DNA of 64,000 bases, from NCBI GenBank assembly GCA_900537125.1, contig UNRJ01000001.1:558001-622000 (forward strand), written 5' to 3'. Under the pieces are notes generated by a model, which saw only the letters and a list, made by a program, of their open reading frames with translations, was not told where the DNA came from and did not search any database. This DNA comes from Rhodobacteraceae bacterium Alg238-R152 (GTDB lineage: Bacteria > Pseudomonadota > Alphaproteobacteria > Rhodobacterales > Rhodobacteraceae). The position numbers and the translations under genes were made by a program. This document shows positions 1 to 64,000 of this stretch, one piece after another (within the stretch, counting starts at the first letter, position 1; every line of letters begins with the position of its first letter).

Positions 1-351
1 GCTTTTCAGCAAGATAGGGGATTTGTCGCAACCCAGTTTAGAATGTGCCCGGCTCCATTACGTTAGCCGCATAATAAGTATTATGTAAATTACCGAACTG
101 CGAAGGATCGGAGGGTTTTCCTTACAAGCCAGGTTTCACCACCGGACGACCTTGCTTGCGCGCGGCATAATAGATCAGCCACGATCATACAGAGGTTTCC
201 GATCAGTTACCGCAAAGAGACAGCTCAACGCAGGCTAGACATCCCACACGTGTTTACTATAATCTTTCTGGCAGTTCATGGGGATGAGCTGTGCGTTAAG
301 ATACCCCACAAATTGTCTTGGTTCAGATCTGCCACCATTGGCCGCGCAGTT
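1..351. other. Intergenic sequence, nothing recognised
   Basis: This stretch precedes the luxR-type gene and looks more A+T-rich than the sequence downstream. I find no reading frame with a credible start and family resemblance on either strand, and no tRNA or obvious terminator. The upstream neighbour lies outside the window. Confidence 0.6.
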
Positions 352-369
352 CTGTGTTATGTGTAACAG
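352..369 (+). promoter_or_regulatory. lux-box-like dyad (CTGT-N10-ACAG)
   Basis: CTGT at 352-355 and ACAG at 366-369 are separated by ten bases. This is the core spacing of lux/las-type boxes bound by LuxR-family regulators. The site ends nine bases before the ATG of the luxR-type gene at 379 and abuts its ribosome binding site (GAGGGT at 370-375). A regulator bound here would be expected to block its own expression. The match is to the core only; the outer bases are not symmetric. Confidence 0.4.
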
Positions 370-378
370 AGGGTCACG

Positions 379-1171
379 ATGAACGACACGATCGACTACA
401 TCGAAAAAATTATGAACCAGACTAGCCTTGAGGCGCTCTGGGACGTTCACTGCGCAAAAATGCAGTCTTTTGGCTTTGACAAAATCATCTACGGATACAC
501 CAATTACCGAAGCGGTATGTCACTTGGCGATGTGGAAGACTTCTTTATCCTCTCAACCTACGATCGAGACTACCTTGATGAGTTTATTGGTGGCGGTCTC
601 TATTTCAATGGCCCCATGATGAAATGGACATTGGAGAATGCAGGCGCGCAAAGCTGGCGCTTGGCCCGCGAGGCCTATGATGCTGATACACTTTCTGAGA
701 AGCAACGCCAGGTTTTTGAATTCAATCAAGACTACGGTCTGGAATGAATTCAATCAAGACTACGGTCTGGAAGCGGGGTATACGGTCAGTTTCCCCACGG
801 TTTCGTCTCGCACCAAAGGAGCCATTTCCCTGGGGGCGCGATCTGGCGTAACACAGGAGTCGCTTGATGCGTTGTGGGAAAAGTCGGGACGCGACATTGC
901 TTTGATCAACAATGTGGCACATTTAAAAATCCAGTCCCTGCCCTACGACAACCCAGAGCGCGAACTCACCAGCCGTCAGCGTGAAGTGCTTGAATGGGTT
1001 GGAGATGGTAAAACAATTCAAGACATTGCGCTTTTGATCGGACGCACGCCGGCGACGGTTGAGAAGCATTTGCGGCTGGCGCGTGATGCGATGAATGTTG
1101 AGACAACGGCCCAAGCCTTGCTCAAAGCGACCTTCATGCGGCAAATTTACTTGCTTGAAGGCCCCAGCTGA
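379..1171 (+). pseudogene. LuxR-type quorum-sensing regulator, split by a 28-bp tandem duplication
   Basis: The first frame (379-747) carries an autoinducer-binding-like domain and the second (to 1171) carries the end of that domain plus a LuxR/FixJ helix-turn-helix (ELTSRQREVLEW, TPATVEKHLRLA). A perfect 28-bp direct duplication at 717-772 shifts the frame and creates TGA at 745-747. Removing one copy restores one continuous frame of 254 codons, the normal length for this family. Aligned to TraR, the Trp at position 85 is kept, but W57 and Y61 become Tyr and Phe and D70 becomes Gly (motif FNGPMM), so an altered or absent acyl-homoserine-lactone contact is likely. No luxI is visible in the window. 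As read, the product lacks its DNA-binding domain. It could be a true inactivation, a reversible slippage state or a sequencing artefact. Confidence 0.85.
717..772 (+). repeat. Perfect 28-bp tandem duplication inside the luxR gene
   Basis: Bases 717-744 and 745-772 are identical and directly adjacent. Each unit contains an EcoRI-type GAATTC. Twenty-eight is not divisible by three, so the duplication shifts the frame, and its second copy begins with an in-frame TGA. There is no inverted repeat or transposase, so this is not a transposon footprint. Slipped-strand replication is the simplest origin. Confidence 0.95.
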
Positions 1172-1232
1172 CGCATAATAGCGTCACTAGTATGGTATCC
1201 CTGACTTGTTGGTTAAGCGTCAGAATGTCAAA

Positions 1233-1322
1233 ATGACATGGTTCCGTGAGTGGTGGCTTTGGCCTTTGGAACATATCGACTTTGACCTTCGTAATATCGA
1301 AGCTCTCTGGGTCGACCGGTAA
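1233..1322 (+). CDS. Possible tryptophan-rich 29-residue peptide
   Basis: An ATG-TAA frame of 29 codons lies between the broken luxR gene and a strong terminator. Five residues are Trp, four of them clustered in residues 3-10 (WFREWWLW). That composition recalls attenuator leader peptides, but no tryptophan biosynthesis gene follows; the next sequence is a phosphatase remnant. No clear Shine-Dalgarno sequence precedes the ATG. It could equally be chance coding inside an untranslated RNA or a gene remnant. Confidence 0.2.
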   Translation: MTWFREWWLWPLEHIDFDLRNIEALWVDR

Positions 1323-1416
1323 TCAACCCGGTGTCGGTGCTCGGTCTATTTTGGCCGGGACCTGACATTTTTCGGTGGTCTCCCCATCCCCATGTTTTGG
1401 AGACCTGAGAAAAGAA

Positions 1417-1448
1417 ACGGCGTCATCTTCGGGTGGCGTCGTTTTTTT
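1417..1448 (+). terminator. Rho-independent terminator with a UUCG tetraloop
   Basis: Bases 1417-1427 pair with 1432-1442 (11 pairs, some G-U) around the loop TTCG and are followed by a run of T. This is a strong plus-strand terminator 245 bases after the luxR stop, so it may end the luxR transcript or a short RNA from 1172-1416. Confidence 0.8.
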
Positions 1449-1460
1449 GAGATCTGTTGT

Positions 1461-1735
1461 ATGGTTTCTGATCAAAGACTTTTATTTTTCGTCACGGCGA
1501 AACTTATTGGAATGCTGAATCTCGTAAGCAAGGCCGCCTTGACTCCTCGCTGACGCAGAGAGGACGCCAACAAGCCAGAGACTACGCACTTGCATTAGAC
1601 CGGCTCCAAATCCTTGGCGACAGTGTGACCATTTTTGCCAGTCCCTTGGGGCACGTCAAAGAGACTGTTGAAATCATGCTGACGGAGCTTGATCTGGAGG
1701 ATACTCGCCAAGCGCTACATGCATCCCTGCCCCAA
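1461..1735 (+). pseudogene. Histidine phosphatase (phosphoglycerate-mutase-like) remnant
   Basis: The frame from about 1490 encodes RHGETYWN followed by a Gly-Arg-Leu-Asp-Ser-x-Leu-Thr segment and an ASPL motif, the hallmark of the N-terminal half of the histidine phosphatase superfamily. The natural start appears to be ATG at 1461 (MVSDQRLLFF), but it is out of frame with RHGET by one base; adding one T to the T-run at 1485-1489 joins them. The similarity stops after about 90 residues, roughly half the usual length, where the sequence runs into the tsf terminator. One frameshift plus a 3' truncation makes it a decayed gene. Confidence 0.75.
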
Positions 1736-1740
1736 CCACA

Positions 1741-1771
1741 AAAAAGGCCGCCCCGAATGGAGCGGCCTTCT
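1741..1771 (-). terminator. Terminator of the rpsB-tsf operon
   Basis: The stem 1744-1751 with 1762-1769 (AAGGCCGC/GCGGCCTT) is followed on the minus strand by a T-run (complement of 1737-1745). It lies just past the tsf stop. Confidence 0.8.
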
Positions 1772-1791
1772 CAAAATTTGTGCGGTCGGGC

Positions 1792-2667
1792 TTAGCCCTG
1801 AGCGGCTTTGGCCACTTCTGCTGCGAAGTCTTCTTCTTTTTTCTCGATGCCTTCGCCCACTTCCATACGGACGTATGCAACAATCTCAGCACCGGCTTCT
1901 TTGGCTGCGGCTGCAACGGTCAGATCCGGGTTGATGACGAAGTTCTGACCCAGCAGAGTGACTTCGGCCAAGAATTTCTTCATGCGGCCCACGATCATCT
2001 TTTCGATCACCTGCTCTGGCTTACCAGATTCACGGGCGATTTCGATCTGAACATTACGCTCTTTTTCAACAACAGCCGCGTCCAGGTCTGCTTCGGACAG
2101 TGACTGTGGGTTGGCCGCGGCAATGTGCATTGCAACCTGCTTGGCAAAGCCTTCATCGCCACCCTTCAGCGCCACGAGAACACCAATCTTGCCCATGCCA
2201 TCGGTGGCAGGGTTGTGCACGTAAGATGTGACAACGTCGCCTTCAACGGAGGCCATGCGGCGCACGGACATGTTTTCACCGATGGTGGCCACGGCTGCTG
2301 TCACGGTTTCTTCAACGGTTTTGCCGCCCATGTCTGCAACCAGCAGCGCCTCGGTGTCGGCCACAGTCAATGCCACATCCGCGATGCCGCCGACCATGGC
2401 TTGGAAGTCAGCGTTTTTGCCAACAAAGTCGGTTTCAGAGTTCACTTCAACCGCAACACCTTTGCCGCCGGCAACCTTTACGGCCACGAGGCCCTCGGCT
2501 GCGATACGGCCAGATTTTTTGGCTGCTTTGGCGAGACCTTTGGTGCGCAGCCAATCGATCGCTGCCTCTTGGTCGCCGCCAGTTTCGGTCAACGCCTTTT
2601 TCGCGTCCATCATGCCTGCGCCAGTCATTTCGCGCAGTTCTTTAACCATTGCTGCTGTGATCGCCAT
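1792..2667 (-). CDS. tsf: Elongation factor Ts
   Basis: EF-Ts is the cytoplasmic guanine nucleotide exchange factor that recycles EF-Tu-GDP to EF-Tu-GTP during translation elongation. The 291-residue product begins with the UBA-like N-terminal domain ([19 protein letters not shown]) and contains the conserved TDFV motif that contacts EF-Tu, followed by the two-part dimerisation core. Length is normal. It follows rpsB by 72 bases in the classical rpsB-tsf order and is closed by a terminator immediately downstream. Confidence 0.98.
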
Positions 2668-2739
2668 CTTTGGCTCTCCTCGTCAGAATTGGGAATGTGG
2701 GGGCGGGTTTACCCTGCCCCCCTGTCAGTCTTGAAACGC

Positions 2740-3510
2740 TTACGCGCCTGTGGTGGCTTCTTCGACGACGGCTTCTTCAACCGGTGCATCAAATGCGCCA
2801 AGATCTACGCCTGCTGCGCCCAGCTGTGCGGTCATGCCGTCCAAAGCTGCGCGGGAAACCAGATCACAGTACAGAGTGATGGCGCGGGATGCGTCGTCGT
2901 TGCCTGGGATGATGTAGTCTACGCCGTCTGGGGAGCAGTTGGTGTCAACGATGGCAACAACTGGGATGCCCAGTTTGTTGGCTTCGGCAATGGCCAGCGC
3001 TTCTTTTTTGACGTCGATGACGAACAGCAGGTCTGGAACGCCGCCCATGTCGCGGATACCGCCAAGAGACGCTTGCAGTTTACCCTGATCACGCTCGATG
3101 CCCAGACGCTCTTTTTTGGTCAGGCCTTCGGCGCCAGTTTCCAGCTTCTCGTCGATCTCTTTCAGGCGGTTGATGGACTGGGAAACGGTTTTCCAGTTGG
3201 TCAGCGTGCCGCCGAGCCAGCGGTGGTTCATGTAATACTGTGCGGATTTCTCTGCAGCATCAGCGATTGGGCCTGCGGCCTGACGCTTGGTGCCAACGAA
3301 AAGAACGCGGCCGCCTTTTGCAACAGTGTCACGAACAGCATTCAGAGCCAGGTCCAGCATTGGAACGGTCTGGGTCAGGTCCATGATGTGGATGCCGTTG
3401 CGCGAGCCGTAGATGAACGGGCCCATGCGTGGGTTCCAGCGCTGTGTTTGGTGACCAAAGTGAACACCAGCTTCAAGCAGCTGACGCATGGAGAACTCAG
3501 GAAGAGCCAT
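2740..3510 (-). CDS. rpsB: 30S ribosomal protein S2
   Basis: This 256-residue protein starts [20 protein letters not shown], the conserved opening of bacterial S2, and includes the GHQTQRWNP and GGTLTNW motifs. S2 joins the small subunit late and helps dock S1. The C-terminus is an acidic, Ala/Val/Glu-rich tail typical of alphaproteobacteria. It is the promoter-proximal gene of rpsB-tsf. The 192 bases upstream presumably hold its promoter and leader. Confidence 0.98.
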
Positions 3511-3702
3511 GTTGTATTTCCTTTTCCGGTTTACGCCTTGGCGGGGAGAAGTGAGAGCGGATGCTCCAACCGGTGGATAGACAGGGATGTCTCCCCTGCC
3601 CGACCCAAACCCCGCCTGCGGGTTTGAATGGCGCGCGTTTACAGGAGGTTTTGATGAGGCGCAAGTGGGTTGGCGCTATAAAAACGCAGGTGGGGCTGGA
3701 TA

Positions 3703-4530
3703 CTACGTCAATCTCGCACGCAAGCCAGCCCGAATTTGATCCTCAGCTGCCTTGGCCAGTATCTTGCGGCTTGTGAAATCTGCCACTTTTAAAGGCGGAT
3801 GATAGATCACATCAATACGGCCTTGTGGGCGCGCGGCAAGCGTGGACAAAAGATGTGGAGCCAAATCCATGTCTCCCCACCAGCCATAGAAACGGGGTTC
3901 AGCGCCCTTGGGCGCCTGATAATGCACTGTGACAGGCTGGATCAGCATGAAATCTTTCAAGCGGGGGTCAAAGAATGCCTCAAAGAGTGTTGTTTTAAAA
4001 GGTAAAACGCGCAAGCTGTCACTGCTGGTGCCTTCCGGAAAAAATAACAATTGGTGCCCGGCCAACAACCGGTCTTCGAAGACTTTTTTCTGCGTCCGCG
4101 CTTCGCGGCGTTCGCGGCGGATAAAGACAGTGCCTGTGGCCCGCGCCAACCAACCAATGCCAGGCCACTTGGCCACTTCGGCTTTGGACACAAAGTAAAC
4201 CTGCTGTGCGGCGTTTAGGGAAAATATGTCCAGCCACGAGGAATGGTTGGCCACCACCGCGCCACGATCTTGAATTGGCGTGCCCTGCACCGAGAAACCT
4301 ATCCCCATCAGGCGGAAGGCGTTGCGACAGACAAATTGGGTGATGAAGGGCGTCCATGGCCGGCGCAACTCAAAAATTGGTTTTTCCAACAAACGGAGCA
4401 AAAGCAATACCAGAAGGCCCCCAAACACAAGCATCGCCAATGGTAGTCCGCGCAGAAGTACCCGAAGCACCCCAGCCACACCAAGCTTCAAGGGCTTTGG
4501 ATACCCGTCCTTGCTTTCCCAGACGCTCAT
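3703..4530 (-). CDS. olsA: Lyso-ornithine lipid O-acyltransferase (PlsC family)
   Basis: OlsA adds the second fatty acid to lyso-ornithine lipid, finishing the phosphorus-free membrane lipid ornithine lipid. The 275-residue protein has an N-terminal hydrophobic segment (about residues 22-48), the acyltransferase motif NHSSWLD (HX4D, His near 96) and the FPEGTSSD motif. The start at 4530 gives MSVWESK and overlaps the olsB stop in an ATGA, showing translational coupling; a longer frame upstream would run inside olsB. The partner gene makes the assignment stronger than PlsC similarity alone. Confidence 0.85.
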   Translation of the reverse strand: MSVWESKDGYPKPLKLGVAGVLRVLLRGLPLAMLVFGGLLVLLLLRLLEKPIFELRRPWTPFITQFVCRNAFRLMGIGFSVQGTPIQDRGAVVANHSSWLDIFSLNAAQQVYFVSKAEVAKWPGIGWLARATGTVFIRRERREARTQKKVFEDRLLAGHQLLFFPEGTSSDSLRVLPFKTTLFEAFFDPRLKDFMLIQPVTVHYQAPKGAEPRFYGWWGDMDLAPHLLSTLAARPQGRIDVIYHPPLKVADFTSRKILAKAAEDQIRAGLRARLT

Positions 4531-5306
4531 AGAGGGCGATCCTTGGCATAAAGCGCGCGATTTTTCTGGTTCATGCGTGCAGTGTCGAGGATCAAACACA
4601 CGTCCGTTGTGTTAAACGCATGGTCGAGATAGGCCCCCTCGCCGACAAACCCACCCAACCGAAGATACGCTTTGATCAACGGGGGGACTGCGAGCATGGC
4701 AGCGCGGCGCTCAATCTGATCCTCAGGGATGAGATCCATGGGATGGAATACATCGGATTGTGCCCGTGGGCGAATGTCTTCAGGTGCCAGATGGCGATTG
4801 TGCAGCAGCGACAAGGATTGCGCCAAATCATCCACATTGGTGCCGTGAAAGCTGGCCACGCCAAACAGAATTTCGATTTCATGATCCGCCACGTATCCGG
4901 CGAGCGCATTCCAAAGGTGGAACATCGCTGCGCCACCGCGGTAGTCCTTGTGCAGGCAAGACCGGCCAAGCTCCAGAAGCTTGCGACCGGAGGATTTTAG
5001 GACGGCGAGATCGTACTCATCCTCAGAATAAAACCGCCCAATTTTCGCCGCGGCATCGTCGCGCAACACACGGTAAACTCCAACCACTTGATCCATCGGG
5101 TCGGTCCCCAATGTGGAATCAGTCAGAATGAGATGATCAAAATGTGGATCAAACTGATCCTTCTCAAGACGTGCGTTGTGATCCACCAATGGTCCGGAAC
5201 CGCCCAATTCTTCGACAAACACGCGATACCTTAGACGTTGGGCCGCTTGAATCTCCGCCTCTGTCTTGGCTAGCTTAACCATAAAATTTGGGCTGTGCGC
5301 GCTCAT
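4527..5306 (-). CDS. olsB: L-ornithine N-alpha-acyltransferase
   Basis: OlsB transfers a 3-hydroxyacyl group from acyl carrier protein to the alpha-amino group of ornithine, the first step of ornithine lipid synthesis. The 259-residue protein has the features of this GNAT-related family: an RYRVFVEELGG segment near the start, a central LGRSCLHKDYR motif, and LFGVASFHGT. It is the first gene of olsB-olsA. I found no obvious Pho box upstream, although phosphate limitation controls this pathway in many bacteria. Confidence 0.9.
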   Translation of the reverse strand: MSAHSPNFMVKLAKTEAEIQAAQRLRYRVFVEELGGSGPLVDHNARLEKDQFDPHFDHLILTDSTLGTDPMDQVVGVYRVLRDDAAAKIGRFYSEDEYDLAVLKSSGRKLLELGRSCLHKDYRGGAAMFHLWNALAGYVADHEIEILFGVASFHGTNVDDLAQSLSLLHNRHLAPEDIRPRAQSDVFHPMDLIPEDQIERRAAMLAVPPLIKAYLRLGGFVGEGAYLDHAFNTTDVCLILDTARMNQKNRALYAKDRPL

Positions 5307-5428
5307 CAGGAGGCGGTATCCTCTTTGTTTGTTGGCGTTTTAGGCCGGGTTTTGGCGAAAATCAACCACCTGCCAAACAACTGATCTGTTGACGAATTCT
5401 GACGCGCGTGCACTATTTGTTAACGATT

Positions 5429-5623
5429 TTACGTCTCTGTGGCTGGCATCAAGAGGACTCGTGATCCATCGATGACAACTTTACCAGCCTCTCGGAAGTT
5501 CACGGTGATTTTGCCGCGAATGTTGGACTGCACCTGCCCAAGCCCCCATCCGGGTTGGTTGGGGTGTGTCACCAGCATACCGGGTTCGAGAAAGGCGTTA
5601 AGGTCAGAGTTTGGATCGCTCAT
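5429..5623 (-). CDS. DUF3553 domain protein
   Basis: This 64-residue protein contains the DUF3553 pattern: a short lead-in, then PGMLVTHPNQPGWGLGQVQS, INFREAGK-like strands and VIDGSRVLL. Its role is unknown; the compact, strand-rich fold resembles small domains in DNA-related proteins, but that is only suggestive. ATG at 5623 is chosen because the longer frame would extend into the divergent chpT gene. The two genes share a 29-bp intergenic region. Confidence 0.8.
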   Translation of the reverse strand: MSDPNSDLNAFLEPGMLVTHPNQPGWGLGQVQSNIRGKITVNFREAGKVVIDGSRVLLMPATET

Positions 5624-5652
5624 GGGGCGCTCATGCAGTAAAGGAAAGTTGC

Positions 5653-6249
5653 ATGTCACATAATACGGATTTCGCAGCATTGGTAGGGTCGCGGATCTGC
5701 CACGATTTGATCAGCCCGGTTGGGGCAATTGGCAATGGCTTGGAGTTAATTGCGTTAACCGGCGACGCCAAAGGTCCGGAAATGGAGATGATCTCTGACA
5801 GCGTGAACAATGCCAATGCGCGTATTCGGCTGTTTCGGGTGGCCTTTGGGCAGCCCAGTGACGCACAAATGGTTGGTGAAGCTGAGGTTCAATCCATCAT
5901 TCAAGGTTTGGCACCCAGTTCACGTGTGTCGACATATTGGGAGGTCGAGGGGGCTGTTTCACGTTCAGAGCTGCGCCTGGCTTTCCTGACCTTGATGTGT
6001 TTTGACACGTCGATGCCATTTGGTGGCACTGTCACAGTCACAAAAGACGGCGACAACTGGTTGCTGCTGGCGGAAAGTGAAAAACTTCGCGCGGACGCAG
6101 CCCTTTGGGAGCCAATGTCCAAAGGTAATTTCCCTGCAGAGCTGACACCGGCACAGGTCCAGTTTGGGCTGCTGCCACAAGGGGCAAATTTGCTTGGGCG
6201 CGCTTTGGCCGTTCTGGTGACGGATATGAGCCTAGAGGTCACTTTCTAA
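5653..6249 (+). CDS. chpT: Histidine phosphotransferase ChpT
   Basis: ChpT relays phosphoryl groups from the hybrid kinase CckA to the cell-cycle and motility regulator CtrA (and CpdR) in alphaproteobacteria. The 198-residue protein has the dimerisation helix with the phosphoacceptor motif ICHDLISPVGAIGNGLEL near residue 15, followed by a degenerate ATPase-like domain. In roseobacters the CckA-ChpT-CtrA pathway controls flagella and gene transfer agents. ATG at 5653 fits the family N-terminus; the frame continues upstream only from a TTG. A bidirectional terminator separates it from proA. Confidence 0.9.
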   Translation: MSHNTDFAALVGSRICHDLISPVGAIGNGLELIALTGDAKGPEMEMISDSVNNANARIRLFRVAFGQPSDAQMVGEAEVQSIIQGLAPSSRVSTYWEVEGAVSRSELRLAFLTLMCFDTSMPFGGTVTVTKDGDNWLLLAESEKLRADAALWEPMSKGNFPAELTPAQVQFGLLPQGANLLGRALAVLVTDMSLEVTF

Positions 6250-6252
6250 TAG

Positions 6253-6280
6253 AAAAGGGCGCCCGCAGAGGCGCCCTTTT
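6253..6280. terminator. Bidirectional terminator between chpT and proA
   Basis: AAAAGGGCGCC at 6253-6263 pairs perfectly with 6270-6280 around a six-base loop. The A-run on one side and T-run on the other allow it to serve both converging genes. Confidence 0.9.
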
Positions 6281-6304
6281 GATTGATAAGATGACGTACC
6301 TGGC

Positions 6305-7570
6305 TTAGCCACGTGTGGTTCCGTCACCTTCCACCAAATATTTGAAACTGGTGAGTTGTGCGGCGCCAACAGGGCCACGGGCGTGCATTTTTCCAGTCGC
6401 AATGCCAATTTCAGCCCCCATGCCAAATTCGCCACCATCGGCAAACTGCGTGGAGGCATTGCGCATAAGTATAGCGCTGTCGAGACGCTCAAAGAACCGC
6501 GCAGCCGTGGCATCATCTTCGGTCAAAATGCAATCGGTGTGATTGGAGCCGTACTGGCGGATATGTGCAATCGCATCATCTACGTCAGAGACCACTTTGG
6601 CCGCGATGTCCATATCCAGATACTCTTTTCCCCAATCCTCTTTGGTGGCAACGCAGGTCCCAGAAATCTTCTGCAGGGTTTCGTCGGCATGGACGCGGAC
6701 CCCGGCCTCAACCAACATCTGAATCAATGCGGCACCAAGGCTGTCCACCAGGCTTTCATGGATCAGGAGACACTCGGCCGCGCCGCAAATTCCGGTCCGC
6801 CGTGTCTTGGCATTCAACACCACATTCAGGGTTTTTTGCGGATCAGCAGCGGCATCCACATAAACGTGCACGATGCCTTCGAGATGCGCAAAGACTGGCA
6901 CACGCGCTTCACGCTGTACAAGGCCCACAAGGCCTTTGCCACCGCGCGGTACAATCACATCTACCGTATCGATCATGGTCAGCAGTTCCTGAACCGCCGT
7001 CCGATCCCGTGTTGGCACCAACTGGATGGCGGCTTCAGGCAGATTTACCGACTTTAGCCCATCCACCAAACATGCATGGATTGCAGTCGAGCTGTGAAAA
7101 CTCTCAGAGCCGCCACGCAGGATCACAGCGTTGCCGGATTTCAAACACAACGCACCAGCGTCAGCAGTCACATTGGGACGACTTTCATAAATCACCCCAA
7201 CAACACCCAAAGGTGTGCGTACACGACGGATGTTGATGCCCGAAGGCATGTCCCATTCGGTCAACACTTCGCCAACCGGATCGTCCTGTGCTGCGACAGT
7301 GCGCAGGCCAGTCACAATACCCTGAATACGGTCTTCGTCCAACATCAGACGATCCATCATTGCGTCCGACAGACCTTTGTCGCGACCAAAGTCGAGGTCT
7401 TTCTTATTGGCCGCTATGATTTCGCTGCGGCGGGCCCAGACAGCATCAGCTGCGGCTTCCAAGGCGGCGCGCTTCGCTTCCGGTGGAGCAAAGGCCAGCT
7501 CTGCGCTAGCAGCTTTGGCTTGTGTGCCAATCTGCGTCATCAGGGCGGGGATGTCTGCGATGTCTTTCAT
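6305..7570 (-). CDS. proA: Glutamate-5-semialdehyde dehydrogenase
   Basis: ProA reduces gamma-glutamyl phosphate with NADPH to glutamate-5-semialdehyde in proline synthesis. The 421-residue protein has the NADP-binding aldehyde-dehydrogenase fold, the [20 protein letters not shown] segment and the catalytic cysteine in [10 protein letters not shown]. Length is normal. It follows proB by 67 bases, so the two probably share a transcript and the unstable intermediate can be passed between the enzymes. Confidence 0.97.
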
Positions 7571-7637
7571 CAGATCTGTCCTTTGCTAAGGTTGGAAAAA
7601 TTCGCTTTGGGCGAGGATATTTTTGGTTAGAAGAAAC

Positions 7638-10379
<2,742 letters not shown>

Positions 10380-10392
10380 CGCGGTCTCCTCC

Positions 10393-10986
10393 TCAAAGAA
10401 CCACATAAAGCACCGAGGCCACCGTCAAAGCGGCCAAAGTGCGCATCAAATATTTTTCCGCAGGCTTGCCAGCCACAGTGCGGGCGATCCGGTCCCCGGC
10501 ATAGGTCCAGATCGGATGAAAAACCGCCTGTGCCGCCAATAGGCAGATGGCGATGGAGGTTGTCGCTTGCAAGGCAGATGTCGCCGGTGTGACAAAATTC
10601 GTGAACCCCGCAACGATCATGGCCCAGGCCTTTGGGTTGAGCGGATGCACCCACAAACCTGCCTTAAAACCTGGCGGTTGTGCGTCGTCACCGTTGCCGG
10701 GAGCCAGCCGCAAATTTGCGACCTTCCAGGCCAGCCAGAAAATGTAAGCCGCGCTGATCCACTTTAAGGCTGCAAACACCTCAGGCACAGCGTTCGCTAG
10801 CTCCATCAAGCCAAACCCTATCGGCCAAATAATCAGCTGCTTACCCAACGCCACGCCCGCCACAAAAGGCAGCGCAGCTTTAAACCCAAACCGCGCACCT
10901 GTGGCCAATAGCGCCATGTTCGCAGGTCCAGGTGTACCCACCTGACTTGCGGCAAAGATGCTAAAACTGATCACGGCGACGCTCAT
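10393..10986 (-). CDS. LysE/RhtB-family translocator
   Basis: A 197-residue membrane protein with about six hydrophobic helices and the early motif QVGTPGPANMALLATGARFG, which is typical of LysE/RhtB amino-acid exporters. The family exports amino acids or small metabolites by proton exchange. The substrate is not determinable here. It lies 13 bases ahead of the GNAT gene, so the two may be cotranscribed. Confidence 0.9.
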   Translation of the reverse strand: MSVAVISFSIFAASQVGTPGPANMALLATGARFGFKAALPFVAGVALGKQLIIWPIGFGLMELANAVPEVFAALKWISAAYIFWLAWKVANLRLAPGNGDDAQPPGFKAGLWVHPLNPKAWAMIVAGFTNFVTPATSALQATTSIAICLLAAQAVFHPIWTYAGDRIARTVAGKPAEKYLMRTLAALTVASVLYVVL

Positions 10987-11010
10987 GGGGTGTCTCTAAT
11001 CTCAAAAATG

Positions 11011-11038
11011 AAAAAGGGCCGGCTGTGTCAGCCGGCCC
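11011..11038 (-). terminator. Terminator of rplU-rpmA
   Basis: GGGCCGGCT at 11016-11024 pairs with 11030-11038 around a five-base loop, and the minus strand continues into a T-run (complement of 11011-11015). It lies about 30 bases after the rpmA stop. Confidence 0.88.
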
Positions 11039-11067
11039 CCTAAATGTGTCAAAACCTTAAGGTCGGC

Positions 11068-11337
11068 TTACTCTGCGGCCTCCGCCACTGGCAGAACCGA
11101 AATAAAGGTGCGGCCCTTGAGGCCTTTGTGGAACTTCACGTTGCCTTCGGTGGTTGCAAAGATTGTGTGATCTTTGCCCATGCCGACGCCTTCGCCTGGC
11201 CACATCTTTGTGCCGCGCTGACGCAGGATGATGTTGCCAGAAATGACGTTTTCGCCACCGTATTTTTTCACGCCAAGGCGACGACCTGCGGAGTCGCGAC
11301 CGTTACGGGAACTACCACCAGCTTTTTTATGTGCCAT
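11068..11337 (-). CDS. rpmA: 50S ribosomal protein L27
   Basis: L27 reaches the peptidyl-transferase centre with its flexible N-terminus. The 89-residue product starts [16 protein letters not shown], exactly the family signature, with no cleavable prepeptide of the Firmicutes type. It is 23 bases downstream of rplU in the usual order. Confidence 0.98.
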
Positions 11338-11360
11338 ATCGTTGCTCTCCTATACTTCGC

Positions 11361-11966
11361 TTACTTCGCCAGATCGGCTGCTTGCGCAACCCACTCAGGC
11401 TTCACTTTAACCGCATCAAAGCTCTCTACGTCAACTGCTGCCAGCTGTGCGTAAGAAGTGATGCCTGCGTCTGCCAGCTTTTTCGCTGCCGCCGGACCAA
11501 CACCAGTGATGGCGGTCAGATCGTCAGCTGCTGCGTCTGCGGCAGGTGCTACGGCTTTCTTGGCTGCTTTGGCAGGCTTGGCCGGTGCTGCAGCTGCTGG
11601 AGCGGATACGGAACCCGAACCGATAGCAGCTTTTACGCCAGATTTGTCTGCGCCAGAGGCCAAAATGTCGGTGATACGAACCAGTGTCAGTTTCTGACGG
11701 TGGCCCACGGTGCGCTTGGAGCTGTGCTTACGACGACGCTTCACAAATTTGATCAGCTTTTCGCCTTTGATCTGGTCGATCACGTCAGCTTGTACAGCGG
11801 CACCTTCAACGAAAGGCGCGCCGACAACGGTGTTTTCACCGCCAACCATCAGCACGTCGTTGAATTGAATCTTTTCGCCAGCGTCTGCAGCCAGTTTTTC
11901 GACACGCAGGACGTCGCCCGCCTGTACTTTATACTGTTTGCCGCCGGTCTTCAGGACTGCGAACAT
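11361..11966 (-). CDS. rplU: 50S ribosomal protein L21 with C-terminal helix-hairpin-helix extension
   Basis: Residues 1-102 are a normal L21 (MFAVLKTGGKQYKV; KVKRRRKHSSKRT-like basic segment; VRITDI). L21 binds 23S rRNA. The protein continues for another 100 residues: an Ala/Pro/Lys-rich linker and then a helix-hairpin-helix-like domain (LTAITGVGPAAAKKLADAGI) near residues 150-180. Extensions of this type are known in Rhodobacterales L21 proteins. The extension may touch RNA or DNA, but its job is unknown. Confidence 0.95.
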   Translation of the reverse strand: MFAVLKTGGKQYKVQAGDVLRVEKLAADAGEKIQFNDVLMVGGENTVVGAPFVEGAAVQADVIDQIKGEKLIKFVKRRRKHSSKRTVGHRQKLTLVRITDILASGADKSGVKAAIGSGSVSAPAAAAPAKPAKAAKKAVAPAADAAADDLTAITGVGPAAAKKLADAGITSYAQLAAVDVESFDAVKVKPEWVAQAADLAK

Positions 11967-12117
11967 GTCCTATTCCTTCGATCTTATCGCGTCCTTTGGT
12001 CCCGCGGCCCGAAAGCTTTGGCGTTATTGGCAGATGCCACCTCAAACAGCGCGCCCTGGTATGGGCTGTGTTACAAAAAAATCAGGCGCAAAGTGCATAC
12101 CTCACGCCAGATGGGGG

Positions 12118-12146
12118 CTTATCCTGTGGAAAACTGTTCAAGTCAA
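12118..12146 (-). promoter_or_regulatory. Possible sigma-70 promoter for rplU-rpmA
   Basis: On the minus strand TTGACT is followed after 17 bases by GATAAG. Transcription would begin near 12111, giving a leader of about 145 nucleotides before rplU. The -35 match is good and the -10 match is only partial. No other candidate in the gap is better. Confidence 0.35.
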
Positions 12147-12162
12147 GGCGTTTTTAGCGGTC

Positions 12163-13032
12163 CTACAGATCCTGTACCGGCTGGATGTCGCCCATGCGCA
12201 GCGCCAAAACCTCAAAGCGGTTCGACATAACCTCAAAATGCACCGCATTCATCAGCTCATACACGATCATCATGTCTGGGTGTTCCAACGCTTCGGTATA
12301 GTCAATCAACTCCTCAAGGGAGAAATCTCTATACGTATAGGCAGCATTGGCCAGAGAGGAGGTTTCGATGGCTTCGGCCATTTCATCGGAATTCTCTTTT
12401 AGGAGGGCGCGCAGCCCCTCCTCGTCCGTGCGTAGGTCGATCACCCCTGCGTAAGATGCTGCCAGAATAAAGCGCACTTGAATTTCTGTCATTGCTTGTG
12501 GACCAATGTCACTGGGATCAATGGCGTCGCTCATACGCCGAAACAGATCAATACGCGGATCGTTGTTTTCTTCCATGTCCGCCAACATGGCATTGCCCAC
12601 GAGGTCCTTTTCTTCGTCATCAGCCATGTGGCTGTCATTTTCGACGTCCACCAAACGCTGCCCCAAATCAGAGGCATAAAATGCCGCGGCATGGGCCAAC
12701 AGGTCATCGTCCAGCGTGGCTTCCAAGATGTCGATCGCCCGGTTTTGCATCAGGCTCGTGTCAAACACGTCTTCGGCCACGGAGGTCCATTGGGCGCCAA
12801 AATCACCTTGTTTCATGCCCAACAAATCCGGTGCAGACGTTGCAGATAAGGCAATTGAGTCAATCGCCACATCAAAACCAGTCACCTTCAAGAACGCAGC
12901 AACATTATCCCGGTCCGCCGCCTGTGCCAGAGACACCAGTGCAAACATGCACGTCAGAGCGGTCAAAGCCACCAGAAGCAGCTGTCTTTTGAATTGTTGG
13001 AACGGGGCCACGCGGGCGGAAGTCATGTACAT
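12163..13032 (-). CDS. Secreted DUF2059 protein
   Basis: A 289-residue protein with an N-terminal signal sequence (hydrophobic core LLLVALTALTCMFALVSLAQAA, cleavage after about residue 39). The mature part is all-helical and acidic and contains the DUF2059 pattern twice (AAFYASDLGQRLVDVEN; a weaker one near the C-terminus). DUF2059 proteins are periplasmic and uncharacterised. An alternative ATG lies two codons in. It stands alone between rplU and tRNA-Ser. Confidence 0.8.
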   Translation of the reverse strand: MYMTSARVAPFQQFKRQLLLVALTALTCMFALVSLAQAADRDNVAAFLKVTGFDVAIDSIALSATSAPDLLGMKQGDFGAQWTSVAEDVFDTSLMQNRAIDILEATLDDDLLAHAAAFYASDLGQRLVDVENDSHMADDEEKDLVGNAMLADMEENNDPRIDLFRRMSDAIDPSDIGPQAMTEIQVRFILAASYAGVIDLRTDEEGLRALLKENSDEMAEAIETSSLANAAYTYRDFSLEELIDYTEALEHPDMMIVYELMNAVHFEVMSNRFEVLALRMGDIQPVQDL

Positions 13033-13138
13033 GCGGCCAAGCTAAATCATTTGTTGCACAAAACAACGCAAATCCCACTTGCACCACATCACAAAGCCGA
13101 TTAAACGACGCCCTCACCAAGACCATGGTCTATCGGAC

Positions 13139-13228
13139 GGAGAGGTGCCGGAGTGGTCGAACGGGGCGGTCTCGAAAACCGTTGAGCCTTCACGGGTTCC
13201 CAGGGTTCGAATCCCTGTCTCTCCGCCA
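13139..13228 (+). tRNA. tRNA-Ser (anticodon CGA)
   Basis: A 90-nucleotide tRNA with the long variable arm of serine tRNAs. The acceptor stem GGAGAGG pairs with TCTCTCC (last pair G-U), the discriminator is G, and CCA is encoded at 13226-13228. The anticodon loop TCTCGAAA gives CGA, reading UCG. GGTTCGAATCC forms the T arm. Confidence 0.96.
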
Positions 13229-13452
13229 CCTTGGCTCTACCATATCCTATTTTTTGGCCGATATCGATACGTTCTTGGGTGTTTGTCATCACTAACAGGC
13301 TTCTCAGCTGACTGGTTTTCCGACGAAATCTTGCGCTTCCCGGTGATTTTAGTGGACCAAGCCGCTTCGACCTGCTCCGATAAATTCTACCGACACAGTT
13401 TTGTTTCGTGACGGCAATTAATTGAGAGCCCTATTGTTAAGAGGAACGCGCT

Positions 13453-13722
13453 GTGACCGGATTGGATTATTTTGCTTGGGTTGTTCTAATTGTACTCGTA
13501 GTCGCAACCATTGCTGTCTTTCTGACCTTGGCTATGCTGCCTGGAAAAATCGCAAAACAGCGGCATCATCCTTATGGCGAAGCCATAAATGTCGCTGGAT
13601 GGCTAGGCGCGATATTGGGGGGGGTGTTTTGGCCGCTTGCCTTGATTTGGGCCTTTGCTCATAAGCCGCCTTCGGAGGAGGATGCTTCAAGTGCAGGATC
13701 CGAAGGGGGGTTGCGCCAATGA
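13453..13722 (+). CDS. DUF3302 inner-membrane protein (YiaW-like)
   Basis: An 89-residue protein with two membrane helices. It shares the E. coli YiaW pattern: DYFAWVVLIVL near the start, then LPGKIAKQRHHPYGEAINVAGW, then a second helix. The start is GTG at 13453, preceded by GAGG. It overlaps the following membrane-fusion gene by four bases, the same pairing as yiaW-yiaV in E. coli. Role unknown; probably a small partner of the fusion protein. Confidence 0.82.
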   Translation: MTGLDYFAWVVLIVLVVATIAVFLTLAMLPGKIAKQRHHPYGEAINVAGWLGAILGGVFWPLALIWAFAHKPPSEEDASSAGSEGGLRQ

Positions 13723-14846
13723 TCGTTTTTATGACCCTAGGTTATGTAGCCTTGTTGTTTGTGCTCATCAAAATCCGCATTCTTCCCAATACCAAAGCGA
13801 CTTGGCTCTCAACCGTTGTTTGGGTTGTGGTTTTGTTCCTCTTTTTGTTCATTCCCATGCAATGGGGAGCGCCTTCCGGCCCCATCCGGGTGATGACCCG
13901 CGTCGTGCAAGTGCTTCCCAACGTGAGCGGCGAAGTGATCAATGTTCCAGTCCAGCCCAATGTTCCGCTTTCAAAAGGCGACGTTCTATTTGAAATTGAT
14001 CCAGAACCGTTTGAAATTTCCGTAAGTCTGGCCGAAGCCACGCTTGAACGTGTGAAGGCCCAGGCCGTTCAGGATCAAGACAATTTGGATGCAGCCAACG
14101 CTCAATTGGACCAAGCCGAAGCGCGGCGGATCCTTGCCAGACGTTTGTACGACGATGATGCTGAATTGGTTAAGAGTGGTACGATTTCCGAACAACGATT
14201 GGAAAAAAGGCAGGCAGAGTTGGATGCGGCCATAGGAGCTGTGGATCAGGCCCAAGCAACTGTGTCTCGATCCCTTGCAGAGCTGTCCGCAGTCACCGAG
14301 GATGGAACCGTTGCCAAAGTTGCTGAGGCTCAAGCCAACCTTCGTCAAGCACATTGGAATTTGCGAGAGACGACCATCACTGCGCCTTCGGACGGATTTG
14401 TGACTAACCTAGCTCTGGCGGTTGGACAACGTGTGACCAGCTTACCTTTGGCACCATCAATGGCGTTTGTAGACACCCGTGAAAAAGCGTTTGTCGCAGA
14501 GGTACATCAGATTTACCGACGCCACATAGAAGTCGGCCAACCGGTCGAAATCGCCTTCAAAACCCACCCCGGTACATTGGTGACCGGAACGGTGGGTAAG
14601 TTGTTTGATATCTCCTCTCAGGGACAGGCGGAGGTTTCTGGAGACGTATTGTCGGCGGGTGAAACCCGCGCGGACCCGTTTCTGATCCGCATCAAACTTG
14701 ATGACCCAGAGGTCGCTCAGTCTTTGTCGGCGGGCGCAGCAGGTACATTCGCGATTTACACAAAAAATGTGCAGGCCACGCATGTGATCCGGAAAGTTAT
14801 GATCCGCATGACTTCCATCTTAAACTACGTTAAAATTGGCCTGTAA
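13719..14846 (+). CDS. HlyD-type membrane fusion protein (YiaV-like)
   Basis: A 375-residue periplasmic adaptor with two N-terminal membrane segments (residues 1-18 and 27-45), a lipoyl/barrel half (VLPNVSGEVINVPVQPNVPLSKGDVLFEIDP), a long coiled-coil hairpin (about 95-215) and the second barrel half (ITAPSDGFVTNLALAVGQRV). Such proteins connect an inner-membrane pump to an outer-membrane channel, but no pump or TolC gene is adjacent. The DUF3302 partner is translationally coupled. Confidence 0.9.
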   Translation: MIVFMTLGYVALLFVLIKIRILPNTKATWLSTVVWVVVLFLFLFIPMQWGAPSGPIRVMTRVVQVLPNVSGEVINVPVQPNVPLSKGDVLFEIDPEPFEISVSLAEATLERVKAQAVQDQDNLDAANAQLDQAEARRILARRLYDDDAELVKSGTISEQRLEKRQAELDAAIGAVDQAQATVSRSLAELSAVTEDGTVAKVAEAQANLRQAHWNLRETTITAPSDGFVTNLALAVGQRVTSLPLAPSMAFVDTREKAFVAEVHQIYRRHIEVGQPVEIAFKTHPGTLVTGTVGKLFDISSQGQAEVSGDVLSAGETRADPFLIRIKLDDPEVAQSLSAGAAGTFAIYTKNVQATHVIRKVMIRMTSILNYVKIGL

Positions 14847-14905
14847 TCATAAGTTATTGAACAATTAAGTGACAAGAATCCAAAGGGGCAAGCCCCCGAG
14901 CTTTC

Positions 14906-15937
14906 TTAGTTGATCTGCAACAACTGCAGCGCTGCCAAAGTATCGTCATCCTCAATCAAACCCTCGGAAAGGTTTTGATGTTCTGACTCGGGCGCAATTG
15001 CAGCAAACTGCAGCGCAACGATATAGGCCAGATCTTCGTCCAGCAGGACACGCGCGGACAAGCTTTGGGAAATCAATCGCCGAATGGCGGTGTCTCCGGT
15101 TTGGAAATGGGTGGCTAGGGCTTGTACCAGCCCGCTTCGGCTGTTGTAGGAATACTGTCGCTTTGTCAGATGTGTGTCCACCAACCAGCCAAGTGCCGCC
15201 TCCCCGTCAAGCGCGATCAAACTTAGGGCATAGGCACCCAACATATCCCCATCATTTTTAACGTCTTGGGTGATGCGATGTTTGAGATACGTGCTCAGTT
15301 CCGGGTCTGGTTCACTGAAACCCAACAAGAGGATTCGGATGGCTCGAAGGTTCATCTCTGAGAGCACATCCAGGCGCGCGCGCAGGCGTTTGCTGTCTAC
15401 TTCCAAGTCTAGCTCTTGCAGAGAGGCATAGTCCACCAAATCGAGTTCTCGCAAAGCCAGCTCACGCACCTTTGTAGTCTTATGCCCCAGCAGCGCTGCG
15501 AAATACTGTGCGCGCGAAGAATGTCCGGCCTCCCACTTTGGAAGAGAACTCATAATATGTTGCAGCACCGGGTCGAACTCTGCGTCAACATAGGCCAATC
15601 GCTGCCATTCTCCGGTGTCAGCACTGCGGGCAAACAGCATTTGAGCGCTTGGGTTCAGATACATCTTCCGCCGTGTTGTGCTGTCGACGAGAAATGGAAG
15701 CGAGGTTACGGCCCCTGCACCACGCAACTGCTGCACAATTTCAAAACGAAACCGATCTGCGTCCGCGGGTCTCGCCAGCACTATCTGATCCGCTTCAATC
15801 AAGCGTTCCACCATTGTGGGTTGCGGCTGGTACCCATGAAAAGCGCAGGGCGAAGCTGGAGAGGCTGCCAGCACAGCAAAGGCGACGGCCAATACTGTAC
15901 CGCGTGTTAGACTGCCAAGCTGTCGATCAAAACCCAT
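14906..15937 (-). CDS. Secreted protein of unknown function, third gene of a PPIase-HupE operon
   Basis: A 343-residue protein with a signal peptide (VLAVAFAVLAASPASP, cleavage near residue 31). After it comes a Cys and a short strand-rich region (ADQIVLARPADADRFRFEIVQQLRG) faintly like netrin/TIMP-type domains, then a helical region that reads like HEAT-type repeats with many Leu/Ala. I do not recognise a family. ATG at 15937 overlaps the hupE-like gene by 11 bases, which argues for a shared function and fixes the start. Confidence 0.75.
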   Translation of the reverse strand: MGFDRQLGSLTRGTVLAVAFAVLAASPASPCAFHGYQPQPTMVERLIEADQIVLARPADADRFRFEIVQQLRGAGAVTSLPFLVDSTTRRKMYLNPSAQMLFARSADTGEWQRLAYVDAEFDPVLQHIMSSLPKWEAGHSSRAQYFAALLGHKTTKVRELALRELDLVDYASLQELDLEVDSKRLRARLDVLSEMNLRAIRILLLGFSEPDPELSTYLKHRITQDVKNDGDMLGAYALSLIALDGEAALGWLVDTHLTKRQYSYNSRSGLVQALATHFQTGDTAIRRLISQSLSARVLLDEDLAYIVALQFAAIAPESEHQNLSEGLIEDDDTLAALQLLQIN

Positions 15938-16937
15938 AGAGCCGTTCCGCAAGCCAAAAGGTGGCGATGGTGCCAATGGCATAACCTGCGACCAAATTGG
16001 CGTTACCCAACAATGCCTGAGACATCGCATTTAGGCGTTTAAGAGCAGCCATCAGTACAAAACCAACCAGCAGAACAACAGCCAGAAAAGCCAACTGTCC
16101 CAACTCCACACCCACATTAAACGCCAACAAGGCAAGCGCAATGTCGGCATCCGGCAATCCGATGTCTTGCAATGCACCGGCAAAACCCAACCCGTGCAGA
16201 AGTCCAAACGCAAAGGCCACAATCCAGGGCGCCTGTTCAGACAAGCGTAAATGGGCTTCATCCCGTTTCAGGATTTCAATTGCCAAAAACACAACCGACA
16301 AAGCGATGATAGCCTCAACCGGTGGACCGGGAATGGAAACATGCCCCAAAGCTGCCAACGCCAATGTGATGCTGTGAGCCACAGTAAACGCAGTGATTGC
16401 CCAGACCAGACGTCGTTTGCTACGGATCAAAAGAACCAAGGCAAAGACAAACAGAAGGTGGTCCCATCCCTCAAGAATGTGCTCAAATCCCAACACCGCA
16501 TAAGTCCAGCCAACTTGGAGCGTGGTTTGTGTCTCAGGTACCAGCAACACCGTCTGTTCGGAGGTCAACCGAGCGGTCACCGGTGCCTGATCGAGCAATT
16601 GAAACCGAACCAAAACATCTGTGTTTTGTACCTCCAGCCCCTCTATGGTCAGGCTCTGGCCCGCAAGGCCCTGAGCACAAACAGCTGTCCAATGCGCGTG
16701 CCATGCCGTACCGTCGGACACTGGGTTTGGTCCAATGTTGGGTGCACAATTGTCCGGCAACCGGGCATCAATCGACATCGGCACGCCTTTCACATCCGGT
16801 TTGCGCCAAAACACCTGATATATCTCTCGCTCCACCTGTCGAATATCGAGATATCCGGGATCAAGCTCATGCGCCGCGGCCTGCAGAGCCAATAACATCC
16901 CCCCAAGACCAATAAATAGAGCCCGAAGCCAGGTCAT
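15927..16937 (-). CDS. HupE/UreJ-family membrane protein
   Basis: A 336-residue protein with a signal peptide ending QAAAHELDPGYLD, an extracytoplasmic strand-rich domain (about 25-150) and six to seven membrane helices. The membrane half carries GFEHILEGWDHLLFVFALVLL, the His/Asp motif shared by HupE/UreJ nickel or cobalt permeases, and LLHGLGFAGAL. This two-part HupE/UreJ_2 form differs from classical HupE, and no hydrogenase or urease gene is nearby. ATG at 16937 overlaps the PPIase stop (ATGA). Confidence 0.85.
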   Translation of the reverse strand: MTWLRALFIGLGGMLLALQAAAHELDPGYLDIRQVEREIYQVFWRKPDVKGVPMSIDARLPDNCAPNIGPNPVSDGTAWHAHWTAVCAQGLAGQSLTIEGLEVQNTDVLVRFQLLDQAPVTARLTSEQTVLLVPETQTTLQVGWTYAVLGFEHILEGWDHLLFVFALVLLIRSKRRLVWAITAFTVAHSITLALAALGHVSIPGPPVEAIIALSVVFLAIEILKRDEAHLRLSEQAPWIVAFAFGLLHGLGFAGALQDIGLPDADIALALLAFNVGVELGQLAFLAVVLLVGFVLMAALKRLNAMSQALLGNANLVAGYAIGTIATFWLAERLYGF

Positions 16938-17776
16938 TGGCCAATCCAATTTTGCAGGGTGTCTTCGTTAGGCCGTGACACTTGATAAGCCTGAAGAAGC
17001 GCCGCTTCTTGTGCTTCGCGCAACTCATTTGCCAAACTGCTGCGCCAGTCGGACAAGACGCGGTCCCGCACTGCATCCAATTTAGGTGCGCTTGATGGCT
17101 GATACGCACCCACGCGCACCAAATGGGCCCCATAGCCCGACTGCACAGGGCCAGCCCACTGACCGACAGGTAAGACCTCCAGCTGATCAAACACGCCCCG
17201 TCCAAAAGCTCCGTCGACCTGCATTTTATCCGCCTGCGACATGGACCGTTGCAACAGGGTGGAGAGCCCCTCTTCCAACTGCGCTTCCCCGGAATTCAAC
17301 CCTGCCAGAATGTCTTCGACTTTGGCTTCATCGATCCCCTGCCCCAACCCAATTTGCTCAAAACTGATCAACGCCGGTGTTTGAAATTTGCTTGGATTAT
17401 CTTGTAAGAACTGCTGCAGAACAGCATCTTCCGGCACCGCCGATTGCGCAGCGGACGTGACCAAAAACGCCATCTTCTGGACCAGCCGATTGCGAACAAC
17501 GCCGTCACCTTGATCAAGGCCAAGCGCCCGGGCCTCGCGCACCAATACTTCATTGCGAATATACTGATCCATCAACATCTGCGCTTCGTCAGCTGTGGGG
17601 TCGCGCTTCATCTGTGCCTGAAACCGCGCTGACAATGCATCAAACACCCGCTCAGACACCACTATTTCATCCGCTTCAATAGATATCCTTTGACTGGGCT
17701 GCTGACTGGAAAACCATACAAAGATCACTGCACCCAAAACGGCAAAATGCAAAAAAGGTTCTTTTAAGATCGACAT
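16934..17776 (-). CDS. Membrane-anchored parvulin-type peptidyl-prolyl isomerase
   Basis: A 280-residue protein with an uncleaved N-terminal anchor (FLHFAVLGAVIFVWFS), a SurA/PpiC-like helical chaperone segment (about 30-115) and a parvulin-type C-terminal domain (VDGAFGRGVFDQLEVLPVGQWAGPVQSGYGAHLVRV). Parvulins in the periplasm help fold exported proteins. As first gene of a tightly overlapping operon it probably serves the HupE-like protein or the secreted third product. Confidence 0.85.
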   Translation of the reverse strand: MSILKEPFLHFAVLGAVIFVWFSSQQPSQRISIEADEIVVSERVFDALSARFQAQMKRDPTADEAQMLMDQYIRNEVLVREARALGLDQGDGVVRNRLVQKMAFLVTSAAQSAVPEDAVLQQFLQDNPSKFQTPALISFEQIGLGQGIDEAKVEDILAGLNSGEAQLEEGLSTLLQRSMSQADKMQVDGAFGRGVFDQLEVLPVGQWAGPVQSGYGAHLVRVGAYQPSSAPKLDAVRDRVLSDWRSSLANELREAQEAALLQAYQVSRPNEDTLQNWIGQ

Positions 17777-18094
17777 AATAAACTTTCATATATCATCACA
17801 TTTAGGCAGCATTCGGCCCCCAAAATCGGTGGTCAATACAGAGGGTATTTCCTTTATTTTATAGGATATTGGAGCCTACACTATCATCAAAATTCTCTTG
17901 GCTTTTAGTAGAGAGTATCGCGCAATTTGAGCCGTTGTATAGCGTTTTGTCGATCACAGAATGTGCATATCCCTGTTCTCAAAACCAGCGCGCTTGTTTT
18001 GCCACCAATGCACCTTTTTAGCGGCAGCTAGCAGCGCTATCCGGCCACTCACAGCGTGGAAACTAGGAGGCACTTCCAAACAGAGTGGAAAGCA
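17777..18094. other. A+T-rich gap upstream of the PPIase operon
   Basis: This gap of about 320 bases must hold the promoter for the minus-strand PPIase operon. I see no coding frame, tRNA or convincing dyad in it. Confidence 0.5.
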
Positions 18095-18131
18095 AAAAAG
18101 CCCTTAAGTCGCTAGGACCTAAGGGCTTTTT
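18095..18131 (-). terminator. Terminator downstream of tRNA-Asn
   Basis: The segment around 18097-18110 (AAAGCCCTTAAGTC) pairs with 18115-18130, with one mismatch, around a short loop. A/T runs on both flanks make it usable in either direction; the tRNA-Asn transcript is the likely client. Confidence 0.75.
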
Positions 18132-18132
18132 A

Positions 18133-18207
18133 TGGCTCCGGCGGTAGGGATCGAACCTACGACCAATTGATTAACAGTCAACTGCTCTACCGCTGAGCTA
18201 CGCCGGA
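18133..18207 (-). tRNA. tRNA-Asn (anticodon GTT)
   Basis: A 75-nucleotide tRNA including encoded CCA. The acceptor stem TCCGGCG pairs with CGCCGGA, the discriminator is G, and the anticodon stem-loop TTGACTGTTAATCAA gives GTT. D and T arms are canonical. Confidence 0.97.
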
Positions 18208-18318
18208 ACATTTTGTATCTGCCAGAGTGTGTCTCTGAAGATGTGGCGGGGTATAGCTTTGGTTTTCGGGGACGTCCAGAGGCTTTTGGGAAGTTTTTTG
18301 CATTTCTCTCAAAAAATT

Positions 18319-19233
18319 TCAGCGAAGTTCAAAAATCGACTCCGCGCTCAGCTTGCCAAACACAGAAACTCTTCTTTTTCCTTGCAAATCAATAAGGTGT
18401 GCAAAAACGTTGCGCGTAGCCGCTGGCAGCAGAGCAGCGGGTGTTTCCACATAGATCTGCCTTGCAAGTGCCTCTGCTGTGGCCGGAGCGGCTGACAAAG
18501 CCTTAAGAATATCAGCTTCGCGCGCCTTGCGGTGGGACATCAACCAGTCCAAGCGTTCCGCAGGTGATTCAATGGGGGCCCCATGGCCCGCATGGAACAC
18601 GCGCCATGGTCGGGACCGCAGTTTTTCGCACGACCGCATAAAATCCGTCAGGTCCCCGTCGGGCGGCGAAACAAGGGAACTTGCCCAGCCCATCACGTGG
18701 TCCCCGACAAAACACATATTCCCCATCGCAAGAGCAATGTGGTTGCCAAAATGGCCAGGCGTGTGGAGAACTTCTAATGCCCAATCAGGACCCTCGATCA
18801 TGTCCCCCTCTGCCACATGCCGGTCCGGGAAGAAATTGACGTCAATCCCCTCCCCACCTCCGGCCATTCCAGACTTCGACAGATTTTGCATAACTGTGCT
18901 GCGGCCCGCTTCTGGACCTCCAAATGCCAGTACCGGTGCACCTGTTTCACGAGACAACGCAGCGGCAAGCGGGGAATGGTCGAGATGCGCATGTGTCACA
19001 ATAATGTGAGAGATATGCTGCCCTGCCCCGACCCCGGACAAAATTGCCTCTAGATGAATGTCGCTATCTGGGCCCGGATCGATAACTGCGAGCGATGTTG
19101 TGCCGATCAGATAAGTGTTGGTCCCCCGAAACGTCATCGGTGACGGGTTGGGGGCAACGATGCGGCGCACCATTGGTTCCAGCTCCACAACATCGCCCGG
19201 TTCGGGGTTGAAAGCCATCATCTGCGCGTCCAT
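18319..19233 (-). CDS. MBL-fold metallo-hydrolase (LACTB2-like)
   Basis: A 304-residue metallo-beta-lactamase-fold protein. The metal-binding motif THAHLDHS is near residue 81, with later ligands in HTPGHFGNH and FVGDHVMG, and a C-terminal winged-helix-like extension (from about 225) as in LACTB2-type proteins, which are RNases or thioester/lactone hydrolases. The exact substrate is not evident. It is divergent from the sensor kinase gene with 41 bases between starts. Confidence 0.85.
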   Translation of the reverse strand: MDAQMMAFNPEPGDVVELEPMVRRIVAPNPSPMTFRGTNTYLIGTTSLAVIDPGPDSDIHLEAILSGVGAGQHISHIIVTHAHLDHSPLAAALSRETGAPVLAFGGPEAGRSTVMQNLSKSGMAGGGEGIDVNFFPDRHVAEGDMIEGPDWALEVLHTPGHFGNHIALAMGNMCFVGDHVMGWASSLVSPPDGDLTDFMRSCEKLRSRPWRVFHAGHGAPIESPAERLDWLMSHRKAREADILKALSAAPATAEALARQIYVETPAALLPAATRNVFAHLIDLQGKRRVSVFGKLSAESIFELR

Positions 19234-19274
19234 GGTCTTCCTCTCAAAGGATTGTCTTATGGCAAGGTGTACGC

Positions 19275-20597
19275 ATGTTTTTTAAGTGGCTCAAACGCTA
19301 TATGCCGCGCAGCCTCTATGGGCGGGCCGCTTTGATCTTGGTATTGCCAGTGGTGCTGTTGCAGCTCGTCATCTCGTTTGGCTTGATCTCGCGCCACTTC
19401 CAAGGTGTGACCGAGCAAATGACTCAGGCTGTGACGCGCGAAGTGCTTTTGGTGCTGGAAGGGCTGGATTATCAAAGCGATGTGCCTGAGGCGCTGCCAA
19501 TTGTCCTCGATGTGCTCAATATGCGGATCGACTATGTCGACCAACTGCCAACAGTCGACACGCGCGTTTGGTATGACTTCTCTGCCTTCATCATTTTCCG
19601 CGAGTTTCGCAAGTATCTCCCCGGTGTGACCGCTGTCGAACTCGCAGAAAAGGGTCAAGTTTTTCTGTACATGCAGCGCCCTGAAGGCAATCTGGTTGTG
19701 AAGTTTGATCGGCGGCGGGTCTCGGCGTCAAATTCGCACCAACTGTTTGTAAACATGGTATTCTTTGGCGCACTTTTGACTTTTGTCGCCTATCTGTATC
19801 TGCGCAATCAATTGCGTCCAATCAAACGCTTGGCCGCCGCATCTGAAGCCTTTGGCCGTGGCCGAAACGTACCCTATACACCCGGTGGTGCTGTGGAGGT
19901 GCGTGCTGCTGGCAATGCCTTTCTAGACATGCGCGCCCGCATTGAGCGCCAGATTGAACAGCGCACCCTTTTGCTGTCTGGTGTTAGCCATGACCTGCGC
20001 ACGCCTTTGACGCGGTTCAAACTTGGTGTGTCGCTGCTGGAGGACGAGGATCGTGAGCCCTTAGAGCGCGACATCGAAGAAATGCAACGAATGCTCGATG
20101 CTTTTTTGAGCTTTGCCCGAGGCGCCTACGAAAGCGAAACCGAGCAAGTGGACGCCGTTGAATTTGTGCAAAACGTGGTGCGAGATTTTGCGCGTGCAGG
20201 CGACGACGTCACGTTGCATGTGATCGAAGGTCACGGCAAAGTTTCGTTGCGTCCGGTAACCGCCCGCCGTGCCATCGAAAACTTGATTGGCAACGCCGTG
20301 CGCTATGCCAATCATGCCGAAGTCTCTATTCACCTCACAGATCGCTACCTGCGCGTGCGTGTTGAGGATGACGGCCCAGGGATTTCGCCAGAGCAACGGG
20401 AAGAAGCGCTCAAACCGTTTGCACGGCTAGAGCCGGCGCGCAACCAGAACAAAGGTATGGGCGTGGGCCTTGGTCTTTCCATAGCGGCGGATGTTGCCCG
20501 TGCGCACGGCGGAATTTTACGATTGGGCGACAGTGATCGACTTGGTGGATTGCGCGCTGATCTGGTGCTGGGTCGATCAGAAACCCCCAGCGCTTAA
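19275..20597 (+). CDS. EnvZ-type sensor histidine kinase
   Basis: A 440-residue inner-membrane kinase: membrane helix at 17-39, a periplasmic sensor domain (40-156), a second helix (157-177), HAMP, a dimerisation domain with phosphoacceptor His239 in SGVSHDLRTPLTRFKL, and an ATPase domain with the N box (ENLIGNAVRYA), G1 (VEDDGPGI) and G2 (GVGLGLSI). The H-box sequence is of the EnvZ/OmpR class. No response regulator gene adjoins it, so its partner is encoded elsewhere. Confidence 0.92.
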   Translation: MFFKWLKRYMPRSLYGRAALILVLPVVLLQLVISFGLISRHFQGVTEQMTQAVTREVLLVLEGLDYQSDVPEALPIVLDVLNMRIDYVDQLPTVDTRVWYDFSAFIIFREFRKYLPGVTAVELAEKGQVFLYMQRPEGNLVVKFDRRRVSASNSHQLFVNMVFFGALLTFVAYLYLRNQLRPIKRLAAASEAFGRGRNVPYTPGGAVEVRAAGNAFLDMRARIERQIEQRTLLLSGVSHDLRTPLTRFKLGVSLLEDEDREPLERDIEEMQRMLDAFLSFARGAYESETEQVDAVEFVQNVVRDFARAGDDVTLHVIEGHGKVSLRPVTARRAIENLIGNAVRYANHAEVSIHLTDRYLRVRVEDDGPGISPEQREEALKPFARLEPARNQNKGMGVGLGLSIAADVARAHGGILRLGDSDRLGGLRADLVLGRSETPSA

Positions 20598-20656
20598 AGG
20601 AAAATTAGAGCGATTGCTTTAGGTCGGAAGAGAACCTCTTCCTTTGCGAGCCCGTG

Positions 20657-21355
20657 ATGATCCGCTCCCGTACACATATCGCCTTTTATACGACCATTTG
20701 GACCGCGATTTCCGTCGCGTTCTCTGCGTGGATTGCGTTTGGGGTGGTGGGAATGGACAGCAGCCGGGTCAATCTCATCAGCGTGATAGCTTGCCCGCTT
20801 GTTATTGTGCCAATTGTCGCAATTCTGTCTGGCCGGATGATGCTAAAACTGCACCGCCTGCGCCAACGACTGCAACATTCGATGGATCATGACACCCTGA
20901 CCAACACCGTTACGAGACAGTGTTTCTTTGGTAAGATTCAATCTCTGGAAAATGATATCTCATCGTCTTTCCTCATGGTGGACATTGATCATTTCAAAGC
21001 AATCAATGATTCACATGGTAATTGTGTTGGCGACATCGTGATCCGAGAAACTGCACATCGTCTAATCAACAATACCCGACGCGAGGACATTGTCGCGCGA
21101 TTTGGCGGTGAAGAGTTTGTTGTCTTGCTCAAGGGGGCAACTCGGACCGAAGCGGAACAAGTAGCTGAGCGCATGCGCGCCACTGTTGCGCGCACGCCAA
21201 TCCGCACCTCAGCGAGCAAAATTGCGGTAACGGTGAGTATCGGTGTTGGACATATGGAATCCGCGCAGACGGCGCAAAGCGCACTACAAGAAGCGGAGGA
21301 CGCGCTCTACCGCGCCAAGGTTGCCGGGCACGATCTGGTGACTTCTGCCGCCTAA
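20657..21355 (+). CDS. Membrane-bound diguanylate cyclase (GGDEF)
   Basis: A 232-residue protein with two membrane helices (about 10-32 and 39-60) and a GGDEF domain. The active-site motif is GGEEF (residues 150-154), and the upstream RRED at 141-144 is an intact RxxD product-inhibition site. It should make cyclic di-GMP from two GTP and be feedback-inhibited, favouring attachment over swimming. It has almost no sensory domain beyond the helices. ATG at 20657 is preferred over the GTG immediately before it. Confidence 0.9.
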   Translation: MIRSRTHIAFYTTIWTAISVAFSAWIAFGVVGMDSSRVNLISVIACPLVIVPIVAILSGRMMLKLHRLRQRLQHSMDHDTLTNTVTRQCFFGKIQSLENDISSSFLMVDIDHFKAINDSHGNCVGDIVIRETAHRLINNTRREDIVARFGGEEFVVLLKGATRTEAEQVAERMRATVARTPIRTSASKIAVTVSIGVGHMESAQTAQSALQEAEDALYRAKVAGHDLVTSAA

Positions 21356-21464
21356 GCGCAAGTGTTTGCGCACTGCTCTCTTCTCCGTCTGCACAACTTT
21401 ACAGCCTGTGCCGGAACCGATAGCTGTCGTGCCAAATATTGGCGACCGACATAAAGGATGAGTC

Positions 21465-22496
21465 ATGCGCATCGGCAATCGCGAAATTGGACCCAACACC
21501 CCTCCGCTTGTGATCGCCGAAATTGGCATCAACCATGGCGGCGATCTCTCTGTTGCCAAAGAGATGGTGCGCCTTGCAGCTTTATCCGGTTGTGAAATGG
21601 TCAAACACCAAACCCACTTTGTCGACGATGAAATGACCGACGAAGCCAAGCAGATTTTTCCGCCCAATGCGGATGTCTCGATCTGGGAGGTCATGGAGCA
21701 ATGCGCGCTGTCCGGTGAGGATGAGCTGGAGCTGATGCGCTACACCAAAGAGCTTGGTATGATCTTCATCTCCACGCCCTTTTCCCGCCGCGCGGCAGAC
21801 TTCTTGGCTGAAGCAAATGTACCCGCTTTCAAAATCGGCTCCGGTGAGGCCGACAATCTGCCGCTCATTCGCCACATCGCGTCTTTTGGCAAACCGGTGA
21901 TTATGTCCACGGGCATGCAAACTATTGAAACCATGCGCCGTTCTGTGGCGATTTTGGACGACGCTGGCATTGACTATGCGCTTCTGGAATGCACCAATCT
22001 CTACCCGTCCCCACCAGAAATTGTGTCCCTGCGCGGGGTCACCGAGCTAAAAGAGGCTTTCCCAAACGCTGTGGTTGGATTTTCCGATCACTCAATTGGT
22101 CCTGAGATGGCGCTGGCCTCGGTAGCTTTGGGCGCCTGTATTCTGGAGCGTCACTACACCGACACCCGTTATCGCCAAGGGCCGGACATCATCAATTCGA
22201 TGGACCCCTCGGAGCTGCGCCACATCATTGAACGCTCCCGCGAAATCTGGATCGCAGCCAACAACCCAAAACAACGTACACAAGCCGAGGAATCCGTTTA
22301 CGCATTTGCGCGTGCTTCTGTGGTTGCGGACAAAGACCTGCCGGCTGGCCACGTTATCGGCGAAGAGGATATTTGGGCGCGTCGTCCAGGATCTGGCGAA
22401 ATTCCGGGTTATGATTTTGACAAGGTGGTCGGCAAGACGCTCAACCGGGCCGTGACGCGCAACACTCAGCTCAAGTGGGACGATTTGGAGGGCTAG
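21465..22496 (+). CDS. neuB: N-acetylneuraminate synthase (nonulosonic acid synthase)
   Basis: NeuB condenses phosphoenolpyruvate with ManNAc (or a 6-deoxy relative) to form a nine-carbon nonulosonic acid. The 343-residue protein has the TIM-barrel with PLVIAEIGINHGGDL, KIGSGEADNLPLI and VGFSDHSIG, plus the C-terminal SAF antifreeze-like domain (about 285-343). Length is normal. With neuC and neuA nearby the product is most likely sialic acid; legionaminic- or pseudaminic-type products cannot be excluded. It starts a plus-strand operon. Confidence 0.88.
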   Translation: MRIGNREIGPNTPPLVIAEIGINHGGDLSVAKEMVRLAALSGCEMVKHQTHFVDDEMTDEAKQIFPPNADVSIWEVMEQCALSGEDELELMRYTKELGMIFISTPFSRRAADFLAEANVPAFKIGSGEADNLPLIRHIASFGKPVIMSTGMQTIETMRRSVAILDDAGIDYALLECTNLYPSPPEIVSLRGVTELKEAFPNAVVGFSDHSIGPEMALASVALGACILERHYTDTRYRQGPDIINSMDPSELRHIIERSREIWIAANNPKQRTQAEESVYAFARASVVADKDLPAGHVIGEEDIWARRPGSGEIPGYDFDKVVGKTLNRAVTRNTQLKWDDLEG

Positions 22497-22502
22497 GCTT
22501 CA

Positions 22503-23621
22503 ATGCAAGGCTTTAAGTTTATCTGTCTCGATCCACGTAAGAACAAACGTGCACGGATCAACCGTGCGCTTTCGTCGTCCGGCACTATTCGCTGGCTGCG
22601 CATGGCGCCGTTGAGCTTTCGGGGGTGGCCGGAGTCCAGCCAAGAGGCGGAGCAAGCCATGGCAATGTCTCCCAACGACCGAGTAAGTCGAGTGCCTCGC
22701 CCAATTCTAAAGTGGTCGCTCATGTTGCAATACAACGGTGCACGCGCCCATTTTGCGAAACATCCTGAGCAGGTTGCGGTGTGCTGGAACGGCCTGAATG
22801 GAACACGCCGTGTGTTTATGCGCGGTGCAAAGGCCGCAGGCGCCAGATCGTTGTTTTTCGAATTGGGCCCCTTCCCCAACCGCATCACTGTAGACCCGCA
22901 AGGCGTCAATTTCGAAAACAGCCTTCCTCGGGAAAGCGCTCCTTACTTGAATTGGTTTGAGGAGGCTGAAAACAAGGATTGGCGCCATGTTCGTGGCAAA
23001 ATCAAACAAAGGCAGGGCACACAGATCAAGGAAACAGGTGAAACGCCTCCCTTGACGGATCCGTTTATTTTTGCCGCTCTTCAAACGCCGGGAGACAGCC
23101 AATTGCGTTTGTTTGGTGGAGTTTACAAAACCGTCGAAGCCTTTATCGAGGGGCTTGAAGAAGCAGCCCAAAATCTGCCTGAAGGCTGGCACCTGCGGGT
23201 CAAAGAACATCCCTCTGCTCCGCAGTCTTTCGCGGAGAAAATTCGCGCAGCTCGTAGCAATCGTGTCTATTTGGACAATGCCAATGACACATTTGTTCAG
23301 GTGGCCGCCAGCAAGGCTGTAGTCACCGTAAATTCATCGGTTGGTCTTGAAGCAATGTTCTATGACAAACCCGTTGTAGCCTGTGGTCAGTGTTTTTGGC
23401 AGATCGACGATATTGCCCATGCGGCAGGCACTCAATCCGACCTAAATATGACCTTTAAGCACCCGGAAAAAATCACGTTTTCAAAATCAGCCCGCGCTGC
23501 ATTCTTGTCATTTCTGGATCAAATCTACTATCCCGAAGACAGCGACGAAGACAGCAGCACTCTCATCACAAATCGCCTCAATGGGCGTGACAGATTTGGG
23601 TTTTGGGAGGTCACAAAATGA
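22503..23621 (+). CDS. Capsule polysaccharide-type transferase (KpsS/KpsC-like region)
   Basis: A 372-residue protein whose C-terminal part has the motif TVNSSVGLEAMFYDKPVVACGQCFW, seen in capsule-synthesis proteins of the KpsC/KpsS (PF05159) group, and LRVKEHPSAPQSF, their usual KxHP motif. Those proteins add Kdo linkers in capsule assembly. It starts six bases after neuB and its stop overlaps the next start (ATGA), so it belongs to the nonulosonic acid operon. It may transfer the sugar or build its acceptor. Confidence 0.7.
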   Translation: MQGFKFICLDPRKNKRARINRALSSSGTIRWLRMAPLSFRGWPESSQEAEQAMAMSPNDRVSRVPRPILKWSLMLQYNGARAHFAKHPEQVAVCWNGLNGTRRVFMRGAKAAGARSLFFELGPFPNRITVDPQGVNFENSLPRESAPYLNWFEEAENKDWRHVRGKIKQRQGTQIKETGETPPLTDPFIFAALQTPGDSQLRLFGGVYKTVEAFIEGLEEAAQNLPEGWHLRVKEHPSAPQSFAEKIRAARSNRVYLDNANDTFVQVAASKAVVTVNSSVGLEAMFYDKPVVACGQCFWQIDDIAHAAGTQSDLNMTFKHPEKITFSKSARAAFLSFLDQIYYPEDSDEDSSTLITNRLNGRDRFGFWEVTK

Positions 23622-24553
23622 TCTGGCCATTCTCTCGCACCGCCAAAAAGGCGCGTGCCTCACGGATCTCCATCAAACCCCCTGAAGCCGTAGCGCAACG
23701 CTATGGAATTGCACTGGTTACCATCGCCAAAAATGAAGAATCCAAAATCGAGGATTGGTTGACATTTCACGCTTTGGCAGGCGTGAGAGAAGTGATCCTT
23801 TACGACAATCTGTCCACAGACCGCACCGCTGAAATTGCGCGTAACTTCAAAGGCATGCCTGTCACGGTCATTCCATGGCAACTACACACACAGACGTGCT
23901 CTCCGGTCCTGATCTTACCGCGTCAGATACTGGCTTACTGCCACGCTCTCTCGACTTTTGGCGGACAATTTCGCTGGATGGCGATGATAGATATCGACGA
24001 GTACATTGTCCCAAAAACACATGCGACCATTCCTGAGGCTCTAGAAACCCTAAGCATGCATGCCAATGTGTCGTTGCCTTGGACGATGTTTGGCCACAAC
24101 GGCCACGACATCCCTCCTAGCGCACCAGTGCCATTTTCATATACACGCCGCGCAGCTAAAGCGGAGGGTCCCCTGTTGAATTTCAAATGCATCGTGGATC
24201 CGACCGAAGTCACCAAAGTGAGTGTACATAAATTTGAAACTGCGCGTATGAAACGCCGCTCGGCAAACACGCGTGGGGTCGTGGCCCATAACAAACAGCG
24301 CAAAAATGCCAAATACGTTACTCAGGATCTCTTACAGCTGAACCACTACTACCTGATGTCGCGTCAGGAGACCGAGGAAAAGCTGATGCGAGGGGCTGTA
24401 TCTGGTGTTCCACTTGAGCGACGGACGGCCTCGGTGCGGGAAAAGCAAGATCTGATCGAAGCGCAGGCCACATCTGACAGGTCAGCGCTTGATTTCCTGA
24501 GCCGTCACGGCATTGATACTGCAGACACTTTTTGCGCAAAATACCAAAGGTAG
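23618..24553 (+). CDS. Glycosyltransferase family 2/92-like protein
   Basis: A 311-residue protein with IALVTIAKNEESKIEDWLTFHALAG-type opening, then VILYDNLSTDRT and the metal-binding motif MIDIDEYIVP, the features of the GT92/DUF23-type branch of GT-A enzymes. No membrane segment. It presumably adds a sugar to the surface glycan made by this cluster. ATG at 23618 overlaps the previous stop, which decides the start against an upstream non-ATG alternative. Confidence 0.82.
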   Translation: MIWPFSRTAKKARASRISIKPPEAVAQRYGIALVTIAKNEESKIEDWLTFHALAGVREVILYDNLSTDRTAEIARNFKGMPVTVIPWQLHTQTCSPVLILPRQILAYCHALSTFGGQFRWMAMIDIDEYIVPKTHATIPEALETLSMHANVSLPWTMFGHNGHDIPPSAPVPFSYTRRAAKAEGPLLNFKCIVDPTEVTKVSVHKFETARMKRRSANTRGVVAHNKQRKNAKYVTQDLLQLNHYYLMSRQETEEKLMRGAVSGVPLERRTASVREKQDLIEAQATSDRSALDFLSRHGIDTADTFCAKYQR

Positions 24554-24556
24554 CCC

Positions 24557-25315
24557 ATGCCCAATCTCATGTTCCAACACTTGCGGGATACCAACAACAT
24601 CGGTGATGCCGCCTGCAGCCCGTTTGACTATTTTGACTGGGATGACGCGGAGGCCAAGGATTTACGCCAGCCAAGTTCCGCCTATTCCGTGGGGATTTAC
24701 GGCGGCGGTAAAATCTTCCGTGGCTTGAACAATGCTGCGGGTATCAATCGCAGTCCTGGCACAAAACACATCGCCTGGGGCGTTGGCACCCGACAGAGTT
24801 TTCCAATCTCATGGAGTTACAGCCAATCGCGACGTCTTTGTGATCTTGTTGGCAGCCGTGATTGGGGCGACACGCGCTATGAATTTGCACCCTGTGCGAG
24901 CTGTATGTCTCCTTTGTTTGACACCCCATCTGAGCCAAAACACGACGTTGTTTTTTACTTTCACGGCGGAAAAACGGATCAACAGGGCATCGATATCCCG
25001 GAAGGCATGCCCAAACTGTCCAACAACTGTGGGTCTTTGGAAGAGGCGCTGACGTTTATATCAAGCGGCGCAACGGTTGTTTCCAACTCCTACCATGGCG
25101 TGTACTGGTCACTGCTCATGGGGCGAAAAACCATATGTATTCCGTTTTCCAACAAGTTTCAGGGCTATCGGTTCAGCCCGACCTATGCCACGCCTGCAAA
25201 TTGGCAAGGCTATCTTGCCGATGGCATTGTCGCGCCTGACATGCTTGCGACCTGTCGCGATGCCACTTTGGGCTTCAAAAGTAAGGTCGACCAAATGATC
25301 CAAGAGGCCTCCTGA
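24557..25315 (+). CDS. Polysaccharide pyruvyl transferase-like protein
   Basis: A 252-residue protein showing the polysaccharide pyruvyl transferase pattern: NNIGDAA near the start, SVGIYGGGKIF, and VVSNSYHGVYWSLLMGRKT near residue 175. Such enzymes attach a ketal pyruvate to a sugar or act as related glycan transferases. It is shorter than typical members (about 350), lacking part of the N-terminal half, so activity is uncertain. The stop overlaps the neuC start (TGATG). Confidence 0.7.
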   Translation: MPNLMFQHLRDTNNIGDAACSPFDYFDWDDAEAKDLRQPSSAYSVGIYGGGKIFRGLNNAAGINRSPGTKHIAWGVGTRQSFPISWSYSQSRRLCDLVGSRDWGDTRYEFAPCASCMSPLFDTPSEPKHDVVFYFHGGKTDQQGIDIPEGMPKLSNNCGSLEEALTFISSGATVVSNSYHGVYWSLLMGRKTICIPFSNKFQGYRFSPTYATPANWQGYLADGIVAPDMLATCRDATLGFKSKVDQMIQEAS

Positions 25316-26436
25316 TGGCACAATCTCTACTTTTTCTCACGGGAACTCGCGCCGATTTTGGCAAGCTTGAACCTTTGGCGGTAGCAGCTCGCGATTCAGG
25401 ATTTGACGTCACATTTTTTATCACTGGCATGCATATGCTAGACCGCTACGGGCGTACCAAACTGGAAGTGCACCGGATGCCGGGTGTGACCAAACACGAG
25501 TTCCTCAATCAGCGCCCCGGTGATCCGCAGGACATTGTCCTGGCAAAAACCGTGACCGGTTTCTCTGACTACATCACTGAGGCCCGGCCGGATCTTGTCG
25601 TGGTGCATGGGGATCGGATCGAAGCGCTTGCAGGGGCACTTGTGGCGGCAACCAACTATATCCCCTGCGCGCATATCGAAGGTGGCGAAGTCTCTGGTAC
25701 AATTGACGAGATTTATCGTCACTGTAACACCAAGCTGGCGAGTCATCATTTTGTCAGCTCTGAGGACGCCAAGCGGCGCGCCATGGCAATGGGAGAACCC
25801 AATAGCGCGATCCATGTGATTGGATCCCCTGAGCTCGACTTTCATGCAGGTACATCAGGCGTCACGTTGGACGAAGTCAAAGCCCGCTACGACATCACCT
25901 TTGACAATTTTGGCCTGGTGACATTTCACCCGGTGACGTCAGAGCAGGCCACCATGGGCGCTCAAGCACAATCCTTGTTTGACGCATTGGAGGCGTCAGG
26001 CCGAAACTTCGTGGTAATCGCCCCAAACAACGATCCAGGCTCAGAAGACATTTTTTCGGTTCTTAATCAATTGCCCTCCGAACGTTTCCGCCAATTCCCG
26101 TCGATGAGATTCAATCATTTTTCCGAGTTGATGAAAAATGCGGCCTGTATGATTGGCAACTCTTCCGCTGGTGTCCGCGAGGCTCCGTTCCTTGGCCTGC
26201 CTTCATTGGACATCGGCACACGCCAGACCAACCGTGCACAATCCGGCTCTGTCTTTAGCTGCGCCGCCGAAGACCGTGCTGCAATTGACACTTTCCTCGC
26301 AACTGAGTGGGGACACCGCCATACACCACACACTGGATTTGGCGAGGGGCGCGCCGCTGGCAAATTTGTGGAAACCTTGCAAGACGCCAACTTCTGGACC
26401 CAAGGACTTCAGAAAGCCTTTCATGATATTGGATAG
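25315..26436 (+). CDS. neuC: UDP-N-acetylglucosamine 2-epimerase (hydrolysing)
   Basis: NeuC releases ManNAc from UDP-GlcNAc, supplying NeuB. The 373-residue protein has the family motifs LTGTRADFGKLEPL, VVHGDRIEAL, AHIEGGEVSGTIDEIYRH, VIGSPELD and MIGNSSAGVREAPFLG. Length is normal. It is last in the plus-strand neuB operon before waaA. The hydrolysing type is inferred from the NeuC-like GTRAD and EVSGTIDE motifs rather than the WecB-type ones. Confidence 0.88.
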   Translation: MAQSLLFLTGTRADFGKLEPLAVAARDSGFDVTFFITGMHMLDRYGRTKLEVHRMPGVTKHEFLNQRPGDPQDIVLAKTVTGFSDYITEARPDLVVVHGDRIEALAGALVAATNYIPCAHIEGGEVSGTIDEIYRHCNTKLASHHFVSSEDAKRRAMAMGEPNSAIHVIGSPELDFHAGTSGVTLDEVKARYDITFDNFGLVTFHPVTSEQATMGAQAQSLFDALEASGRNFVVIAPNNDPGSEDIFSVLNQLPSERFRQFPSMRFNHFSELMKNAACMIGNSSAGVREAPFLGLPSLDIGTRQTNRAQSGSVFSCAAEDRAAIDTFLATEWGHRHTPHTGFGEGRAAGKFVETLQDANFWTQGLQKAFHDIG

Positions 26437-26494
26437 GCCGCTATTTGTGTCGTAAGACATACATTGTCTTGGCGTCAAATTAGGAACATACCCC

Positions 26495-27823
26495 ATGCCC
26501 CTGAAATTAAGTACCTTTCTTGGGTTATGGTCCCTGCTGTGGCATCTATTTTTGCCAATTGTCTTGCTGTATTTGCGCCGTCGCTCCCGCTCAGATGCAC
26601 TCTATGGTGCACATCTGAGCGAACGATTTGGGCGTTACACAACACCGATGCCCGGCGCCGTTTGGGTGCACGCGGTCTCTTTGGGAGAACTGCGCAGTGC
26701 CGTGCCACTGATTCAAGCGTTTTTGGACCGCGGGGAACGGGTGGTGGTCACTCAATTTACCCCTGCTGGCCGGCGTGAAACCGAAAAGGTCTTTCAGCAA
26801 GCCATCGCAAATGGACAGTTACAGACCGTCTGGGTGCCGTTTGAAACATCTTGGGCGTTTCGGGGCTTCTTCAAAACATTTGAGCCGCAATTTGGCTTGG
26901 TCATGGAAATCGAGATTTGGCCGCGCATGGTGATGGCTGCGAAACGCGCACAGGTGTCGTTGTTTATGTGTAACGCGCAGTACCCGTCCAAATCCATTAT
27001 CAAAGACCAGAAGTCCTTTGGCTTGCGCCCTGCAGTTATGGCACAATTTGCCGGTGCTTTTGTGAAATCCGACCTTCAGGCCCAAAGGTTCTCTGCTGTC
27101 AACGTCCCCAACATTCACGTCACTGGAGAGCTGCGGTTTGACCAGCCGATCCCACCACATTTGACAATCGCTGGACCAGCCGTGCGCAAATGGCTTGGTG
27201 CGGAGAACAGACCGGTGATTACCTTTGGCTCCACGGTTGAGGGTGAAGACGCGCTTTACGTCGAGACAATGAAGATGATGCAAACCACCGCTGATCCAAA
27301 GCCATTGTTTGTTTATGTGCCGCGGCGGCCTGAACGGTTTGACGCCATTCATAACATGCTGGTCGCAGAAGGATTTCAGGTCTTGCGACGATCAACCGCC
27401 CTGCCCGCAACCCTGACAACGGACATAATGACCGCCGGTGCAATTCCTGAAACCCAACCGGATATCTTCTTTGGAGACAGCCTGGGGGAGATGTACTTCT
27501 ATCTGTCCATGGCTGACAAATCCGTTGTGGGCGGCGGATTTGTACCCGCGGGCGCGCATAACATCATCGAGCCTTTGGCCCTTAAAAAGCCGGTGATCAC
27601 AGGGCCAGAGACTTGGACTATCGAATACCCATTTGCCGAAGCCGACGCTGCTGGTGTTGCATGTGCCAAATCTGACGCAACCGCGCTGGCCGATGCGTTA
27701 TCTGGCGGCTTCACACCAAGCGAAGCGGCCATTGATGCATTCTTTGAAGATCACGCTGGCGGCACTGACAAGTTAATGCAAGCTTTGCCAACCGCATTGG
27801 CCGCCGCAAAATCTCGCTCCTAA
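26495..27823 (+). CDS. waaA: 3-deoxy-D-manno-octulosonic acid transferase
   Basis: WaaA (KdtA) adds Kdo from CMP-Kdo to lipid A at the inner membrane, an essential step for lipopolysaccharide. The 442-residue protein has an N-terminal hydrophobic anchor, WVHAVSLGELRSAVPLI, the GT30 motif GLVMEIEIWPRMV and the C-terminal NIIEPLALKKPVITGP. Length is normal. Its stop overlaps that of the convergent neuA by four bases, tying core LPS synthesis to the nonulosonic acid genes. Confidence 0.93.
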   Translation: MPLKLSTFLGLWSLLWHLFLPIVLLYLRRRSRSDALYGAHLSERFGRYTTPMPGAVWVHAVSLGELRSAVPLIQAFLDRGERVVVTQFTPAGRRETEKVFQQAIANGQLQTVWVPFETSWAFRGFFKTFEPQFGLVMEIEIWPRMVMAAKRAQVSLFMCNAQYPSKSIIKDQKSFGLRPAVMAQFAGAFVKSDLQAQRFSAVNVPNIHVTGELRFDQPIPPHLTIAGPAVRKWLGAENRPVITFGSTVEGEDALYVETMKMMQTTADPKPLFVYVPRRPERFDAIHNMLVAEGFQVLRRSTALPATLTTDIMTAGAIPETQPDIFFGDSLGEMYFYLSMADKSVVGGGFVPAGAHNIIEPLALKKPVITGPETWTIEYPFAEADAAGVACAKSDATALADALSGGFTPSEAAIDAFFEDHAGGTDKLMQALPTALAAAKSRS

Positions 27824-28524
27824 AGACGACCTGCGTTCAATTCCCCCAACAAGTATTGCACCAAACCAAAGTCATGCGGCTCATCAATGTCAAAGCCCCG
27901 AATGGAGGGGATCTCAAACGGCAACACGCGCCCTTCGTAGATTGTTTTGGCACAGCGCAGGTAATCTGGTGCCACCACATAGACGCAGCCGACATGCTCG
28001 TACACCTTTGGCGCCGACTGGCGTGCCCAGACACCACCTGGAAGGGTTTTAGACACCTGCAATGCGCCGTTTTCATCTGGCTCAACTAAGTTGAAATAGG
28101 GGTTCTTGCGCGCTTCACAGACGCTCATCACCATGTCGGGCGCGTCCCCTTCAAAAAGATCAAGCGCCCCAGAGATGTCTTCCGGTACACGTAGGGGATT
28201 GGTACAATCAAGATCTAAAAACGCCGATACTTTGTGCCCCAACGCCTGTTCGCTGGCTTCCAAAGCGTGTTGCCAAACACCCCATTTCGGCGCGGAATCT
28301 GTCGCCAATTCGGCCGGGCGCAACCCAATGTCCAGTGCACCTTTGGCCACGGAATGGGCATAGATTTCCTCGTCGTCGGTCGAGACCACAACTGCATCAA
28401 CTTGCGGATGGGCAAACAACATGTCCAATGACCAGTCGATCAAAGGTTTTCCCTGGATCATGCGGAAGTTTTTGCCCGGCACGCCTTTGGAGCCTTTTCG
28501 GGCTCCGATATGTCCAAGGATCAT
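27820..28524 (-). CDS. neuA: Acylneuraminate cytidylyltransferase
   Basis: NeuA activates the nonulosonic acid as its CMP sugar. The 234-residue protein begins MILGHIGARKGSKGVPGKN, the CTP-binding loop, and has VVVSTDDEEIYAHS, LDLDCTNPLR and DIDEPHDFGL motifs. The start at 28524 overlaps the upstream glycosyltransferase stop (ATGA); a longer frame would run well inside that gene. With NeuB and NeuC it completes a CMP-sialic-acid-type pathway. Confidence 0.9.
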   Translation of the reverse strand: MILGHIGARKGSKGVPGKNFRMIQGKPLIDWSLDMLFAHPQVDAVVVSTDDEEIYAHSVAKGALDIGLRPAELATDSAPKWGVWQHALEASEQALGHKVSAFLDLDCTNPLRVPEDISGALDLFEGDAPDMVMSVCEARKNPYFNLVEPDENGALQVSKTLPGGVWARQSAPKVYEHVGCVYVVAPDYLRCAKTIYEGRVLPFEIPSIRGFDIDEPHDFGLVQYLLGELNAGRL

Positions 28525-29414
28525 ATGTCGTTCTCCTTCTCCCGCGCCAGAAGCGCGCCATAGTATTCCGTTAGCTTCTGCTTCATTGGGCCTATGGCCT
28601 TGTGTGACCAGATCAACCGGCGGCCCTTTCGGTCCACAAATCCGCCACCTTCGGGCATTTGCAACAATTCCTGCCCTTTCACATCCACACCGGGCAATGT
28701 GACCGCAAGCAGACCTTTCCAGCGTGATTTCACCCAAGGCATTGCGGCCCGCAAATAGATCAACCAGGCCCAAGGCAACATGAACTCGGTCGGAAATTTT
28801 ACAGCCATAGATTTTGGAATGGCTTGTAAATGCTCCTGCGCAGCCCAGCTCATAAAACGTTCGTCCGCAACCATCGGCCGGAACCCTGTCATGCCATGTT
28901 GTGCATGCAAATTGCGAAACTGCTCGGCAATAAAGCCACTCTCTCGCGGATGATAGACCACGATCGAGGAGTTGCCGCGGGCATACCGTTTTTTATCACT
29001 GCGCCGCCAGACCCAGCGCCCGAGGGGACCAATCGGCAGCATCGCGCTTTGAAACAGAACCACAGCTTTGTCTGACTGGGCGACATCGAGAAACTTGGAC
29101 ATATCCCCAAACACAACCGTGTCGATATCCACGTAAACCGCTGGCAAATCTTGAGGCACAACACCCGCCTCAAACATCGCAAGTTTGGCCTGGCAACCGA
29201 TGGTACGCATTTCCTCCCGAATAAAAAATTCCGGAAACTCGCGTTGCACAACCCCCTCTGGCAATCCATCACGTGGCCGGTCGGTGATTAACACAGTACG
29301 GAATGGACGACTGGAATATTTAGCAATTGTCTCAACTAGCTGGCTGACTTCTGGCGCGCCATATTTTGTCCCCCAGAGGATCAAGACCAACTGCCAGTTT
29401 GCCTCTGTTGTCAT
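28521..29414 (-). CDS. Glycosyltransferase, GT8-like
   Basis: A 297-residue protein with TVLITDRPRDGL near the start and VYVDIDTVVFGDMSKFL, a DxD-containing motif close to that of GT8 and related GT-A transferases, then ARGNSSIVVYHPRESGF. No signal or membrane segment is clear. It is the first gene of the two-gene minus-strand unit with neuA, so it probably acts on the same surface glycan, possibly using the CMP sugar or adding its acceptor. Confidence 0.72.
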   Translation of the reverse strand: MTTEANWQLVLILWGTKYGAPEVSQLVETIAKYSSRPFRTVLITDRPRDGLPEGVVQREFPEFFIREEMRTIGCQAKLAMFEAGVVPQDLPAVYVDIDTVVFGDMSKFLDVAQSDKAVVLFQSAMLPIGPLGRWVWRRSDKKRYARGNSSIVVYHPRESGFIAEQFRNLHAQHGMTGFRPMVADERFMSWAAQEHLQAIPKSMAVKFPTEFMLPWAWLIYLRAAMPWVKSRWKGLLAVTLPGVDVKGQELLQMPEGGGFVDRKGRRLIWSHKAIGPMKQKLTEYYGALLAREKENDI

Positions 29415-29596
29415 TGCTGCACCTTTTGCTTGAGCTGGCTATATCGCGCCCTGTGACACAGAGGCTTGGGCTCTGTGTTACGATGTGCACAAGACTGGTT
29501 CAATCTCATTCTGGTCAACGCTCTTGCGTCCCAACTCTTCGAAACCTAAGTATCGCGCAATACACTGATGTTGGACAGACAGGGCAGAGACCGCAG

Positions 29597-30514
29597 ATGG
29601 GCACATCCAAGACCGATTTTGGAGCAAAGCTGAGCGACGCAGTCATTCGTGGGTTCCTGTCTGTGATGTTGCGTTTGCCCTATGAGACACGATTGAACAC
29701 CGCGGGTTGGCTGGCCGATCATGTTGTGGCACCTCTGTCTGGTAACCGACGCCGCATCCGAGAGAACCTTGAATTGGCCATGCCGGAGTTGACCCTAGAG
29801 AAACGCGAAGAGATCGTACATCAAGTGGCAAATTCCATGGGCCGGATGCTCATGGAAACCTATTCAGACACAGAGTTCCTTGCACAGGCCGCTGCGGCGC
29901 CAATCACAGGTCCGGGAAATGCAGTTTTGGAACAGGCCCATCAGGACGGCAAAGCCGCGCTGATGGTCACGGGTCATTTTGGCAACTACCTCGCGGTACG
30001 CGGCTCTTTTCTGTCGCGTGGCATACCAATTGGTGGGCTCTATAAGCGTATGTCCAATCCCTATTTTAACGACCACTATGTAGCGGCAATGGCTGATTTT
30101 GGCGAACCTCTGTTTGAGCGCGGCCGACGTGGCATGGCCAACATGCTCAAACATCTGCGTGGTGGCGGGTTTGTGGGAATTGTGCACGATCAACGCATCA
30201 ACGACGCGCCGATATATAGCTTTATGGGAAAACCAGCCCGCACCGCCGAGTCCGCCGCCGAATTGGCTCTTAAGTACAAGGTGGACCTTGTCCCGTGCTA
30301 CGGAATCCGCCAGCCGGATGGAAGTTATGTCATCGACACCGAGGCCCCGATTCCGCATACCAATGCCCAGGAAATGACCCAACGTCTCAATGACAGTTTG
30401 GAGGCGCAAGTGCGTGCCCATCCTGGCCAATGGATGTGGACCCATAACCGATGGCGGGATGCGGGCAACGACACAACTGAAGACCGCGCGCGCGGGCGCG
30501 CACGCGCCAACTAA
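29597..30514 (+). CDS. Lipid A acyltransferase (LpxL/HtrB-family)
   Basis: A 305-residue protein of the lysophospholipid/lipid A secondary acyltransferase family: NRRRIRENLELAMPEL early, then TGHFGNYLAVRG, GLYKRMSNPYFND, FVGIVHDQRIND and HPGQWMWTHNRWR. These acylate lipid A at the inner membrane. The catalytic motif normally reads H-x4-D/E; here the position five after His is Leu (codon CTC), so the acid is missing. It may therefore have altered or little activity. ATG at 29597 matches the family N-terminus; the frame upstream lacks similarity. Confidence 0.85.
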   Translation: MGTSKTDFGAKLSDAVIRGFLSVMLRLPYETRLNTAGWLADHVVAPLSGNRRRIRENLELAMPELTLEKREEIVHQVANSMGRMLMETYSDTEFLAQAAAAPITGPGNAVLEQAHQDGKAALMVTGHFGNYLAVRGSFLSRGIPIGGLYKRMSNPYFNDHYVAAMADFGEPLFERGRRGMANMLKHLRGGGFVGIVHDQRINDAPIYSFMGKPARTAESAAELALKYKVDLVPCYGIRQPDGSYVIDTEAPIPHTNAQEMTQRLNDSLEAQVRAHPGQWMWTHNRWRDAGNDTTEDRARGRARAN

Positions 30515-30632
30515 CGCCTCAATTCCCCAAAATCTCCACATTTGCGCACCACTTTGACCACAGAGCGGGCGCATAGATGGCCTGTGGTCTTCTGCACCCT
30601 TCCGACCACACAGCTGCCAAAGGAGACATCCA

Positions 30633-30863
30633 ATGTATCACGCGCCTCATGGTGTGGTTGCAAAGCCGTCCCGTCACGCTCGTCTGTTCGAGCTGATCCG
30701 CCAACAAAACCTCTCGACCATAAAGCCGCCTGTGGAAATGATTCAGGTCGTGCCAAAGCGTCCGGCTGCACTCAAACGACCTGAGCCTCTAGAAGTTGAA
30801 TTTGACTTCGACCCAGATCGGATGCTGAAATCTGCAACCAACTCACTGCGGCGCGCAGGCTGA
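30633..30863 (+). CDS. Small hypothetical protein
   Basis: A 76-residue basic protein with no membrane segment and no family I know. Reality is supported by AAAGGAG at 30619-30625, seven bases before the ATG, and by a gene-free location. The C-terminal third (EVEFDFDPDRMLKSATNSLRR) is amphipathic. Its stop lies three bases before the convergent rlmE stop. Confidence 0.6.
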   Translation: MYHAPHGVVAKPSRHARLFELIRQQNLSTIKPPVEMIQVVPKRPAALKRPEPLEVEFDFDPDRMLKSATNSLRRAG

Positions 30864-30866
30864 TCT

Positions 30867-31583
30867 TCAGCCCCGAAACCCGGTGGCGACCACAAATTTC
30901 TCCGAGCTGTCAGATCGACTGCTCGGCGGTTTCACGTTAGCAACCTTGGTGAATTTCTGCTTCAACAACTTTTGAAGTTCACCTTCTGCACCGCCAGCCA
31001 GGACCTTGGCCACAAAGGTGCCGCCCTCTTCCAGTACATCAAAGGCAAAATAGGCTGCGGTCTCGCACAGCGCCATAATCTTGAGGTGGTCTGTTTGCTT
31101 GTGACCTGAACTGGACGCCGCCATGTCACTCATAACAACATCAGCTTTGCCACCAAGCCATTCTTTGACCTGATCGTCTGCACCTTCATCCATAAAATCA
31201 AGCACATGAAGCTCTGCGCCCGCAACGGACTCAACTTCTTGCAGGTCGATCCCTAGAAGCGTACCAACTTTCTTACCTGACCGTTCCCCAAGCGCATTGA
31301 TGCGCGGAACCGCCACTTGCAGCCATCCGCCTGGCGCACAGCCCAGATCCACAACCCGTGCTCCCGGCACCAGAAAGCGGAACTTGTCATCCACTTCCAT
31401 GATTTTATACGCCGCCCGTCCACGATAGCCTTCGGCTTTGGCACGCGCGACATAGGGATCGTTCAGCTGACGTTGCAACCAACGGGTGCTGGACAGTTTG
31501 CGACCCCGCGCCGATTTCACCTTGATGGTCAAATCGCGCTGTCCACGCCCTGAAGTATTCTTGCCGGTTGGTTTCTTCGCCAT
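30867..31583 (-). CDS. rlmE: 23S rRNA (uridine-2552) 2'-O-methyltransferase
   Basis: RlmE (FtsJ/RrmJ) methylates U2552 in the A-loop of 23S rRNA, late in 50S assembly. The 238-residue protein has [12 protein letters not shown] (catalytic Lys), [11 protein letters not shown] (SAM site), [17 protein letters not shown] (Asp) and [12 protein letters not shown] (Lys), covering the family's K-D-K-E set. ATG at 31583 is preferred over a GTG four codons upstream. Confidence 0.95.
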
Positions 31584-31652
31584 CTGTGTCACCACTTTGC
31601 TTTAAGACAAAGCCTTCTAGTCATTTTTACCGTCACCACAAGCGAAACCGCC

Positions 31653-32765
31653 CTAATACGGCCCATCCTCAAGCACACCATCTGCGCTCATTTGCGCATA
31701 AAGCAAGCCTTCGCGCAGGCCTCGATCTGCAACAGAGAGCCTGTCTGTGGGCCAACAGCGCAGCAATGCCTGCAAAATTGCAGAGCCACTCATAATCAAG
31801 GCTTGCCGGTCCTGCCCAATGCGCGGATCTGCGCGCCGTCCTTTGGGTCCAAGATCAAGGTAGCCACGGATCACCTTGTCGATTTGCTCACTTGTCATGC
31901 GCAGACCGTCCACTTTGGTGCGGTCATAACGGCGCAATCCAAGATGGCTTGCTGCCACCGTCGTGACCGTGCCACTGGTGCCAATAATCTGGAAACCTTC
32001 GGTGGGAGGTGCGTCTTTGTACGGCGCAAACTCACTTAGGTTTTCCTCAAAGAACCAACTCATTAGCGCAAATCGCGCTGAGTCATCTTCCACATCGCGA
32101 AACTGATCCCGCAGCGTTGCAACACCAAGCGGTACCGAAATCCAATCCACCACTTTGGCCGCCGGAAACGGGCTGCCGACCGAATGAAATCCGCTGCGCA
32201 GGCGCATGATTGACCGCGCACGCTCTATCGGCGGCACAGATGTCAGGTCAATCCAGACAAGCTCAGTGGAGCCCCCGCCAATGTCGACCACAAGCAACTG
32301 TTCAGTCATCGTGCTGACCAAAGGCGCGCAGGAAATCACCGCCAAGCGCGCTTCTTCTTCTGGTTGGATGATTTCAAGTTGCAAGCCCGTTTCACGCCGC
32401 ACCTGTCGCACAAATTCGCGCGCATTTTTGGCGCGGCGACACGCTTCTGTCGCTACCAGGCGCATGGATTTCACCTTGTGGCGCTTCAGCTTCTGCTGAC
32501 AAATTCGCATGGCTTGAATTGTGCGTCGCATAGAGCCGCGCGACAAACGCCCGGTGCTTTCCAGCCCGGTTCCCAATTGGACAGACTTGCTAAAGCTGTC
32601 CACCACATGAATTTGACTGCCCTTAGGTTGGGCAATCAACATGCGGCAACTGTTCGTGCCCAGATCCAGCGCAGCATAAAGCGAGCTGGGATCAGGCGGT
32701 TTCGGCGCGGGGCTCTCAACCGGTTTTGGGAATGCGCCCGCACCTTTGGGACGCTTGGGCGCCAT
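31653..32765 (-). CDS. Ppx/GppA phosphatase
   Basis: A 370-residue exopolyphosphatase/guanosine-pentaphosphatase family protein with AALDLGTNSCRMLIA, the ASKHA phosphate loop, VVDIGGGSTEL, and IGTSGTVTTVA. Such enzymes remove phosphate from polyphosphate or from pppGpp. It lacks the C-terminal HD-like domain of long Ppx forms. The start at 32765 has GGAGG eight bases upstream; a second ATG at 32780 is less well placed. It precedes rlmE on the same strand. Confidence 0.9.
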   Translation of the reverse strand: MAPKRPKGAGAFPKPVESPAPKPPDPSSLYAALDLGTNSCRMLIAQPKGSQIHVVDSFSKSVQLGTGLESTGRLSRGSMRRTIQAMRICQQKLKRHKVKSMRLVATEACRRAKNAREFVRQVRRETGLQLEIIQPEEEARLAVISCAPLVSTMTEQLLVVDIGGGSTELVWIDLTSVPPIERARSIMRLRSGFHSVGSPFPAAKVVDWISVPLGVATLRDQFRDVEDDSARFALMSWFFEENLSEFAPYKDAPPTEGFQIIGTSGTVTTVAASHLGLRRYDRTKVDGLRMTSEQIDKVIRGYLDLGPKGRRADPRIGQDRQALIMSGSAILQALLRCWPTDRLSVADRGLREGLLYAQMSADGVLEDGPY

Positions 32766-32992
32766 CGTTACGCCCTCCATTTCGTGTTACCTTCAACGTA
32801 GTGTGTCCCCCTGCCCCACGCAATCCCGTTTCGTGTCCAATCACACACAACCACGTCACGCTACCTCTCATCTTCTTCATGCAAAGAATTCACAGCCAGC
32901 CCCATGGCCAAGCGGGGCTGCCTCTCGCTACAAAGCCCCCACAACAAACCCCAAGGTCGCGTTACGCTGCCCTATTGTCGAAATTGAGCCAA

Positions 32993-33030
32993 ATCGGTGA
33001 GACGTGCTGTCTTACGACTATGTCACCGAT
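32993..33030 (+). repeat. Inverted repeat in the leader of the one-carbon module
   Basis: ATCGGTGA at 32993-33000 and TCACCGAT at 33023-33030 are exact reverse complements separated by 22 bases, and the second arm ends three bases before the Shine-Dalgarno GGAGGA of the PF13769 gene. It could be an operator or an mRNA hairpin affecting translation. It does not resemble a cobalamin or SAM riboswitch. Confidence 0.45.
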
Positions 33031-33047
33031 ACCGGAGGAATCACCCC

Positions 33048-33344
33048 ATGCCTGATGTCACCATTGTCTACTGGCGCGATATTCCTGCTCAAGTGATTGT
33101 GGGCAAAGGGCGCCGTGGCGCAAAAAGACCTTTGGCTGAACGCTTTGAACAGGCCATCGACCGCGCGGCAATGAAGATTGGTGCGTCTGATACAGACGCC
33201 TATCTGGCAGAATGGCGTAAGGGCGAGCCCTATCCTGTAGAAGGAGAGCCGCAGGTTATCCTCGAAAGTGAGGTGGCCCGGCTGGAGGCAGAGTTTGATC
33301 AAGACCGCATCAAGGCGATGATCAACAATGAAGGCTGGGCGTGA
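33048..33344 (+). CDS. PF13769-type 'virulence factor' protein of the methyltransfer module
   Basis: A 98-residue soluble protein (MPDVTIVYWRDIPAQVIVGKG; LAERFEQAIDRAAMKIG). It matches a small family labelled 'virulence factor' that is found next to the MTHFR-type and methyltetrahydrofolate methyltransferase genes in roseobacters. The label has no basis in roseobacter function; its role is unknown, possibly a scaffold in methyl transfer. GGAGGA precedes the ATG. It leads a plus-strand three-gene unit. Confidence 0.75.
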   Translation: MPDVTIVYWRDIPAQVIVGKGRRGAKRPLAERFEQAIDRAAMKIGASDTDAYLAEWRKGEPYPVEGEPQVILESEVARLEAEFDQDRIKAMINNEGWA

Positions 33345-33370
33345 CACGCCCCTCTTTTTGGGAGGCCGCA

Positions 33371-34294
33371 ATGGCTTTGTTGAATTTTAAGCGCAAGACC
33401 GAAGAGGTCAAAACCACATCGCCAGAAATGGAGGCCTTTCTGCAGGGCTACTCCATCGAAGTTATGCCGCGTACAGCGGCCAAAGTTGAAGATTTCCGCA
33501 CGCTATTGCCCGCAGGCACCCGCGTCTACATCGCCCATATCGAAGGCACCCCAATCGAGGACATGGTCGACTCCGCCCGTCGCATTGCGGCCCAAGGCTA
33601 CGAGATCATGCCGCATTTCCCAGCTCGTATCATCAAAGACAAAGCCACGCTGGAAAACTGGATCGCCATGTACCAAGGCGAAGCCGACGTCAAACAAGGC
33701 CTGATGCTGGCTGGTGGCGTTTCTGAACCCCACGGTGACTTTGCGGATTCCATGCAATTGCTGGAAACCGGTTTGTTTGACAAAGCGGGTTTTGAACGCC
33801 TGCACGTTGCGGGCCATCCTGAGGGCAACAAAGACATCGATCCCTCCGGCGGCTCCGCTAATGTCGACGCCGCGCTACAGTGGAAACAGGACTTCTCTCA
33901 GCGGTCTGACGCAAAAATGGCAATCGCGACGCAGTTTGCGTTTGAAGCCGCCCCGATCATCGATTGGGCCAATGGCGTGAAATCCGCAGGCATAGATATT
34001 CCGATCCACATCGGCATCGCGGGCCCGGCCAAGCTGCAAACGCTGATCAAATTTGCCATCGCCTGTGGTGTTGGGCCGTCCCTTAAGGTACTGCAGAAAC
34101 GCGCGATGGATGTCTCCAAATTGCTGCTGCCTTATGAGCCAACTGAGGTTCTTACCCAGCTGGCCAACCACAAGGCAGCCAACCTCGAGTTCAACATCGA
34201 CTCGGTGCATTTCTTCCCACTTGGCGGGATCAAAACCAACGCCAATTGGGCCATCAATAATGGCGGCGCCTCTGCGCAACCAGCCAAAGTCTGA
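33371..34294 (+). CDS. Methylenetetrahydrofolate reductase-type protein
   Basis: A 307-residue (beta/alpha)8 protein of the MTHFR family, with PRTAAKVEDF near residue 36 in place of the usual PP motif, YIAHIEGTPIEDMV, GGVSEPHGDF, VAGHPEGNKDI and AIATQFAFEA. In this setting it would oxidise methyl-tetrahydrofolate to methylene-tetrahydrofolate during demethylation rather than make methyl groups for methionine. GGAGG stands upstream of the ATG at 33371. Confidence 0.87.
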   Translation: MALLNFKRKTEEVKTTSPEMEAFLQGYSIEVMPRTAAKVEDFRTLLPAGTRVYIAHIEGTPIEDMVDSARRIAAQGYEIMPHFPARIIKDKATLENWIAMYQGEADVKQGLMLAGGVSEPHGDFADSMQLLETGLFDKAGFERLHVAGHPEGNKDIDPSGGSANVDAALQWKQDFSQRSDAKMAIATQFAFEAAPIIDWANGVKSAGIDIPIHIGIAGPAKLQTLIKFAIACGVGPSLKVLQKRAMDVSKLLLPYEPTEVLTQLANHKAANLEFNIDSVHFFPLGGIKTNANWAINNGGASAQPAKV

Positions 34295-34305
34295 CAGGAT
34301 TAATT

Positions 34306-35382
34306 ATGACCCGTACCGTTATAGAATCAAACTCAAAAACTGCGATCATGGGTTTTGACGAACCGTTCTGTGTGATCGGCGAACGCATCAACCCAACGGG
34401 CCGCAAAATCCTGAACGCGGAACTGGAAGCCGGTGATTTCTCTCGCGTTCAGGCTGATGCGTTGGCCCAAGTTGCCGCAGGCGCCACAGTTCTAGACATC
34501 AACTCAGGTGCGGTGTTCTCCAACAAAATGGCAGAAGATCCACGTTATGCGGACAACAACTTCGTTGAGCCAGACTTGATGCGCCAGCTGGTCGAAAAAG
34601 TGCAGGAAGTCACCGACTGTCCATTGTGCATCGACAGCTCGGTACCTGGTGCGCTGGAGGCCGGCCTAGAAGCTGCCAATGGCCGTCCGCTTTTGAACTC
34701 CGTCACCGGCGAAGAAGAACGCCTTGAGATTGTGCTGCCTCTTGTCAAAAAATACAATGTGCCAGTGGTGGCCATTTCCAATGACGACACAGGCATCTCC
34801 GAAGACCCAGACGTGCGCTTTGCGGTTGCCAAGAAAATTGTCGAGCGCGCAGCAGATTTTGGCATTCCTGCGCATGACATCGTGGTGGACCCGCTTGTCA
34901 TGCCAATTGGCGCCATGGGAACCGCTGGCTTGCAAGTTTTCACTTTAGTGCGCCGCCTGCGCGATGAGCTCGGCGTGAACACCACGTGTGGTGCGTCCAA
35001 CATTTCCTTTGGCCTGCCCAATCGCCACGGCATCAACAATGCATTCCTGCCCATGGCCATGGGCGCAGGCATGACCAGCGCCATCATGAACCCGATTGCG
35101 TTGCCTGTTGGCCCCAAAAAGCTCGCCGAGAAAAAGGCCGAAGTTGCCGCCGCTGGCATCGTGCTGCCTGAAGGATTGGACGACGAAGCCTTTTGCAAAA
35201 TGTTTGGCCTCGGCTCCACAAAAGCGCTGGCAGGTAAAGAGATGGAAGCCATTCGCGCCGCCAACTTTCTGACCAACAACGATGAAGGAGGCGCAAATTG
35301 GATCAATTTCAACAGGCTTCCAGAGGCCGCAGGAGAAGGTGGTCGTGGACGTCGCGGCGGTGGCCGCCGTCGCCGCGCCTAA
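34306..35382 (+). CDS. Methyltetrahydrofolate-corrinoid methyltransferase (pterin-binding family)
   Basis: A 358-residue dihydropteroate-synthase-fold protein with FCVIGERINPTGRKI near residue 25, GATVLDINSGA, CPLCIDSSVPGAL, NSVTGEEERLEI, VVAISNDDTGI and GASNISFGLPNRHGIN. Such enzymes move methyl groups between a corrinoid protein and tetrahydrofolate. The C-terminus ends in a Gly/Arg tail (GRGRRGGGRRRRA) that may bind RNA or be a flexible extension. No corrinoid protein or MttB-type gene lies in the window. A strong terminator follows. Confidence 0.88.
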   Translation: MTRTVIESNSKTAIMGFDEPFCVIGERINPTGRKILNAELEAGDFSRVQADALAQVAAGATVLDINSGAVFSNKMAEDPRYADNNFVEPDLMRQLVEKVQEVTDCPLCIDSSVPGALEAGLEAANGRPLLNSVTGEEERLEIVLPLVKKYNVPVVAISNDDTGISEDPDVRFAVAKKIVERAADFGIPAHDIVVDPLVMPIGAMGTAGLQVFTLVRRLRDELGVNTTCGASNISFGLPNRHGINNAFLPMAMGAGMTSAIMNPIALPVGPKKLAEKKAEVAAAGIVLPEGLDDEAFCKMFGLGSTKALAGKEMEAIRAANFLTNNDEGGANWINFNRLPEAAGEGGRGRRGGGRRRRA

Positions 35383-35403
35383 GCTACGTAATCTGATACC
35401 TCC

Positions 35404-35434
35404 AAAGGGCGGAGATTTTCTCCGCCCTTTTTTG
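35404..35434 (+). terminator. Terminator of the methyltransfer module
   Basis: AAAGGGCGGAGA at 35404-35415 pairs perfectly with 35419-35430 and continues into a T-run. It ends the three-gene transcript from 33048. Confidence 0.9.
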
Positions 35435-35455
35435 TCCTCAGCGCGTATGTCGGCG

Positions 35456-35525
35456 TTTACCGTTTGGTCAGAACTCACCCTGTATAGATGGCTTACCAAT
35501 TGGCAAGCTCTTACCGTCTGGTAAG
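35456..35525 (+). promoter_or_regulatory. Three palindromic operator-like sites upstream of the TetR gene
   Basis: Related dyads of form CTTACC-N4-GGTAAG occur at about 35456-35470 (imperfect), 35492-35507 and 35510-35525 (perfect). Their centres lie near 35463, 35499 and 35517, so the spacings are 36 and 18 bases. Similar dyads lie just after the gene. Short repeated palindromes beside a TetR gene are the standard sign of an autoregulated operator. Confidence 0.7.
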
Positions 35526-35561
35526 TTGGCCTCCGAAAACCGAGCCACGCAGGACCAAACC

Positions 35562-36149
35562 ATGTCTCAGCCGTCCCCCGCCCGCACCCGCTACATCACC
35601 CTTGCAACTGAGGGGTTTGCCACCTACGGCTACCACGGGCTGAGCTTGGCCAACCTTGCAAAAACAGCAGGTGTCACCAAACAGGCGTTATTGCATCACT
35701 TTGGTACCAAGGACGCGCTTTATAACACGGTGCTTGAGGCCCTCACGGACCGCCTCCTGACATCGCTAAACGACACCCCCGACGTGTCGCCCAAATTGCG
35801 GCTAATCCTGCACTTTCAGGATCTTCTCAGTGGTGAGAAAGACACCACAGCAGACGCACGCCTGATCCTGCGCAACCTGTTGGACAGCACCACAGAGATA
35901 GGGATCGCCCCATTAAAGCCGTACCTCAAAGCTCTGCTGGATTTGGCACGCGCTGTGCCCGCCAAGAAAGCCGCCACCGACATGGAACTGCTGCTGGGTC
36001 TCTACGGCGTGATAGGCAGCGCACAATATTTGCTGATTTCACATGACGCTCTAACAGCCTTCCTGCGCAACGAAAATGATGCTGCACTTAAAGCAGCACG
36101 CCAAAAAACAGTTGCAACACAGCTTAAGGCCTTCCTCGACGCAAAATAA
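35562..36149 (+). CDS. TetR-family transcriptional regulator
   Basis: A 195-residue regulator with an N-terminal helix-turn-helix (LATEGFATYGYHGLSLANLAKTAGVTKQALLHHFGTKDALY) and a helical ligand domain. The ligand is unknown. It is flanked on both sides by CTTACC-type palindromes, so it probably represses itself and perhaps the following small gene. ATG at 35562 is chosen because it starts the family-like N-terminus beyond the sites. Confidence 0.88.
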   Translation: MSQPSPARTRYITLATEGFATYGYHGLSLANLAKTAGVTKQALLHHFGTKDALYNTVLEALTDRLLTSLNDTPDVSPKLRLILHFQDLLSGEKDTTADARLILRNLLDSTTEIGIAPLKPYLKALLDLARAVPAKKAATDMELLLGLYGVIGSAQYLLISHDALTAFLRNENDAALKAARQKTVATQLKAFLDAK

Positions 36150-36156
36150 CAGCCGT

Positions 36157-36198
36157 CTTACCAATCGGTAACACCTGCCCTCCTTACCGATGGTCAAG
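36157..36198 (+). promoter_or_regulatory. Two operator-like sites downstream of the TetR gene
   Basis: CTTACC-AATC-GGTAAC at 36157-36172 and CTTACC-GATG-GTCAAG at 36183-36198 resemble the upstream palindromes. They precede the small gene at 36300, which may be under the same regulator. Confidence 0.55.
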
Positions 36199-36299
36199 AC
36201 ACGCCAGTCCTCCGCAAGAATTGGCTCTGCAGATAAAACCGTGCAACTTTATCGGAACGGTTAACTCCAGATTCACCAGTTTCCCGCCAGAGTGGTGAT

Positions 36300-36533
36300 A
36301 TGCAGGCCACTTTGTCACATACGACCACCGGCCAAAATTGGTTGGATCAGGTATTCTCTTCGTTTAAATCCGGAGAGGCCGGCGCGGTGCGCCGCCGCAT
36401 TCAGGATGTTGAGGCCGAATGCGGTCGCGCTGCTTTGGAGTTGGCTGTCAGAAAACGGGGCTGGCACCTGCTAGAAACCGACCGTGACTATATCATTTTG
36501 TGCACAACCGGTTCTTTCAAGATCATTTGCTAA
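36300..36533 (+). CDS. Small uncharacterised protein
   Basis: A 77-residue soluble protein (GAVRRRIQDVEAECGRAALELAVRKRGWHLLET; ending IILCTTGSFKIIC). I recall similar short roseobacter proteins mislabelled 'phosphoribosylanthranilate isomerase', but it is far too short for TrpF. Function unknown. Two palindromes related to the TetR operators lie upstream. It converges on the acyl-CoA ligase gene with a five-base gap. Confidence 0.6.
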   Translation: MQATLSHTTTGQNWLDQVFSSFKSGEAGAVRRRIQDVEAECGRAALELAVRKRGWHLLETDRDYIILCTTGSFKIIC

Positions 36534-36538
36534 AACAC

Positions 36539-38140
36539 CTACCCGCGTTTTTTCTTGGACCGAAAATCAAACGCTCCGTCAGTCGCTGAGCCATCGTCAC
36601 CAAACAGACTGTGTTTCTGGATTTTTTGTGTTCCGGTTACCGGAATGTCCTCCATAAACCGGATCCACCCCGGCGCCTTGTAGTAGGCCAGCCGCTTGAA
36701 GCTCCAGTCAAATAACTCTTGGGCCAACGTTTCATCCGCATCGCCAAGTGCTTGAACACAAGCCATAACCTCCTCATCACGCATCGCGTCGGGTACAGCT
36801 ACAACCGCAATACGATCCACCGCTGGGTGATCTTGAAAACAGGCTTCGATCTCTGCTGCGGCGATGTTCTCACCCGACCGCCGGATGATGTTTTTCTTAC
36901 GATCCACAAAGGTGACCATGTCTGTGTCATCCATGACCACAGTGTCACCGGTATGGAACCACCCACCCCGCCAAGCTTCTTCGGTGGCCTCCGGTAAGTT
37001 CAGATAGCCTGAAAACGCACCCCGTCTCGGAGTGTCAGCGCCATAACGCAAAGTCATTTCGCCAGGGGTGCCGCGTGGCACTTCGTTGTCACTTTCATCG
37101 ACAACACGTACATCCAGCCCAGCTTGTGGACGCCCCATTGCACGTGTGTCTATGCGGCGCGGCTCATCACAATCCGCCAACATCCGGCACATTTCCGTCA
37201 TGCCCCAGACCTCGATCAGCGGAAAACCAAAGCGCTCCTCGAACGGGCGGTGGAGCGTTGGTTCGACTCCAGCCCCAACGGCCCATTTAACCTGATGTTT
37301 TTGTTCCCATTCTTCGGGATCTCGGTTCATCAGGGCGGGAATGATAATGCCAAGGTAATGCGCAGCAGTCGCGCCGGTTTCTGCCAGCTCCCGCCACCAA
37401 GCACTGGCCCGGAACCGCTCCGAAATGATATGCGTGCTGCCGGTTTCAATCACGGCCATAAACAGCAATATTGCGGCATTCACATGGAACAGCGGCAAGG
37501 GACAATAGACCTTGGTCACGCCACTTTCAAACTGGATCAACCCACCCCGCGACGCATACCACTGCCCCATTTCCACTTCATAAGCGTGGCTCATAATGCA
37601 GCCTTTGGGCTTACCGGTTGTGCCAGATGTGTATATCAAACTGGCCTCAGTGTCGCCACTTACCGGATGGTCAGCGGGCGCAGGGCAGCCACATGTTGGC
37701 AAGTCTGGCAACACACTGGTCATTTCCACGGTTGGCACATCAAGCCCGCTTTCTGCGATGCCTGCCGCCATCAACTCCGCCAACTCTGGCGCCACCAAAG
37801 CCAAATCAGCTGCGCTGTCTTGCAGCAGATACGCCACCTCTGCGGGCCGGTAGTCCGGGTTCACCGGAACCCAACTGATGCCACGTTTGGCCAGTGCTAG
37901 TTTGATCAGGAGCATTTCGGGCCGGTTTGCCAGCAACACCGCAATGCGATGGCCGTGCCCATAGCCTCCGGCTTCCAGTTTACCCACCATTGCCGTCACA
38001 ATTTGCGCTGCTGCGCCATAAGTGCACTGATAGCCCTGTGGATGGTAGGCCCGTGCATCGTTTGCAGGAACCTGCAAAAAACTGTGTTCTGAAAACGCCT
38101 TTGCCCTTGCGTCAAACAACGCACCAATGGTCTCGACCAT
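36539..38140 (-). CDS. AMP-dependent acyl-CoA synthetase
   Basis: A 533-residue ANL-superfamily ligase. It has the AMP-binding motif SLIYTSGTTGKPKGC, the adenylate motif VWGMTEM, WFHTGDTVVMDDTDMVTFVDRKKNIIRRSGENI and a C-terminal Lys in GTQKIQKHSLF. It activates a carboxylic acid, probably medium- or long-chain or aromatic, as acyl-CoA; the specificity is not readable. A product is likely to enter beta-oxidation. It is monocistronic. Confidence 0.87.
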   Translation of the reverse strand: MVETIGALFDARAKAFSEHSFLQVPANDARAYHPQGYQCTYGAAAQIVTAMVGKLEAGGYGHGHRIAVLLANRPEMLLIKLALAKRGISWVPVNPDYRPAEVAYLLQDSAADLALVAPELAELMAAGIAESGLDVPTVEMTSVLPDLPTCGCPAPADHPVSGDTEASLIYTSGTTGKPKGCIMSHAYEVEMGQWYASRGGLIQFESGVTKVYCPLPLFHVNAAILLFMAVIETGSTHIISERFRASAWWRELAETGATAAHYLGIIIPALMNRDPEEWEQKHQVKWAVGAGVEPTLHRPFEERFGFPLIEVWGMTEMCRMLADCDEPRRIDTRAMGRPQAGLDVRVVDESDNEVPRGTPGEMTLRYGADTPRRGAFSGYLNLPEATEEAWRGGWFHTGDTVVMDDTDMVTFVDRKKNIIRRSGENIAAAEIEACFQDHPAVDRIAVVAVPDAMRDEEVMACVQALGDADETLAQELFDWSFKRLAYYKAPGWIRFMEDIPVTGTQKIQKHSLFGDDGSATDGAFDFRSKKKRG

Positions 38141-38217
38141 GTCAATTCTCCTCTTCCCCGTGGCGGACCTTAGTCATCACCAAAACAGCGACAAGAGTGA
38201 CGTACCGTAGATCGTAG

Positions 38218-39054
38218 TTATACGGGTACACCCCGGCGGCGCGCCTCATCCATCAATTGGCCATTAAACTCTGCGCCCAACACAAAAATTGCCGACATCA
38301 GATAGAGATACACCAGAGCGGACATGATACCTGCCAATCCGGCATAGGTCACCGAATAGGTTGAAAAGCTGCTGATATAGAAGGTGAACACCTTTGAAGA
38401 CACAAACCATAACACCAAACACATCAAGATACCGGGCCACAGACTACCAAACTTATGCGGCATGCCGGGCAACCATTTGTGACAAGAAAACAGAAAAAAC
38501 GTTGTGACCGCAAAAATCACCCCTTGCCGGAATTGGCCGTTGCTAAGGATGGATTGGTTAAGCCAGGGCACCATTTCATCGAAAAAGTGCAAGGCCACCG
38601 GCACCACAACGCTGATCACACCGGCAACAGTAAACAGCGCACTGCCAGCCACCACAAAAAGGATCGCCAAGCCGCGTACTTTCCAAAACGGGCGTGGGTC
38701 AGTTTCCCGGTAGGCATCTGTGATCACCACGCGGATCGCGTCCACACCGTTAGAGGCAAAGACAATTGCCAGCACCGCGCCCAAGGTCAATGTGGAGCTG
38801 CCCGCCTGCAATACTGCGCGCAATTCTCGTTCGATCGGTCCGGATATCGCATCCGGCCAGGCGCCAATGGCAAAATCAATGATGTCATCCACTGGTGCTT
38901 GCGGGCTAAGTACACCAGCCAGAGACAGCGCAAATAGACAGAACGGAAACAGCGCAAACACAAACGACAGTGTGAGATGTGAGCTCCGCATAAAGCCGTT
39001 TTTGTCATTGAACCGCGTCAACGTCGCCCGCAAGCTGTTAACCATATTTGCCAT
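38218..39054 (-). CDS. YihY/BrkB-family inner-membrane protein
   Basis: A 278-residue protein with six hydrophobic helices and the conserved segment YFISSFSTYSVTYAGLAGIMSALVYLYL-type region near residue 220, characteristic of the YihY/virulence-factor BrkB family. The family is uncharacterised despite old names such as RNase BN. It stands alone and the 466 bases upstream hold several hairpins. Confidence 0.88.
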   Translation of the reverse strand: MANMVNSLRATLTRFNDKNGFMRSSHLTLSFVFALFPFCLFALSLAGVLSPQAPVDDIIDFAIGAWPDAISGPIERELRAVLQAGSSTLTLGAVLAIVFASNGVDAIRVVITDAYRETDPRPFWKVRGLAILFVVAGSALFTVAGVISVVVPVALHFFDEMVPWLNQSILSNGQFRQGVIFAVTTFFLFSCHKWLPGMPHKFGSLWPGILMCLVLWFVSSKVFTFYISSFSTYSVTYAGLAGIMSALVYLYLMSAIFVLGAEFNGQLMDEARRRGVPV

Positions 39055-39465
39055 AAGTGCCCGCCTCTCTTGCGCTTTTGTCGACCAATCTCCGGCCTAA
39101 GGTCAAGCGTGATAAAGCCCAAACACCAGAACATCGAAATTTGGCGCAATTTCACAAGAACTCTTCCGAAACTCCAAAGGAATTTCTTAATCCCTTTGCC
39201 ATATCAGTATCACAGAGGATGAAGCAGCCTGGGGACAACGCCGCTGACATCCTCAAGACGACACGCACCGCTTTCCTCCCTCCTGAAGCGGTGCGACCAA
39301 CACAACCAACTTCACTCCCTCCCTCCCTGATGGAGTTGGTCGTCGGCGCAACACGTTACGCCTTGACGGGACGCGCCGGTCTGACCCCAAGTCAGACCAC
39401 TCACGGACACAAGGCCAGCGCCGGTAGCTCATCACTGAGCGCCGGCGTTTCATATTCAAACACAA
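39055..39465. other. Hairpin-rich intergenic region upstream of the YihY gene
   Basis: A gene-free stretch between two minus-strand genes. It holds several dyads: 39265-39294 (GCACCGCTT arms), 39293-39342 (CGACCAAC with GTTGGTCG), 39378-39398 (GGTCTGAC/GTCAGACC, loop CCCAA) and a GCGCCGG/CCGGCGC pair at about 39419-39447. No coding frame persuades me. It may be a structured leader or a small RNA. Confidence 0.45.
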
Positions 39466-39466
39466 A

Positions 39467-39502
39467 AAAAAGGAGCGCTTCGGGGGACGAAGCGCTCCTT
39501 TT
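39467..39502 (-). terminator. Terminator of the nap operon
   Basis: A 13-bp GGAGCGCTTCG-type stem (39470-39482 with 39488-39500) with a five-base loop is followed on the minus strand by a run of T (complement of 39463-39470). It sits just after the napC stop. Confidence 0.92.
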
Positions 39503-39520
39503 GGTTTCAATCTCAACGGA

Positions 39521-40234
39521 TCAGTTAGAGGCCAGATACCCTTTGATCTCGCTTCCGGCTGTGGCCACATCACGACCTGGATTCTCCGGTACGACCATTT
39601 CACCTTCCAGCTCTGCGGTGACATCCTCATAGGCTTTCAGATAGTCCGCTGGCAGACGGTGCGCGATGCCTTGGTGGCAATCGATACAGGTCTTGCCTTC
39701 GTCCAACGCCAACTGGTGCTGCGCCGCTGCACGGTTCTCCTGCACGGTGAAATCCATATAGGTGAACTTGTGACAGTTGCGGCATTCCCGGCTGTCACTT
39801 TTCTTCATCTTTTTCCAGGACGCCGAGGCCATCGACAAGCGGTGCTCTTCGTATTTTTCCTCGGTGTCGATGGTGCCCATCACCGTGTGATAGAGGTCCT
39901 TGGACGCAAGGATTTTGGCCTTAATTTTGTGCTGCCACTGTTTTGGCACGTGGCAATCCGGACATGTGGCGCGCACGCCGGAACGGTTATTGTAGTGCAC
40001 CGTTTCGGTATACTCTTCGTAGTTACGCTCCATCTCGTGGCAGGACACACAGAACTCTTCCGTGTTGGTCAACTCAAGTGACCAGTGAAACCCACCCCAA
40101 AATAGAATACCGGCCAAAAACCCGCCAAACAGCAAAGCGCCGAGCGAAAAGGCCGACGTCGGAGACCACAACGTGGACCAGGTACGGCGTATGAAGCCCG
40201 GCTTCTTGCCGGTGTTGTTGCCTTGATCAGACAT
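39521..40234 (-). CDS. napC: Tetraheme cytochrome c NapC
   Basis: NapC is a NapC/NirT-family quinol dehydrogenase that passes electrons from ubiquinol through the periplasm to NapAB. The 237-residue protein has one N-terminal membrane anchor (about residues 22-45) and four heme motifs: CVSCH, CPDCH, CRNCH and CIDCH. It is the last gene of the operon. Confidence 0.95.
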   Translation of the reverse strand: MSDQGNNTGKKPGFIRRTWSTLWSPTSAFSLGALLFGGFLAGILFWGGFHWSLELTNTEEFCVSCHEMERNYEEYTETVHYNNRSGVRATCPDCHVPKQWQHKIKAKILASKDLYHTVMGTIDTEEKYEEHRLSMASASWKKMKKSDSRECRNCHKFTYMDFTVQENRAAAQHQLALDEGKTCIDCHQGIAHRLPADYLKAYEDVTAELEGEMVVPENPGRDVATAGSEIKGYLASN

Positions 40235-40257
40235 GGCTACCTTCCCCTTTTGCGACG

Positions 40258-40692
40258 TTAGTTGGACGGTTCAAATTCGTTTTCGACCAGCGCAGGCGCA
40301 TTGGCCTGTGGCACGTGACACTGATTACAGAACCAACGGGTGCCGGCCACTTCATCTAACTGCTCTCCGTCGCGCCCTTGGTAATGGGTCATGGAAAGCG
40401 TTGGTGCACCGCGTTCGCCCGCTTTGGTCCAGTCATGGCAGGCCAAACACTGGTTAGCACTCAGATCAATTTGATACTGATCCACGGTGTGTGGGATCAA
40501 CGGCGGTTGCTGGCGGTAGTTGCGCGCAACACGGCCGGATTGCTGATGCAGCACGTCGTCCAGCCGGTTCGTTGCATCAATTGGGTCATTGCGCAGCGAT
40601 TTAACGTTCCCGGCCTGATCCGCGACAGCAAACCCGCTGCCAAGAACAATGGCTGCAGCCGTCAGGGCGCTGATGAGGGGATGTTTTTTCAT
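40258..40692 (-). CDS. napB: Diheme cytochrome c NapB
   Basis: The small subunit of periplasmic nitrate reductase, receiving electrons from NapC. The 144-residue protein has a signal peptide (LISALTAAAIVLGSGFAVA) and two heme motifs, CLACH and CNQCH. Position between napH and napC is usual. Confidence 0.95.
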   Translation of the reverse strand: MKKHPLISALTAAAIVLGSGFAVADQAGNVKSLRNDPIDATNRLDDVLHQQSGRVARNYRQQPPLIPHTVDQYQIDLSANQCLACHDWTKAGERGAPTLSMTHYQGRDGEQLDEVAGTRWFCNQCHVPQANAPALVENEFEPSN

Positions 40693-40712
40693 CTTTCTTT
40701 CTCCTTAGCTTC

Positions 40713-41633
40713 TCAGGCGGCTTTGCCGACCTTTGGCGCTGGGTTGGTTCGGTCTCGGACACGCCCCGGCGCGGGCGTCTCGTCAAATCGATGGGTAAAG
40801 TGGAAAACGTCGACCGCGCACACATCGATGCAACGGCCACAATTTGTGCAATCCGGCGACAGGATCAGCGGGGTGTCCGCGTCTTTGCCGCGCAGCGCAG
40901 GGGTAATCACCTGCATTTCCGGACAGACCGCAAAGCAGTCCATACAATCGTCGCAAGCCGCGCGCTTTTGCGTCGTGACTCGCAACAGGGATTTGCTGCC
41001 AAGAAGGCCATAAAAGGCTCCAACTGGGCACAGGTGCCCGCACCAGCCCCGACGGGCCAGCAGCAGGTCGAACAGAAACACGCCAATCACCAGCGCCCAG
41101 GCAAAACCCGCGCCAAAGATCAGCCCACGGTGCAGCATGGAAATCGGGTTCACAAACTCCCAAGCAACAGTGCCTGTCAGCACGCTCACGCCCAGCACCA
41201 TGGCCAGCATGAAATATTTGGTACCGCGTTTGGGTTGCCAGCCTTTGGGCAGGTCGAGCTTGCGGTGCAACCAACTGGCCGCGTCTGTGATCGGATTGAT
41301 CGGGCAGACCCAGCTGCAGTAGAGCCGCCCACCTATCAGCGCATAAACAGCACCAACAATAAGCGCGCCGATTAACGCAGTCATCTCTGGCCAATGCCCC
41401 GCCACTACACCTTGCAACGCAATGAAGGGATCTGTGAGTGGTAGGACATCAAAGGTCAGCGAACCGCTGAGATTGCCTTTCACCCACCAAATGCCAAACC
41501 AGGGGCCCAACAGGAATAGGCTTAGGAAAAACGCCTGACTGAGACGGCGCAGAATCAGGAACCGATAGGCTAGCCAATAGCCTTTGTCGCGGATGGCTTC
41601 AGCCCCTACTGGGAGATGTGTTGATCCAGTCAT
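40713..41633 (-). CDS. napH: Ferredoxin-type membrane protein NapH
   Basis: NapH, with NapG, feeds electrons from quinol to the nitrate reductase. The 306-residue protein has several membrane helices and two 4Fe-4S ferredoxin motifs near the C-terminus ([28 protein letters not shown]), plus CSWVCPINP and [10 protein letters not shown]. Its start overlaps napG by four bases. Confidence 0.94.
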
Positions 41634-42460
41634 TGACCAATACCTCCCGTTGTTGCGCCTTGCGGCAACTTGAAAGTCGGCTCAAAACCCCCTGGTGCAG
41701 CTAGATTATCTGTACCTGTTCCAGGCAACCGGTCAGGCAGATCAATGATCTCATCCACCAGCGGCGTATTCTCTTCCCAACTGCGTTTGTAGTGCTCGGC
41801 TTGGTCAGCTTGCGCCACACGAATGGGCAAAACCTTGATCGCGGCCTCACCGGGCAAGACACAGGACTTCTCACATTTGCCGCAGCCGGTGCAGTGATCC
41901 GAATGCACAACCGGCATAAAAATCGCATGGTGGCCGGAGCGCTCATTGTGGCGCCTCTCAAGCGTAATCGCCTCGTCAATCACCGGACAGACCCGGTAAC
42001 AAACGTCGCAGCGCAAGCCGAGCGCATTGAGGCAGTTTTCCTGATCAATCAAAACCGCCAGCCCCATACGGCTGTCGTCAATATCGGTCAGCTCCTTGTC
42101 GAGCGCCCCTGTTGGGCAGGCTGCGACACAAGGAATGTCTTCACACATCTCGCACGGCACATCCCGCGCAGTGAAAAACGGCGTACCTGTCGCTGCGCCG
42201 TCCACGCCCAGTTCTGCAAGAACCAGCGTGTCATAGGGGCAGTCCCGCACACACAGGCCACAGCGGATACAAGCGGCCAAAAAATCATCTTCCGGCAACG
42301 CGCCGGGTGGGCGAATGGCCCGATCTGGCAAAGCCCGTGCGTCCTGCACAAACCAGGCCAATGTCATGCCCGCCACCGCACAGCCTGCCGTTCCGCGCGC
42401 CGCATCCTGAAGGAAGCGGCGGCGGGCTGGGTTCTTTGGCTGTGTCGACATAGCGGACAT
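41630..42460 (-). CDS. napG: Periplasmic ferredoxin-type protein NapG
   Basis: A 276-residue iron-sulfur protein with a twin-arginine signal ([15 protein letters not shown]) and four clusters: [26 protein letters not shown], a segment with CDVCYRVCP and [14 protein letters not shown]. It works with NapH in electron transfer to NapA. A second ATG at 42451 is possible. Confidence 0.94.
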
Positions 42461-42495
42461 GGCTCTAGCTTTCAGGTACCTGAGGGTATGAGCGC

Positions 42496-44985
42496 TTACG
42501 CGCGCTCTACCTTACAGGCACATTTTTTGAAGTCGGTCTCTTTGGAAAGCGGGCATGTGGCATCCAAAGTCAGCTTGTTGATCAGCTGGCCTTCGTCAAA
42601 CCACGGCACAAACACCACGCCTTTTGGCATTTTGTTGCGCCCACGGGTTTCGACCCGGCTCTGCATGTCACCGCGACGGGTGGAGATGGTGATCTCCTGA
42701 CCACGGCGCAGCCCACGCTCCTTGGCGTCTTCCGGATGCATGAACACCTGCGCATAAGGATACGAACGGTGCAGTTCCGGCACACGACGTGTCATCGAGC
42801 CAGAGTGCCAATGTTCCAGCACACGACCGGTAACCAGCCACAGGTTGAAGTCCTCGTCAGGGCTTTCCGCTGGCGGCTCATAAGGGGCAAAGATGATATT
42901 TGCCCGACCATCCGGCTTGCCGTAGAACTTCACGCCTTCGCCCTTTTTCACGTAGGGGTCATAGCCTTCACGGAAGCGGTACAGCGTCTCTTTTCCATCC
43001 ACCACAGGCCAGCGCAGACCGCGGGCTTTGTGGTACACGTCAAAGTCCGCCAGATCGTGGGCTTTGCCACGACCAAAGGACGCGTATTCCTCAAACAGAC
43101 CTTTCTGCACGTAGAATCCAAAGTGCTCAGATTCATCGTTCGCAAAGCCTTCCTGAAGCTCGTCCAAGCCGTATTTATCGACCTGACCGTTGGCAAACAG
43201 CACTTCAAACAGCGTTTTGTCTTTGTACTCTGGATTGGCATCCAGAATTTCCGCAGGCCAAACTTCGTTGGTGGTGAAGCGTTTGGCAAATTCCATCAAC
43301 TGCCACACGTCAGATTTTGCTTCACCCGGTGCATCCACTTGCTGGCGCCAGAATTGGGTGCGACGCTCCGCGTTGCCGTAGGCGCCTTCTTTCTCCACCC
43401 ACATCGCGGTTGGCAGGATCAGATCCGCGGCCATTGTGGTCACGGTTGGATAAGGGTCCGACACAACAATGAAGTTGTCCGGGTTGCGATACCCAGGGAA
43501 GCCTTCTTCGTTGATATTCGGCGCAGCTTGCATGTTGTTGTTACACTGCACCCAATAGGCGTTGATTTTGCCGTCTTTCAGGTCGCGGTTCTGTTGCACA
43601 GCGTGCGAACCAACCTTGGCATTGAGGATACCCGCTGGCAGCTTCCACTTTTTCTCGGAAATTGCACGGTGCTCGTCATTGGCCACAACCATGTCAGCTG
43701 GCAGGCGGTGCGCAAAAGTGCCCACTTCACGCGCGGTACCACAAGCGGACGGTTGCCCTGTCAACGAGAATGGCGAGTTGCCCGGCTCAGAGATTTTGCC
43801 GGTCAGCAGGTGCACGTTGTACATCAGGCCGTTCACCCAAGATCCGCGGGTGTGCTGGTTGAAGCCCATTGTCCAAAGCGACATCACTTTGCGGTCTGGA
43901 TCGGCATACTGTTGCGCCAGACGCAGCAGCGCATTTTCCGGCACACCAGAGATCTCGCTGGTCTTCTCAAGCGTGTATTCAGAGACATACTCTTTGTAAG
44001 CCTCAAAATCGATCTTCTCGAGGCCGCCATTGTTTGGATTTTCGGCCGCTTGCTGCAGCGGGTGCTCGTCACGCAAACCATAGCCGATGTCCGTGACCGC
44101 CTTGGTGAAGTTCACCTTGTCATTCACAAAGTCCCAGTTCACCGCGTCATTTTCGATGATGTAGTGAGCAATGTAGTTTAGGATCGCGAGGTCGGTTTGC
44201 GGCGTGAAGATCATGCCGTTGTCCGCAAGCTCAAACGAACGGTGCTCAAACGTCGACAGCACATGCACTTGTGCACCTGGCTTGGTCAGACGGGTGTCGG
44301 TCAGACGCGACCACAGAATTGGGTGCATCTCCGCCATATTGGAACCCCAGAGCACAAAGGTATCGGCGTGCTCAAAGTCATCATAACAACCCATCGGCTC
44401 GTCGATACCAAAGGCACGCATAAAGCCGACAACCGCAGACGCCATACAGTGACGTGCGTTTGGATCAATGTTGTTGGACAGGAAACCAGCCTTCATCAGC
44501 TTGGCAGCGGCATAACCTTCCCACACGGTCCACTGACCAGACCCAAACATGCCAATGCCAGTTGGGCCTTTTTCTTTCAAAGCGTCCTTAAACTTGACCG
44601 CCATAATATCGAAAGCTTCTTCCCAGCTCACCGGGGTGAATTCGCCTTCTTTATCATACTGACCGTTGGTTTTACGCAGCAGCGGCGTGGTCAAACGGTC
44701 TTTGCCGTACATGATCTTGGATAGGAAGTATCCCTTGATACAGTTCAGGCCCCGGTTCACGGGCGCTTTGGGGTCACCTTGGGTGGCCACCACGCGGCCA
44801 TCTTTGGTGCCGACCAGTACGGAACAGCCGGTGCCGCAAAACCGGCAAGGCGCTTTGTCCCAACGAATGTCAGGAGTGCCGACTTGGGCTTGCGCCTCTT
44901 TTGGCAAGGTGATGCCTGCTGCGGAGGCCGTGGCGGCAGCAGCAGAGGCTTTCAAAAATGTGCGACGGGACGTTGGCAATGTCAT
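42496..44985 (-). CDS. napA: Periplasmic nitrate reductase catalytic subunit NapA
   Basis: NapA reduces nitrate to nitrite in the periplasm at a Mo-bis-MGD centre. The 829-residue protein has a twin-arginine signal (SRRTFLKA), a 4Fe-4S site with Cys47-x2-Cys50-x3-Cys54-x27-Cys82, and the Mo-coordinating cysteine in [13 protein letters not shown]. Length is normal. NapA serves anaerobic respiration or redox balancing. Twin-arginine export needs NapD, encoded just upstream. Confidence 0.98.
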
Positions 44986-44997
44986 GGCTGGTCCTCC

Positions 44998-45261
44998 TTA
45001 GAGCGCTGTGGATGCGGCCGCGTCAGCGGCACTTGGTTCAAAATGATGATAAGTCAGCGTGACAGTGATCACACCGGGGATCTGGTGCATGTCCATGATG
45101 ATTTCGGACGCGCGCCGGGTTTCTGTGTCTTCAACGGTGACCACGATGCGACCGTCTTCTTGGGCGTGCACTTCGCATCCCTCAGAGGTCTCAATGGCCG
45201 CAACCACTTCTGGCACTTTTTCGGGCATCGCGTGGACTAGGCATCCGCAGATATTGTACAT
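44998..45261 (-). CDS. napD: NapA signal-binding chaperone NapD
   Basis: An 87-residue ferredoxin-fold chaperone (MYNICGCLVHAMPEKVPEV; IPGVITVTLTYHHFE) that binds the NapA twin-arginine signal. The start at 45261 overlaps napF by 25 bases; a longer in-frame start inside napF lacks family similarity. Confidence 0.92.
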   Translation of the reverse strand: MYNICGCLVHAMPEKVPEVVAAIETSEGCEVHAQEDGRIVVTVEDTETRRASEIIMDMHQIPGVITVTLTYHHFEPSAADAAASTAL

Positions 45262-45800
45262 ACGTTGGTCTCGCTGGCTTGAGTTGGGCTGGCAGTCAAT
45301 TGGGACGACTTGTGCCCAACAGTGATGGCATCGGATGGGCACGGCGCAACACAGGCGCCACATCCGGTACAGATTTCGGGGTCAATGAGAGGGGCTGACC
45401 GCCCTCCCGTCATCAAACGGAAACGGATCGCGCTCTCATCACAATGATCTTCGCAAGCGCGACAGGCAATGCCCTGTTGGGACAGGCATCCCTCTGATAC
45501 ATTTGCGCGGTAACTCCAGTGGTCGGATACAAGGATGGCACCGACGTCGCAGGCCTCCGAACAGGCACCACAAAAGGTGCATCCGCGTGCATTGAGATCA
45601 ACCCGAGGAAAGCCTTCGTCATCTGCCGTGATAATGGCCTGTGGACATTGAGCCGCGCAATCACCACAGCGCGTGCAGGCCTCTATAAAGAGCGGCAATT
45701 CCAGCGCACCGGGTGGACGCAGAAATGCATCTCCCTCAAAGCGGCCCCTCAAGAATGCTCGTCTCTCGGGCGAATGTGTCGTTTGAATAGTCACGTACAC
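45237..45800 (-). CDS. napF: Ferredoxin-type protein NapF
   Basis: A cytoplasmic iron-sulfur protein that helps mature NapA. It has RRAFLRGRF near the N-terminus and several 4Fe-4S motifs (CTRCGDCAAQCP, CTFCGACSEAC, CRACEDHCD, CTGCGACVAPCP). The start is uncertain: I take GTG at 45800, with GTG at 45794 equally possible. A further upstream GTG at 45842 would lie at or before the likely transcription start set by the FNR boxes. First gene of the operon. Confidence 0.85.
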   Translation of the reverse strand: MYVTIQTTHSPERRAFLRGRFEGDAFLRPPGALELPLFIEACTRCGDCAAQCPQAIITADDEGFPRVDLNARGCTFCGACSEACDVGAILVSDHWSYRANVSEGCLSQQGIACRACEDHCDESAIRFRLMTGGRSAPLIDPEICTGCGACVAPCPSDAITVGHKSSQLTASPTQASETNVCTISADA

Positions 45801-45868
45801 GTCAACTCTTGTTACCTGTGTCCCTCTGGTTCGCGAGGGCACCTTGAATGGATTTGTAAAAACGGACT

Positions 45869-45882
45869 TTGATATAGATCAT
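45869..45882 (-). promoter_or_regulatory. FNR/FnrL-type box (TTGAT-N4-ATCAT)
   Basis: On the plus strand TTGAT-ATAG-ATCAT differs from the FNR consensus TTGAT-N4-ATCAA at one base. It is about 70 bases from the napF start. An FNR-type activator centred at -41.5 here would start transcription near 45834. Confidence 0.65.
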
Positions 45883-45891
45883 GCCTTGTAA

Positions 45892-45905
45892 TTGATTTTC
45901 GTCAA
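45892..45905 (-). promoter_or_regulatory. Second FNR/NnrR-type box (TTGAT-N4-GTCAA)
   Basis: TTGAT-TTTC-GTCAA also has one mismatch to FNR and fits the NnrR/Dnr pattern TTG-N8-CAA. It is centred 23 bases from the first box. Together they suggest control by oxygen and perhaps by nitric oxide. Confidence 0.55.
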
Positions 45906-46235
45906 AGAACGATATTTGCGCCAAATCAAAGACACCGCCAGGTCCACAAATTGCGCAAAAACAGCCGATCTCTTTCTATTCACATGCATTTATTGAAATG
46001 TGTATTTGCCCTACATCTTTCTTGAAACCCCCTTTTGAATTGGGCTCACCTCTCTCTCCCATCTCTCAAACGACGTTTCACCTTCGGAGTGGAAAACAGC
46101 ATTCCTCGCACCTCCGAGGACATGACTTGTCTGAGCCAGAGAAACACTCCCTTCATCTTTTACGTTACTTGCGCTCCAAATGACCGATGCAAATGTAACA
46201 TTTTAATTGCATCGAATCGGACTTGGAGATATCCC

Positions 46236-46254
46236 AACCATACGGTCGGCTAAT
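46236..46254 (+). promoter_or_regulatory. Probable PaaR operator upstream of the paa operon
   Basis: This 19-base motif, AACCATACGGTCGGCTAAT, shares 14 of 19 positions with one at 55236-55254 in front of the other paa promoters. Both have an ACCNNACGGTNGG core that is partly palindromic. The likely ligand-controlled repressor is PaaR at 52811. Confidence 0.55.
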
Positions 46255-46289
46255 GCGAACAGGACCGAGAGACTTTTAATGGAGACGAC

Positions 46290-47495
46290 ATGACCGAAGC
46301 CTTCATCTGCGACGCTACCCGCACCCCAATTGGCCGCTATGGCGGTGCGCTGTCTTCCCTCCGCACCGACGATCTTGCCGCCGCCCCCATTGCCGCTTTG
46401 ATGGCGCGCAATCCACAGGTCAACTGGGCCTCTCTGGATGATGTGATCTACGGGTCTGCCAATCAGGCTGGTGAAGACAACCGAAACGTCGCCCGAATGG
46501 CCGCCCTTCTTGCTGGCCTGCCATGCGATGTGCCCGGCACCACCATCAACCGCCTCTGTGCCTCGGGCATGGATGCAGTGGGCATGGCCTCCCGCGGACT
46601 GCGTGCTGGAGACTACGACATCGCGATTGCTGGTGGGGTGGAAAGCATGTCGCGCGCGCCGTTTGTTATGCCCAAGGCCACGGCCGCGTTTACCCGTGCC
46701 AATGAGGTGTTTGATACCACAATTGGCTGGCGCTTTGTGAACCCAAAAATGAAAGCGATTTATGGCGTCGACAGCATGCCGCAAACCGCCGACAACGTCG
46801 CTGCTGACTACAACATCAACCGCGCAGATCAGGATGCTTTTGCGGCCCGTTCACAAGCGCGCTGGGCAGCGGCACATGACGCCGGACATTTTGCCGAAGA
46901 AATCACCCCGGTCACCATTCCGCAGCGCCGAGGCGAAGATCTGGTTGTCGACACTGACGAGCATCCCCGCCCCAGCACAGGCGTCGACAAACTGGCCAAA
47001 CTGCGCGGCGTGAACGGTGTCGACCTCTCGGTCACCGCGGGCAATGCCTCTGGTGTGAACGACGGCGCCGCCGCGCTCCTGATGGCAAGCGAAGCCGCCG
47101 CCGCCAAAAATGGATTGACCCCAATGGCACGCATTGTGGGCATGGCCGCCGCCGGTGTTGAGCCGCGCGTGATGGGCATTGGCCCGGTCCCAGCCACCAG
47201 AAAAGTGCTAGCCCGCACCGGACTCACCATCGAGCAGATGGATGTGATAGAATTGAACGAGGCCTTCGCCGCTCAGGGACTCGCGTCTTTGCGGGAACTT
47301 GGCATCGCAGACGACGCCCCCCATGTAAACGCACAGGGTGGCGCCATTGCCATTGGCCATCCGCTTGGCATGTCCGGCGCGCGCATCGTGATGTCTGCCG
47401 CCTATCAGCTCATACGCACCGGCGGCCGCTATGCGCTCTGCACCATGTGCGTTGGCGTTGGCCAAGGCACCGCCATCATTCTCGAACGGGTCTAA
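46290..47495 (+). CDS. paaJ: 3-oxoadipyl-CoA thiolase
   Basis: This thiolase splits 3-oxoadipyl-CoA to succinyl-CoA and acetyl-CoA, and a paralogous activity acts on 3-oxo-5,6-dehydrosuberyl-CoA in the phenylacetate route. The 401-residue protein has [17 protein letters not shown] (nucleophilic Cys near 90), [25 protein letters not shown] and the second catalytic Cys in [11 protein letters not shown]. The same family includes PcaF, so the symbol depends on context. First gene of the operon; GGAG stands six bases before the ATG. Confidence 0.88.
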
Positions 47496-47526
47496 GGCAC
47501 CCCACAGCCTGAGGAGGAACCCAGTC

Positions 47527-48501
47527 ATGTATGCACAGATGATCAAATCCGAGGCCACGACGGACGATCCGGAGAAACTCAAGGAGTTTCAGGCCAAGAT
47601 CGACGCCAACATCAAAGTTGAGCCGCGCGATTGGATGCCCGAAGGCTATCGCAAAACCCTGATCCGCCAGATCGGCCAGCACGCGCACAGCGAGATTGTT
47701 GGCCAATTGCCGGAAGGCAACTGGATCACCCGCGCCCCCACGCTGGAGCGCAAAATGATCCTGCTCGCCAAGGTGCAGGACGAAGCTGGTCACGGTCTCT
47801 ACCTCTACGCCGCTGCCGAAACACTGGGGGTGAGCCGCGATGATCTCACCGAACAGCTGCTGAACGGCAAAATGAAGTACTCCTCCATCTTCAACTACCC
47901 CACGCTGAACTGGGCGGACATCGGTGCTGTTGGCTGGCTCGTAGATGGCGCAGCGATCATGAACCAAGTGCCGCTACAACGGACCTCCTATGGCCCCTAC
48001 TCCCGCGCCATGATCCGAGTCTGCAAGGAGGAAAGCTTCCACCAGCGCCAGGGCTACGACATCATGATGAAAATGGCCCAAGGCACGGAGGCGCAAAAGA
48101 AAATGGCACAGGATGCCCTTAACCGCCTGTGGTACCCGTCGCTGATGATGTTTGGCCCGTCTGACGCGGAGTCCGTGCATTCCACCCAAAACATGGCGTG
48201 GAAAATCAAGATGAACACCAACGATGAGTTGCGTCAGAAGTTTGTCGACCAGACCGTGCCACAAGCCAAATACCTCGGCCTGACCATCCCGGACGAAAAC
48301 CTAACATGGAACGAGGAAAAAGGCGGTTACGACTATTCTGACCCGGACTGGTCCGAGTTCTTTGACGTGCTCAAAGGCAACGGCCCCTGTAACGTCGACC
48401 GTCTGGAAGCCCGCAACAAAGCCTGGGACGACGGTGCTTGGGTGCGTGTCGGTCTGATGGCCCACGCTGAGAAGAAAAAAGCGCAGGTGGCCGCAGAATG
48501 A
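47527..48501 (+). CDS. paaA: Ring-1,2-phenylacetyl-CoA epoxidase subunit PaaA
   Basis: PaaA is the catalytic diiron subunit of the phenylacetyl-CoA epoxidase, which forms an epoxide across the aromatic ring. The 324-residue helical protein contains [15 protein letters not shown] and [13 protein letters not shown], the ExxH iron-ligand motifs. GGAGGA precedes the ATG. The stop overlaps the DUF3291 gene by four bases. Confidence 0.96.
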
Positions 48502-48977
48502 AACACCTCTCTGAAATCAACATTGCCCGCCTGAAGCATGACGCAGATGATCCTCGTGTTGCCCCATTTTTCAACGCCTTGGACCGGATCAACGCGATTG
48601 CAGACCGTTCCAACGGCTTCCAATGGCGCTTTACCGATGAAAGCGGCAATGCCACGGACACACAGGCGGTCGACGACCCGCGTGTGATCGTGAACGTCTC
48701 CACCTGGGCTTCCGTTGAAGATCTGGAGACCTTTGTCTGGGGCACCATTCATCGCCAATTCTATCAGCGCCGCGAAGCCTGGTTTGATCTGATGGAAAGC
48801 ATGCACTTCTGCATGTGGTGGATTGAACCTGGCGAAGAGCCCACCATTGCAGAGGCGCTCGCCCGCCTCGACCACATGAACACCCACGGGGACAGCGACC
48901 ACGCCTTTGGCTGGTCACACCTTCCTCAAGCCACGCGCTGGCGCAGCGCGCAGTGCGACACAGTAGCAGCGGAGTAA
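48498..48977 (+). CDS. DUF3291 protein of the paa operon
   Basis: A 159-residue soluble protein with [16 protein letters not shown] and [24 protein letters not shown], the DUF3291 pattern of an antibiotic-monooxygenase-like ferredoxin fold. It is translationally coupled to paaA and lies four bases ahead of paaB. No function is known; it may stabilise the epoxidase or handle a reactive intermediate. Confidence 0.8.
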
Positions 48978-48981
48978 AATC

Positions 48982-49266
48982 ATGAGTAAAGAATGGCCCC
49001 TTTGGGAAATCTTCATTCGCGGCCAGCACGGCCTGAGCCACCGTCACGTCGGCAGCCTGCACGCGCCAGACGCGGAAATGGCGATCAAAAACGCCCGCGA
49101 CGTCTACACGCGACGTAACGAAGGTGTGTCGATCTGGGTGGTCGAGGCCAACAACATTTCTGCGTCTTCACCGTCGGAAAAAGGCCCACTCTATGAGCCA
49201 TCCGAGAGCAAAATCTACCGCCACCCTACCTTCTTCGACATTCCTGACGAAGTGGGGCACATGTGA
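48982..49266 (+). CDS. paaB: Phenylacetyl-CoA epoxidase subunit PaaB
   Basis: A 94-residue small subunit (WPLWEIFIRGQHGLSHRHVGSLHA) that bridges the PaaAC dimers of the epoxidase. It overlaps paaC by one base (TGATG). Confidence 0.96.
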   Translation: MSKEWPLWEIFIRGQHGLSHRHVGSLHAPDAEMAIKNARDVYTRRNEGVSIWVVEANNISASSPSEKGPLYEPSESKIYRHPTFFDIPDEVGHM

Positions 49267-50033
49267 TGGCACCGGTGGACAAGGAGATGCTCACGCAGTT
49301 CCTGCTGCGCATGGGCGACAATACCCTCATTCTGGGCCACCGCGTCTCTGAATGGTGCGGCCACGCGCCGGTGTTGGAAGAAGACATTGCTTTGGCGAAC
49401 ACGGCTCTGGACCTGATTGGCCAGACACAGTTTTGGCTCGGATATGCGGCCGAAGTGATGGGAGACGGCAAAACCGCTGATGACGTCGCCTTCCTGCGCG
49501 ACGCTTGGGATTTCCGCAATCTGCTGCTTTTGGAACTGCCCAACGGCGACTTTGGACAAACCCTGATGCGCCAGTTCCTGTTTGACGCCTATCAGTCAAT
49601 TCTGCTGCCGCGCTTGATGAAGTCTTCCGATCAACGCATTGCAGAGGTTGCAGAAAAAGCCAGCAAGGAAGTGGCCTATCACGTTGAACGCTCCGCCGAA
49701 ACCGTGGTGGGTTTGGGGGATGGCACCGAGGAAAGCCACAAGCGCATGCAAGCGGCATTGGACCGTCTATGGCCCTATGTCGGCGAAATGTTTGCCTCTG
49801 ACGAAGTAGACGCTGCCATGGCCACAGCGGGCATTGCCCCCGATCCAGCCACGCTGCGTGAGGAGTACGACGCGCTGGTTGGCAAAGTGCTGTCAGAGGC
49901 CACCCTAACCGTCCCAGACAGCGATTTTGCCCACAAAGGCGGTCGGACTGGTGCAACCCACACCGAGCACTTGGGCCACCTGCTGACCCAAATGCAATGG
50001 CTGCAACGCGCTTATCCTGGTGCCACATGGTAA
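49266..50033 (+). CDS. paaC: Phenylacetyl-CoA epoxidase subunit PaaC
   Basis: A 255-residue helical structural subunit related to PaaA (RMGDNTLILGHRVSEWCGHAP; SSDQRIAEVAEKASKEVAYHVERS), with paired iron-ligand motifs degenerate. It forms a heterodimer with PaaA. The GTG just upstream is a less likely start than the ATG at 49266. Confidence 0.95.
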   Translation: MAPVDKEMLTQFLLRMGDNTLILGHRVSEWCGHAPVLEEDIALANTALDLIGQTQFWLGYAAEVMGDGKTADDVAFLRDAWDFRNLLLLELPNGDFGQTLMRQFLFDAYQSILLPRLMKSSDQRIAEVAEKASKEVAYHVERSAETVVGLGDGTEESHKRMQAALDRLWPYVGEMFASDEVDAAMATAGIAPDPATLREEYDALVGKVLSEATLTVPDSDFAHKGGRTGATHTEHLGHLLTQMQWLQRAYPGATW

Positions 50034-50533
50034 ATCCGCAGCAGCATAGCCCTGGCACGCCGCCGGACCGTGCTGCGCTACCTGACGTGGCACAGGTCTG
50101 GACTTGGCTGCATGCGGTGCCTGATCCCGAAATTCCGGTGATTTCCCTCACCGACCTCGGCATCATTCGAGAAGTGACTTACGAGGACGACACTTTGGTG
50201 GTCACTGTCACGCCGACTTACTCGGGCTGCCCTGCAACCAGCATCATCAATCTGGACATCGAAACCGCCTTGCGTGGCCATGGCGTCAAGAACATTGAAT
50301 TGCGTCGCCAACTCAGCCCGGCCTGGACCACAGACTGGCTCACCCAAGACGGTCGAGAAAAGCTGGAAAAATATGGTATCGCCCCGCCACAACCGGCGGG
50401 CGGTCCAGAAAAATGCCCTCAATGCGGCAGTCAACACGTTGAGAAAATGAGTCAATTTGGCTCTACCCCTTGTAAGGCCCAGTGGCGCTGCACCGCCTGT
50501 CTGGAACCTTTCGATTATTTCAAGTGCATCTGA
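50027..50533 (+). CDS. paaD: Phenylacetyl-CoA epoxidase maturation protein PaaD
   Basis: A 168-residue protein with the MIP18/DUF59-type domain (HAVPDPEIPVISLTDLGII; PTYSGCPATSIIN) and a C-terminal zinc-like motif (CPQCG ... CTAC), the usual PaaD build. It supports assembly or iron-sulfur maturation of the epoxidase system. The start overlaps the paaC stop by seven bases. Confidence 0.94.
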   Translation: MVNPQQHSPGTPPDRAALPDVAQVWTWLHAVPDPEIPVISLTDLGIIREVTYEDDTLVVTVTPTYSGCPATSIINLDIETALRGHGVKNIELRRQLSPAWTTDWLTQDGREKLEKYGIAPPQPAGGPEKCPQCGSQHVEKMSQFGSTPCKAQWRCTACLEPFDYFKCI

Positions 50534-50545
50534 GGAGAGACCCAC

Positions 50546-51616
50546 ATGGCGCGCTTTCATGACCTCGAAGTCACCGATATCCGCAAAACCATCCGCGACG
50601 CTGTGGTGGTCACACTTGCGCCCGTAAATGGTGCGGCGTCCGAGTTTGACTTCACCCAAGGCCAATACCTGACCTTCAAACGCGACTTTGATGGCGAAGA
50701 GCTGCGCCGCAGCTACTCTATCTGCGCCGGCAAAGACGACGGTGTGCTTCAGGTTGGCATCAAACGTGTCGACGGTGGCACCTTTTCCACGTGGGCCAAC
50801 ACCGAACTCCAAGTCGGTGACACTGTTCAAGCCATGCCCCCAATGGGAGGCTTTTTCACCGATCTTGATGCCAGCACGGACAAAACCTATCTTGGCTTTG
50901 CAGGCGGCTCCGGCATCACACCGGTGCTCTCGTTGATCAAAACCACGCTGGCGCGCGAGCCTCGGTCGTCTTTCACCTTGATCTATGCCAACAAAGGTGT
51001 GTCCACCATCATGTTTCGCGAGGAGCTGGAAGACCTCAAAAACACCTACATGGGCCGCTTTAATGTGATCCATGTCCTGGAAAGTGACGCGCAGGAGATC
51101 GACCTATTCACCGGTATGGTGACCGAAGAGAAATGTGCGCAGCTGTTTCAAACCGGCTGGATCGATATAGGTACAGTGGACACCGCCTTTATTTGCGGCC
51201 CGGAACCGATGATGCTTGGCATTGCCAAAGCTTTGAAAGACCACGGAATGTCTGATGCGCAAATCAAGTTTGAGCTGTTTGCCTCCGGTCAACCCGGCCG
51301 TGCCAAGCGCAAAGCTGCCAGCACGACCGACGCGGCCAAAGCTGTCACGGCTCAAATCACTCTGGAGGGTGCCACCCAGACCATCAAAATGGACCGCGAT
51401 ACGTCCGTCCTCGATGCGGCACGCGCCAACACCATGGACGCTCCTTTCGCCTGCAAAGCCGGGGTTTGCTCCACCTGTAAATGTCGACTGATAGAGGGCG
51501 AGGTCGAAATGATGGCCAACCATGCACTGGAAGACTACGAGGTCGAAAAAGGCTTCATTTTAAGTTGTCAGTCTTATCCGCTCACCGACAAGGTTGTGGT
51601 CGATTACGATCAGTAA
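50546..51616 (+). CDS. paaE: Phenylacetyl-CoA epoxidase reductase PaaE
   Basis: PaaE passes electrons from NADPH through FAD and a 2Fe-2S cluster to PaaA. The 356-residue protein has a flavin domain (RSYSICAG), an NAD(P) domain (FAGGSGITPVLSLI; CGPEPMM) and a plant-type ferredoxin domain (CKAGVCSTCKCRL). A terminator follows 8 bases after the stop. Confidence 0.96.
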   Translation: MARFHDLEVTDIRKTIRDAVVVTLAPVNGAASEFDFTQGQYLTFKRDFDGEELRRSYSICAGKDDGVLQVGIKRVDGGTFSTWANTELQVGDTVQAMPPMGGFFTDLDASTDKTYLGFAGGSGITPVLSLIKTTLAREPRSSFTLIYANKGVSTIMFREELEDLKNTYMGRFNVIHVLESDAQEIDLFTGMVTEEKCAQLFQTGWIDIGTVDTAFICGPEPMMLGIAKALKDHGMSDAQIKFELFASGQPGRAKRKAASTTDAAKAVTAQITLEGATQTIKMDRDTSVLDAARANTMDAPFACKAGVCSTCKCRLIEGEVEMMANHALEDYEVEKGFILSCQSYPLTDKVVVDYDQ

Positions 51617-51624
51617 TCCATCAA

Positions 51625-51652
51625 AAAAGGGCGCCAGAACCGGCGCCCTTTT
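51625..51652 (+). terminator. Terminator of the paaJ-paaE operon
   Basis: AAAAGGGCGCC at 51625-51635 pairs perfectly with 51642-51652 around a six-base loop, ending in a T-run. Confidence 0.92.
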
Positions 51653-51681
51653 GTATCAGATAAGACGTTGTCTGATTGGCT

Positions 51682-52020
51682 TTAGGGCTTAGGATCCGTT
51701 TCAAACGACGCACCCAAACCCATGCCATAATCTACCGCTTGCAACCGGGTGTCATAGCCCAGGCTGAAGTCGAGGTAATAGTCCTCTTCGAGGTATGCGG
51801 CCCCCACGGTTGGCCGGAAAGACTGTGAGCCAAACTTGTAATCGGCCCCAATTGCCAAAACAGCACTGCCCGGCTCGTCATCATGGAAAACCCGCGCACC
51901 GACGGCCCAATCACCGCCAAACACATAAGTCAGCCCCAAACCAAACGACGGATCGGCCTGCGCGCCCGCACTGCCAAAAAGAGCAGCACCCAAAACACCG
52001 GCTGTCAAAACACGTTTCAT
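51682..52020 (-). CDS. Small secreted protein, paralogue 1
   Basis: A 112-residue protein with a signal peptide (VLTAGVLGAALFGSAGAQA) and a mature part of short, glycine-spaced strands (GLTYVFGGDWAVGARVF; YKFGSQSFRPTVGAAYL; LDFSLGYDTRL). The pattern suggests a small beta-barrel or outer-membrane-associated protein. It is about 80% identical over its core to the next upstream gene. Function unknown. Confidence 0.75.
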   Translation of the reverse strand: MKRVLTAGVLGAALFGSAGAQADPSFGLGLTYVFGGDWAVGARVFHDDEPGSAVLAIGADYKFGSQSFRPTVGAAYLEEDYYLDFSLGYDTRLQAVDYGMGLGASFETDPKP

Positions 52021-52153
52021 GATATTTTCCTATCCCACCTCAACTGGTTGCCGGAAAAATACCATGTCTCTTGTACCTTGGCCATCGCAGCCAAACACAA
52101 GCACCAAAACGTGACCCAGTTTCAACAGCAACCGAAACCTCTCATTTCACCGG

Positions 52154-52711
52154 TCAGCAGTCCAATGCTACGGGAAACACCCCGACTGAGACCGGCGCAC
52201 CGCAGCCAGAATAGTCACCTCCGCCATCAGAGTCTCCGTCTATGGGGGTAATTTCCCCGCCATCTGAACCAGAGTCACCACCGTCTGAGGCATCGCCTCC
52301 ATCCGAGGAGCCTGTATCACCGTCACCGCTAGGAGTGGCGGTATCATCACCTGCAGTTACAGGTGCCGCAGGCGACGCAGGTGTCTGCGTTTCAAAGGCA
52401 GCCCCCACACCGATCCCATAGTCAAGCGCTTGCAATCGGGTGTCATAGCCCAAGCTAAAATCCACATAAAAGTCTTCGTCCAGATACGCTGCGCCCACGG
52501 TAGGCCGGAAAGACTGCGACCCAAATTTGTAGTCCAGCCCAAGCGCAAGAACCGCGCTTTCCGGCTCATCATCATGAAATACCCGCACGCCAACGGCCCA
52601 GTCGCCGCCAAAAACGTAGGTCAAACCAAATCCAAAAGAAGGGTCCGCCTGCACCGTCCCACCGTTGGCCAAAACGGCCGCAGTTAGAACGCCCCAAAAT
52701 TGCTTTTTCAA
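52154..52711 (-). CDS. Secreted protein, paralogue 2, with a Gly/Asp/Ser tail
   Basis: A 185-residue protein with a signal peptide and the same strand-rich core as its neighbour. Residues from about 113 on form an acidic Gly/Ser/Asp low-complexity tail (GDTGSSDGGDASDGGDSG), ending VSVGVFPVALDC with two Cys in the last 20 residues or so. The tail could bind calcium or form a surface-exposed linker. The start is TTG at 52711 with GAGG upstream. Function unknown. Confidence 0.72.
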   Translation of the reverse strand: MKKQFWGVLTAAVLANGGTVQADPSFGFGLTYVFGGDWAVGVRVFHDDEPESAVLALGLDYKFGSQSFRPTVGAAYLDEDFYVDFSLGYDTRLQALDYGIGVGAAFETQTPASPAAPVTAGDDTATPSGDGDTGSSDGGDASDGGDSGSDGGEITPIDGDSDGGGDYSGCGAPVSVGVFPVALDC

Positions 52712-52810
52712 AACTTCATACCTCGTAAAACACCAAACAATACCTCAGCATGTACCACACTTTGGGAGATACTCCAAAACAACCTAGGAGTGAGGCTGAT
52801 CATGCAGGCG

Positions 52811-53413
52811 TCAGTGCGACATCCCCCGCACACCGCCCAAAACAAGATCCGTTGCAAGATCCGCATAGCGTTCCCGCGCGGATGTGTCTGCGCTTTGCTG
52901 CCACATATAGTACCAGTTTAGCATCCCAAAAATCGACATGGTGGTTTCGCGCAGCCGCACCGGGTCATTGTCCAACACACCCTCTGCACTTGCGGCCACC
53001 ACATCGCTGACCTGGGTGACTAAGTCGCGCTGATACCCCCGCAGAACCTTCTGTTGTATCTCCGGCAACGCACGCATTCCGGTGCTTTGCACCCGATGCT
53101 CGTCATCCGCGCCTTGATACGCCAATAGGATTTCCCGCAGCACTGTTCTTAGTTGAGATTTGGCATCTAAGCCACTCAAATCAAGACTACAAATCCGATC
53201 CCGAAGCATCTTTAGATAGCTGTCCAGCACATCAAACAATAATGCATCTTTGCTGTCATAATAGTGATATATATTGGCCTTGGAGATCCCGCACTCCTTG
53301 GCCAAGACGGACATCGACGCGCGGTCATACCCCTGCTCCGCAAACACACGCGCCGCCGACTTCAATATATGGATTCGCTTCTGCTCGTGGTCTTTGGCAA
53401 TGGTGCGGGCCAT
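52811..53413 (-). CDS. paaR: TetR-family repressor PaaR
   Basis: A 200-residue TetR regulator (AARVFAEQGYDRASMSVLAKECGISKANIYHYYDSKDALLFDVL) with a phenylacetyl-CoA-type ligand domain inferred from context. It is the last gene of the paaI-paaK-paaR unit and overlaps the paaK stop by one base. It probably binds the shared motif at 46236 and 55236 and releases it in the presence of phenylacetyl-CoA. Confidence 0.85.
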   Translation of the reverse strand: MARTIAKDHEQKRIHILKSAARVFAEQGYDRASMSVLAKECGISKANIYHYYDSKDALLFDVLDSYLKMLRDRICSLDLSGLDAKSQLRTVLREILLAYQGADDEHRVQSTGMRALPEIQQKVLRGYQRDLVTQVSDVVAASAEGVLDNDPVRLRETTMSIFGMLNWYYMWQQSADTSARERYADLATDLVLGGVRGMSH

Positions 53414-54723
53414 CAGCTGGTGCCCCGGTTGTCGACCACGCGTTTTGCTTTGCCTTGGCTGCGCTCCACCTCACCTGGGTCGCCCACGATCACTTCAACT
53501 GACACGCCAATCATGTCTTTGATATGTTTGGTCAACATGCGCGCTGCTGCCGTTTTGGACAGGTTGTCGGTCGCATTTGGCACGGCTTCCACATACACCC
53601 GCATCGCATCCATACGCCCTGATTTATACAGTTCGATCTGGTAATATGGCGCAAGCCCGCCCGTCGCAAGCACCTGCTCCTCCACCTGTGAGGGGAACAC
53701 ATTCACGCCGCGCAGGATGATCATGTCATCTGACCGACCGGTAATCTTCTCCATCCGCCGCATGGATCGCGCAGTGCCCGGCAAAAGCCGCGTCAAATCC
53801 CGGGTTCGATACCGGATCATCGGCAGGCCTTCTTTGGTCAACGTCGTGAATACCAACTCCCCCAACTCGCCATCTTCTACGACCTCGCCGGTCTCCGGAT
53901 TGATGACCTCCGGGTAGAAATGATCCTCCCAGATCACCGGCCCATCTTTGGTCTCCACACATTCATTGGCCACACCTGGCCCCATGATCTCGCTGAGCCC
54001 GTAGATATCCACCGCATGCATATCAAACGCGGCCTCGACCTCTTTGCGCATCGCATCGGTCCATGGCTCAGCACCAAACACACCCACGGACAGAGAGCTT
54101 TCGCGCGGATCCATGCCAAGCTTATGATATTGCTCCAGAATGTTGAGCATGTAACTTGGCGTGACCATGATCCCATCTGGCTGAAAATCGGTGATCAAGC
54201 CAACCTGCTTCTCGGTCTGACCGCCACTCATCGGCACCACTGTCGCACCCAAACGCTCAATGCCGTAATGCGCGCCCAAACCACCGGTGAACAATCCGTA
54301 GCCATAGGCGTTATGCACCAAATCACCTGCGCGCAAACCAGACGCCCGCAAGCTGCGCGCCATCAAATCCGCCCAATTGTCGATATCACCTTTGGTGTAG
54401 CCAACAACGGTTGGCTTGCCCGTGGTGCCAGAGGACGCATGAAGCCGCGCAATCTGCTGTCGTGGCACTGCCAGAAGCCCAAACGGATAGTTATCCCGCA
54501 GGTCATTTTTGTAGGAAAACGGGAATTTGGACAGATCGCTCAGACTTTGCAAATCGTCCGGATGCACCCCTGCCTCATCAAACCTCTGTTTGTACATGGG
54601 CACGTTGGTATAGGCATGGTTCAACGACCACTTCAGCCGTTCCATCTGCGTTGCGCGAATCTCATCAATCGACGCAATTTCAATGGGTTCCAGCTCGTCT
54701 TTGCGTGGTGATAAATCTTTCAT
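53413..54723 (-). CDS. paaK: Phenylacetate-CoA ligase
   Basis: PaaK activates phenylacetate to phenylacetyl-CoA, the first step of the pathway. The 436-residue ANL-family protein has LHASSGTTGKPTVVGYT, VDIYGLSEIMGPG, RYRTRDLTRLLPG and a C-terminal domain. Length is normal. It is 21 bases downstream of paaI and overlaps paaR by one base. Confidence 0.96.
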   Translation of the reverse strand: MKDLSPRKDELEPIEIASIDEIRATQMERLKWSLNHAYTNVPMYKQRFDEAGVHPDDLQSLSDLSKFPFSYKNDLRDNYPFGLLAVPRQQIARLHASSGTTGKPTVVGYTKGDIDNWADLMARSLRASGLRAGDLVHNAYGYGLFTGGLGAHYGIERLGATVVPMSGGQTEKQVGLITDFQPDGIMVTPSYMLNILEQYHKLGMDPRESSLSVGVFGAEPWTDAMRKEVEAAFDMHAVDIYGLSEIMGPGVANECVETKDGPVIWEDHFYPEVINPETGEVVEDGELGELVFTTLTKEGLPMIRYRTRDLTRLLPGTARSMRRMEKITGRSDDMIILRGVNVFPSQVEEQVLATGGLAPYYQIELYKSGRMDAMRVYVEAVPNATDNLSKTAAARMLTKHIKDMIGVSVEVIVGDPGEVERSQGKAKRVVDNRGTS

Positions 54724-54743
54724 AACGCCCTCCCCGACGTCGT

Positions 54744-55178
54744 TTATTCTTCAAACAAATGGCCTTTGATCGTGCGCGAGGCGCCGCGAAATTCGGCAAT
54801 CACCTGACCGTCCTGATTGGAAACGGTCACATCATAGATCCCGCTGCGTCCGATCAAGCTCACCTCTTTCGCCACAGCGGTCAGGAGATCCCCTTCACGT
54901 CCCGGTGCGATGTAGCTGATGGTGTTGTGTTGCGCGACGGTCGCCTGATTGCGGCTGTTGCAGGCAAAGGCGAAAGCGCTATCTGCCAACGTGAATGTGA
55001 AACCGCCGTGGCAAATCCCATGGCCGTTACAATGCTCAGGCTTCACCGTCATGGTGAGCATTGCTCGCCCTTCATCCACGTCAACAATCTGCATGCCCAT
55101 ATACTGGCTTGCCCGATCAGTAGACCACATCGCTGCCGCGCTTTTCTCGGCCCGCTCCTTTGGTGTCATCTCTAACAT
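54744..55178 (-). CDS. paaI: Phenylacetyl-CoA thioesterase PaaI
   Basis: PaaI is a hot-dog thioesterase that rescues CoA trapped as ring-hydroxylated dead-end esters. The 144-residue protein has GHGICHGGFTFTLADSAFAFA, the active-site helix. ATG at 55178 gives the usual N-terminus; the frame continues upstream without similarity. Confidence 0.93.
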   Translation of the reverse strand: MLEMTPKERAEKSAAAMWSTDRASQYMGMQIVDVDEGRAMLTMTVKPEHCNGHGICHGGFTFTLADSAFAFACNSRNQATVAQHNTISYIAPGREGDLLTAVAKEVSLIGRSGIYDVTVSNQDGQVIAEFRGASRTIKGHLFEE

Positions 55179-55235
55179 GCTGCTCTCCCTAGTGGCCCCT
55201 CCCAAGCGGCCTATTCTCTTCTCCCAGCTTGCATA

Positions 55236-55254
55236 AACCGAACGGTTGGTCAAT
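55236..55254 (+). promoter_or_regulatory. Probable PaaR operator between paaI and paaZ
   Basis: AACCGAACGGTTGGTCAAT shares 14 of 19 positions with the motif upstream of paaJ and sits between the divergent paaI and paaZ starts. The central ACCGAACGGTTGGT is a near-palindrome, typical of a TetR operator. Confidence 0.6.
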
Positions 55255-55288
55255 AAATGATTCACGGAGACATATCGGGGAGAGAGCC

Positions 55289-57319
55289 ATGTCCATCCAA
55301 AACGTTTCGAGCTTTGCCGCAGGTCACTGGATCGCGCCCGGCGCAGGTGCGCGCCATATCGCGTCCGCAATCACCGGCGAGGTGATCGCCACCGCGGGCA
55401 ACGATGCCCTGGATGTGCAGGCCATGCTGGATTACGCCCGCAACGTTGGTAGCCCCGCTTTACACAAAATGACCTTCCACGATCGCGCCCGCATGCTCAA
55501 AGCCCTCGCGCTGCATCTACGTGAGCATCGCAAGGCGATGTATGATCTCTCCTTCAACACCGGCGCGACGCAAGCGGATCATCAGATCGACATCGACGGC
55601 GGCATTGGCACCATGCTTGTGTTTGCCTCCAAAGGTCGCCGCGAAATGCCAGACAGCACAGTCTACCTGGATGGCGAGGTAGAGCAACTTTCCCGCAATG
55701 GCACCTTCCTTGGGCAACACATCTGCACCCCAATCCAAGGCGTTGCCGTGCACATCAACGCGTTCAATTTCCCGGTCTGGGGTATGTTGGAGAAACTGGC
55801 TCCTACGCTTCTTGCTGGTGTGCCAGCCATCGTGAAACCTGCCACCTCTACCTGTTACGTCACCGAACTCTGCATACGCCTCATGATTGACAGCGGCATC
55901 CTCCCTGCTGGCGCTGTGCAGCTTGTCTCCGGTGGATTGGGCGACATGCTTGATCACCTGACATGCCAAGACGCGGTCGCCTTCACAGGATCAGCGAATA
56001 CCGCGTTAAAACTGCGCTCCAACCCATTGATATTGGGTAACTCAGTGCGTTTCACATCTGAAGCGGACAGCCTCAACGCCTCGATTTTGGGCCCAGATGC
56101 GGCTCCAGGCACACCAGAATTTGACCTCTTCATCAAAGAAGTCTCTCGCGAGATGACCACCAAAGCGGGCCAGAAATGTACCGCCATCCGCCGCATCATC
56201 GCGCCGGAAAGCACCACCGAGGCAGTGATCGAAGCGCTCTCCGCCCGCCTCGGCAAAACTGTGATTGGAGATCCCCGTCTGGACACCACCCGCATGGGTG
56301 CGCTGGTCTCAGCTGGACAAAAACGCGACGTGCTGGAAAAGGCTGCGTTGCTGGGCGCCGAAGCTGAACGAGTCTTTGGCGACCCAGACAACTTCACCGT
56401 TGAAGGTGCTGACGCCGAAAAAGGCGCGTTTGTCCCGCCAATGTTGTTCCATTGCACCGCGCCAGACACCGCCCACCATGTGCACGCTTCTGAAGCCTTT
56501 GGCCCCGTCTCCACGCTTATGGGGTATCGTGATCTCGACCATGCCATTGCACTGGCCAACAAAGGCCAAGGCTCGCTTGTGGCTTCTGTTATTACGCATG
56601 ACGCGGAGGTTGCCCGAACGATTGCCATGGGCGCCGGTGCCTTCCACGGCCGCCTCTATTTCAACAACCGCGACAGCATGAAAGAGGCCACTGGCCACGG
56701 CTCCCCCCTGCCCCATATGGTGCACGGCGGTCCCGGTCGCGCCGGTGGTGGCGAGGAACTGGGCGGCATCCGCGCCGTGAAGCACTACATGCAACGCACC
56801 GCCATTCAAGGCAGCCCCGACATCCTCACGGGTATTGGCGGCACCTGGGTGCCCGGCGCCAGGGAAATTGACGCAGACTCCCACCCCTTCACCCGTCGTT
56901 TTGGTGAGCTGGCCGTAGGAGAAACGCTCTACACCAAGCCGCGCGAAATCACGCTAGAGGACATCGAGCACTTCGCCAACTTCACCGGCGATACCTTCTA
57001 TGCCCACATGGATGAAGACGCCGCTGCGAGAAACCCCTTTTTCCCCGGCCGCGTTGCCCATGGCTACTTGCTCTTGTCCTTCGCTGCCGGCCTGTTTGTG
57101 GAACCCAACGAAGGCCCAGTTTTGGCCAACACCGGCCTCGACACCCTGCGCTTCATGAAGCCGGTTGTCGCTGGCGATAGCCTCAAGGTGCGCCTGACGG
57201 TGAAGAAAAAGACCAAGCGTAACGAGGAATACGGCGAAGTTCGTTGGCACGTCACCGCCTCCAATCAGGATGATGAGATGGTCGCGGAATACGAACTGCT
57301 GACCATGGTGGCTTACTAA
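55289..57319 (+). CDS. paaZ: Bifunctional oxepin-CoA hydrolase/aldehyde dehydrogenase PaaZ
   Basis: PaaZ opens the oxepin-CoA ring and oxidises the resulting aldehyde. The 676-residue protein has an aldehyde dehydrogenase domain ([25 protein letters not shown]; catalytic Cys in [11 protein letters not shown] near residue 295) and a C-terminal MaoC-type hydratase domain ([30 protein letters not shown]). This is the full-length two-domain type. Confidence 0.96.
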
Positions 57320-57387
57320 GCCCCTTTGGCCGCGGCCCGTCCTCTGGCGCGCTGCGGCCTTTGCCTTTATGCACAGGAGGACCTCAC

Positions 57388-58440
57388 TTGGACCCTCCTA
57401 TGCCGCTCAAACTGATCCAGCTTTCTGATCTTGCCACCTTGCCATTTGATGAGATCATCGACGTGCGCTCTCCTGCGGAATTTGCCACGGACCACGTCCC
57501 CGGCGCCATCAACCTCCCGGCCATGTCCAACGACGAACGCGCCAAGGTTGGCACCATCTATGTGCAAGATGACCCGTTCAAGGCGCGCAAAATTGGCGCG
57601 GCAATTGTGGCGCGCAACGTCGCCACCCACCTCGAAGGCCCACTTTCAGAGAAAAACGGCAGCTACAAACCGCTGGTCTATTGCTGGCGCGGCGGCCAAC
57701 GCTCTGGTTCCGTGGCGATCATTCTCAAGCAGATTGGCTGGCGCACAGACACCGTGGAAGGTGGGTATCAGGCATATCGCCGTTTGGTCTCCAAAGCGCT
57801 CTATGACGGCGCGATGCCTTGCCCAGTGGTGGTGATTGATGGCGGAACAGGAACTGCCAAAACCCGCCTTTTGGACCACCTGGCCAAACAAGGCGCACAA
57901 ATCCTTGACCTGGAAGCCATGGCCGAACACCGGGGCAGCCTTTTTGGCTCCCTGGGGGACAGGCAACCCAGCCAAAAGACCTTTGAAAGCCGTCTCGCCA
58001 TGGAACTCGCGAAGCTGCAACCCAGCCGCCCCGTCTATGTCGAAGCGGAAAGCTCCAAGATTGGCCGCCTGATCATCCCACCCGTGCTGTGGCACGCCAT
58101 GATCGCCGCCCCAAACCTGCGCATAAATGCCCCATTGGAAACCCGTGTCGACCATCTGACAACGGCCTATTCCGACATATGTGCAGATCGCGAAAAACTG
58201 GACACAATTTTAGATTTACTCACCCGATATCATGGAAGAAACACAATCGAAGGTTGGAAAACCTTGTCCAAAGATAATAGCCTAAAGCCGCTTATTAAAG
58301 CGTTGATCCAAACGCATTACGACCCCCGATATACCCGGATCTCACGCGCCCACGCGCCAGAGGTACAGGAAATATCTCTCCCTGACCTGTCTGACTGCAC
58401 CCTTGCGGCCACCGCAGCAATGCTCATCAGCCAAGAGTGA
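57388..58440 (+). CDS. mnmH: tRNA 2-selenouridine synthase
   Basis: MnmH (SelU/YbbB) replaces sulfur by selenium in the wobble 2-thiouridine of tRNAs for Lys, Glu and Gln. The 350-residue protein has an N-terminal rhodanese domain with catalytic Cys99 (VYCWRGGQRSGS) and a C-terminal P-loop domain (GGTGTAKTRLL; Ala in place of the usual Gly before Lys). TTG at 57388 is chosen because AGGAGG stands seven bases upstream; ATG at 57400 is the alternative. It converges on selD. Confidence 0.92.
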   Translation: MDPPMPLKLIQLSDLATLPFDEIIDVRSPAEFATDHVPGAINLPAMSNDERAKVGTIYVQDDPFKARKIGAAIVARNVATHLEGPLSEKNGSYKPLVYCWRGGQRSGSVAIILKQIGWRTDTVEGGYQAYRRLVSKALYDGAMPCPVVVIDGGTGTAKTRLLDHLAKQGAQILDLEAMAEHRGSLFGSLGDRQPSQKTFESRLAMELAKLQPSRPVYVEAESSKIGRLIIPPVLWHAMIAAPNLRINAPLETRVDHLTTAYSDICADREKLDTILDLLTRYHGRNTIEGWKTLSKDNSLKPLIKALIQTHYDPRYTRISRAHAPEVQEISLPDLSDCTLAATAAMLISQE

Positions 58441-60601
58441 CTGACGGAGGCCCGGCGCTCAGTTGCCCAATCACCGCCGCATCATGTCCTGCAGCGCGCA
58501 GCTCTACCACCAAACCAGCAGCAACTTGAGCATTTACCGCTGCCAAAAATCCACCTGATGTCTGTGGATCATGCAACAAAACCGCCCGCGCACTGTCAGT
58601 TCCAAACACCGGCGCCGCCTCCTTGTTGTCCCCATATATCGTGCTGCGATGCCCCGCTTTGGCCAGCACCTCTGCCCCGGCATAGACCGGCACATCCGCC
58701 AGCTTGATCTCTGCGGCAACATCCGAGGCGCGACACATCGCCATCAAATGCCCAGCCAGACCAAAGCCGGTCACATCCGTCATCGCTCGGGCGTCGCACA
58801 AGATCTCTGCGGCATCTCCTTGAGGTCGCGCCATCACATCGTAAAGCGCTGCCACGTCACGCCCATCCGCCTTGCCCATCATCTCTGCCGCCAACAAGGT
58901 TCCGGACCCAATGGGACGTGTTAGCACAAGCAGGTCACCCGCTGTTGCACCGGCCAAGGTGACAGGGGGACCGTCAAGAAGCCCGGTCACAGTCAACCCA
59001 ATGCTCAGCTCCGCACCCATACTCGAATGACCACCGACAATTGCCGCACCGGCTTCGCGCACCACCTCGCCCACACCCGCCAGAATTTCTTTCATCGCCC
59101 GCGCTTGCAACTCCGGTGTCATTTTTGGCAAGGTCACCGACAAAAGTGCAGATTGCGGAGCCGCCCCCATGGCCCAAATATCTCCCAGCGCATGCACTGC
59201 TGTAATTTTCCCCATCAGCCCGTGATCCGCCACAAACCCGCGCAGATGATCGACGCTCATAACCTGCTTCACGCCGCCAACTTCCAGCACTGCGGCGTCA
59301 TCGCCAGCGCCTTGCAATACATCAGTGCGCTGTATGGCTGGCAACTCCGCCAAAACCGCACTCAATTGTCTCGGCGCAACCTTGGCGCCACAGCCGCCAC
59401 ACAACATCTGCGTCTCATTCACCCCGATTGCCGTCAGGCCGTGCAATTTGGGTGGCGTCATCTCCGGCAATTCTGAAAATCTACGCATAAAACTTTGATC
59501 AATTTGGTCTTTCCACGACCACAGCGCCCCTTTCGGAATCGCCAAACAGCGGCCCCACTTTGCCGCCAGCGCCTCTTTGCTGCCCAATGACATCAACTTC
59601 AGGTAGTCTGCCTGCGGCGTAAACTTCTGCAAATCCCCTCCGGTCAGGATTGCACAAATGTTGTGAAACAAGACTGGAGCCGCGCGCACCGCAAAAACCC
59701 CCGCCTTCGGGCGCGGGCTTTGGGTCAACGCTGCGCAATCACCTACGGCAAACAACTCATCCTGCCCGGTGACCAGCAGCCGATCATCCACCTGCACAAA
59801 ACCGTCTCGGTCTTTTGGAATATCCGCCGCCGCCAACCACGCATGGGCAAACCCACCGGCAGCGCCAACTGTAAATTCAGACACAATTGGAGAGCGCCCC
59901 TTCAATCTTACGGCCTCCGCCGTGACCGCCTCCACCTCAACCGCGCTCACCACGGTCACGCCCAACCGCAACATCTCGTCCCGCAAAATCCGATCCGCAC
60001 CCGGAGTGCCATTCGCCAACCGGGTGCTGGCTTCAATCAGTGTCACACAGTCCCGCTTGCCAAGCCCAATCAAACGATGCGCCATCGCCATGGCCAGCTC
60101 ACACCCGGCGACACCGCCGCCGATCACGGCAACATTGCCCGCCATTTCGCCAGCCGACACCTGCTCAAAATAGCGCTGCCAACGATCCGCATAGCTATCG
60201 AGTGGTTTTGCTCCAACTCCGTAATCTTCAAACCCCGGAATGTGTGGTGCCTGCGCGTGTAGCCCAACATCAAGCGACACCACATCGTAGGCAATCTCAC
60301 CACGACCTCTCACCGAAATCAGTTTGCGCTCTGCATCAATGCCCTCTGCTGCGCCAAAGATCACGCGCGCGCCCGCAAACCGTGCAAGTTTCACGAGGTC
60401 AATCTCAAGCTCTTCGCGCGTATAATGCCCCGCAATATGGCCCGGCAACATGCCAGAGTACGGCGCGGTAGGCCCCGGGTTGATCAGGGTAACCTGGACC
60501 CCATGCACCGGCTTCATGCCCCACATGCGCAGCATCAACGCGTGGGCGTGGCCTCCCCCCACGAGCACCAAATCCCGCGTAATTGTGGTTTGCGATGTCA
60601 T
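58427..60601 (-). CDS. selD: NAD(P)H dehydrogenase-like/selenide water dikinase fusion
   Basis: SelD makes selenophosphate from selenide and ATP. The 724-residue protein joins an N-terminal FAD-dependent oxidoreductase (LVGGGHAHALML; VAVIGGGVAGCELAMAM; FAVGDCAALT, about 1-375) to a C-terminal SelD domain (about 390-724). The SelD active site reads CGGCGAKVAP, with Cys and not selenocysteine at the catalytic position and Lys kept. It has 14 bases of convergent overlap with mnmH, whose product uses selenophosphate. The oxidoreductase half may supply reduced selenium. Confidence 0.93.
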   Translation of the reverse strand: MTSQTTITRDLVLVGGGHAHALMLRMWGMKPVHGVQVTLINPGPTAPYSGMLPGHIAGHYTREELEIDLVKLARFAGARVIFGAAEGIDAERKLISVRGRGEIAYDVVSLDVGLHAQAPHIPGFEDYGVGAKPLDSYADRWQRYFEQVSAGEMAGNVAVIGGGVAGCELAMAMAHRLIGLGKRDCVTLIEASTRLANGTPGADRILRDEMLRLGVTVVSAVEVEAVTAEAVRLKGRSPIVSEFTVGAAGGFAHAWLAAADIPKDRDGFVQVDDRLLVTGQDELFAVGDCAALTQSPRPKAGVFAVRAAPVLFHNICAILTGGDLQKFTPQADYLKLMSLGSKEALAAKWGRCLAIPKGALWSWKDQIDQSFMRRFSELPEMTPPKLHGLTAIGVNETQMLCGGCGAKVAPRQLSAVLAELPAIQRTDVLQGAGDDAAVLEVGGVKQVMSVDHLRGFVADHGLMGKITAVHALGDIWAMGAAPQSALLSVTLPKMTPELQARAMKEILAGVGEVVREAGAAIVGGHSSMGAELSIGLTVTGLLDGPPVTLAGATAGDLLVLTRPIGSGTLLAAEMMGKADGRDVAALYDVMARPQGDAAEILCDARAMTDVTGFGLAGHLMAMCRASDVAAEIKLADVPVYAGAEVLAKAGHRSTIYGDNKEAAPVFGTDSARAVLLHDPQTSGGFLAAVNAQVAAGLVVELRAAGHDAAVIGQLSAGPPSVTLG

Positions 60602-60894
60602 CCCCAACGGCCATTTTCCTTCACTTCGTCCAATGGGCGTAAAATCTAGAGGAAGACCTCAACACACAACAGAAAAAGCACCATCGCACAGCCCGTTAAC
60701 ACAAACGTGCAACGCGCGGGCGCGGTGGAAAAACGCACCTCCGCAATACAGTCGCAATGCAGACATGATACCGACGTCGGAAATGGTCGTTTTGGACCGC
60801 TTGGTAAATTTTTTTTGAACCCAAAGTGATCCGTGCTAGACAAGGGCGACACGCCTTGACAGGGTGCGACTTCAAGCAACTACGAGGGCACATC

Positions 60895-61836
60895 ATGAGC
60901 GCGCGCAAGATCATTATCGACACGGATCCGGGACAAGACGACGCTGTCGCCATCCTGCTCGCGTTGGCCAGCCCAGACGAACTTGACGTTCTAGGCATCA
61001 CCGCCGTAGCCGGCAATGTGCCTCTTGCCCTGACCTCCAAAAATGCCCGTATTATCTGTGAGTTAGCAGGCAAGACGGAGACAAAAGTCTTTGAGGGTTG
61101 TGACCGTCCCATGGGGCGCAAGCTTGTCACAGCAGAGCATGTGCATGGCAAAACCGGTCTCAACGGCCCCGTTCTGCCGGATCCGGTGATGCCACTCCAA
61201 GACCAACATGGTGTTGATTTTATTATCGAAACTTTGCGAGCACACGACGCGCGCACAGTCACGCTGTGTCCTCTCGGGCCCCTGACCAACATCGGAGCGG
61301 CTTTTGAAAAGGCCCCGGATATCATTGAAAAGGTTCAGGAAATTGTCCTGATGGGCGGCGCATATTTTGAAGTTGGCAATATCACGCCTGCAGCAGAGTT
61401 CAACATCTACGTAGATCCACAAGCCGCTGACATCGTTTTTAAATCTGGCGTTCCAATTGTGGTGATGCCGCTCGATGTGACTCACAAGGCGCTGGTCACG
61501 AAGCCCCGCAACGACGCCTTCCGCGGCCTCAACACCAAAGTGGGTACAGCGGTTGCAGAAATGACTGATTTCTTTGAGCGATTTGACAAAGAGAAATACG
61601 GATCCGACGGCGCACCGTTACACGATCCCTGCGTCACGGCCTACCTGATCCAGCCGGATTTGTTCACTGGCCGCCACATCAACGTGGAAATCGAAACAGA
61701 GTCTGAGTTGACGATGGGTATGACCGTCGCTGATTGGTGGGGCGTGACCGACCGCGCACCCAACGCTTTGTTTGTTGGCGACGTGGATTCCGACGGATTC
61801 TTTTCCCTTTTAACAGAACGCCTTAGCCGCCTCTGA
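60895..61836 (+). CDS. Nucleoside hydrolase
   Basis: A 313-residue inosine-uridine preferring nucleoside hydrolase (IIIDTDPGQDDAVAILLAL, the calcium-binding aspartate cluster; EIVLMGGAYFEVGNITPAAEFNIYVDP; APLHDPCVTAYLI). It cleaves ribonucleosides to base and ribose for salvage. ATG at 60895 fits the family N-terminus; upstream frame lacks similarity. The 287 bases before it show no other gene. Confidence 0.94.
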   Translation: MSARKIIIDTDPGQDDAVAILLALASPDELDVLGITAVAGNVPLALTSKNARIICELAGKTETKVFEGCDRPMGRKLVTAEHVHGKTGLNGPVLPDPVMPLQDQHGVDFIIETLRAHDARTVTLCPLGPLTNIGAAFEKAPDIIEKVQEIVLMGGAYFEVGNITPAAEFNIYVDPQAADIVFKSGVPIVVMPLDVTHKALVTKPRNDAFRGLNTKVGTAVAEMTDFFERFDKEKYGSDGAPLHDPCVTAYLIQPDLFTGRHINVEIETESELTMGMTVADWWGVTDRAPNALFVGDVDSDGFFSLLTERLSRL

Positions 61837-61851
61837 CTCTCAAAACAAACG

Positions 61852-61893
61852 CTCTCACAAGTCTATAAATTCTTGATCTCAGCCTTGTGAGAG
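61852..61893 (+). repeat. Inverted repeat before selO
   Basis: CTCTCACAAG at 61852-61861 and CTTGTGAGAG at 61884-61893 are perfect arms with a 22-base loop. Neither side has a T-run, so it is not a typical terminator for the nucleoside hydrolase. It may be an operator for selO or a readthrough-limiting hairpin. Confidence 0.45.
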
Positions 61894-61935
61894 ACTTGCG
61901 GTGGTATTCATGACAAAGCCCACTATGCTGGGCAC

Positions 61936-63348
61936 ATGACGCTGCACATCCCCTTTGAGAACACCTATGTGAATCTGCCCAACCGGCTGTTTTCACGTCA
62001 AAAACCCACACCGGTCCGCGCGCCAACGTTGGTGACTTTCAACCAACCGCTTGCCGAGTCCCTTGGGATATCCGGAACGCAGGATGATCAAGAGGTGGCG
62101 AAGGTGTTTTCGGGCACAATGCTTCCAGAAGGCGCTGATCCAATTGCGCAGCTCTATGCCGGCCATCAATTTGGTCACTGGAACCCACAACTCGGCGACG
62201 GTCGAGCGGTTTTACTCGGGGAAACAAAGGGATACGACATCCAGCTCAAGGGATCCGGTCCCACACCATACGCCCGTCGGGGTGATGGCCGAGCTTGGCT
62301 TGGTCCGGTTCTGCGCGAGTATGTTGTTTCCGAAGCAATGCATGCACTTGCCATCCCCACCACACGTGCGTTGGCGGCGGTGGAAACCGGCGAAGAGGTC
62401 ATGCGAGATCGCCCACTTCCCGGCGCTGTACTCACACGGGTGGCCGCCAGCCATATCCGTGTCGGCACCTTTCAAGCTCTGGCAGCGCGTCAAGATCTTG
62501 AGGGATTACAATCCCTTATGGAATTCTCCTGTGCACGGCATTACCCAGATGCCGACACGCCAGCGGCGCTCCTGAAGTCGGTCATCACGCGTCAGGCTCA
62601 TCTTGTTGCTCAATGGCTGTCTGTGGGTTTCATCCACGGTGTGATGAACACAGATAACTGCACCATATCCGGCGAAACTATCGACTACGGTCCTTGCGCC
62701 TTTATGGACGCATTTCATCCCGGCATGGTGTTTTCTTCCATCGACCGGCATGGTCGCTATGCCTATGGCAACCAGCCAGAAATCATTGCCTGGAACATGG
62801 CGCAACTGGCAACGTCCCTATTACCGCTGGAAAACAACTCAGACACCGCAGTTGAAGAATTCACCCATCTGGTCAACGAAATGCCGGGAATATTACGGCA
62901 AGCCTGGCGGGACGTGTTTGGGAGAAAACTGGGGATCACCGAGACCATTGCAGATGACGACTCGTTGATTTCTCAGCTGCTTGCCATGATGACCGACCAA
63001 AAATCGGATTTCACCAACTCATTCAGATATTTGACCGATAGCTCGGTGACATCCACTGGTCTCGAGACCCACAAGGATTTCCCCAACTGGCGATCGCGCT
63101 GGCAAGACCGACTTACCGATCTTGAACCAGACCCCGAAATGGTCATGCAACATGCCAACCCATTTATTATTCCCCGCAACCATCAGATCGAAGCGATGAT
63201 TTCACAAGCGGTTTCGGGGGACTACTCGTTGTTTCATGCCCTTAACACAGCACTGGCAAAGCCTTTTGAAGCCAATCCAGAGTGGGACCATTTCACCTCT
63301 CCACCATCAGCCTCAGAAAGAGTGACTCAAACGTTCTGTGGCACTTAA
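61936..63348 (+). CDS. selO: Protein adenylyltransferase SelO
   Basis: SelO is a kinase-fold pseudokinase that transfers AMP to protein Ser/Thr/Tyr, linked to redox stress. The 470-residue protein (YdiU) has AQLYAGHQFGHWNPQLGDGRA, IQLKGSGPTPYARRGDGRAWLGPVLRE, VGFIHGVMNTDNCTISGETIDYGPCAFMD. It ends TFCGT; the Cys third from the end is where eukaryotic SelO has selenocysteine. Length is normal. It lies in the same region as mnmH and selD. Confidence 0.93.
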   Translation: MTLHIPFENTYVNLPNRLFSRQKPTPVRAPTLVTFNQPLAESLGISGTQDDQEVAKVFSGTMLPEGADPIAQLYAGHQFGHWNPQLGDGRAVLLGETKGYDIQLKGSGPTPYARRGDGRAWLGPVLREYVVSEAMHALAIPTTRALAAVETGEEVMRDRPLPGAVLTRVAASHIRVGTFQALAARQDLEGLQSLMEFSCARHYPDADTPAALLKSVITRQAHLVAQWLSVGFIHGVMNTDNCTISGETIDYGPCAFMDAFHPGMVFSSIDRHGRYAYGNQPEIIAWNMAQLATSLLPLENNSDTAVEEFTHLVNEMPGILRQAWRDVFGRKLGITETIADDDSLISQLLAMMTDQKSDFTNSFRYLTDSSVTSTGLETHKDFPNWRSRWQDRLTDLEPDPEMVMQHANPFIIPRNHQIEAMISQAVSGDYSLFHALNTALAKPFEANPEWDHFTSPPSASERVTQTFCGT

Positions 63349-63417
63349 CATTGTTGTAAAAGTGCCTATTCTAATTGCATATATTCGTGTTCTTTTCCTA
63401 AAAGCCGGACGTGATTA

Positions 63418-64000
63418 GTGCTGCGTATCGCCAGTTATAATCTGCAAAAGTGCGTAGGCGTTGACCTACAACGCCGACCGGCCCGCAGTATGGTTGTGAT
63501 CCGTGCGCTGAAGGCCGACGTGGTGGTCTTGCAGGAGGCGGACAAACGACTGCCGCCACGTCCCTCTGCCTTACCGCACGACCTTGTCGCCCAAAAAGGG
63601 TTCAGACACATCGACTTCGGACAACCCAAAAGTTCCCTTGGGTATCATGGCAATGCAATGCTGGTGCGCCCGCATGTCGAGGTACTGGAAACGTCAGGTT
63701 TGGAATTACCTGGCCTGGAACCAAGAGGCGCCGTTCGCGCAGACTTACGCACTTCGATGGGCGATTTGCGTATTATAGGCGTGCACTTAGGATTGATCCG
63801 CCGGTATCGTCTCCTTCAGTTGGGGGCTGTTGCACGGGCTGTTCGTCGACTACCGGAAATGCCAACACTCATCGCAGGAGATTTCAACGAGTGGGGGTCC
63901 AAAGCGGCGCTGGACGCGGTCACTCCAGGGTTTGACTTTCTTTCAACGGGCCACACCTTTCCTGCGCCGCGCCCCATTGCCGGATTAGACGGTTTTGCCC
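63418..64000 (+). CDS. Endonuclease/exonuclease/phosphatase family protein (cut by window end)
   Basis: The 194 visible codons begin GTG at 63418 (in-frame TGA six bases upstream limits the start) and encode RIASYNLQKCVGVDL, VVVLQEADKRLPP, IIGVHLGLIRRYR and IAGDFNEWG, the metal-binding and catalytic motifs of the EEP fold. Members include nucleases and phosphodiesterases; the function is not determined. The C-terminus lies beyond the window. Confidence 0.85.
   Translation, partial: MLRIASYNLQKCVGVDLQRRPARSMVVIRALKADVVVLQEADKRLPPRPSALPHDLVAQKGFRHIDFGQPKSSLGYHGNAMLVRPHVEVLETSGLELPGLEPRGAVRADLRTSMGDLRIIGVHLGLIRRYRLLQLGAVARAVRRLPEMPTLIAGDFNEWGSKAALDAVTPGFDFLSTGHTFPAPRPIAGLDGFA

Follow-up and report, generated by a model that had tools for sequence, protein, structure and literature searches.

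A LuxR-type gene near the start of the window (the whole 64,000-nucleotide stretch of DNA analysed here, from the marine Rhodobacteraceae bacterium Alg238-R152) is interrupted by a short tandem duplication. This is probably a recent loss-of-function mutation, seen only in the window genome, in which a 28-bp tandem truncates a LuxR solo next to tsf at residue 122 of about 254. We favour this reading because the two copies are identical, each half of the gene is still open, the relatives are intact, and the 3' piece is without clear relaxation. The mutation looks like one of a well-known kind.

Two identical 28-bp units lie head to tail within the gene (717-744 and 745-772). An earlier note on this DNA had described a perfect tandem at 717-772, and this was confirmed by Tandem Repeats Finder (717-772, period 28, 2.0 copies, 100% matches) and by an independent exact-repeat search, which returned the same position. 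The chance expectation of an exact 28-base tandem is about 64,000 x 4^-28, and the observed repeat is far beyond chance. Because the unit length, 28 bp, cannot be divided by three, a change in copy number shifts the reading frame. The frame opened by ATG 379 closes after 122 codons at TGA 745-747, an in-frame stop formed by the first three bases of copy 2, while the remainder of the gene is open in a second frame to 1171 (ORF 638-1171). The frameshift and the stop at 745 proposed in the earlier note therefore hold, the ORF ending there with 122 aa. Its assignment of the gene to the LuxR regulators is likewise upheld by the domain matches: the 5' piece matches PF03472 (E 2.2e-17, profile 2-99 of 149), and window positions 725-1168, covering the 3' piece, match profile 93-148 of 149 together with GerE (E 2.8e-7). 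Both the autoinducer-binding domain and the LuxR HTH are encoded, split over two frames, and the one-protein arrangement is absent. The features of the locus are as follows.

1..89, minus strand: end of a presumed IS30-like element, upstream of the LuxR gene (transposase ORF just before the window)
379..747, plus strand: LuxR-type gene, 5' piece, 122 codons then TGA (ORF; PF03472)
717..744, plus strand: 28-bp unit, copy 1 (sequence, Tandem Repeats Finder, exact search)
729..740, plus strand: stem AGAC-TACG-GTCT within the unit, a possible fold-back seed (inferred role)
745..772, plus strand: 28-bp unit, copy 2, identical, starting with the in-frame TGA (same basis as copy 1, plus ORF)
773..1171, plus strand: 3' piece, rest of the ligand-binding domain and LuxR HTH, in the other frame (ORF, PF03472, GerE)
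1792..2667, minus strand: tsf (elongation factor Ts), convergent neighbour (PF00889)
2740..3510, minus strand: rpsB (ribosomal protein S2) (PF00318)

The break is confined to this genome among the relatives compared. In each of the 24 other genomes of the genus that were examined, both LuxR halves are in one frame, and a single uninterrupted frame of 230-265 aa is present in 79 of 80 named loci; the two sets overlap and their counts are not additive. The locus set aside from the 80 was that of Thalassovita aquimarina (L111), its two matches falling on neighbouring copies: at L111:3001-3989 there are apparently two adjacent LuxR solo copies, and the halves best-match different places. At the site itself, one unit is present in 15/15 loci inspected, and the duplication was seen in the window genome only. 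In the comparison with related genomes suggested earlier, relatives have a single unit and an uninterrupted gene of about 254 codons, in line with the 254-codon LuxR protein predicted for the one-copy gene. No variation in repeat number was found in the 15 loci, and nothing there points to a repeat that has evolved to vary. A search across the family gave a match at E <= 1e-30 in 295 of 395 genomes, including the window genome, which gives two. Genome G388 has the only inner stop among the matches listed, yet still offers a 260-aa open frame.

To assess the age of the break, a single topology was built from four control genes (phoU, phoB, tsf and rpsB), and the 3' piece was compared with them on it; rpsB is missing for L037 and L038, and L035, lacking phoU and phoB, was left out. 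On the terminal branch of the window genome, the 3' piece has a length of 0.080 and the controls 0.041, a ratio of 1.9, and the same ratio summed over the other branches is 2.35. An old pseudogene with a relaxed 3' half was rejected, as there is no clear excess over the four control genes. Change in the 3' piece relative to the 5' piece is 0.67-0.94 when the window genome is set against four close relatives, 0.40-0.84 within that set of four, and 0.36-1.21 for other pairs; given the somewhat high value for the window genome, a slightly older break is possible. Synonymous distances among the relatives are near saturation and so give no date. With no clear relaxation of the 3' piece, the break is either recent or not real.

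The consequences for the product were judged from a model of the intact protein of relative L033 (mean pLDDT 86.8, pTM 0.73), which matches the LasR, RhlR and TraR structures. In this model, the cut at residue 122 falls between helix 107-118 and strand 124-128, and the truncated product would lose two strands (124-128 and 137-144), the helix at 150-177 and the HTH. The 5' piece alone gave no match to solved structures at E <= 0.001. With the final two strands of the ligand-binding sheet, the long helix and the HTH missing, regulation by this gene has most likely been lost, and a folded or dominant-negative 122-aa product is, judging from the model, unlikely.

The duplication was probably made by polymerase misalignment. 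The junction of the two units, read from the sequence, is without micro-homology, and the unit begins with the palindrome TGAATTCA. When a strand ending at 744 is folded back on AGAC-TACG-GTCT (729-740), the next nine templated bases are TGAATTCAA, identical to the start of copy 2. It is possible that a nascent strand whose end lies at 744 folds in this way; the fold-back would prime synthesis of TGAATTCAA, and the extended end would re-anneal 28 bases back to give the second unit. In a register test devised post hoc, after inspection of the sequence, 91 of 20,000 shuffles of the unit remainder fold back as well, in register. Base 744 would form an A-A mismatch in the fold-back, which counts against efficient priming. 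The fold energy of the unit against plain shuffles gives a z of -4.48; as a sign of a special hairpin it was rejected, being weak once the palindromic head is kept (178 of 2000 shuffled interiors equal or better).

Exact tandems of period 12-200 were surveyed in 432,002 bases (the window and 19 other stretches), about 10% of the 4,265,012 bases of the genome. Such tandems are rare in this sample: one other was found, of 25 bp at L134:8368-8420 (contig C7), where two longer ORFs flank a stretch that holds only short mechanical ones. The sampled 10% contained no second gene-breaking exact tandem, and a pattern of assembly duplications was rejected, none being seen in that part of the genome.

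Three other readings of the locus were weighed against a recent mutation. The strain itself may carry no second unit, as would happen, for example, if two contigs overlapping by 28 bases had been joined unmerged. The assembly is a draft of 14 contigs, and the junction without micro-homology, the lack of a doubled unit in the 15 inspected loci and the continuing constraint on the 3' piece are all in keeping with such an error. However, the site lies well inside a contig, at about 558.7 kb of 860,685 bases, and the sampled 10% of the genome, with no second gene-breaking exact tandem, shows no error pattern; we regard an assembly error as unlikely. It is very unlikely that one of the pieces works, either as a 122-aa antagonist of another LuxR protein or as an HTH-bearing 3' product from an internal start. 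Truncated LuxR proteins, CerN and TrlR, are described as antagonists (PMC11655674), and the 3' half has in-frame starts at 638, 677, 680 and 716, of which ATG 680, with GAGG six bases upstream, could yield a predicted product of 163 residues with the HTH. The first stretch of that product would, however, be read outside the native frame, and the genome has only one other PF03472 gene at E <= 0.001 (contig C5). A dominant-negative antagonist was rejected, as the 5' piece ends within the binding domain (profile 99 of 149), with two strands and the long helix missing in the L033 model.

Reversible phase variation, with a mixed population of one- and two-unit cells and a LuxR solo turned on or off by slippage between the units, is also improbable. 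Adjacent exact direct repeats can be lost through slippage, and the duplicated stretch can form a hairpin. A hairpin in a repeat may raise instability, and a unit longer than nine bases may revert more often than one of that length. For the pneumococcal capsule, phase variation is attributed to short sequence duplications in work cited in PMC4022640. Against this, there are two units only and no change of copy number in the 15 inspected loci, and the reversion given in the same source for a nine-base insertion, at most near 10^-5, is too rare alone for a standing mix. Scarcely probable is a combined scenario in which a two-step fold-back template switch through TGAATTCAA made the duplication and the hairpin-bearing repeat reverts often enough for a standing on/off mix of the LuxR solo in this Shimia. 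Returning to the preferred reading of a recent mutation, the duplication could revert at low frequency by slippage, as other short tandem duplications can, and reversion at this level is plausible by analogy. Nothing indicates upkeep of the duplication as a switch. The loss perhaps arose in culture, although this is speculation. The literature searched held nothing on point concerning a tandem duplication in a quorum-sensing regulator.

Among named records, the best matches for the LuxR-type gene are genomes of the genus Shimia. The downstream neighbour, tsf on the opposite strand, is shared by 75 of the 80 named loci and the window (1792-2667). Window 1472-1759, between the LuxR gene and tsf, holds what is left of a histidine phosphatase gene (PF00300, profile 2-70 of 194); its frame pieces gave no match at E <= 1e-3 in any of the 80 named loci. 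Upstream are phoU, phoB and an IS-like transposase ORF. The element between phoB and the LuxR gene, which we take to be IS30-like (L115:10976-12090, its end near window 89), was found in one copy in the genome. IS-like matches are also present upstream of the equivalent LuxR gene in 4 of the 80 named loci (L035, L043, L049 and L063), and short stretches similar to the element occur in L033, L034 and L036; this is perhaps a recurrent insertion place for IS elements.

The earlier note had called the regulator quorum-sensing, and this label was not supported: no luxI gene adjoins it, and the pocket Asp is replaced in 33/33 aligned relatives. The pocket of canonical AHL receptors is given as W, Y, D (D70), P, W and G (PMC11655674). 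In an alignment of 33 relatives out of the 80 loci, with a placement that agrees with the CviR alignment, the W57 position is Y in all 33, the Y61 position is F in 31 and Y in 2, and the D70 position is G in 19, A in 13 and T in 1. P71, W85 and G113 are kept. The 5' piece in the window reads Y, F and G at the three replaced positions. Since the relatives are without the canonical Asp and luxI is not adjacent, a quorum-sensing role is not established, and on its sequence the window gene is a LuxR solo, not a shown AHL quorum-sensing receptor.

No luxI was found beside the window gene, and the genome has one luxI-like match (PF00765) at E <= 0.001, an orphan gene on contig C9 (L117:7399-7986, 41.6 bits). 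A histidine kinase gene lies about 1 kb from it (L117:9035-10492), an arrangement reminiscent of the topologies with an orphan luxI in Cude and Buchan 2013 (PMC3824088). At least one PF00765 match per genome occurs in 25/25 same-genus genomes. The other PF03472 gene in the genome at E <= 0.001 (L118:5723-6601, contig C5) codes for 292 aa with PF03472 and GerE; a thymidine-kinase-like ORF, recognised by eye, is nearby and recalls Group 5 of the LuxR solos in PMC4338825.

If real, the duplication is a natural knock-out of a regulator found in 24/24 other same-genus genomes and belonging to a family with a match in 295 of the 395 family genomes searched. An experimental role of a tsf-linked LuxR solo was not found in the literature searched, and the strain could help in learning the role of this group, listed as unknown in PMC4338825. 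For phase variation, the locus would be informative only once reversion had been demonstrated.

The closest parallel for the mutation is in the pneumococcal capsule genes, which are inactivated by short tandem duplications (Waite et al. 2001, 2003, cited in PMC4022640 and PMC13410964). In both cases, a short duplication within an open frame stops the product and is in principle reversible, but phase variation is reported for the capsule, whereas the window gene codes for a regulator and the duplication is known from one assembly. The truncated product resembles CerN and TrlR in being a LuxR-type protein without the HTH. According to PMC11655674, CerN has the autoinducer-binding domain and TrlR is without a DNA-binding domain; the 122-aa piece differs from CerN in that its autoinducer-binding domain is incomplete.

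By gene order and pocket residues, the window gene, a LuxR solo next to tsf, matches Group 1 of the unknown LuxR solos, listed as LuxR solo - tsf (C) (Subramoni et al. 2015, PMC4338825). There are differences: the window gene is broken, Shimia is not among the genera named for Group 1 in the available text of that paper, and its table gives rpoB after tsf where the window has rpsB. In the same text, aroQ is always in the same transcription unit as the Group 1 solo, but it is absent upstream here, the sole PF01220 match being on contig C6. Common to both are a LuxR-type gene in Rhodobacteraceae with tsf downstream in the opposite orientation and, among the pocket changes listed for Group 1 (which include W57Y, Y61F and D70I/G/A), the replacements W57Y, Y61F and D70G/A.
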